Shown: one piece after another, positions 1-25,822 of the stretch | How positions within the stretch are numbered: the first letter of the stretch is position 1 | How the letters are laid out: the number at the start of each line of letters is the position of its first letter | From: a virus | Strand: one strand, 5' to 3' | Virus record (IMG/VR): IMGVR_UViG_3300027810_000056 | Span: 1 to 25,822 of that record | Length of the DNA: 25,822 bases | The notes under the pieces: model-generated | What the model was told of the DNA's origin: nothing | Databases searched by the model: none | Seen by the model: only the letters and a program-made list of their open reading frames with translations | Program-made: the position numbers and the translations under genes

Positions 1-2
1 GG

Positions 3-209
3 CCAGACTACCAAGAAACTAAACAAGAAATACTTCAAGGGGAATTTGAGGTTCGTGTTGAACGTGATACCCTCATAGCAGAAACAGACTGGTGGGCAAC
101 ATCAGACCGCACGATGACAGCAGAGCAAACTGCTTATCGTCAGGCACTACGTGACATCACTGGTCAGGCTGGCTTTCCAACTAACATCACATGGCCGACT
201 AAGCCGTAG
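3..209 (+). CDS. Phage tail assembly chaperone-like protein, C-terminal part (5' end outside window)
   Basis: An open frame enters from the left edge and ends in tandem in-frame stops (TAG TAA, 207-212), giving 68 visible residues. The visible part has an ETDWW motif, then YRQALRDITGQ, then FPTNITWPTKP at the very end. This order (tDW, YRqaLRDi, fP.n..WP.kP) is that of the small phage tail-assembly chaperone family (Pfam Phage_tail_APC), which usually sits beside tail-fibre genes and assists fibre or tail assembly. A fibre-related gene just before the large terminase fits the T7-type order of fibre genes followed by packaging genes. The start lies outside the window, so full length is unknown. 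The family call is by motif recognition only. Confidence 0.72.
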   Translation, partial: PDYQETKQEILQGEFEVRVERDTLIAETDWWATSDRTMTAEQTAYRQALRDITGQAGFPTNITWPTKP

Positions 210-221
210 TAAACTTTCCTC

Positions 222-250
222 TTGACAAACCTAAACCGATAGGCTATCAT
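222..250 (+). promoter_or_regulatory. Candidate sigma70 promoter overlapping the terL start
   Basis: TTGACA at 222-227 is followed after exactly 17 bases by TATCAT at 245-250 (five of six matches to TATAAT). It sits in the only intergenic gap at this end of the late arm. The -10 box overlaps the terL ATG at 249, so a transcript from it would begin near 257, inside terL, and could not supply that start. It may serve the portal-to-capsid genes, with terL read from upstream transcripts, or be a chance match. Confidence 0.4.
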
Positions 251-1784
251 GGCATCTATAGACCAAATCAGACAGGCAGCAGAAACTGACTTAGTTACAT
301 TCATTAGGCTTGTAGCTCCTGAACAAGTACTAGGTCAATGTCATGAAGACGTTTGTAACTGGTGGGATCGGGAAGGCTCCAAGTCTCACCAACTACTTCT
401 ATTCCCTCGTGACCACGGCAAGTCTCGTCTTGTAGCTTACAGGGTAGCTTGGGAGTTAACCAAAGACCCAACCTTACGTATCCTATATATATCAGCCACA
501 GCTAACCTAGCTGAGAAACAACTAGGCTTCATCAAGAGTATCTTAACCTCTGAGGTATATAGTCGTTACTGGCCAGATCATGTTCATCCTGAAGATGGTA
601 AACGTACACGGTGGACTAACTCAGAGATCATGTTGGACCACCCAGCCCGTAAGAAAGAGAATGTACGTGACCCTTCTGTTTTCACTGGTGGTCTTACCAC
701 TTCTCTTACAGGTATGCACTGTGACATTGCAGTTCTAGACGACATTGTAGTTTATGAGAATGCCTACACAGGTGAGGGCAGAAACAAAGTAAAGAGTCAA
801 TACTCTCTTTTGTCATCCATTGAGGGTGCCGACGCTAGGGAGTGGGTAGTAGGTACTCGTTACCACCCAGCTGACTTGTACAACGATCTACTCCAGATGG
901 AGGAAGACTTGTATGATGATGACGGTAACAAGGTAGGTGAAGAAACTATCTATGAGATCTTTGAACGTCCAGTAGAGGAAAACGGTGACGGTACAGGTCA
1001 GATGCTATGGCCTCGTAGTCAACGTAGAGATGGTAAGTGGTTTGGTTTTGATATAAGAGTCCTAGCTAAGAAACGAGGACAGTACCTAGACAAGGGTCAG
1101 TTCCGTGCACAGTACTACAACGACCCTAGTGACCCAGACAACGTACCTGTAGGTAGTGACAAGTTCCAGTACTTCGAACGTAAGCACCTACGCCAAGAGA
1201 ACGGTTACTGGTTCTACAGAGATAACAAGCTTAACGTATATGCAGCTGTTGACTTCGCATTTAGTTTATCAAAGAAAGCCGACTACACAGCTATTGTTGT
1301 CATAGGCATTGATGCAGAGAACAACGTGTATGTCTTAGACATTGACCGTTTCAAGACTGACCGTATATCTGATTACTTTGATCATATCTTTCAGTTATCA
1401 ACTAAGTGGTCATTCCGCAAGATGAGAGCAGAGACAACCGTTGCTCAGGTAGCCATCGTTAAACAACTCAAGGAGCTAGTGAAGCAGCATGGCCTGTCAC
1501 TGAGCATCGAAGAGTTCAGACCTAACAAACACCAAGGCAACAAACAGGAACGCATCTCAGCAGCCCTTGAGCCTCGTTATGACAACCTTAGTATGTGGCA
1601 CTACCGTGGTGGTAATACTCAAATACTTGAGGAAGAGTTGTCATCCCGTAACCCACCACACGACGATGTTATTGACGCATTGGCTTCAGTTGTGGACATG
1701 GCAATAAAACCATCACGTAACGTCCGTAGGGATCGTGATAACGTGGTACAATTTAACAAAAGATTTGGTGGAGTTTCCTTCTAA
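249..1784 (+). CDS. terL: Terminase large subunit (DNA packaging ATPase/nuclease)
   Basis: The 511-residue motor protein drives DNA into the prohead and cuts the concatemer. The N-terminal ATPase half has a Walker A-like loop PRDHGKS (residues 53-59) and a Walker B segment IAVLDDI (160-166). The C-terminal nuclease half has the RNase H-like pattern: AAVDFAF with D335, then RAET around E395, then HDDVIDALA (471-479) supplying the last metal-binding acidic residues. Length and motif order are normal for T7-type large terminases. The start is preceded only by a weak AGG. The stop overlaps the portal start (TAATG), which suggests coupled translation. The small terminase subunit is not visible and probably lies upstream of the window. 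Confidence 0.93.
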   Translation: MASIDQIRQAAETDLVTFIRLVAPEQVLGQCHEDVCNWWDREGSKSHQLLLFPRDHGKSRLVAYRVAWELTKDPTLRILYISATANLAEKQLGFIKSILTSEVYSRYWPDHVHPEDGKRTRWTNSEIMLDHPARKKENVRDPSVFTGGLTTSLTGMHCDIAVLDDIVVYENAYTGEGRNKVKSQYSLLSSIEGADAREWVVGTRYHPADLYNDLLQMEEDLYDDDGNKVGEETIYEIFERPVEENGDGTGQMLWPRSQRRDGKWFGFDIRVLAKKRGQYLDKGQFRAQYYNDPSDPDNVPVGSDKFQYFERKHLRQENGYWFYRDNKLNVYAAVDFAFSLSKKADYTAIVVIGIDAENNVYVLDIDRFKTDRISDYFDHIFQLSTKWSFRKMRAETTVAQVAIVKQLKELVKQHGLSLSIEEFRPNKHQGNKQERISAALEPRYDNLSMWHYRGGNTQILEEELSSRNPPHDDVIDALASVVDMAIKPSRNVRRDRDNVVQFNKRFGGVSF

Positions 1785-3529
1785 TGGCTGGAACAACTAT
1801 TGACCTAGATAGCATGATCGACCCACACGCACTAGCTGTGGACATTGCTAATCGTTGGACTACTTGGAATAAAGCTCGTCAGCCTAAGCTAGAGGAATGG
1901 AAAGAGTTACGTAACTACATCTATGCTACAGATACTCGTACCACATCTAACAGTAAGCTACCGTGGACTAACAGCACAACTACTCCTAAGCTGACACAGA
2001 TTGCTGACAACCTACATGCTAACTACTTCTCAGCATTGTTCCCACAGAAGCGTTGGTTCCGTTTTGAAGCTAACGATCAAGACTCAGCTACCAAGATGAA
2101 ACGAGATGTTATCCAAGCTTATATGGAGAACAAGATTCGTCAGTCTGATTTCACAACAACTGTCAGTAAACTTCTTAACGACTACATCCAGTACGGTAAC
2201 TGTTTCGCCACTGTTGAGTTCACACGTGACGTTACTGAGTATCAGGTAGGTGACCAAGTGCCTCACTACGTAGGCCCTCGTCTGGTACGCCTTAGCCCCT
2301 TTGACGTATGCTTTAACCCGATAGCACCTGACTTCGATAACAGCCCTAAGATCATCCGTTCAGTTGTCACCCTCGGTGAGATTGCTCGTAAGGTTGAGGA
2401 GAGTGTTGACAACGCCTACATGACTCAGATCATGGAGAAGATGTTAGGTAACCGTGCCCATTCCTCAGGTAATGACATTGATGTGTCAAAGTCACAGGCA
2501 TTCATTGCTGATGGTTTCTCATCCTTGCAGGAATACTACGAATCTAACTACGTAGAACTTCTTACCTTCTATGGTGACATCTATGACAACGACACAGGGG
2601 TCTTCCATAAGAACCGTGTCATCACAGTCGTAGACCGTTCATACATCCTCACCAATGAGCAGAACCCTAGTTGGCTAGGTAAGTCACCAGTGTTCCATGC
2701 AGGGTGGCGTGAACGTCCTGATAACCTCTATGCGATGGGTCCCTTGGACAACCTAGTTGGTATGCAGTACCGCATCGACCACTTAGAGAACTTGAAGGCT
2801 GATGTCTTCGATCAGATCGCCTACCCAATGCTTAAGATCCGTGGTGACGTAGAGGACTTCGACTTCGAACCAGCTGCTCGTATCTACATGGGTGAAGAGG
2901 GTGACGTAGGTTACTTAGTTCCTGACTCAACAGCTTTGAATGCTGACTTTCAGATTCAGAACCTAGAGAACAAGATGGAAGCCTTAGCTGGTGCCCCACG
3001 TGAAGCTATGGGTATCCGTAGTGCAGGGGAAAAGACAGCCTTTGAGGTTAACCAGCTAATGACAGCTGCTGGTCGTATCTTCCAGCACAAGACAGCACAC
3101 TTCGAACGTGTGTTCCTTGAGCCAATCCTGAACTCAATGTTAGAGTCTGCTCGTCGTAACATGGACTATGCTGACACTGTACGAGTACTGAATGACAACA
3201 CAGGTTTGTTCTTCTTTGAGCAGATCACAAAGGAAGACATCAAAGGTAACGGACGTATCGTTCCAATGGGTGCTCGTCACTTTGCTGAACGTGCTAACCG
3301 TGTACAAGGTTTGACACAACTGTACCAGCTTAAGCTAGCTGACCCAACGATGGCTGCTCACTTATCAGGTAAAGAGTTTGCTCGTCTACTTGCAGATGAA
3401 CTAGGTGAACCAGCTTTGTTCGGTGAGAACGTCACAGTCGTTGAGCAGATGGAAACACAGAAAGTTGCCACAGAAGCACAAGTTGACTTTGAGGAAGACC
3501 AACAGATCGCCATGGAGCAAGGTCTCTAA
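1784..3529 (+). CDS. Portal protein (head-tail connector)
   Basis: A 581-residue protein directly after the large terminase, the usual place for the dodecameric portal ring at the head vertex. It carries the long N-terminal helical region of podovirus portals (WKELRNYIY near residue 45, then KLTQIADNLHANYFSALFP around 70-88). A central stretch after residue 320 contains YRIDHLENLKADVFDQ, and a region near 400-425 (GAPREAMGIRSAGEKTA) resembles the tunnel and clip region of T7 gp8-type connectors. It ends in an acidic, Gln-rich tail, as many connectors do. The start overlaps the terL stop, with GGAG about ten bases upstream. The family call rests on length, position and overall look. Confidence 0.88.
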   Translation: MAGTTIDLDSMIDPHALAVDIANRWTTWNKARQPKLEEWKELRNYIYATDTRTTSNSKLPWTNSTTTPKLTQIADNLHANYFSALFPQKRWFRFEANDQDSATKMKRDVIQAYMENKIRQSDFTTTVSKLLNDYIQYGNCFATVEFTRDVTEYQVGDQVPHYVGPRLVRLSPFDVCFNPIAPDFDNSPKIIRSVVTLGEIARKVEESVDNAYMTQIMEKMLGNRAHSSGNDIDVSKSQAFIADGFSSLQEYYESNYVELLTFYGDIYDNDTGVFHKNRVITVVDRSYILTNEQNPSWLGKSPVFHAGWRERPDNLYAMGPLDNLVGMQYRIDHLENLKADVFDQIAYPMLKIRGDVEDFDFEPAARIYMGEEGDVGYLVPDSTALNADFQIQNLENKMEALAGAPREAMGIRSAGEKTAFEVNQLMTAAGRIFQHKTAHFERVFLEPILNSMLESARRNMDYADTVRVLNDNTGLFFFEQITKEDIKGNGRIVPMGARHFAERANRVQGLTQLYQLKLADPTMAAHLSGKEFARLLADELGEPALFGENVTVVEQMETQKVATEAQVDFEEDQQIAMEQGL

Positions 3530-3772
3530 ATGAAGACCGCATGGCTAAAAGAATGTAAGACGAAAGAAGAGAAAGCACAGGTACGACAACTTATCTTGTC
3601 AAACCGTGAGAGCCTTGACCGTCTTCAAGAAATCCTAGGGCCTATGCTCAAGGACATCCCACCTACTGCTGACTATGACAGTCCTTCATGGGCTTTCAAA
3701 CAGGCTGATAGGATCGGGTTCAACCGAGCACTAACCACGGTGCTTGATCTTATCAACCTAGACAAGGAATAA
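3530..3772 (+). CDS. Conserved small phage protein between portal and scaffold, unknown function
   Basis: An 80-residue, charged, mostly helical protein with no membrane segment. It begins MKTAWLKECKTKEEK and ends with a segment typical of small phage proteins that follow the portal gene (YDSPSWAFKQADRIGFNRAL). The ATG directly follows the portal stop, with AAGG seven bases upstream, and the gene ends three bases before the scaffold start, so it is tightly embedded in the head operon. Function is not known. Its position suggests an assembly factor or a minor head component, but nothing in the sequence shows this. Confidence 0.78.
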   Translation: MKTAWLKECKTKEEKAQVRQLILSNRESLDRLQEILGPMLKDIPPTADYDSPSWAFKQADRIGFNRALTTVLDLINLDKE

Positions 3773-3775
3773 AAC

Positions 3776-4546
3776 ATGGTATTTACTGACGGTGCTGAAA
3801 CCACACAGACCGACCAGTCCCCAGAGAATCAAGCACAAGAGACCTCACCACAGGAATCTTATGTACAGAAACTCGTAGAGGCAAAGGGAGATAACTGGAG
3901 CAATCCTGAGACTCTTGCTAAAGGTAAACTCGAAGCTGATGGCTACATTAAGACTCTAGAAGAGCAGCTAGCACTCATGCGAGAGGACATCCAGAAGAAA
4001 GATTATCAAGCTCAAGTTCTTGAACAACTCCAGAATAAGGCCACTGACACTACCGCAGTGAAGGATGGAGTGCCCAATAATAACGGTAACACGAATGCAC
4101 AGAACACCACTGATGGCATTAGTGAGGAACACCTGAAGAGCCTTGTTGAGAAGACACTGACACAGAGGGAGAACGATACTGCTGTCAAGCAGAACCTATC
4201 CCACGTAGATCAGGAGCTAAGCAAAAGCTTTGGCACAGAAGCCACAGCTGTTGTAACTAAGAAAGCTGAAGAGCTAGGTATGTCAATGGATCGTTTACGT
4301 GACATTGCAGCTGAATCTCCTAACGCCTTCTTTGCTCTTATCGGTGAAGCACCTAAAGCCCAACAGAACCCTATGGTTCAAGGCTCGGTACGAACTGAGG
4401 GTGTCAATATGCAAGTCTCGGCAGAACGTAATTGGTCATACTACCAAAAGCTACGCCGAGAGAACCCACACGAATACTATTCTCCCCGTAATCAACAACA
4501 ACTTATCTCAGATAAGATGAAGATGGGTGATAGGTTCGGTAACTAA
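3776..4546 (+). CDS. Capsid assembly scaffolding protein
   Basis: A 256-residue acidic protein between portal and major capsid, the usual place of the scaffold. The first 30 residues are low-complexity (Gln, Thr, Glu, Pro). Residues about 55-85 (LEADGYIKTLEEQLALMREDIQ) look like a coiled coil, followed by an Asn-rich linker near 98-112. The C-terminal part is charged and helical (RRENPHEYYSPRNQQQ near the end), as expected for a capsid-binding end. No enzymatic motif is seen. Function is assigned from position and composition, since scaffold sequences are poorly conserved. AAGGA lies seven bases before the ATG, inside the end of the previous gene. Confidence 0.82.
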   Translation: MVFTDGAETTQTDQSPENQAQETSPQESYVQKLVEAKGDNWSNPETLAKGKLEADGYIKTLEEQLALMREDIQKKDYQAQVLEQLQNKATDTTAVKDGVPNNNGNTNAQNTTDGISEEHLKSLVEKTLTQRENDTAVKQNLSHVDQELSKSFGTEATAVVTKKAEELGMSMDRLRDIAAESPNAFFALIGEAPKAQQNPMVQGSVRTEGVNMQVSAERNWSYYQKLRRENPHEYYSPRNQQQLISDKMKMGDRFGN

Positions 4547-4579
4547 ACTCTCTTAAATCAAACTAAAAGGACTAGCACA

Positions 4580-5554
4580 ATGGCTGGCATGATTTCCTCC
4601 AATGCTGATACACAGCGTTTAATCCGTTCAGAGGTATACTCTTCTGAACTAAAAGACATCCTACGGGACGAGATGCAAGCACAACGTTATGTACGTATGC
4701 TTGACGGTTTCCCAGATGGTGACACTTTCACAATCCCAACAATCGGTAAAACAACCGTAGCTGACTACACAGAAGATGCAGCAGTTGCTTACACACCGAT
4801 GGACACAGCTGAGTTCTCTTTCACAGTTGACAAGTACTTGCAGTCTGCAACATACCTAACCAAGAAAGCTGCGCAAGATTCATTCTACTCAGCACAGCTT
4901 GAAGCACGGTTTGTACCAGAGCAAGAACGTGCCATCCTTGAGCACTTTGAGTCAACCACATTTGCATCTCCAGAAGTTGGCGTATCAGCTAACTCTGCAG
5001 AAACAACTGATGGCATTGCTCACCGTATCTCAGGTGGTAACTCAGGTGTCATGGAACTAGCTGACTTTGCATTCGCACGTTATGCGTTGAAGAAGTCTAA
5101 CGTTCCAGATCGTGGCTTGGTTGCTGTTGTTGACCCATCCGTTGAGTACCAACTGAACACATTGACAAACTTGACCAACGTGTCAAACAACCCAATGTTT
5201 GAAGGTATTGTTCGTGACGGTATCGCAACTGGTATGCGTTTCGTAGCTAACGTCTATGGCTTCGATGTATACACATCCAACTACTTGAAGACAACTGTTG
5301 CCGATGCTGCGTTGGTAGAGAAAGATGGCTCAACAGCCAACGACTTCTCATCTAACAACGGTGTTGCTAACTTGTTCTTCTCTGCTGATGCGGGTGCTAA
5401 CCCATTCGTTGGTGCATGGCGTCAAATGCCAGAGGTTGACTATGAGTACAACAAAGACAACCAACGTCACGAGTATGTTACTACTGCTCGTTACGGTGTA
5501 AAGAAGTACCGTCCAGAAGGTATCGTTACAATCGTAACTAACCCTGCTGTATAA
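4580..5554 (+). CDS. Major capsid protein
   Basis: A 324-residue protein that forms the icosahedral shell. It follows the scaffold and has the T7 gp10-like arrangement: an N-terminal arm (RLIRSEVYSSELKDILRDE), a strand-rich segment (GDTFTIPTIGKTT), a long helix (YLTKKAAQDSFYS), then a peripheral domain with a conserved-looking VAVVDPSVEYQL near residue 180. It ends in a basic, Tyr-rich strand region (HEYVTTARYGVKKYRPEG). The codons are uniform and biased (GGT, CGT, GCT, AAC), as in a highly expressed gene. AAGGA precedes the ATG by eight bases. A terminator-like hairpin begins eight bases after the stop. No slippery site for a gp10B-like frameshift was seen at the end. Confidence 0.93.
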   Translation: MAGMISSNADTQRLIRSEVYSSELKDILRDEMQAQRYVRMLDGFPDGDTFTIPTIGKTTVADYTEDAAVAYTPMDTAEFSFTVDKYLQSATYLTKKAAQDSFYSAQLEARFVPEQERAILEHFESTTFASPEVGVSANSAETTDGIAHRISGGNSGVMELADFAFARYALKKSNVPDRGLVAVVDPSVEYQLNTLTNLTNVSNNPMFEGIVRDGIATGMRFVANVYGFDVYTSNYLKTTVADAALVEKDGSTANDFSSNNGVANLFFSADAGANPFVGAWRQMPEVDYEYNKDNQRHEYVTTARYGVKKYRPEGIVTIVTNPAV

Positions 5555-5561
5555 TACTCTA

Positions 5562-5585
5562 GGGTGTCCCTTAACGGGGGCACCC
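5562..5585 (+). terminator. Hairpin terminator after the capsid gene
   Basis: GGGTGTCCC (5562-5570) pairs with GGGGCACCC (5577-5585) through nine pairs including one U-G, closing a six-base loop (TTAACG). Only a broken T-rich stretch (CTTTACTCTT) follows, so it may terminate partially, much as T7 has a leaky terminator behind its capsid gene. Confidence 0.62.
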
Positions 5586-5598
5586 ACTAACTTTACTC

Positions 5599-5627
5599 TT
5601 GACAGATGCTTCAGACCCCTGTATAAT
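5599..5627 (+). promoter_or_regulatory. Perfect-consensus sigma70 promoter for head-fibre/tail genes
   Basis: TTGACA (5599-5604), a 17-base spacer, and TATAAT (5622-5627): twelve of twelve consensus bases at optimal spacing. It lies in the 123-base gap between capsid and the next gene, just after a hairpin terminator. Transcription should start near 5634 and leave a leader of about 44 bases before the ATG at 5678. It implies use of the host RNA polymerase for late genes. Confidence 0.85.
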
Positions 5628-5677
5628 TTCTTTACCTTGGCAGGGCCACTAGTATATATCCCCTACGGAGATTCCCC

Positions 5678-6142
5678 ATGGCTAACGTAAACCACTCCAC
5701 TCTTACTGATCCCTACCTGCATGAGCCTAAGGGTGTCTCTACAGCTTCTTCTGGTCAAGTCTACAAGGCTAACGGTTCAGGTTCAGGTACATGGTCGTCG
5801 CAGACTACTCGTTCTGTATTCACTGTTCATTTAGCAGACTTATCTTCAGCAGAGAACATCTACTGTCCTATTCCTTTCGGTGGTACCGTTAGTCGAGTAA
5901 CTTCAGTACTTGAAGGTTCTATTTCTGGTGGTGATGTAACCGTCACAGTTAAGAACTCCTCAGCTGCAACTATGGGTACCATTACAGTTACTCAATCAGG
6001 CTCAGCTGCTGGTGACATTGACTCCTTAGACCCTTCATCTAACAATACAGCCACAGATAACGACTACATACTAATCCAGACAGATGGTGGGGCCAGTACT
6101 CACGTTGACTTCATGGTCTCCGTTGTAGTGGAGCATGTGTAA
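5678..6142 (+). CDS. Putative head fibre / capsid decoration protein
   Basis: A 154-residue protein rich in Ser, Thr, Gly and Val. The N-terminal part has the pattern NHSTLTDPYLHEPKG followed by SGQVYKANGSGSGTW (near residues 25-39), a recurring capsid-attachment style segment in phage head-fibre and decoration proteins. The rest alternates short hydrophobic strands with Ser/Gly/Asn turns, suggesting an all-beta surface domain. It is the first gene behind the consensus promoter, fitting a protein needed in many copies. GGAG lies eight bases before the ATG, and its stop overlaps the next start (TAATG). An alternative is a small tail-associated protein. Confidence 0.6.
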   Translation: MANVNHSTLTDPYLHEPKGVSTASSGQVYKANGSGSGTWSSQTTRSVFTVHLADLSSAENIYCPIPFGGTVSRVTSVLEGSISGGDVTVTVKNSSAATMGTITVTQSGSAAGDIDSLDPSSNNTATDNDYILIQTDGGASTHVDFMVSVVVEHV

Positions 6143-6867
6143 TGAAGACTACACTCCTACAGATAGTACAGTCTATCCTTAGTGATATGGACTCAGAGGG
6201 TGTCAACAGCATTAGTGACACAATCGAAGCTCAACAGGTTGCTTCAGTAGTTGAAGACACGTACTACAACATTATAGCTGCACGGGATATTCCTGAGCAT
6301 AATAAGTTGATGTCACTTGTATCTGCAGGTAACTCAGCTAAACCTACTCACTTCAGTTACCCAATTAACACAAAGCACGTCGAACGTATTGAATACAACA
6401 TTGGCACAGCTGCAGACAAGAACTATCAGGTTATCTTTTATGTTGAGCCTATGGTCTTCCTTGATCGAATGGACGAAGACGACCTACGTGTTGAGACCTT
6501 TGAAGCTGGTGTAGACATCTTTGTCAACTCCACTAAGGCCCCTTCATACTACACATCTTTCGATGACGAATACATCATCATGAATGCTTACGATTCAACA
6601 GTAGAAGCTGCACTACAGAACAACAAGGTTCGTGCGTTTGGTTCTACCTACCCAATCTTTAGTCAAACAGATACACACAAACCTGATCTAGACAATACAA
6701 TGTTTCCAATGCTTTTAGCTGAGTCTAAGTCAGCTTGCTTCTCCTTGTTTAAAGGTGGTCCAGATCCTAAGGTGGAACAGTCGTCTCGTCGTCTCAAGTC
6801 CTACATCCAGAACAACATGCACAAGAGTAGTCGTGCTAACATTAAGAATAAATACGGGAGAAAGTAA
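6142..6867 (+). CDS. Tail tubular protein A (T7 gp11-like adaptor)
   Basis: A 241-residue protein at the position of T7 gp11, which forms the ring between portal and tail nozzle. The N-terminus (MKTTLLQIVQSILSDMDSE, then QVASVVEDTYYNIIAARDIP around residues 33-52) is the helical opening typical of this family. A strand-rich middle (HFSYPINTKHVERIEYNI) follows. A C-terminal helix ends in the basic segment NIKNKYGRK. The start overlaps the previous stop and has TGGAG eight bases upstream; its stop overlaps the following start in the same way. Family call by sequence pattern and order before tail tubular B. Confidence 0.87.
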   Translation: MKTTLLQIVQSILSDMDSEGVNSISDTIEAQQVASVVEDTYYNIIAARDIPEHNKLMSLVSAGNSAKPTHFSYPINTKHVERIEYNIGTAADKNYQVIFYVEPMVFLDRMDEDDLRVETFEAGVDIFVNSTKAPSYYTSFDDEYIIMNAYDSTVEAALQNNKVRAFGSTYPIFSQTDTHKPDLDNTMFPMLLAESKSACFSLFKGGPDPKVEQSSRRLKSYIQNNMHKSSRANIKNKYGRK

Positions 6868-7178
6868 TGGTTGAGTTCTTTCATGACACACAGAACCAGA
6901 CGTGTGTATGTAAGACTGACAAGATGCTCTCAACCATAACGATCTCTAAGGAGATAGGCGGTTATTGTTTCTTTGTTGTTACTGTCGAGAAGGGAAGTGT
7001 TCCTACTGAATTAGGTGGTCGGTACTCAAGTATACCTAAAGCCCAGACAGCAGTTGAGCAGTACCTAAAAACCAAACGTAAGTCAGCTACAGTTCGTAGA
7101 AACGAGTTTAGTGAAGACTTCGACAAACGTAAGAAGGTAAAAGATGCCGCAAAGTCTAGGTCAAAAGTCAGTAAATAA
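6867..7178 (+). CDS. Unknown protein between tail tubular A and B
   Basis: A 103-residue protein not recognised from any family. The N-terminal 60 residues are strand-like, with two close cysteines (CVCK, 12-15) and a third at 34 (GYCFFVVTVEKG). The last 45 residues are strongly basic (KTKRKSATVRRNE, then KKVKDAAKSRSKVSK). The ATG overlaps the tail tubular A stop (TAATG), with GGAG upstream. The 3' 35 bases overlap the tail tubular B start, so the basic tail is encoded by DNA that also carries the B ribosome binding site and first codons. It may be a small tail-assembly or DNA-contacting protein, but no function can be claimed. Confidence 0.72.
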   Translation: MVEFFHDTQNQTCVCKTDKMLSTITISKEIGGYCFFVVTVEKGSVPTELGGRYSSIPKAQTAVEQYLKTKRKSATVRRNEFSEDFDKRKKVKDAAKSRSKVSK

Positions 7179-9261
7179 CTTTGTTCGTGGTCTCATTACT
7201 GAGGCTTCTGAACTTACGTTTCCTGAGAGTGCTTCTGTAAATGAAGCTAATTGTGACCTTCGTCGTGACGGTACACGTAGACGTAGGTTATCAGCCAAGG
7301 TAGAGGACAGCAATGTGTTGTCTTCTTTTACTTTGTCAGATACCGAAGTTGTTGCTACAGGTGATTGGGAAAACGTTGGTGGTAATGCTGACCTGACCTT
7401 CCTTGTTGTACAGAAAGGTTCTACCCTTTACTTCTATAACAAAGCTGATCTACCTTACTCAGCACAGATCGAAGCTGCATCCTTTAACCTTGCAACCCAT
7501 GAATACGCAGGTTCAGCTGGTGCTGAGACAGTTAAGTGTCAGTTCACAAGCCTTAAGGGTAACCTTATAGTATCCTCCCCAGCTATCAATACGGTAGCCA
7601 TTGAGTATGACGCAGGTACCCTCACAGGCACAGCTGTAGCCTTTAAGACTAGAGACTTTGAGTGGCAGGGTGACATTGACACATACTACTCAAACGACAG
7701 CACACCATCTGATGCACGTAAGTACGATGCACAGAACGCAGGTTGGAACGTAGGTAACGGTTCACCATCTGTCTTAACCAAACGTCTTACTCACCCTTGG
7801 TTCTCAGGTAAAAACGAAAACGGTGCTTATTCCTCAAGTGAGTGGGAGCTAATCTACGGTGGTACATCACTTACAGGTAACGGTCACTACCTACTTGACT
7901 TCTTTAACAAGGTTCGTCCTTACGTAGGCACAGAGGCTGAGACCTCACGTTTCCGTTGTGTTGAGTCCTTTGCTGGTCGTATCTTTTACTCAGGTCTTGA
8001 GAGTTCTAAGAACGCAGGTACAATCCTGTTCTCCAAACTAGTTGACACAATTAATGACTTAGGTCGTTGTCACCAACAGAACGATCCAACATCTGAGAAC
8101 ATGTCAGACTTGCTGGCCACTGACGGTGGTGAGATCAAGATCCCTGATGCTATTAAGATCCAACGTCTATACGCATACCAGTCATCTTTGTTTGTCTTTG
8201 CTGAGAACGGTGTATGGCAGATCACAGGTGTTGACGGTATCTTCTCAGCTTCACAGTATTCCGTTAACCGTGTGTCACGTGTGGGTCTACTACAGCCTGA
8301 GACCTTTGTATCAGCTGATGGTACACCTTTCTGGTGGTCACGGTTCGGTATTCATACATTACAGAGTGACCCAGTATCTCTACAGGGTTCAGAGCAGAAC
8401 TTAACAATCCCTACCATCCAGACCTTATGGGATAATATCAGCACAGATGCTAAGCTTAAGGTTACAGCTGCCTACGATAGTATTAACAAACGTATCTACT
8501 GGGCTTACCCTGATGCTGGTGAGACTGTATCGTCTAAGCTTAATAACTTCCTTATCTTGGACATCCCACTACAGGCTTTCTTCCCATGGAAGGTATCAGA
8601 TCAAACATCAAACACATCTTCAGTTGTAGGTTTGTCATTCTACTCAGGCTTCGGAGCTAAGAACCTTGAACTTGATGTGACAGCTAACAACGGTGCTGAT
8701 GATGTTGTTGAAGGTAGTGACGACATTGTATCCCTTCAGGTGTCAACCTTTAACACGGGTGACCCAGCTATTGTTCTACTTGTTCGTGACGGTGCAACCA
8801 ACAAGATAACTATGGGTGGCTTCACAGGCACTGACTTCTTGGACTGGGGTGACACAGACTACTCATCCTTTGCTGAGACAGGCTATGACTTCATTGGTGA
8901 TCTTGTCACTAAGAAGAATGCACCATACATAGTGGTTTACTCTCGTCTTACAGAAGAGGGCTTCACAGGTAACGAAAACACAGGTTACGAGTCTATCCGT
9001 CCGTCATCACTTAAGGTCTCAACAGCTTGGGACTTTAATGATACTTTTGGAACTAGCCAACAAGCATACAGATTGAAGCATCCAGTGGTTGTCAACCCCA
9101 GCAACTTGTCTGACTTCAATTATCCTGAGGATGTGGTCACCACCAGACTTAAAGTATTAGGTCACGGTAGGTCAGTCCGTATCCGTTACGAGAGTGAATC
9201 AGGTAAAGACTTCTTGCTTCTAGGTTGGGGTTTAATCCAAGGAAAGAACCCAAGGTACTAA
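7144..9261 (+). CDS. Tail tubular protein B (T7 gp12-like nozzle)
   Basis: A 705-residue protein forming the tail nozzle. The N-terminus (MPQSLGQKSVNNFVRGLITE, then ELTFPESASVNEANC) is the characteristic opening of podovirus nozzle proteins. It continues with RRDGTRRRR and long beta-rich segments. A central region (RVSRVGLLQPETFVSADGTPFWWS, near residues 375-400) is the usual propeller-like part, and the final third contains the C-terminal strand pattern (YPEDVVTTRLKVLGHGRSVRIRYES). The start lies 35 bases inside the previous gene, with GAAGG upstream. Its stop overlaps the next start (TAATG). The full length is normal for the family. Confidence 0.9.
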   Translation: MPQSLGQKSVNNFVRGLITEASELTFPESASVNEANCDLRRDGTRRRRLSAKVEDSNVLSSFTLSDTEVVATGDWENVGGNADLTFLVVQKGSTLYFYNKADLPYSAQIEAASFNLATHEYAGSAGAETVKCQFTSLKGNLIVSSPAINTVAIEYDAGTLTGTAVAFKTRDFEWQGDIDTYYSNDSTPSDARKYDAQNAGWNVGNGSPSVLTKRLTHPWFSGKNENGAYSSSEWELIYGGTSLTGNGHYLLDFFNKVRPYVGTEAETSRFRCVESFAGRIFYSGLESSKNAGTILFSKLVDTINDLGRCHQQNDPTSENMSDLLATDGGEIKIPDAIKIQRLYAYQSSLFVFAENGVWQITGVDGIFSASQYSVNRVSRVGLLQPETFVSADGTPFWWSRFGIHTLQSDPVSLQGSEQNLTIPTIQTLWDNISTDAKLKVTAAYDSINKRIYWAYPDAGETVSSKLNNFLILDIPLQAFFPWKVSDQTSNTSSVVGLSFYSGFGAKNLELDVTANNGADDVVEGSDDIVSLQVSTFNTGDPAIVLLVRDGATNKITMGGFTGTDFLDWGDTDYSSFAETGYDFIGDLVTKKNAPYIVVYSRLTEEGFTGNENTGYESIRPSSLKVSTAWDFNDTFGTSQQAYRLKHPVVVNPSNLSDFNYPEDVVTTRLKVLGHGRSVRIRYESESGKDFLLLGWGLIQGKNPRY

Positions 9262-9560
9262 TGGACTTCATCTCAACAAGCCTGTTTGGAATCAAAGGTA
9301 CAAGTTTTGACATCCGATTAGAGTACAACGAAGAGTACATCATAGTTCACTTACCCAGAGTAAGCAAGATGGACAAAAGAGCCTTCGTTGAAATGAAAAC
9401 ACTACTTAACGACTGGATCAAGTTCTTCAATACAGTCGGGTACAAAGTTTTATTTGCAGTAGTAGAACCAAACAGCACTACTGAAAGACTAGCTGTACTA
9501 CTAGGTTTTACTTTTGTAGCACCTCATGAAGATCAACATGTTTATAAGTACGAAGGATAA
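9261..9560 (+). CDS. T7 gp13-like virion protein with GNAT-type features (tentative)
   Basis: A 99-residue protein. A longer frame opens at 9225, but the start at 9261 overlaps the nozzle stop as TAATG and has AAGG six bases upstream, so it is preferred. The C-terminal half reads like the end of a GNAT acetyltransferase fold: a strand (YKVLFAVVEPNS), then a helix with N-S-T-T-E-R-L, then LLGFTFV and a final aromatic strand (HVYKYEG). T7 gp13, between the nozzle gp12 and internal protein gp14, has the same N..S...L..lG signature and occupies this slot. The acetyl-CoA loop (RxxGxG/A) is not evident, so enzymatic activity is doubtful. Role in virion assembly or ejection is inferred. Confidence 0.6.
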   Translation: MDFISTSLFGIKGTSFDIRLEYNEEYIIVHLPRVSKMDKRAFVEMKTLLNDWIKFFNTVGYKVLFAVVEPNSTTERLAVLLGFTFVAPHEDQHVYKYEG

Positions 9561-9563
9561 GTT

Positions 9564-10082
9564 ATGGCACAAGTAGTTATGGCAATCGGCGCAGTAATTG
9601 CTGCAGGTGCCACTGTAAAATCAATGAACGAACAAAAGAAAGCTGGTAGGGCACAAGCTGCAGCTTCAAATACCCAGATTCAAATGCAGAAGACAAAGGC
9701 TACACGTGAACGCCGTCAAAGTATTCGTGCAAATATAGCTGCTCGTGCTCGTATGAGAAACCAAGCTCAACTAACTGGTGTGGCTGGTAGCTCAGGTGCT
9801 GAAGGTGGTACATCAAGTGTAAGTTCACAAGGTGGAGCTAACCTAGGGTTTAGTTCCCAGATGTCAGGTCTCGGTCAACAGTTCACAGCCTTCTCAGGTC
9901 AGGCTGCACAGGCAAGCTCAAGAGCCTCTATGTTCGGTAGCCTAGCTAACCTAGGTATGCAGGGCTTGTCATTTGGAGCCAGTATGCAAGGTGGTGGAAG
10001 TGATACCCTCGGTGGTGCGACTCAGTCAGTTAGTGGCCCTATGGCTTCAACCAATGTACGGCCCCCTGTAAGACGTGGTTAA
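9564..10082 (+). CDS. Internal virion protein (T7 gp14-like)
   Basis: A 172-residue protein. It begins with a short hydrophobic helix (VVMAIGAVIAAGATV, about 4-18), followed by a basic Gln/Arg/Ala-rich helical region (KATRERRQSIRANIAARARMR, about 45-66). The second half is low-complexity Gly, Ser, Gln, Ala and Met. This pattern and the place after the nozzle and gp13-like genes match T7 gp14, one of the inner-core proteins ejected into the host envelope to form the outer-membrane part of the DNA channel. AAGGA lies six bases before the ATG. A small tail or adhesin-like role cannot be excluded because the second half is low-complexity. Confidence 0.75.
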   Translation: MAQVVMAIGAVIAAGATVKSMNEQKKAGRAQAAASNTQIQMQKTKATRERRQSIRANIAARARMRNQAQLTGVAGSSGAEGGTSSVSSQGGANLGFSSQMSGLGQQFTAFSGQAAQASSRASMFGSLANLGMQGLSFGASMQGGGSDTLGGATQSVSGPMASTNVRPPVRRG

Positions 10083-10102
10083 GAGCTACCTAGTACCCAA
10101 TA

Positions 10103-10115
10103 CCTTAAAGTAAGG
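10103..10115 (+). promoter_or_regulatory. Small hairpin overlapping the ribosome binding site of the 1500-residue gene
   Basis: CCTTA (10103-10107) can pair with TAAGG (10111-10115) across a three-base loop. The 3' arm includes most of the AAGGA Shine-Dalgarno that lies seven bases before the ATG at 10124. A five-pair stem is weak and might only tune initiation modestly. Confidence 0.25.
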
Positions 10116-10123
10116 ACACTTCT

Positions 10124-13100
10124 ATGGCTAATCCCATTTCTCTTGAAGACCAAATAGCAAACGAACAGGTTCTCAAGGGAGAAGTTGAGGACGTATCATC
10201 TACTGAGATCTATGATGCTAACCTACAGACCGAGATCAACAGGGCACTAGAACTTGCCATTGGTACAGGCCAACCTCTTGACGTTGTTAAGGATGCACGT
10301 AGTAAACTTGACACAACCCTTGAGCAGACAGCTTTAGCTTCATCACCTGTTGTTGATGTTAACGGTCTTGTTGACAAAGGTATAGAGAACGGTATCTCAG
10401 CTGAGGACCTAGCTACTGTCATCAGGGAACGGAACGAGAAGAAAGACGATATGTCCTTCGCTGAGTTCTCCCTGTTGCAGAGCCTAGTAGCCACTGATGA
10501 TTCAGTTAATGCACCAGCTGCTCGTACCCTAGCTAACATGGATGTCTTCGATAAGATGATCCAGAAGAGACTTGAAGCTGATGAGTCGTCAACCCTCAGT
10601 AAGGTTGGTCAATTCCTTGACATTCACATTCTTCGTCAGGCTGTCATAGGTAACTTTGAGGACATCACGTATAGCTCTAACCGTTCAGGTGAAGCTATCC
10701 GAGAAGCTTTCAACACATTGCCAGCTGATGACTTCAAGCTGTGGGCTGAGGACTTCATTGAAGCTCAGAGCCAAGAGGGTGTCTTCACAGAGGATAGTAT
10801 CTTTAACCTTTACCGTGCAGTTAATGACAGGACCTACTTAGGTGATGACCCACTAGCTAACGTTGATGCAGCCTTTGGTGCTATTGAGATTGTACCTGTA
10901 GCTGGTACCATTCTTAGTCGTGTAGGTAAGGCAGGGATAAGTGCCCTCCGTACAGCACGTGCACTAAAAGCCTTGAACAAAGGTATTGTCGATGCTGACT
11001 CTATCGAAAGACTAACTGAAATAGCTAATGCTCGACTACCAGTTGACAAAGTAGCTGTAGTTCGTGGTGAAGTAGAGGCAGCTGAGGTTTTAGCTCGTAA
11101 CGTAGATGCTGAGGGAGTGCACTTAGATGCAGCTTCGGTAGGTAGACAAGGCCCTGAGGCTTTAGACCCTGTTGCTGGCCCTGATGCTCGCCCTGCTGGC
11201 CCTTCTACACGTTTCCATGGTCGTCGTAATGCTCTAATAGAAGCTATTGAGAATATCCGTAAACGTGGTACGTTTGGTCGTATTGTGTCAGACGCAGAAG
11301 TAGCAGAAGAAGCTGCAAGAATTGCTGCCCGAATTGCTGATTCAGTAAATGATGTAGTTGTCAACACTGTAACTCGTCGTGATGAGGGTTCAGAGGACTA
11401 CGTTGTGACTGTTCGTATGGGTAAGTCAGGCACTGGCTCAGCCTTTCGTCGTAAGATGGATGCTGAAGCTGTAGCTGCACAAGACCCTAGCCTGTATGTT
11501 GTCAAACGTGATGATGGTCGTGGTTGGTTTGTTGAGACTGAGCAGCGTATTGACATACTAGGTATGCCAGAAGCAGCACAAGCCTATAAATACAACAACA
11601 TTGTAAGTGATGCCATCTCTAAAGTCTTTGGTGCATCTACTCGTAGACTGAGTGACAAGGTAGGGGCTATGTTCCTACAGGCTGAGGCTGGTTTGTCACT
11701 ACTACCCAAGATTGCTAAGCCCTACTTAAAGTCATTCAACAGTCTTAAGGGTGCAGACAAGGAAGAGTTGAGTTCATTCTTTGAGCACCTTCGTGACGGT
11801 GACCTATCTCACCTACGTGAAGCCCCTGACACAGTTCGTTTTAAAAGCTTATACAAGACTATGTACAAACGTGCACCGTCTAAGCAGACAGTAAAAGCAT
11901 ATGAGGACCTACAGGTTCTTAACGATGCGTCATGGCACATGAAGTCAGAGAAACGTCTAAAGGATACAGTGGCAGCTAATGGTGTCTATGCTGAACTTGC
12001 AGATGGTTACGGTGACGTTGCCTACAAGGTTGACCAACCAGCTAACAAACTAGCTGATGACGACATGATCTATGATATAGCTACTGGTCGTTCAATCCCT
12101 AAGACTGACTTAGGTTCTGATCAACTTGTATTCAAGGTACCATCAATCTTCGAAGGACACATGTTTGTCACTAACGTGAAACGTACTCGTGTACTCGAAC
12201 GTGTTGACGTGATGCCATATAACGTTGGTGGTCCTCGTACTAACAGCCAATTCCGTTGGTTCGTAGGATCTAACCGTACAGTAACTCTAGCTTCAGGTAA
12301 AGAAGTACAACAGGGTTTCAGTACGATCTTAGGTTCCTTTGGTCAGAAGCAAGCTAAGGCTGCAGTTGACGAACTTAACAACATCACAGCTGAGATTAGA
12401 CGCCTACTAGAAGAGCAGAGTGTAGACAACATTGGTGACCTTAAACTAACTAAGGCTCAAGAAGAAGAACTCGGTGACTTCATCCGTGCTAACAACAAGT
12501 GGGACCCTGAGGTTACTGACCTAGCTGACCTACAGAGAATTGCAGAGAAGAAGAAGTTTACCTTCACTGAGAAGTTCGCAGGTAAGGCTCGTGATGAACG
12601 AGTATCAATCGGTGATGACATAGATGACACCCACTTCGGTATGTCTGTAGGTGAGTCACACAGCACACGCCTTAACGAGAAACGTGGTGACACAGTTCTC
12701 AAGGAATACGGGGGTGCACTTCCTGTCAATGCTAGTCCAGCTGCAGCTATGGCTGACCAGTTCGGTTCTGAGACCTTCGGGTATGCTAACCGTGCAGCCT
12801 CACAGAATGCAGTTGTGTCATGGGTTAAGCTAGCTGAGACAACAGGTGGTGCTGTAACGTTCCCTACAGATGTAGGCAAGAATGATTACCTCGGTAGGTT
12901 CCTAGGTGCTAAGGTGTCAAAGACTGGTGGTTACGACGACATCACTGCCCAGCTACGTGAACAACAAGACGTGATTAAACGTAGATTGAACCAACCAACA
13001 TGGTTAAGTGACAAATGGGAAGTAGCAACTACACAAGCTACCGAGTTTATCTTCGGGGCCACAGGTAAGAAGGTTGACCTAACTGGTTCTGACCCAGCAT

Positions 13101-14626
13101 CACGCCTTATGCAGGTAGGTTTCTACTCTAAGTTTGGTTTCTTGAACATTGATCAGTTCGTGTTACAGAGCCTTCACTCCCTGACAGTCGCAGCTATCTC
13201 GCCTATCCATGGCTCAAAGGCTGTAGGTATGGCTACACCACTACTTGTCATCACTAAGCTTAAGGATGGCCCTACTCGTGCATTAGCTATCAAACGTATG
13301 GCTAAACTCACTAAGCCTTTAGGTCTAGATGAAGCTGAACTAACCGATATGGTTGACTGGATTAGCCAGAGTGGTCGTAACATCGTTGATGATTCCATTG
13401 TGGAACTTCAGGGACCACAGAAGTACGGTGCCTCAAGCAATCTACTAGCTAAAGGAAAAGAAGCAGCTGGTGGTCTACTAGACAAGAGTACTGTCTTCTT
13501 TAAGGAAGGTGAACGTGCCTCTCGTATGGTAGGCTTGGTGACAGCTTACCTTGAGCACAGAGCTAAACGTCCAAATGAAAGCCCTATGTCAGATGAAGGT
13601 CTACGTTGGCTCACGAACCGTGAACAAGACCTAACATTCCGTATGACATCTCAGTCAAAGAACCTTGTAACTGGTGGACCTGCTCGTGTACCTGCTCAGT
13701 GGTTGTCATTCACAATGGCAGCTATGGAGAATGTAATCGTTGGTCGTAACTTCACAGCTGGTGAACGTGCTCGTATGGCCCTAGCTATGGGACCTATGTT
13801 CGGATTGACAGGTGTAGGTGCTGGTCACATGACAGGTTACGTAGTCGAGAAGATGGGCTATGAAGCTGATGACCCAGATGCTGTAAATGCGTACAATAAC
13901 CTTAAGTTTGGTTTCATGGATCAAGCCTTGTCATACCTACTGGGTACTGAGACTGCGTATGCGACCCGTGTAGCCCCTATTGATCAGGTCTTTGACGTGT
14001 TTAGAGGCTTCAAGGAAGACAGTGTTCTAGAGACCCTATTTGGTCCATCAGGTTCTATTGTCAATGACATCCGTAAGCCTATCTCTAATGCTCTTGGTTA
14101 CATCATGACTGAGGGTTCATGGGAACTACTCAAGGATGACGCAATTCAGGTTGCTCGTAACATCTCTACGGTAGATAAGATCTACAAGATACGTGAGATC
14201 GTTGAATCAGGTAACTACATGAGTAAAACTAGTAAGGTAGCTGTCAGTGGCATGGAAACCAACGATGCCCTTTCTGTTGCCTTCGGTGCTACACCAGCAC
14301 CTGTACAGAACTTCTATGACTTCAAGGATATTCAGTACAAAGAGACAGCTATTGTCAAAGAGACACGTACTCGTCTACAACAAAAAGCTAGAGTTGCATT
14401 AAACCTCTTGAATAGTGGTTCAAAAGATGATATGATAAGAGGTGATCGTATGTGGGAAGCTATTAACGCAGAGATTTCCCTGTCTCCTCTATCTAAGAAG
14501 AACAAGGCTTCGATCACAAGGTCTCTAGTGACAGCTAATGACATCCTAGACCTCCTGAGAACAGCTTCTGGACTAACTCCATCTGCTCAGTTCGAAGCCC
14601 GTATTCTAAATCAACAAGTAAATTAA
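10124..14626 (+). CDS. Large internal virion / ejection protein (T7 gp16-like position)
   Basis: A 1500-residue protein, the longest in the window. It sits in the internal-core block after the gp14-like gene. It is mostly helical, with a hydrophobic patch near 250-262 (IEIVPVAGTILS) and another near 1215-1240 (ARMALAMGPMFGLTGVGAG), which could enter the membrane during ejection. The segment around 1124 (FFKEGERASRMVGLV), followed by LTFRMTSQSKN, is the kind of pattern seen in the C-terminal part of large podovirus ejection proteins. No transglycosylase signature was recognised, unlike T7 gp16. AAGGA lies seven bases before the ATG. T7 places its 15-type protein before 16; here the larger protein comes first. 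Confidence 0.78.
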   Translation: MANPISLEDQIANEQVLKGEVEDVSSTEIYDANLQTEINRALELAIGTGQPLDVVKDARSKLDTTLEQTALASSPVVDVNGLVDKGIENGISAEDLATVIRERNEKKDDMSFAEFSLLQSLVATDDSVNAPAARTLANMDVFDKMIQKRLEADESSTLSKVGQFLDIHILRQAVIGNFEDITYSSNRSGEAIREAFNTLPADDFKLWAEDFIEAQSQEGVFTEDSIFNLYRAVNDRTYLGDDPLANVDAAFGAIEIVPVAGTILSRVGKAGISALRTARALKALNKGIVDADSIERLTEIANARLPVDKVAVVRGEVEAAEVLARNVDAEGVHLDAASVGRQGPEALDPVAGPDARPAGPSTRFHGRRNALIEAIENIRKRGTFGRIVSDAEVAEEAARIAARIADSVNDVVVNTVTRRDEGSEDYVVTVRMGKSGTGSAFRRKMDAEAVAAQDPSLYVVKRDDGRGWFVETEQRIDILGMPEAAQAYKYNNIVSDAISKVFGASTRRLSDKVGAMFLQAEAGLSLLPKIAKPYLKSFNSLKGADKEELSSFFEHLRDGDLSHLREAPDTVRFKSLYKTMYKRAPSKQTVKAYEDLQVLNDASWHMKSEKRLKDTVAANGVYAELADGYGDVAYKVDQPANKLADDDMIYDIATGRSIPKTDLGSDQLVFKVPSIFEGHMFVTNVKRTRVLERVDVMPYNVGGPRTNSQFRWFVGSNRTVTLASGKEVQQGFSTILGSFGQKQAKAAVDELNNITAEIRRLLEEQSVDNIGDLKLTKAQEEELGDFIRANNKWDPEVTDLADLQRIAEKKKFTFTEKFAGKARDERVSIGDDIDDTHFGMSVGESHSTRLNEKRGDTVLKEYGGALPVNASPAAAMADQFGSETFGYANRAASQNAVVSWVKLAETTGGAVTFPTDVGKNDYLGRFLGAKVSKTGGYDDITAQLREQQDVIKRRLNQPTWLSDKWEVATTQATEFIFGATGKKVDLTGSDPASRLMQVGFYSKFGFLNIDQFVLQSLHSLTVAAISPIHGSKAVGMATPLLVITKLKDGPTRALAIKRMAKLTKPLGLDEAELTDMVDWISQSGRNIVDDSIVELQGPQKYGASSNLLAKGKEAAGGLLDKSTVFFKEGERASRMVGLVTAYLEHRAKRPNESPMSDEGLRWLTNREQDLTFRMTSQSKNLVTGGPARVPAQWLSFTMAAMENVIVGRNFTAGERARMALAMGPMFGLTGVGAGHMTGYVVEKMGYEADDPDAVNAYNNLKFGFMDQALSYLLGTETAYATRVAPIDQVFDVFRGFKEDSVLETLFGPSGSIVNDIRKPISNALGYIMTEGSWELLKDDAIQVARNISTVDKIYKIREIVESGNYMSKTSKVAVSGMETNDALSVAFGATPAPVQNFYDFKDIQYKETAIVKETRTRLQQKARVALNLLNSGSKDDMIRGDRMWEAINAEISLSPLSKKNKASITRSLVTANDILDLLRTASGLTPSAQFEARILNQQVN

Positions 14627-14635
14627 GGAAAAACT

Positions 14636-16624
14636 ATGGCTGGATTCTCAGTAGACGTAGGTGACGCAGGTACATCCTACGCACAAGGAGTAGCTGCACC
14701 TAGTTCAGCCTATAGCTCCCCCACAGCAACAGGTCTTGAGGGTCTAGGCAAACTATTGTCAGCCTTTGAGCCTCGTAAAACTGCTGCACCAACACAGGCT
14801 GACAAAGATAAGACCACTAACGCAGCTTTGGCTGCAAGCCTACACGCCTTGAAGGGTACAACTGACGACCCAGTTAAGCTAAAGAATGCTGTTGAAGGTG
14901 TCGTAGCTAAGCACACAGCTGCAGGTAACAACTTCGGTGATGAAGAGAAGGCAGCTGTAGAGGCTATGATCGGTGTACCTTTTGAGATAGCTACCTTTGA
15001 TGCTCAAGAGCAAGCCTTAGAGCAAGGTATACAAGGTTTACAAGAAAACTCAGGGCAGTATGCACTAGCTGTAAAGACACTTGCTGAGCAAGGTAACGAA
15101 AACCCTACCGACATGGAAATCCTAGCTCAAGCTACCGCATACCAACAGAGAATGGGTGCAGCTGGTTTACTTGTAGCTGAGGCTAAGGAACTAGGTGCTG
15201 AGGCTTTCATGACACAAGAACTACCAGCTTCTATGCTTCTTCTGGATGGCTTAGAGAAAGAGTTCTGGTCACTATACAGTGTTGAGTCAGGTGGTGGTGA
15301 ACTTGAACCACAGTTCCTAGCTCAAGCTGATGCAGCTTTGCTTCAAGTACGTGGTCAGTTAGCCCAAGGTACAGGTGTCACAGACGAGATGTTTAAGCCA
15401 GTTAAGGCACGTCTTGACCAACTAGAAAACATCTTGAAGATCACTAAGTCTTTCGATTCTACTGTACTAGCTACAACTGAGGCTGACCTTCAAGAGCATC
15501 TAACTAAGGTTCGTTTGAATACTGTCAACCAGCTACTAGACGCAGGTAAGACTGATCAAGCTAACATGGTTATGAACTTAGGTCCTGAGTACTGGGCTAC
15601 AACTGCAGCACAGAACTACTCTAGTGTAGCTAAGAGCCTCAACGAATTAGGTGGTTCTAAAGTTGACAGAGAGCCATACTCTATTCCTGTTAATGCTGAG
15701 GTAATGTCAACAGGCCCTGAACAACCTAGTTCTGGTGGAGTAGACACTTTACCTACCTTCACAGATGAAGCTATCGAACACTCTAGTTCCCTTGAGAAGG
15801 GTGCCGTCATAGCTAACTTAACTGTGGCTGCAGCTGAGAATGCTTCACTTACACCTGAATCCGTTAAGGATGACACAGGCCTTGAGATCTTCACAACTAA
15901 CGCCACCAAGACAGCTAGTATTCTAGCTAACAACGGTAGCCTCATGAAGACAACTACGATTGACGAGACCTTGACACCTGATTTCTTCTCTAAGATGAAG
16001 ATCTTGAAGAGAGAAAGTCCACAGGTATGGGGTAACCTTAGGGATAAGTGGAAAGAAGCACTCCTAACACAGCTTAACATTTCAGCTACAGCTTCATCAG
16101 GTACCATGGCTGACTCATATATCTCAGTGAGTGCATTGGGTGAGTTGTCATACCGTTTCGATAAGAAGAAAAGTGGTGAAGGTAACTTACTGTCAATACC
16201 ATTGAACCCTAAGACAGCAGCCTTAGTAGAAAGCTATGCAACTACGTATTATAACGGTGACATGTTAAGTATGTTCAAGGACCGTGGTCGTAAGCTAGAT
16301 ACCTTTTCTCGTAACCAAGAGGGTGTTGACTCATTCCTTCGTGAAGGTTCACGTGACTTGTCAAAAGCCATGGGTATTGCTCGTCAGACTAAGTACTACT
16401 CAGATAAGCTTAAGCAACTAGGTGTTGAGTCTAAGGACTTGGAAGCTTCACTGGTTAACGAAGTACCAGACGCTAGTAAAGACAAACTAGGTTTCAACAT
16501 CAACAACCCAATGCAGATTGTGTGGTCCGATGAGACGGATGTTGACGAACTACTCTTTAACGGTTTGGCTGTTGGTCAGTACTTTACTAACCGTAATGGC
16601 GACATTGAACAGAAGGTACGATAA
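14636..16624 (+). CDS. Internal virion protein (T7 gp15-like position)
   Basis: A 662-residue, Ala-, Gln- and Leu-rich, largely helical protein. The N-terminal 60 residues are low-complexity (Ser, Ala, Thr, Pro). Residues about 100-300 are helices separated by short turns (EQALEQGIQGLQEN, then LAVKTLAEQGNENPTDMEILAQA), like the tubular helical cores of gp15-type proteins. No catalytic motif was seen. It follows the 1500-residue gene after nine bases and has AAGGA six bases before the ATG. It ends one base before the lysin start. Function as an inner-core or periplasmic-tunnel component is inferred from size, composition and position. Confidence 0.7.
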   Translation: MAGFSVDVGDAGTSYAQGVAAPSSAYSSPTATGLEGLGKLLSAFEPRKTAAPTQADKDKTTNAALAASLHALKGTTDDPVKLKNAVEGVVAKHTAAGNNFGDEEKAAVEAMIGVPFEIATFDAQEQALEQGIQGLQENSGQYALAVKTLAEQGNENPTDMEILAQATAYQQRMGAAGLLVAEAKELGAEAFMTQELPASMLLLDGLEKEFWSLYSVESGGGELEPQFLAQADAALLQVRGQLAQGTGVTDEMFKPVKARLDQLENILKITKSFDSTVLATTEADLQEHLTKVRLNTVNQLLDAGKTDQANMVMNLGPEYWATTAAQNYSSVAKSLNELGGSKVDREPYSIPVNAEVMSTGPEQPSSGGVDTLPTFTDEAIEHSSSLEKGAVIANLTVAAAENASLTPESVKDDTGLEIFTTNATKTASILANNGSLMKTTTIDETLTPDFFSKMKILKRESPQVWGNLRDKWKEALLTQLNISATASSGTMADSYISVSALGELSYRFDKKKSGEGNLLSIPLNPKTAALVESYATTYYNGDMLSMFKDRGRKLDTFSRNQEGVDSFLREGSRDLSKAMGIARQTKYYSDKLKQLGVESKDLEASLVNEVPDASKDKLGFNINNPMQIVWSDETDVDELLFNGLAVGQYFTNRNGDIEQKVR

Positions 16625-16625
16625 C

Positions 16626-18056
16626 ATGGAACCACAATTCGGAAGCAGATCACGTATCGTCGTATCGACAAAGCCTAACACAGAGACACCTACTCCTCCA
16701 CAAGAACCTGTTCAAGAGGTAACACCCCAAGCTACCCCTGCACAAGCTCCTGTAGGGGCTGACACAGGTGGTATTGAAGGTATGTTACGTTCTTTGCTGA
16801 GTGAGTTCCTAGGTGATCGTGGTCAACCAGTCTTACCTGCACAACCTAGTGTTACTACTACAGAGCTAAGCCCTACTATGGATACACTGGCAGTTCAGGA
16901 TGCACAGGAGCAAGCGGCTATACGTTCCGCTTCTGGTATTACTGAAGCACTAGGTCGTCCTTCTTCACCCACTGCTATGACTGAAGTGAATGGACTTACA
17001 ACCACCCCTCAAGGTGACTCAGGTACAGGAGTTACTGCAGGTGGTGTTGATGCAATGATTGTCAGAGCACCTACACAAGGTCTTATGAGTCCTCCTGTAC
17101 AAGGTACTGTATCAGAGGTTGAGGTTGTACCTACAGGTGAGCTTAACAGTAGCCTAAGACCTGAGCTTCGTAATAATCTGTTATCTCCTAATGAAACAAC
17201 AAAGAATAAAGCAGCACAGGAGTACCTAGGTATAGTAGCTGACGGAGATTGGGGTAAAGGTTCTACTCGCACTCTGGCTGGTTGGCAATACCAAAATGGA
17301 CTACCTGTTTCAGGGAAGTTAGACGAAGAAACCGTAACTGCAATGAACAACCCTGACACGCAAGACCCACGCACACCGTCTAAAGTGAATACGTCGGTCC
17401 TTAATGAAGAAGGCACTGCCCCTGAAGAATCAAAAGTAAAAGCTTGGGCTAAAGATAACATAAAAGACCCTGTACGTGCTGCTGCTTTTGTAGCTACTGT
17501 CGAAGCAGAGACAGGTAACAGGGATCTTACAGAACTTGGTTACCTATACTCAGGTGCTAAAGGCCGCAACCGAACACCGAGTGAGTTAGCTGCTAAGCTA
17601 GCTAAAGGTAACCCTAATAGGGCTTCTGCTTTCAATGCTCTGGCCCAAGACCCTGAATGGACTGGTGCAAGCAGATCTGTTAAGAATGATATGATCTTCG
17701 ACATCTACTATGATGATCAGTACCGTTCACCCTCCTTCAGACTAGGTAACACTGAGCAAGGAGACGGGGCTAAGTTTAAAGGAAGAGGTCTGGTTCAGAT
17801 TACAGGGCGTTCAAACTACGATAATGTGGGTAAGATTCTAGGCATAGACTTGTTGTCTAACCCTGAATTGGTCAACGACCCTAAGTATGCAGCACCTGTA
17901 GCTATGGCTTACTTAAGCCTACCAAGTAAAGATTTCTTCTCAGGTACTATGACTAGGGATTACCTTAAGAGTGTAGTGGGTCACTCAGGTGGTTCAGCAG
18001 AGGCACAAAGTCGTTGGGACCGAACCACAGAGTTACAGGCAGAGATGTACCCCTGA
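16626..18056 (+). CDS. Modular peptidoglycan hydrolase: peptidoglycan-binding domain plus GH19-type lysin domain
   Basis: A 476-residue protein. The frame is open from 16518, but the ATG at 16626, one base after the previous stop and with AAGG nine bases upstream, avoids a long overlap. Residues 1-190 are Pro/Thr/Gln-rich and probably disordered. About 195-245 is a peptidoglycan-binding-1 type domain (YLGIVADGDWGKGSTRTL, then FQ-like WQYQNGLPVSGKLD). About 270-470 is a GH19 chitinase-like lysin domain: VEAETG with probable catalytic E295, then GDGAKFKGRGLVQITGRSNY (380-398), a family hallmark. It cleaves the cell-wall glycan. Its place between ejection proteins and a holin candidate allows either endolysin or virion-associated lysin. 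No signal peptide is seen. Confidence 0.85.
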   Translation: MEPQFGSRSRIVVSTKPNTETPTPPQEPVQEVTPQATPAQAPVGADTGGIEGMLRSLLSEFLGDRGQPVLPAQPSVTTTELSPTMDTLAVQDAQEQAAIRSASGITEALGRPSSPTAMTEVNGLTTTPQGDSGTGVTAGGVDAMIVRAPTQGLMSPPVQGTVSEVEVVPTGELNSSLRPELRNNLLSPNETTKNKAAQEYLGIVADGDWGKGSTRTLAGWQYQNGLPVSGKLDEETVTAMNNPDTQDPRTPSKVNTSVLNEEGTAPEESKVKAWAKDNIKDPVRAAAFVATVEAETGNRDLTELGYLYSGAKGRNRTPSELAAKLAKGNPNRASAFNALAQDPEWTGASRSVKNDMIFDIYYDDQYRSPSFRLGNTEQGDGAKFKGRGLVQITGRSNYDNVGKILGIDLLSNPELVNDPKYAAPVAMAYLSLPSKDFFSGTMTRDYLKSVVGHSGGSAEAQSRWDRTTELQAEMYP

Positions 18057-18478
18057 TGTTTGGCCTACCCTTAGAACTCATCACAATGTTATTCTCAACG
18101 ATCTTAGGTGGCGTAATGTCCATCTGGGGTCAGTCTATGAAGAATAAACACGAACAACAGAAGGCACTCATTGGTGCCGTTAACAAAGCCAGAGAGCATG
18201 GCAAGAATGACAAACACTTTGCATGGACAAGACGTATCATTGCACTGTCAGCTGTGTTCTCTATCATCGTACTACCTAAGCTCGTAGCTGTATGGTACCC
18301 TGAAGTCAGTGTCGTAGTTGGTTACACAGAAATGCAGGGTGGATTCTTTAACTGGTTGTTCGGTACTACCGAAGCAATACAGTGGAAGGCAGCTTACGGT
18401 TTCGTCATCACACCACTAGACACACACATAGTATCAGCCATTGTTGGTCTATACTTCGGAGCAGGGTTTGCAAAATGA
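18056..18478 (+). CDS. Three-transmembrane holin candidate
   Basis: A 140-residue membrane protein. The start at 18056 overlaps the lysin stop (TGATG); the longer frame from 18014 has no support. Three hydrophobic segments are seen: about 4-24 (ELITMLFSTILGGVMSIWG), 60-81 (IIALSAVFSIIVLPKLVAVW) and 113-137 (YGFVITPLDTHIVSAIVGLY). A basic loop with a WTRRII motif precedes the second. Layout and size resemble the three-helix holins described for Rhodobacter gene-transfer-agent release. Position directly after the lysin supports a holin that permeabilises the inner membrane at lysis. Not proven from sequence alone. Confidence 0.65.
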   Translation: MFGLPLELITMLFSTILGGVMSIWGQSMKNKHEQQKALIGAVNKAREHGKNDKHFAWTRRIIALSAVFSIIVLPKLVAVWYPEVSVVVGYTEMQGGFFNWLFGTTEAIQWKAAYGFVITPLDTHIVSAIVGLYFGAGFAK

Positions 18479-18747
18479 ATGAACAAGAATGGCATCTATC
18501 TAAGTCAGTACCACTAACATTTGTTGTAGCTATCTTCTTACAAACTGTGTCATTGGTTTGGTATGTATCGTCGATGGACAACAACATCAAGAACAACGAG
18601 AAAGAACTACTTAGACAGGATGTTCGTCTTAGTTCTTTAGAGGACGTAGTGCAGTCACAGGCCCTTACACTAGCTAGAATAGATGAAAACATAAAGTCTA
18701 TCAGAATTATGATGGAGAAGGTCTCTGACAGAAATGACCCTCGGTAA
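18475..18747 (+). CDS. Small bitopic membrane protein with coiled coil (lysis-cassette candidate)
   Basis: A 90-residue protein starting at the ATG that overlaps the previous stop (ATGA, 18475-18478). The frame continues upstream to 18382, but that would overlap the holin gene by nearly 100 bases. It has one membrane segment (VPLTFVVAIFLQTVSLVWYV, about 12-31). A charged heptad-like helix follows (NNEKELLRQDVRLSSLEDVV), ending DENIKSIRIMMEK. This is the form of small phage accessory proteins that sit beside holins; an inner-membrane spanin or holin-modulator role is possible but unproven. No lipoprotein partner was recognised. Its stop overlaps the next start (TAATG). Confidence 0.72.
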   Translation: MNEQEWHLSKSVPLTFVVAIFLQTVSLVWYVSSMDNNIKNNEKELLRQDVRLSSLEDVVQSQALTLARIDENIKSIRIMMEKVSDRNDPR

Positions 18748-19217
18748 TGGACCCTCTTACATGCATAGCAGCAGCCAGTACAGCCTATAAAGCTATCAAG
18801 AAAGGCTTCGAGGTAGGTAAGGAGATCTCCTCTATGGGGTCTCAACTGAACCAGTGGTCAAAAGCTTTGTCTGACCTTGACTTTGCACATGAGCAAGCCT
18901 CTAAGCCACCTATGTACAAGATGTTCTCTGACACACAAAGTCAGGCCTTGGAAGCTTGGTCATGTAAACAACAGGCTAAGGAAATGCGTGAGGAGCTACG
19001 TAGCTACATCAGTTTCGTACATGGTCCATCAGCATGGGATGAGATAGTACGTACTGAGGCTAAGATGCGTAAGGAACAACGAGAGCTTGTCTATAAGAAA
19101 CAAGAGTTCTTTGACAAGTGTGTTAACGTGACGTTGGGTATTCTATTTGCTTTAGCTGGAGCAGCTGGTCTACTTGTACTACTCTTCTACATAGGTAAAC
19201 AGCAAGGAAAGTTTTAA
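18747..19217 (+). CDS. Conserved marine-podophage protein with C-terminal membrane anchor, unknown function
   Basis: A 156-residue protein beginning MDPLTCIAAASTAYKAIKKG. The middle is helical and charged (AKEMREELRSYISFVHGPSAWDE style, about 77-99), followed by a Lys/Glu/Arg coiled-coil stretch (EAKMRKEQRELVYKKQEF). A single strong membrane segment lies at about 126-149 (VNVTLGILFALAGAAGLLVLL) with a short basic end. The pattern, including GPSAWDE, is familiar from unnamed proteins of marine podoviruses near lysis or structural genes. It may belong to the lysis set or anchor something to the inner membrane. The start overlaps the previous stop, and its own stop overlaps the next start (TAATG). 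Confidence 0.75.
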   Translation: MDPLTCIAAASTAYKAIKKGFEVGKEISSMGSQLNQWSKALSDLDFAHEQASKPPMYKMFSDTQSQALEAWSCKQQAKEMREELRSYISFVHGPSAWDEIVRTEAKMRKEQRELVYKKQEFFDKCVNVTLGILFALAGAAGLLVLLFYIGKQQGKF

Positions 19218-19348
19218 TGGCTAAGAAACCAACAAAGAAGAAAGCTCCAAAGGGTTCACACTACATGCCCAACGGAAAGCTGATGAAGGGTGACAAACAC
19301 CCAGTGAAAAAGAAACCTAAGAAAAAGACAGGAATAAACTATGCCTAA
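19217..19348 (+). CDS. Very small Lys-rich protein, unknown function
   Basis: A 43-residue frame that overlaps the previous stop as TAATG and the next start by eight bases, so it is chained between two genes. AAGGA precedes the ATG by nine bases. The product begins MAKKPTKKKAPKGSHYMPNG and continues LMKGDKHP, then KKKPKKKTG. Lysine is about a third of residues. The GSHYMPNG..MKG.KH element resembles a short repeated phage motif (H.MPnG...G..H) seen in small basic virion or late proteins. It may bind DNA or another acidic partner. Real-gene status rests on the tight start/stop overlaps, ribosome binding site and composition. Confidence 0.72.
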   Translation: MAKKPTKKKAPKGSHYMPNGKLMKGDKHPVKKKPKKKTGINYA

Positions 19349-19652
19349 AGGTCAAACCTCCCGCCCATACAATCGTAAAGAAAAGCAAGCACTGGCCACT
19401 AAGAAAAACGTCAGGGCTGCTTCTAAAACTATCTCCTCAACCAATCTGAGAACTGTGTTAGATAGTAAACGAGTTACTTCTGCCTACACTACACTAGGTA
19501 AGAATAAGACTAAAGAGTGGGATCGTCAAACAGGGGTCCCTTTAGGTAGGGCTGGGATTACCCGTCAAACTGATCCAAAACTTTTTAGTACTGATGGAAA
19601 AAAAAGTAAGAAGTCTAGACAATTAAATAAATCTAGACAATTAAATAAATAA
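19341..19652 (+). CDS. Small basic protein ending in a duplicated six-residue unit, unknown function
   Basis: A 103-residue protein, strongly basic and Ser/Thr-rich, with no membrane segment. It starts MPKGQTSRPYNRKEKQALATK with CAGGA seven bases upstream, overlapping the preceding small gene by eight bases. The middle is polar (SAYTTLGKNKTKEWDRQTG). The end is KKSKKSRQLNKSRQLNK, encoded by an exact 18-base tandem duplication. It is the last gene of the plus arm and finishes just before the arm-separating terminator. A nucleic-acid-binding role fits the charge but is not shown. No family recognised. Confidence 0.72.
   Translation: MPKGQTSRPYNRKEKQALATKKNVRAASKTISSTNLRTVLDSKRVTSAYTTLGKNKTKEWDRQTGVPLGRAGITRQTDPKLFSTDGKKSKKSRQLNKSRQLNK
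19614..19649 (+). repeat. Two-copy perfect 18-base tandem repeat
   Basis: TCTAGACAATTAAATAAA occurs at 19614-19631 and again at 19632-19649. It is in frame and encodes SRQLNK twice at the end of the last late gene. The unit is AT-rich compared with its surroundings. Repeat number may vary between relatives. Confidence 0.95.
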
Positions 19653-19656
19653 AGTT

Positions 19657-19686
19657 AAAGCCCCAAGGAGAAATCCAAGGGGCTTT
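19657..19686. terminator. Bidirectional rho-independent terminator between the convergent arms
   Basis: AAAGCCCC (19657-19664) pairs with GGGGCTTT (19679-19686). Inside, an AA/AA mismatch is followed by GGA/TCC and a GAAA tetraloop. On the plus strand it runs into CTTTTCTTTTA. On the minus strand it is followed by CTTTAACTTTATTT. It lies exactly between the stops of two convergent genes (19652 and 19691). Confidence 0.9.
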
Positions 19687-19690
19687 TCTT

Positions 19691-19978
19691 TTACTCTCCT
19701 TCCATCTCTTCAATTAGACGGTCTAGATACCACTGTGCCTTACGTAGGTCTTGCAGTGGTGTTTCTTTGTATCGGTAACGGTGCAGGTATTTCTTGGTGT
19801 TACCCTCTAGGTAGCCCATGAACATGACAGGGTCCATGTTGTCCTTCATGTAGTCAATACATTCGATCTCACCATTACCGTAGTGAGGTGGTTCATTTAT
19901 GTTGTCAACCTCCTCATGGTAGTCGTCATACTCGTGTTGTTTACATTTACCAACACCATCTATTGTCCACTTAGCCAT
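19691..19978 (-). CDS. DUF3310 protein (T7 gp1.7-like nucleotide-kinase-associated domain)
   Basis: A 95-residue protein with the DUF3310 (SaV-like) signature in order: INEPPHY (27-33), EIECIDYM (37-44), GYLEGNTKKYLHRYRYK (55-71) and DLRKAQWYLDRLI (77-89). The domain occurs in many phages, including T7 gp1.7, which has been shown to act as a nucleotide kinase. Whether this short form has activity is unknown, and it lacks an obvious P-loop. AGGAG lies about ten bases before the ATG, in the end of phoH. It is the last gene of the minus arm and fits the arm's nucleotide-metabolism theme. Confidence 0.88.
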   Translation of the reverse strand: MAKWTIDGVGKCKQHEYDDYHEEVDNINEPPHYGNGEIECIDYMKDNMDPVMFMGYLEGNTKKYLHRYRYKETPLQDLRKAQWYLDRLIEEMEGE

Positions 19979-19979
19979 A

Positions 19980-20687
19980 CTATAGTTTCTCCTTCATGAA
20001 TACTCTAACCCACTGAGCACAGATGTCACTACGAACAATGTCATCAACACCAAACTCAATGATCGGTACAGGTAGTAGATGCTTCTTAGCAAGATGTATA
20101 ACCTTTGACAACCCATCAGCTTCTTTTAAGTCTGACTGTTGCACATCTCCGTTAAGCACAATGGTTGACCCCTCACCCACCCTTGTCAACAGCATCTTGA
20201 GTTCGTGTGTTGTAATGTTCTGTGTCTCGTCAACGATGATGAATGCCTGTTCAAAGGAACGACCACGCATCAGGGCCAGTGGTGCCATCTCAATGTTACC
20301 TAGCTTGATGGCTGTCTCGACGGTGCCCTTACCTAGATGCTTCTCTAATACGTCAAGCACAGGTAGTGCCCATGGCATTGTCTTCTCTTGGAGGTCACCC
20401 TTAAGGAAACCTAACTCCTTACCTACAGCTACGTGAGGGCGAGTGATAACGATCTTATCTATCTCCTTAGCTGCATACTGCTTGGCTGCAAAGGTAGCTG
20501 TGACATAAGTCTTACCTGTACCAGCTGGGCCTAGCACAAAGATCTGAGTACTCTTAGTGAGTGCATCAATGAAGTCTTTCTGCTTGGGTGTACGAGGTAA
20601 CAGCACTACGGGAGGTTTCTTAGATGCACCCTTGTATGTGGTGCTACGTCGAGGGTCTTGCTTCTTCTTTGGCTGTTGTTGTACCAT
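19980..20687 (-). CDS. phoH: PhoH-like ATPase
   Basis: A 235-residue P-loop protein. It shows RTPKQKDFIDAL (32-43), Walker A GPAGTGKT (53-60), RPHVAVGKELGFLKGD (83-98) and Walker B IIVDETQN (150-157). LTRVGEGS followed by LNGDVQQSDL (178-187) forms the sensor region. This is the complete PhoH core fold without extra domains, as in marine phages. Bacterial PhoH relatives are ATPases linked to RNA handling and phosphate stress; the phage role is not settled. The basic N-terminal 25 residues could contact nucleic acid. The start overlaps the upstream stop (TAATG) with only a weak ribosome binding site, so coupling is likely. Confidence 0.94.
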   Translation of the reverse strand: MVQQQPKKKQDPRRSTTYKGASKKPPVVLLPRTPKQKDFIDALTKSTQIFVLGPAGTGKTYVTATFAAKQYAAKEIDKIVITRPHVAVGKELGFLKGDLQEKTMPWALPVLDVLEKHLGKGTVETAIKLGNIEMAPLALMRGRSFEQAFIIVDETQNITTHELKMLLTRVGEGSTIVLNGDVQQSDLKEADGLSKVIHLAKKHLLPVPIIEFGVDDIVRSDICAQWVRVFMKEKL

Positions 20688-21133
20688 TAGAGTTTAACCA
20701 ATTCTGCTTCTGTGAAAGGTATGTGGAAGAACTTCTCGCCTTTGGCTATGTACCTACCCTGAGCCTCCTTAAGGCCCTCCTGAGTAAGCTGTGTGTCCTT
20801 GATACGCCATGCCTGTTTGAAGTCAGGACGGAAGATATAAAAGTTAAGTACACCACTGTCACTTGCATACTTCTCAACGAGACGTTGCTTGCGGTGAGGT
20901 AGTCTGATCTCTTTCCAGTTAGTGTTCCAGTCACCCTTCCATGCTGTCTTAACCTCAGCCTCATTGAAGTATGTTAAACCGTTCTTCTGAGATACAACAT
21001 CAACGTTGTAGTTCTCCTCATTAGAGACGATGGTGTGACCTTTACCTTCAAGGTATGACACAAGTGCATCACGTGCTGGTGCATCATAGGCTTCGTATAG
21101 ACCACGGCTAAAAGCTTTACGTACAGGTTTCAA
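20687..21133 (-). CDS. Putative PD-(D/E)XK-type nuclease
   Basis: A 148-residue protein. The start is a TTG at 21133 that overlaps the glutaredoxin stop (TTGA) behind GGGGGTAAGG; no internal ATG exists near the N-terminus. The catalytic-like pattern is D45 in YNVDVVS, a loop, then E60-V-K62 in FNEAEVKTAW, which is D..(14)..ExK. An upstream helix with E14 (GLYEAYDAPARDALVSYL) and a strand (GHTIVS) complete the look of the fold's core. The C-terminal half (LNFYIFRPDF, then HIPFTEAE) is strand-rich. It may be a DNA-processing nuclease acting with the nearby exonuclease and endonuclease I. The fold is inferred from motif spacing only. Confidence 0.6.
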   Translation of the reverse strand: MKPVRKAFSRGLYEAYDAPARDALVSYLEGKGHTIVSNEENYNVDVVSQKNGLTYFNEAEVKTAWKGDWNTNWKEIRLPHRKQRLVEKYASDSGVLNFYIFRPDFKQAWRIKDTQLTQEGLKEAQGRYIAKGEKFFHIPFTEAELVKL

Positions 21134-21375
21134 TATTCCTTACCCCCAATAAACTCCACTAAGGATTCCAAGTCACGGTAACCACCTACAAGACTACCAT
21201 TAGATGCAAAGATCTGAGGTACAGTCTTGATGTTAGCTTCCTTCATGAGTGACAACACCCACTTGCTTGAACCTTCTTCGATGTTGTACGTGGTAAAGTC
21301 AATGTTCTTAGCCTTAAGTAAAGCCTTAGCTTTGTCACAGTACTTGCAGTCGTTACGGGTAATCATCGTATACAT
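21130..21375 (-). CDS. Glutaredoxin
   Basis: An 81-residue thiol-disulfide oxidoreductase with a CKYC active site (10-13), the cis-proline motif TVPQIF (51-56, P53) and GGYRDLE (64-70), the glutathione/helix-capping element. Length is typical for small phage glutaredoxins. It probably reduces the C-terminal cysteines of the ribonucleotide reductase encoded upstream, or replaces a host donor. GAGGGA stands about six bases before the ATG. Its last codons overlap the TTG start of the next gene. One small membrane gene separates it from the reductase, which is unusual for an electron-donor pair. Confidence 0.93.
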   Translation of the reverse strand: MYTMITRNDCKYCDKAKALLKAKNIDFTTYNIEEGSSKWVLSLMKEANIKTVPQIFASNGSLVGGYRDLESLVEFIGGKEY

Positions 21376-21401
21376 GTCGGTCCCTCATGTTAAATTAAAT
21401 G

Positions 21402-21424
21402 TGAGCAGTTTATGCACATGCTCA
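21402..21424 (-). repeat. Short inverted repeat upstream of glutaredoxin
   Basis: TGAGCA and TGCTCA arms (21402-21407 and 21419-21424) surround an 11-base spacer. On the minus strand an AT-rich run (CATTTAATTTAA) follows. It lies in a 60-base gap between the small membrane gene and glutaredoxin. It could be a weak attenuator, a processing site or an operator, or chance. Confidence 0.35.
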
Positions 21425-21435
21425 GGTAGGGGAGG

Positions 21436-21582
21436 TTACTCGGAAGGCTTTACTAAGTTGATGGCTTGGTCAACTACAGGCTTTACCATTTCAATAGCTT
21501 GAGATGCCACGGGTACGATAATCTCCTCTATGATTCCGACACCGATTACAACCGATACTATGAAGAATAATAGTTCGAACAT
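21436..21582 (-). CDS. Hidden 48-residue membrane protein between NrdJ and glutaredoxin
   Basis: The gap of 225 bases between the reductase and glutaredoxin holds a complete 49-codon frame (48 residues plus stop). AAAGGA lies six to seven bases before its ATG, a strong ribosome binding site, and it begins 18 bases after the reductase stop. The product starts MFELLFFIVSVVIGVGIIEE, one membrane segment (about 3-25). An amphipathic tail with a repeated element follows (EMVKPVVDQ then NLVKPSE). The N-out or N-in topology is unclear. It resembles no family I recognise. The ribosome binding site, position and clean composition support a real gene. Confidence 0.68.
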   Translation of the reverse strand: MFELLFFIVSVVIGVGIIEEIIVPVASQAIEMVKPVVDQAINLVKPSE

Positions 21583-21600
21583 GTTATTTCCTTTCTAGGT

Positions 21601-23496
21601 TTATACTAAGTCTACGATCTCACATGAGTCACCTGAACAAGCAAGTGTCTGGCTACCAGATGTGTTGTCCTCATTCTCATACTCTGAAAGCTTGGACCAG
21701 TCAATACTTTTAGGCATCACTGACTTAAGCATTTCGTAGTCTGACTTACCACAGTCTTGGTAGGGTGCCTGTTGGTACGTGTGTTCATTGAACGGTAGGA
21801 ATGACACACCTGACATCTCATCAAAGTGTTTGTATACAAAGGCACCTACCTCTAGCCATTCGTCACCCTTAACGTTGATGGTGACAGATGGTTTATGTTC
21901 ACACCAGTTGCGTTGGTACATAAGCCACATCTCTAGCTGTTCAATAGCTGTCATGTCTTTAGTGCATACAGCCCCATTAGGTGCCTTCATAGGGAAACTG
22001 AACACGGTAGTTTGATCAGGCTTGAATGCGTCTGGCTCGTGAGGGATACCTTGATCCTTCATGAACTGGGTGAGAGGATCTTTGTTATCACCTCTAACGG
22101 TGCGGATATAGTAGGGACTGTGTCTAGCATGAATCCCACTGGCACTATCAACCAGTTGTGAAACCGTACCGCTTGGCTTAACACAACTAATAGCAGCAGC
22201 AACAGGAATATCGAGAAGCTCAGACCAGACCGCATTGGTATCCACAGCAACTTGTTTAAGATGTGCAAGGGTCTTATCCAATCCTTTGTTCTTGAGGGTC
22301 ATAAGGGGGTTGTCCATGATGCCCGTTAGTGACACACCAAGTAGACGTTCTTCTTCTGTGTTAGATGTCCACTGCTTACGTAAGTATGGGAACTTAGTGA
22401 AGCTAGACTGGATCGTACCTAGGATAGTAGCTAGGCGTACCTTCTCTGATAGTGTCTCAATGGTGTCAGTTGCTCGTACCACACACTCGGTTAGGTTGCA
22501 AAACTGGCTTGGACGTAAAATTATTTCCGAACATGGATTAGTTCCGAACTCATAGTTAGAATCACGACGACCATTCAAGGCTGCTTGTTTCTTTGATGCT
22601 TCACGGTTAAAGATACCACGTTCACCTGAGCCTGATTCAACCAATGCCATCCACTCTTTCATGAAGGATAGGTTGTCTGGTTTCTCTGTATATGATACAC
22701 TGTTGTTAGCTAATGCACGTTGAGGGTTGTTCTCCCACCATGCACCTGACTTAGCTGAACGCATACGATCATCTGACAAATTTGACAAACTGATCATAGC
22801 CGAACGTCGAACTCCACCGACGACAACTACTTCACCGATCTTACACATGATGTCATGACACTCAACGGATGACAACTTACGGCCAGCTGCCTTCTTGAAG
22901 GTGTTAATGGTGAAGTTAAACAAGTCAACCAAAGGTGCAGGGCCAGAGGCACGACCACCGAATGTCTTCAAGGGTGCACCAGCTGGGCGTACCTTAGATA
23001 CATCCCACGTAGGGATCTCACCACTGTATAGGAGTGCAATCAATTGACGCAAAGACTTAGCCCAACCTTCCTTACTATCCTTGACGACGATGTTGGTCTC
23101 ACTCTCGAAGAGTTCAGGGATCTCAGGGAGCTTGGAGATGGACTGACGCTCGACACTGAAGCCAACACCAGTACCACAGAGCAAGATAAACATAGCCTCA
23201 TCGAAGGACTTAAGGTCATCTACGGCTAGGTAGCTACAGTTGTACATACATGTGTTGTCACGTTCAGCAGCAGGGCCAGCTGTCATGAGTGAACGCATAG
23301 AGGGCATCACCTCTAGGCCAAGGATGGCTTGCTCTAAGTCGTACTTAGTCTTAGGGTCAACCATGTCACGAATGACATTGACAGAGAACCGTGTCACTGT
23401 GTCATCCCATGACTCACGACCAAAACCCTCATGGTACTTAGCATACCGTGACTTGTGAATGAATGATTGATAGTCAGTTGGTAGTTGGTTGCTCAT
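21601..23496 (-). CDS. nrdJ: Class II (adenosylcobalamin-dependent) ribonucleotide reductase
   Basis: A 631-residue enzyme converting ribonucleotides to deoxyribonucleotides with a coenzyme-B12-derived radical. The active site is visible as NPCSEI (N320, C322, E324) with a second redox cysteine in QFCNLTE (C333). The first redox cysteine is probably C83 or C87 (NTCMYNCSYL). GGVRRSAMISLS (228-239) and KPSGTVSQLVDSASGIH (440-456) are class II hallmarks. The C-terminal pair CSGDSC (620, 625) relays electrons to the active site. No small radical subunit gene is adjacent, consistent with class II. Shorter than Lactobacillus RTPR (about 739). The start overlaps the DUF1127 stop (ATGA), so coupling is likely. 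It depends on host cobalamin. Confidence 0.95.
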   Translation of the reverse strand: MSNQLPTDYQSFIHKSRYAKYHEGFGRESWDDTVTRFSVNVIRDMVDPKTKYDLEQAILGLEVMPSMRSLMTAGPAAERDNTCMYNCSYLAVDDLKSFDEAMFILLCGTGVGFSVERQSISKLPEIPELFESETNIVVKDSKEGWAKSLRQLIALLYSGEIPTWDVSKVRPAGAPLKTFGGRASGPAPLVDLFNFTINTFKKAAGRKLSSVECHDIMCKIGEVVVVGGVRRSAMISLSNLSDDRMRSAKSGAWWENNPQRALANNSVSYTEKPDNLSFMKEWMALVESGSGERGIFNREASKKQAALNGRRDSNYEFGTNPCSEIILRPSQFCNLTECVVRATDTIETLSEKVRLATILGTIQSSFTKFPYLRKQWTSNTEEERLLGVSLTGIMDNPLMTLKNKGLDKTLAHLKQVAVDTNAVWSELLDIPVAAAISCVKPSGTVSQLVDSASGIHARHSPYYIRTVRGDNKDPLTQFMKDQGIPHEPDAFKPDQTTVFSFPMKAPNGAVCTKDMTAIEQLEMWLMYQRNWCEHKPSVTINVKGDEWLEVGAFVYKHFDEMSGVSFLPFNEHTYQQAPYQDCGKSDYEMLKSVMPKSIDWSKLSEYENEDNTSGSQTLACSGDSCEIVDLV

Positions 23497-23675
23497 TTGA
23501 GTTCTCTTCCTCGGTTATCTTTGTCTTCGTCTAACCACACTAGGCGGTCAATGTCTGATCTACTTAACCCAATGTCATTCAACTCTCGTGTTGTCAACAT
23601 GTTAAGTTGTTTGATGGCATTACGATGTTCCCGCCATGTAGCTAAGAAGTTCCAGTACCTACGTATCCAACTCAT
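23493..23675 (-). CDS. DUF1127 (YjiS-like) small protein
   Basis: A 60-residue basic protein. It has an N-terminal Trp/Arg segment (SWIRRYWNFLATWREHRNA), then KQLNMLTTRELNDIGLSR and SDIDRLV, which is the DUF1127 signature (L..L...eL.DIGlsR.dI). DUF1127 proteins are abundant in Alphaproteobacteria; in Rhodobacter sphaeroides one (CcaF1) acts in RNA maturation and turnover. The gene overlaps both neighbours by four bases (ATGA at each end), binding it to mazG and nrdJ in one translation unit. Its role in phage is unknown: RNA regulation or an acquired host regulator are possible. The tail (DEDKDNRGRELK) is hydrophilic. Confidence 0.86.
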   Translation of the reverse strand: MSWIRRYWNFLATWREHRNAIKQLNMLTTRELNDIGLSRSDIDRLVWLDEDKDNRGRELK

Positions 23676-23983
23676 CTATTGTCTCCATTCCCTTTAATCA
23701 CGTCACGTTCCTTACGGCTACTTAGTTTGTCAATGTTCAAGGCAGCTATCTCATCTAGGTTATAACCAATGTCATTACATATGTTAGTTAGGTACCACAG
23801 CACATCCCCTAACTCCTTGGCTACCTCATGACGATTGAATACACCGTCACGTACTTGCTTCTTAACCTTCTCTGCTACCTCACCAGCTTCCCCACATAGG
23901 CCCAGTGTTGGGTACAGAACCTTATGTGTAGCTGGGTAGATCGCAAAGCTTACAGCCTTTCCTTGGTACTCTTTAAAGTTCAT
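23672..23983 (-). CDS. MazG-like nucleoside triphosphate pyrophosphohydrolase
   Basis: A 103-residue all-helical NTP pyrophosphohydrolase. The metal-binding signature is EAGE (E32 to E35) followed by ELGD (E57, D60), with GLCGEAGEVAEKVKKQ in front and VLWYLTN behind. An ATG at 24001 would add six residues, but the ATG at 23983 overlaps the previous stop as ATGA and has AAAAGGA seven bases upstream, so it is preferred. It hydrolyses NTPs or dNTPs to monophosphates, either cleaning damaged nucleotides or lowering alarmone signals; marine phage MazG roles are debated. It sits between unknown acidic genes and DUF1127. Confidence 0.9.
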   Translation of the reverse strand: MNFKEYQGKAVSFAIYPATHKVLYPTLGLCGEAGEVAEKVKKQVRDGVFNRHEVAKELGDVLWYLTNICNDIGYNLDEIAALNIDKLSSRKERDVIKGNGDNR

Positions 23984-24165
23984 TCCTCTATCCTTTTCCA
24001 TTCTTCCATCTCTGCGTCTAGATTAAAGTAGTCATCTAAGTCAAGAAGATTCTCGTCTATCAGGAATTGTACTATGAGTAGCTCTGATATTTCGTTCTGC
24101 TCTAACAATAGTGTCAGGCCATAGTTCTCTACGAGAGCACGAAGTTTACTGTCTAAATCAAACAT
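23980..24165 (-). CDS. Small acidic protein, unknown function
   Basis: A 61-residue, strongly acidic, helical protein (FDLDSKLRALVENYGL, LLLEQNEISELLIVQFLIDE, DLDDYFNLD). A TTG six bases earlier could start it but GGTGA would be adjacent to that codon; for the ATG at 24165 GGTGA has proper six-base spacing. The element LLLEQNEI..L.VQ.Li....lDLDDYF looks conserved among small phage early-region proteins, though no family name is recalled. The stop overlaps mazG by four bases. It may be a partner or inhibitor protein, but no function is shown. Confidence 0.7.
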   Translation of the reverse strand: MFDLDSKLRALVENYGLTLLLEQNEISELLIVQFLIDENLLDLDDYFNLDAEMEEWKRIEE

Positions 24166-24177
24166 TGTCAATCACCA

Positions 24178-24390
24178 TTAGTTCATATCCGCACTATAGT
24201 TAAGGACGATAGGATCAATAGACTTGTCGAAGTACTGGACCATACGGTAGGCACTGTCGAAGTCCTCAAGTACAATCTCTTCCTCACCCATGGTGCCATC
24301 ATCATACTCGACCAGACATAGGTTGTAACAACCATCGTCATCGTCATTTGAGTAGGGTCCGTTAATTACCTTGTGTAGTTTAAGTTTCAC
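24178..24390 (-). CDS. Small acidic protein, unknown function (GTG start)
   Basis: A 70-residue acidic protein starting at a GTG (24390) that overlaps the endonuclease I stop as GTGA, with AAAGGAG at a spacing of eight; the longer ATG start at 24411 would overlap by 25 bases and place the ribosome site inside the product. The sequence has a polyacidic turn (SNDDDDGCYNLCLVEYDDG) between strands, then EEEIVLEDFDSAYRMVQYF. It resembles small single-domain phage proteins of unknown role. No membrane segment and no catalytic motif. Confidence 0.72.
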   Translation of the reverse strand: MKLKLHKVINGPYSNDDDDGCYNLCLVEYDDGTMGEEEIVLEDFDSAYRMVQYFDKSIDPIVLNYSADMN

Positions 24391-24755
24391 TTCTTCTTCT
24401 CCTTTAACCACTCAATGGGTATAGTTTCTCTAGCATACTGGAAACCATGTTTGTCACACCAGTCACCGTATGAACTCTTAGCTCCCTTATAAAGCTTAGC
24501 CCTAGGGTTACTGAAAACGAAACGAATGTCAAGCTCTGAATGCTGTGCCTTGACAAATAAATGTTTGGTTCTGTCTGATGAAATGAACCGTCCCTTTGTT
24601 TCAATGATGATACCGTTACTGAGTACGAAGTCAGGAGTGTATGTACGCATACGTAGGTCTTGCCACTTAAGCTTGACCTCCTCGTATTGAAACTTAACCT
24701 TTCGTTTGTTGAGGAAGTCAGCTGTTCTCTTCTCTAAGCCTGATCTGAAACGCAT
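24387..24755 (-). CDS. T7-type endonuclease I (Holliday junction resolvase)
   Basis: A 122-residue structure-specific nuclease of the T7 gp3 family. It cuts branched DNA during replication and degrades host DNA. The catalytic set is complete: SGLE (E8), TPDFVL (D42) and IIETKG (E52, K54), followed by DRTKHLFVK and the family ending (IRFVFSN, LYKGAKSSYGDWC, IPIEWL). Slightly shorter than T7 gp3 (149), mainly at the N-terminus. The start lies 22 bases inside the exonuclease gene with GGAG eight bases upstream. It probably works with the exonuclease to feed host nucleotides into dNTP synthesis by the other genes of this arm. Confidence 0.94.
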   Translation of the reverse strand: MRFRSGLEKRTADFLNKRKVKFQYEEVKLKWQDLRMRTYTPDFVLSNGIIIETKGRFISSDRTKHLFVKAQHSELDIRFVFSNPRAKLYKGAKSSYGDWCDKHGFQYARETIPIEWLKEKKK

Positions 24756-25441
24756 TTAGGTGGCTCCCATATCTGCCCTACATGTCGTCGTAACCACAGT
24801 AGCCTAGCATTCTCAATGACACGAGCCTCGTCACCACCGTAGGCATGAAGGCATTCAAGGTACATATCTTCGTCACTGTGAGCATCAAGGAGTATCTTCT
24901 CTGCCTTCTTAGGTCCGATACCATACAAGCCAATGATGTTATCAGCTTTGTCACCTGTAAGGATCTGAGTGTAGAAGAACTTAGCACCCTCACGTTCTGA
25001 CATAGTGACTAAGGTACGGCGTGTAGGGTTGTAGTGATGACAAGGGATCTGAAGCATGTCCTTGTCGATAGATACTACAGTGGTGTCAGGCCCCTGATCG
25101 GTAGCCCATATGCCTAACAAGTCGTCAGCCTCTTCACCCTCTGACACAATGGCATCCCAGTTATCTATCATGTGTTGACGGATGGGTTGTAGGTGCTGAG
25201 GTTTTGGTGTGTCCTTGCGGTTACCTTTGTATGGGTAGGAGATAGCATAGTCGAACCTGAAGTTACCCTTACCTGTAAGGAATACTTGATAACCCTCAGG
25301 GTCGATCTCCCACATTACTTCCTCTAAGGCCTCCTCCATGATGCTGTCTAGCTTGTCTAGTGCATCCCCTACTGGGTCATTCTCACATGAGAAGGCTGCA
25401 CGGTAGGCAAAGATGTCACCGTCAACCAGAACTTTGGTCAT
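24734..25441 (-). CDS. 5'-3' exonuclease (T7 gp6 / FEN-type)
   Basis: A 235-residue flap-type 5' nuclease. Metal-binding acidic residues are seen at D7 and D9 (LVDGDIF), EEADDLLG (D106, D107), SIDKDMLQ (D126, D128) and TGDKADNI (D164, D167). YKGNRK (71-76) lies in the arch region and GLYGIGPKKAEKIL (171-184) is the helix-hairpin-helix DNA-binding motif. It removes RNA primers and degrades host DNA in T7-like phages. AGGAG lies seven bases before the ATG, which overlaps the upstream stop (ATGA). Its 3' end overlaps the endonuclease I start by 22 bases, pairing the two nucleases. Confidence 0.93.
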   Translation of the reverse strand: MTKVLVDGDIFAYRAAFSCENDPVGDALDKLDSIMEEALEEVMWEIDPEGYQVFLTGKGNFRFDYAISYPYKGNRKDTPKPQHLQPIRQHMIDNWDAIVSEGEEADDLLGIWATDQGPDTTVVSIDKDMLQIPCHHYNPTRRTLVTMSEREGAKFFYTQILTGDKADNIIGLYGIGPKKAEKILLDAHSDEDMYLECLHAYGGDEARVIENARLLWLRRHVGQIWEPPKCVSDQA

Positions 25442-25614
25442 TCCATTTCTCCTAGTATATCTTTGAACACGTAGTCTATGCTTGTACCTGTGGCACCGCA
25501 GTATATTAGTAGCTTCAGCCCTAACTCTTGGGTTAAGGCTGCTGTCTTATCATCAAGGTCGAAGGTGCAGGTAGCACTGCCATCTTCATGTTCAGTCAAC
25601 TCTGTGACTTTCAT
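25438..25614 (-). CDS. Small acidic phage protein, unknown function
   Basis: A 58-residue protein. The longest frame starts at 25632 but has no ribosome binding site; the ATG at 25614 has GAGGT seven bases upstream and is chosen. The product begins MKVTELTEHEDGSATCTFDL, then ALTQELGLKLLIYCGATGTS and a short helix. The pattern of an acidic strand pair followed by an LG.K.Ll.cg.tg.s helix is found in several T7-like and marine phage small proteins, with no named function. The stop overlaps the exonuclease start by four bases. Confidence 0.7.
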   Translation of the reverse strand: MKVTELTEHEDGSATCTFDLDDKTAALTQELGLKLLIYCGATGTSIDYVFKDILGEME

Positions 25615-25624
25615 TGTACCTACC

Positions 25625-25822
25625 TCAGTCATCTAACAAAGCCTTCCAAGCCACAGGAAACAGGGGTTGCATGATAGTATTGATCTGATCGGCTACAACA
25701 CGTGTCTCTGCCTGTGTGTCAGGCTTACACCGTAAACGACACATGTCAGCAAAGGCATCAAGGCTACCTGACCAGTACCATTCAGTCATAGTTGACTGTG
25801 GTAGTACCATACGTGCTTGCTC
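25625..25822 (-). CDS. thyX: Flavin-dependent thymidylate synthase ThyX, C-terminal part (5' end outside window)
   Basis: The frame is open to the right edge and shows 65 residues of the C-terminus. The visible start of the segment is EQARMVLPQS, then TEWYWSGSLDAFADMCRLR, the ThyX C-terminal active-site region with the AR.vLP motif and the helix that packs on FAD. ThyX makes dTMP from dUMP using FAD and methylenetetrahydrofolate. The RHRxxS motif would lie upstream, outside the window. It is the most upstream visible gene of the minus arm and supplies thymine nucleotides alongside the reductase. The end after DQINTIMQPLFPVAWKALL is typical of phage ThyX. Confidence 0.92.
   Translation of the reverse strand, partial: EQARMVLPQSTMTEWYWSGSLDAFADMCRLRCKPDTQAETRVVADQINTIMQPLFPVAWKALLDD

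Follow-up and report, generated by a model that had tools for sequence, protein, structure and literature searches.

Why should a phage carry, immediately behind its major capsid gene, a sigma70-type promoter in which every base of both boxes matches the consensus, and what would this promoter do for the genes that follow? The stretch of DNA that raises this question, called the window hereafter, is a whole virus record of 25,822 bases and is kin of Roseobacter phage CRP-5 and Lentibacter phage ICBM2, whose capsid proteins share 91.7% identity with its own. A homologous capsid, the synteny, a B12-dependent ribonucleotide reductase and two convergent arms place the phage in the Cobavirinae (Zobellviridae), where it is Veravirus-like. 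The plus strand carries the structural genes as far as a hairpin with a T-run at 19657-19686, and the minus strand carries the replication and nucleotide arm, which includes the reductase; neither RNA families nor tRNAs were found in the window. An RNA polymerase gene is absent from the cobaviruses described in the accessible text of PMC6775973 and PMC6918029, the window itself being a 25.8-kb fragment. The region around the promoter is organized as follows.

4580..5554, plus strand: major capsid protein gene (PHROG 267 major head protein, E 4.5e-38)
5562..5585, plus strand: 10-bp hairpin 3' of the capsid stop, candidate leaky terminator or 3' mRNA stabiliser
5586..5598, plus strand: T-containing stretch from the hairpin to the -35 box
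5599..5627, plus strand: sigma70-type promoter, with -35 TTGACA at 5599-5604, a 17-nt spacer and -10 TATAAT at 5622-5627 (exact consensus and conservation)
5634, plus strand: predicted transcription start, an A, placed by its spacing of six bases to the -10 box
5635..5645, plus strand: initial transcribed region CCTTGGCAGGG with the weak dyad CCT-TGGC-AGG, conserved in relatives
5678..6142, plus strand: first gene after the promoter, 154 aa, likely a head fibre or cement protein (weak fold matches)

The boxes and the spacing announced by the first-pass annotation are present on the plus strand letter for letter, and they form the single occurrence of the exact 12/12 pattern, with a spacer of 16-18, in the window. 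The mean number of such sites in 100 dinucleotide shuffles of the window is 0.01, and the composition-based expectation for the capsid gap alone is about 1e-5. A chance match without function could appeal to the fact that sites of 9/12 or better are, as a class, no more frequent in the window than in its shuffles; this same fact makes the exactness of 5599-5627 the signal, and the position of the site and its conservation over relatives also speak against chance.

This conservation was followed behind the capsid genes of IMG/VR viruses and named phages, where 366 capsid matches, less four with a missing stop or a short flank, left 362 usable loci, or 212 distinct ones when both the capsid C-terminus and 150 nt are considered. 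Scored over 160 nt behind each of these 212 genes, the best matches to the promoter are distributed bimodally. The loci of the window type score 12/12 in 64 cases, 9 in one and 8 or less in 43; those of the ICBM1 type score 12 in 52 cases, 11 in two, 10 in three and 8 or less in four; those of the L081 type score 12 in one case, 11 in six and 8 or less in 27, and none of the nine T5S1-type loci rises above 8. The low-scoring groups consist in part of more distant phages in which the next gene starts almost immediately. Sorting by gap length, which avoids choosing loci by their boxes, was applied to the 153 of 203 cobavirus-type loci that possess a recognisable downstream HEPK gene; the 50 loci without one within 300 nt were left out of these counts, and by subtraction from the 160-nt match counts one of them has a promoter of at least 10/12. 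Where the capsid gene and its downstream neighbour are separated by at least 75 nt, which is the case in 99 distinct gaps, 87 gaps carry an exact 12/12 site, eight a site with 11 matches, three a site with 10, and one none, while the promoter occurs in none of the 25 loci with short gaps (51-64 nt). Loss of the boxes from a conserved gap, by which the first-pass annotation proposed to judge its promoter, is thus confined to a single distinct long gap out of 99 and does not refute the claim. The boxes outlast the divergence of the spacers, whose mean identity over the 98 distinct promoter-bearing gaps is 46%, and TTGAC together with the first, second (-11A) and last (-7T) bases of the -10 box is invariant in all 98 distinct sites; with described cobaviruses devoid of an RNA polymerase, this supports the assignment to the sigma70 type. 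Chance, to which we give practically no credence, was rejected on the combined weight of the shuffle expectation, the bimodal matches and the 87 exact sites, and we conclude, from comparison of sequences, that 5599-5627 is a real, strong and conserved promoter of the sigma70 type.

The promoter comes and goes as a whole. In the promoter-less relatives the entire unit of 60-70 nt is lost, and on a tree of 147 capsid proteins presence and absence require at least nine changes, of which well-supported branches demand eight; with the presence labels shuffled on the same tree, the mean is 32. The all-or-none distribution and these changes indicate that the unit is gained or lost as a block, and where it is present the site is maintained by strong selection. 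It is present behind the capsid gene in ICBM1, ICBM2, SIO1, P12053L and CRP-5 and absent in CRP-4; since CRP-4 and other close relatives manage without it, the unit is not essential. In one promoter-less relative (L023) the usual start of the head gene is replaced by a cysteine-rich ORF which resembles, by eye, a small endonuclease. A pattern combining the promoter with CTTGGCAGGG matched 27 stretches in viral_contigs; bacterial copies were sought with it in genome_contigs, with 0 matches.

Around the two boxes, many post-capsid promoters have a TG abutting the -10 element (TGTATAAT; 5620-5621 in the window), which misses the position of a canonical extended -10 by one base. The proximal UP element consensus is A-rich, and the T-stretch that precedes the -35 box at about -42 to -39 was rejected as an UP element because it does not resemble this consensus, which favours a function in termination, or no function at all, for the T-stretch. 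The predicted start at 5634 lies at the modal bacterial distance of 6 nt from the -10 box (PMC8407463). According to the accessible text of the same source, more than 60% of the sigma70 -10 elements of R. sphaeroides, C. crescentus and Z. mobilis are devoid of T at position -7, and these published start-site data agree with the earlier remark that an exact consensus is unusual in alphaproteobacterial hosts. Many alphaproteobacterial promoters appear to need CarD, which has been proposed to compensate for the missing -7T (PMC8407463). A perfect -10 box may therefore free the phage from CarD, and by analogy with R. sphaeroides, which stands in here for the host of the phage, the presence of -7T probably makes the promoter CarD-independent.

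The hairpin that precedes the promoter had been annotated as a terminator, and what is borne out of this claim is the structure. The stability of this G+C-rich stem-loop (-19.6 kcal/mol, z -3.1 against shuffles) and its conservation are clear, all nine predicted pairs showing compensatory changes among 19 representatives, and it is kept behind the capsid stop in relatives with and without the promoter. A terminating function fares less well. No U-tract was found directly behind the stem at 5562-5585, where the sequence ACTAACTTTACTC offers no long T-run and only TTT at 5592-5594, and a simple terminator scan of the first 13 kb of the window did not list the hairpin. The comparison case in the same genome is the following.

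19657..19686: canonical intrinsic terminator between the convergent arms, with the T-run TTTTCTTTT

The position matching this element is annotated as a bidirectional terminator in the records of ICBM1 and ICBM2. Because a canonical U-tract is missing, the hairpin at 5562-5585 would be at most a leaky terminator, and its retention in promoter-less relatives, where transcription must pass, makes real termination doubtful. These same two observations, the retained hairpin and the missing U-tract, together with the result of the terminator scan, favour an alternative that keeps the promoter but sees in the hairpin a site at which the 3' end of the capsid mRNA is stabilised or processed, the new transcripts simply being added to full read-through. 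What opposes it is the company that the promoter keeps: a T-run of at least 3 within 12 nt after the hairpin accompanies 53 of 68 distinct promoter-bearing loci and one of 10 promoter-less ones, in a comparison limited to hairpins of at least 7 pairs (of the cobavirus-type loci, 126 out of 128 with the promoter and 25 out of 75 without it, reduced to 68 and 10 distinct ones). If termination were wanted only at a restart, T-runs would be expected with the promoter, as counted, and the comparison suggests that termination may be selected only where transcription restarts. The stabiliser alternative thus comes close to an even chance without quite reaching it, and we retain for the hairpin the double designation of leaky terminator or mRNA stabiliser, with a leaky terminator as the upper limit of what it might do.

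The gene that this promoter would serve first may encode an abundant product. The protein encoded at 5678-6142 combines a conserved N-terminus of 40 aa with an exchangeable beta-sandwich domain, for which Foldseek returned weak matches that include the phage cement and capsid chains 7dou, 7dn2 and 7eel amid unrelated sandwiches. The head-fibre candidacy advanced by the first-pass annotation hence remains plausible, as head fibre or cement protein, on fold support that is weak. Such a protein would be required at a copy number near that of the capsid protein, and this would account for a promoter at 5599-5627. In its homologues from close relatives the first 40 codons are kept and several types of C-terminal domain follow, the proteins measuring mostly about 150-156 or 182-196 aa.

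The site behind the capsid gene was correctly recognized. It does not stand alone: more consensus promoters are found along the late arm in relatives, and a second promoter-like site lies in the window itself.

222..250, plus strand: TTGACA-17-TATCAT, 11/12, the -10 box overlapping the terminase ATG (249-251)

The last two bases of this -10 box are the AT of the terminase ATG, and the same TATC-ATG overlap (245-251 in the window) is found at 15 of 51 distinct Veravirus-like terminase starts. With a start seven bases beyond the -10 box, inside the terminase gene, this promoter would serve the portal, scaffold and capsid genes and not the terminase gene. At 26 of 48 distinct Siovirus-type portal starts, the gene is preceded at a distance of 27-31 nt by a site of 11 or 12 matches (TTGACA-17-TATTAT or TATAAT). 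The genomes of SIO1, ICBM1 and P12053L contain two 12/12 sites apiece and no third; of these, one follows the capsid gene and the other stands where the late arm begins. Over 24 long contigs we counted 50 exact sites against one for a reversed control pattern, four of the 24 holding none, a count which is biased upward by the six contigs that had been reached through a promoter-pattern search.

Further sites were observed outside these positions. Strong promoters near the right end of ICBM2 (40364, plus strand) and CRP-5 (38928, plus strand) point outward; in ICBM2 the terminal repeat lies within about 400 nt of this promoter, so that the right-end transcript would run off the linear genome unless the DNA is joined. 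CRP-4 carries three copies, at 1964, 8009 and 39720, of a different repeated motif, TTGACA-N-(T/G)(T)AAT(A/C)TATAAGTAT. Two contigs of promoter-less relatives hold two copies and one copy of the TATAAGTAT-type motif, and none was found in five other promoter-less records or fragments, nor in the five promoter-bearing genomes searched.

The exact promoters of SIO1, ICBM1 and P12053L resemble each other beyond their boxes, the same 22 bases, AGTCTTAACAAGTCTCCCCTGC, standing behind the -10 box of both sites in all three phages. These three are Siovirus genomes, and a core of 20 bases from their shared start region was matched by 56 viral contig stretches. Such repetition would fit a timed switch, in which a phage regulator, for example an early HTH_39 protein, binds the start region and keeps the promoter off until late. 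The conservation of CCTTGGCAGGG at +2 in many Veravirus-like phages, the enrichment over the family of a dyad near +1 and the small winged-helix protein (PF14090) encoded in the early region of ICBM1 and ICBM2 point in the same direction. Yet the start regions differ between the promoters of one Veravirus-like genome while the stem is kept, which fits an RNA structure better than a single operator; moreover, nothing ties the HTH protein to the site at 5599-5627, the window covering little of the early arm. We therefore regard a timed switch as unlikely.

The retained stem leads to another alternative, according to which a stem at the 5' end of the mRNA would slow 5'-dependent decay, promoter and stem together giving abundant and long-lived late mRNA. 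The first 20 bases of 41 non-redundant start regions, drawn from 161 contexts at cobavirus loci only, are more stable when folded than any of 200 shuffles (z -6.4 for mononucleotide and -4.3 for dinucleotide shuffles); four of the 41 that appear by eye to fall within genes or at their borders were retained. A broader set of 66 contexts, into which the pattern search mixed unrelated phages, gave a weak mean z of about -0.6. Offsets 4-8 after the -10 box are where most stems of at least 4 bp begin, and the effect is gone by offset 12. In E. coli a 5' hairpin impedes conversion by RppH (PMC3997798), in accordance with such a protective role. Against it, the folding signal is owed for the most part to the 24 promoters that are not post-capsid; taken by themselves, the 17 post-capsid start regions reach z -2.0. 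In the window the stem is reduced to CCT/AGG, and the complete leader is less stably folded than its shuffled versions (z +1.56). The start-region stem is accordingly a trend of the family and not a property shown for the promoter at 5599-5627, for which mRNA protection of this kind seems doubtful, if somewhat less so than a timed switch.

The model that we consider likely, as a joint reading of the host sigma70 promoter that starts a post-capsid transcript, the leaky or protective hairpin, the late-arm relay and the probable CarD-independence, is read from sequence and would operate as follows. The housekeeping sigma70 polymerase of the host would start a new transcript at about 5634, which would supply the head fibre or cement protein, the tail adaptor, the tail, the internal virion proteins and the lysis genes. 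The hairpin would trim or protect the capsid mRNA and pass only part of the upstream transcription, and the promoter would refill the polymerase for the rest of a late-gene run of roughly 14 kb. Three positions, the beginning of the late arm, the terminase or portal gene and the post-capsid gap, would in this way constitute a relay of host-type sigma70 promoters by which transcription is restarted, and the levels of capsid and tail may be set separately by the promoter. It counts against this model that the timing of the late genes finds no explanation in a consensus promoter that is constitutively active.

The individual parts are of kinds already known, a sigma70 promoter and a hairpin behind a capsid gene. 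In T7, the gene 10 region consists of the phi10 promoter, gene 10 and the leaky terminator T-phi, followed by class III promoters; the cobaviruses resemble it in being podoviruses whose late arm is lined with consensus promoters and in a putative leaky stop after the capsid gene. The T7 promoters, however, are read by a phage polymerase and those of the cobaviruses would be read by the host sigma70 enzyme; the strong cobavirus promoter follows the capsid gene instead of preceding it, and the cobavirus hairpin is without a U-tract. The early promoters of T5 are near-consensus, with start-region effects. All gene classes of T5 are transcribed by the host sigma70 polymerase (PMC7472727), but T5 belongs to another phage family with another host class, and the cobavirus unit is distinguished by its position at the capsid-gene boundary behind a conserved hairpin and by its gain or loss as a block. 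The sigma70 promoters of R. sphaeroides and C. crescentus resemble the phage sites in the class of sigma factor, the 17-nt spacer and the start 6 nt behind the -10 box (PMC8407463), and differ from them at -7T, which most host -10 boxes do not have and which all 98 distinct phage sites do. The phage of PMC7316996, which encodes its own polymerase, was set aside as a comparison.

The records of ICBM1, ICBM2, SIO1, P12053L, CRP-4 and CRP-5 contain no promoter annotation, the non-coding features annotated for ICBM1 and ICBM2 being the arm terminator and the terminal repeats only. The term 'promoter' is not used in the accessible main text of PMC6775973, PMC6918029 and PMC8528129, and no description of a post-capsid promoter was found in the accessible literature on cobaviruses, roseophages, Zobellviridae, phage promoters and T5. 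The all-or-none exact cassette across cobaviruses and the late-arm relay are thus new to the sources searched, in so far as these were accessible.

A wider picture can be proposed tentatively, as possible rather than probable: cobaviruses might take over the alphaproteobacterial cell by promoter quality alone, with CarD-free -7T sigma70 cassettes, often followed by a 5' RNA stem, that would be copied to arm starts and capsid borders and swapped as units, and that the CRP-4 lineage would have replaced with a TTGACA...TTAATATATAAGTAT type. More directly, our observations provide a sequence-level account of how abundant marine phages without a polymerase could drive their late genes with the unmodified host enzyme. 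Natural phage promoters make the escape from CarD control through -7T a testable question, and the cassette may offer a strong and transferable promoter for Rhodobacteraceae.

What the first reader, a model, noticed from the sequence alone, without database searches (positions are those of the whole stretch)
23493..23675. DUF1127 gene translationally chained between mazG and class II reductase
Seen: a DUF1127 signature (REL.DIGLSR.DI) in a 60-residue basic protein with four-base ATGA overlaps at both ends. Known: DUF1127 proteins are common in Alphaproteobacteria, and one in Rhodobacter influences RNA processing and stress. Inference: the phage may carry it to steer host RNA turnover or to control expression of this nucleotide cassette, making it a possible uncharacterised takeover factor.
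Basis: partly seen in the sequence, partly recalled or inferred. Interest (0 to 1): 0.62.

Follow-up and report, generated by a model that had tools for sequence, protein, structure and literature searches.

The report
Phage DUF1127 gene beside ribonucleotide reductase
A tiny bacterial-type regulator gene (DUF1127) really sits in a marine roseophage between mazG and a B12-dependent ribonucleotide reductase; it is an optional, well-conserved phage version that keeps this position when either neighbour is exchanged, so it probably tunes the host during phage DNA synthesis, but how is untested.

Summary
Window 23493-23675 (-) encodes 60 aa matching Pfam DUF1127 (PF06568, E 1.2e-10, above cut-off), chained by ATGA overlaps to mazG and a class II RNR. 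It belongs to a distinct phage clade: DUF1127 core plus a C-terminal tail (W-L-x-E-D-K-x-x-R-G) found in 85 of 91 clade proteins and in none of about 60 host or other-phage DUF1127s examined. It is under purifying selection (median dN/dS 0.15). Among 87 loci, all have mazG upstream and 83 have an RNR just downstream (4 contigs end). But the gene is optional: 11/76, 9/70 and 9/67 of three RNR-anchored sets, 44/69 of a mazG-anchored set. Three different class II RNRs occupy the downstream place, divergent MazGs the upstream one, and DUF1127 is retained when either is exchanged. Mechanism is unshown. Best guess: a co-expressed mimic of host DUF1127 regulators, acting on a host sensor kinase (PhoR is the best-documented family partner) or on RNA. 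A dedicated MazG or RNR subunit, or a need for coupling, looks less likely. The family is known; this phage clade and its locus appear unreported in the papers searched.

The parts
23493..23675 (-). DUF1127 gene, 60 aa
   Evidence: PF06568 E 1.2e-10; ORF; purifying selection
23508..23537 (-). codons for the phage-clade tail W47-L-x-E-D-K-x-x-R-G56
   Evidence: 85/91 clade proteins have the W[LFI]xED[KRL] tail; none of the host or other-phage DUF1127s examined do
23683..23686 (-). putative Shine-Dalgarno GGAG of the DUF1127 gene, 7 nt before ATG, inside mazG
   Evidence: sequence
23503..23512 (-). purine-rich GAGGAAGAGA inside the DUF1127 3' end, putative Shine-Dalgarno of the RNR gene
   Evidence: sequence
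23672..23675 (-). ATGA overlap mazG / DUF1127
23493..23496 (-). ATGA overlap DUF1127 / RNR
23672..24001 (-). mazG, 109 aa
   Evidence: PF03819 E 1.5e-10; phrog_229 E 8.5e-42
21601..23496 (-). class II (adenosylcobalamin) ribonucleotide reductase, 631 aa, divergent RTPR type (type 1 here)
   Evidence: phrog_367 E 6.8e-176; TIGR02505 E 4.2e-86, below the equivalog cut-off
21130..21375 (-). glutaredoxin, downstream in the same gene run
   Evidence: PF00462 E 1.9e-12
20687..21133 (-). conserved unknown protein, 148 aa (TTG start)
   Evidence: no significant family match; same position in cobaviruses
19980..20687 (-). phoH
   Evidence: PF02562 E 1.5e-64

Best explanation
The gene encodes a phage-adapted DUF1127 protein: a short helical, arginine-containing adaptor with a clade-specific N-terminal aromatic helix and C-terminal WLxEDKxxRG tail. 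It is an optional accessory gene of the mazG-class II RNR operon of phages that infect marine Rhodobacteraceae. Shown here: identity, position, purifying selection, optional presence, and retention when the neighbouring MazG or RNR gene is exchanged. Inferred: it is made together with MazG and the RNR when the phage is making dNTPs, and it acts in trans on the host, not on one neighbour. The most likely target is a host signalling protein, with the PhoR phosphate sensor kinase the best-documented partner of the family; binding would reset phosphate or stress regulation while the phage drains nucleotides. RNA binding is the next most likely activity and may coexist with it. The confidence given is for the host-signalling mechanism; confidence in the anatomy and evolutionary statements is about 0.9.
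For: DUF1127 identity. Coding constraint: median dN/dS 0.15, maximum 0.50 over 954 pairs. Location: mazG upstream in 87/87, RNR downstream in 83/87, remaining 4 contigs end. Retention through exchange: RNR types 1, 2, 3 all occur downstream, labels change at least 11 times on the DUF1127 tree (the tree is weak, but starred branches alone force 4-5 changes for types 1 and 2); L078/L080 DUF1127 97% identical with RNRs 23% identical, L002/L068 95% and 29%; window/L028 share DUF1127 and RNR (about 0.8 DNA) while mazG differs (0.47-0.58). This argues for a target other than a particular RNR or MazG. Published: three A. tumefaciens DUF1127s and E. coli YjiS bind PhoR; proteins from S. meliloti, R. 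sphaeroides and E. coli complement the A. tumefaciens phosphate phenotype (PMC12501420); Salmonella YjiS is membrane-associated and pulls down the SsrA/B system (PMC11707872). Sampled host genomes each carry 4-8 DUF1127 genes. phoH lies in the same run of genes.
Against: No function was tested. The published DUF1127-PhoR effect represses phosphate uptake, which is not obviously useful to a phage; a phage protein might act as an antagonist, but nothing here shows that. No robust link with phoH: RNR1 set p 0.21, RNR2 set p 0.66; the strong RNR3 link comes from 9 nearly identical loci. The clade's net charge is low (median +3), weaker than expected for binding an acidic region by charge alone. 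In another phage the DUF1127 lies in an RNA-repair gene set, which favours RNA.
Confidence: 0.34

Rival explanations
1. RNA-binding regulator: like R. sphaeroides CcaF1, the protein binds host or phage RNAs and changes their processing or half-life (for example with RNase E).
For: CcaF1 is an RNA-binding DUF1127 from the host family (PMC10253847). In Rhizobium phage RHph_I1_18 a DUF1127 gene lies between a CCA-adding enzyme and a tRNA-His guanylyltransferase, next to RNA ligase and polynucleotide kinase genes; in phiM12 one lies about 1.5 kb from tRNA genes.
Against: No RNA interaction is supported for YjiS (PMC12501420). No Rfam element in the window. Those other phage DUF1127s lie outside this clade in a weak tree.
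Confidence: 0.25
2. Cargo of an insertion slot: the mazG-RNR junction accepts small accessory genes, and DUF1127 is one of them with a function unrelated to nucleotides, such as countering a host defence.
For: Gene is optional; unrelated small ORFs fill the same slot elsewhere; DUF1127 appears exchanged at about single-gene scale: window/L013 97-100% across the gene against about 0.8 in mazG, window/L030 0.67-0.93 inside the gene with mostly 0.87-1.0 flanks.
Against: The DUF1127 clade was not seen outside the mazG-RNR locus in 87 loci, and keeps both neighbours in Autographiviridae-labelled CRP-403. Strong purifying selection, no sign of diversifying selection.
Confidence: 0.22
3. Direct partner of MazG or the RNR: the protein binds one of the neighbouring enzymes and modulates it.
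For: Invariable neighbourhood; mazG plus DUF1127 can be the only shared block between two phages (L002/L068).
Against: RNRs from two NCBIfam equivalog types (RTPR TIGR02505, NrdJ_Z TIGR02504; about 20-29% identical) and divergent MazGs occur with nearly the same DUF1127; most related operons lack the gene.
Confidence: 0.12
4. Translational spacer: translating the short ORF is needed to couple RNR translation to mazG; the protein itself matters little.
For: 4-nt overlaps on both sides and a purine-rich RNR ribosome-binding site inside its 3' end.
Against: Most loci without DUF1127 chain mazG directly to the RNR (42 of 51 type 1 loci within 30 nt); dN/dS about 0.15 shows the protein is selected.
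Confidence: 0.05

Closest known systems
DUF1127 family PF06568 (A. tumefaciens SDPs, E. coli/Salmonella YjiS)
   Same: Core REL.DIG.SR.DI, small size, arginine content (9 of 60 here; the family mean is given as 14%, PMC12501420)
   Different: Phage clade has an aromatic N-terminal helix and a conserved WLxEDKxxRG tail; lies in a phage mazG-RNR operon; function untested
CcaF1 of Rhodobacter sphaeroides (71 aa, RNA-binding DUF1127)
   Same: Same domain, from the bacterial family these phages infect
   Different: ccaF1 is co-transcribed with CcsR sRNAs (CIN1 locus); no Rfam element found in the window; direct sequence comparison not made
Cobavirus mazG-RNR-glutaredoxin-phoH region (SIO1, ICBM1, P12053L, CRP-4/5; Zobellviridae, Cobavirinae)
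   Same: Same gene order, with the DUF1127 ORF in the same place, annotated as hypothetical or left out (SIO1)
   Different: SIO1, ICBM1 and P12053L have a different RNR (27% identical); ICBM2 lacks the gene
Other phage DUF1127s (CRP-603/HMO-2011-type, phiM12, Melnitz, RHph_I1_18, Atu_ph07)
   Same: DUF1127 domain in phages, mostly of Alphaproteobacteria
   Different: Different loci, no WLxED tail in those examined, outside this clade in a weak tree

Membership tests
DUF1127 (PF06568) | Profile match above the curated cut-off | tested here: met
   41.4 bits against 23.3
DUF1127 (PF06568) | Small arginine-rich protein | tested here: met
   60 aa, 9 R (15%), pI 9.5; net charge only +2
Small DUF1127 proteins under 50 aa (SDP type) | Length below about 50 aa | tested here: not met
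   60 aa with N- and C-terminal extensions
PhoR-binding DUF1127 regulators | Physical interaction with PhoR and control of pst genes | not testable with these tools
   needs two-hybrid, pull-down or reporter assay
CcaF1-type RNA-binding DUF1127 | RNA binding | not testable with these tools
   needs cross-linking or co-purification of RNA
CcaF1-type RNA-binding DUF1127 | Linked CcsR-like sRNA genes (CIN1 locus) | tested here: inconclusive
   no Rfam match in the window; whether Rfam models CcsR was not checked
Cobavirinae mazG-RNR operon gene | Orthologues at the same place in classified cobaviruses | tested here: met
   SIO1, ICBM1, P12053L, CRP-4, CRP-5; absent in ICBM2

The most novel reading that the evidence does not exclude
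A dedicated viral clade of DUF1127 proteins hijacks a host sensor kinase (PhoR or a relative) so that phosphate uptake or stress signalling is set by the phage during dNTP synthesis. This would be a phage-encoded modulator of a two-component phosphate system carried inside the mazG-RNR operon.
Probability: 0.2. Interest if true: 0.72.

Novelty: new variant of a known kind. Interest (0 to 1): 0.42.

Why it matters
DUF1127 proteins are common in Alphaproteobacteria, and whether they act through RNA or through sensor kinases is unresolved. A phage version, placed in one operon and separable from host paralogues, gives a clean test case. It would also explain a recurrent 'hypothetical protein' in marine roseophages and add a possible regulator to the usual list of metabolic genes (mazG, RNR, phoH).

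Tried and rejected
RNA element in the window: no Rfam match. Structure: AlphaFold2 on 21 sequences gives three helices at pLDDT 66, pTM 0.40; Foldseek against PDB has no match at E <= 0.001; by sequence only three weak PDB matches, E 0.0015 to 0.47, none convincing. Weak Pfam hits SAM_TNK and AbiEi_4 are below their cut-offs. Decayed copies of the gene: none in 236 loci. Coupling to phoH: not supported outside one set of near-identical loci. A host mazG/RNR-DUF1127 arrangement: none in 25 plus 29 host loci, though host sampling is small and partly pattern-biased. The phylogeny of host against phage DUF1127 is poorly resolved (60 columns, long branches), so the host donor was not identified. 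The CcaF1 source paper was not held. The first count of neighbours was selected on DUF1127 similarity and overstated its universality; the RNR- and mazG-anchored scans corrected this.

Full report
The finding. The window is a 25.8 kb virus record. Its nearest isolated relatives are roseophages of the Cobavirinae (Roseobacter phage CRP-5, Lentibacter phage ICBM2 and others). On the minus strand runs a nucleotide and replication gene set: exonuclease, endonuclease I, two small ORFs, mazG, the ORF in question, a class II ribonucleotide reductase (RNR), glutaredoxin, an unknown 148-aa protein, phoH and a DUF3310 protein. The ORF at 23493-23675 is intact, 60 codons, and overlaps mazG and the RNR by four bases each. 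It matches PF06568 DUF1127 at 41.4 bits (cut-off 23.3; E 1.2e-10).

Distribution. A tblastn of the protein against 50,697 phage records gives orthologues in SIO1, Siovirus americense isolates, ICBM1, ICBM3, P12053L, CRP-4, CRP-5, CRP-6, CRP-118 and CRP-403. In SIO1 the ORF lies in an unannotated gap between gp19 (MazG-like) and the RNR; elsewhere it is mostly 'hypothetical protein'. ICBM2 joins mazG to the RNR without it. A scan of 2.9 million viral contigs found 123 relatives, of which 80 were kept. In those 80 plus seven isolates, mazG is within 1.5 kb upstream in all 87, and an RNR lies within 900 nt downstream in 83; the other four contigs end within 400 nt.

The gene is optional. Because those loci were chosen by DUF1127 similarity, I scanned again from each RNR type and from mazG. 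DUF1127 was present upstream of the RNR in 11 of 76 (type 1, the window's), 9 of 70 (type 2, SIO1-like) and 9 of 67 (type 3) loci with enough flank, and downstream of mazG in 44 of 69 loci of the mazG set. Each set holds only the 80 nearest relatives of its query and includes near-copies, so these are not population frequencies. In most type 1 and type 2 loci lacking the gene but having mazG, mazG and the RNR are directly chained. A few hold unrelated small ORFs in the same slot. No decayed DUF1127 was found in 236 loci without it.

The neighbours change, the gene stays. The three RNRs differ deeply: type 2 meets the NCBIfam RTPR model TIGR02505 (E 7.6e-164), type 3 meets NrdJ_Z TIGR02504 (E 1.5e-155), and the window's type 1 is a divergent relative of RTPR (E 4.2e-86, below cut-off). 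Loci with DUF1127s 93-97% identical can carry RNRs only 20-29% identical (L078/L080, L002/L068). On a DUF1127 tree the RNR label changes at least 11 times; the tree rests on 60 columns, so the figure is indicative, but starred branches alone force four to five changes for types 1 and 2. The reverse also occurs: window and L028 or L026 share DUF1127 and RNR at about 0.8 DNA identity while mazG drops to 0.42-0.58. In L002/L068 the shared block is just mazG plus DUF1127. The gene also appears exchanged nearly alone: against L013 identity jumps from about 0.8 to 1.0 at the DUF1127 start codon and extends into the first bases of the RNR before the contig ends; against L030 the gene is a divergent patch in similar flanks (dS 1.1 in DUF1127 against 0.41 in mazG and 0.52 in the RNR). 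In CRP-403, labelled Autographiviridae, mazG-DUF1127-RNR sits as an isolated triplet between genes annotated DNA maturase A and B. Module exchange among roseophages is known (PMC8528129); the papers on these phages that I searched do not mention DUF1127, and only four held papers contain both 'DUF1127' and 'phage', none of which by title or abstract concerns a phage DUF1127.

The protein. Over 111 distinct DNA sequences (91 proteins) median pairwise dN/dS is 0.15 and the maximum 0.50, so the encoded protein is selected. Invariant or near-invariant residues include W14, H17, R18, K22, L24, N25, L32, D34, G36, R39, I42, D43, R44, W47, D51, R55, G56. The tail W-L-x-E-D-K is in 85 of 91 clade proteins, and in none of 25 host and 6 other-phage DUF1127s from the first set, nor 29 host matches from five genomes; some host loci repeat between sets, and the sampling is small. 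The five host genomes searched carry 4-8 DUF1127s each, none with an RNR or mazG close by. AlphaFold2 gives three helices at moderate confidence (pLDDT 66), with no useful fold match.

Mechanism. Two activities are published for DUF1127 proteins. A. tumefaciens SDPs and E. coli YjiS bind PhoR and restrain phosphate uptake, and proteins from S. meliloti, R. sphaeroides (CcaF1) and E. coli complement the A. tumefaciens mutant (PMC12501420). CcaF1 binds RNA and, with RNase E, matures sRNAs (PMC10253847). Salmonella YjiS associates with the inner membrane and pulls down SsrA/B (PMC11707872). The comparative evidence here does not choose between sensor kinase and RNA. It does lower two other readings: a dedicated subunit of one RNR or MazG (the partners change), and a translational spacer (most operons do without it, and the protein is selected). 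I rank host signalling first because that activity is the one shared across the widest set of tested DUF1127s and fits co-expression with phosphate-demanding nucleotide synthesis; I put it at about one in three. The known effect is repression of uptake, which a phage may not want, so an antagonist version is possible. An RNA role is favoured by a DUF1127 in an RNA-repair gene set of Rhizobium phage RHph_I1_18.

Verdict. A real, selected, optional phage accessory gene of a known domain family, forming a distinct clade fixed to one operon position while its neighbours are exchanged. Moderately interesting and directly testable; not a new kind of system.

Noticed in passing
L438:2355-2492 (Rhizobium phage RHph_I1_18): A DUF1127 gene lies between a CCA-adding enzyme and a tRNA-His guanylyltransferase, followed by RNA ligase and polynucleotide kinase: an RNA-repair set.
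   Followed up: partly
L009:2947-3165 (Roseobacter phage CRP-603): A different DUF1127 lies near the terminase small subunit gene, directly before a gene whose product resembles window ORF 18747-19217 by eye; related DUF1127s in CRP-1, CRP-2, CRP-9, CRP-345.
   Followed up: partly
L437:2450-2668 (Methylophilales phage Melnitz): DUF1127 gene about 1.1 kb after the RNR small-chain gene in a phage of a non-alphaproteobacterial host.
   Followed up: no
mazG-RNR junction, e.g. L095-L097, L098, L130, L136: The slot is filled by other small unrelated ORFs in phages lacking DUF1127, so it behaves as a hotspot for small accessory genes.
   Followed up: partly
L007:4162-4785 (Roseobacter phage CRP-6): A 624-bp unknown gene is inserted between DUF1127 and the RNR.
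   Followed up: no
L002:4001-4183 (SIO1, AF189021): The DUF1127 ORF is not annotated in the SIO1 record.
   Followed up: yes
window 20687-21133 (-): Conserved 148-aa protein between glutaredoxin and phoH with no significant Pfam or PHROG match.
   Followed up: no
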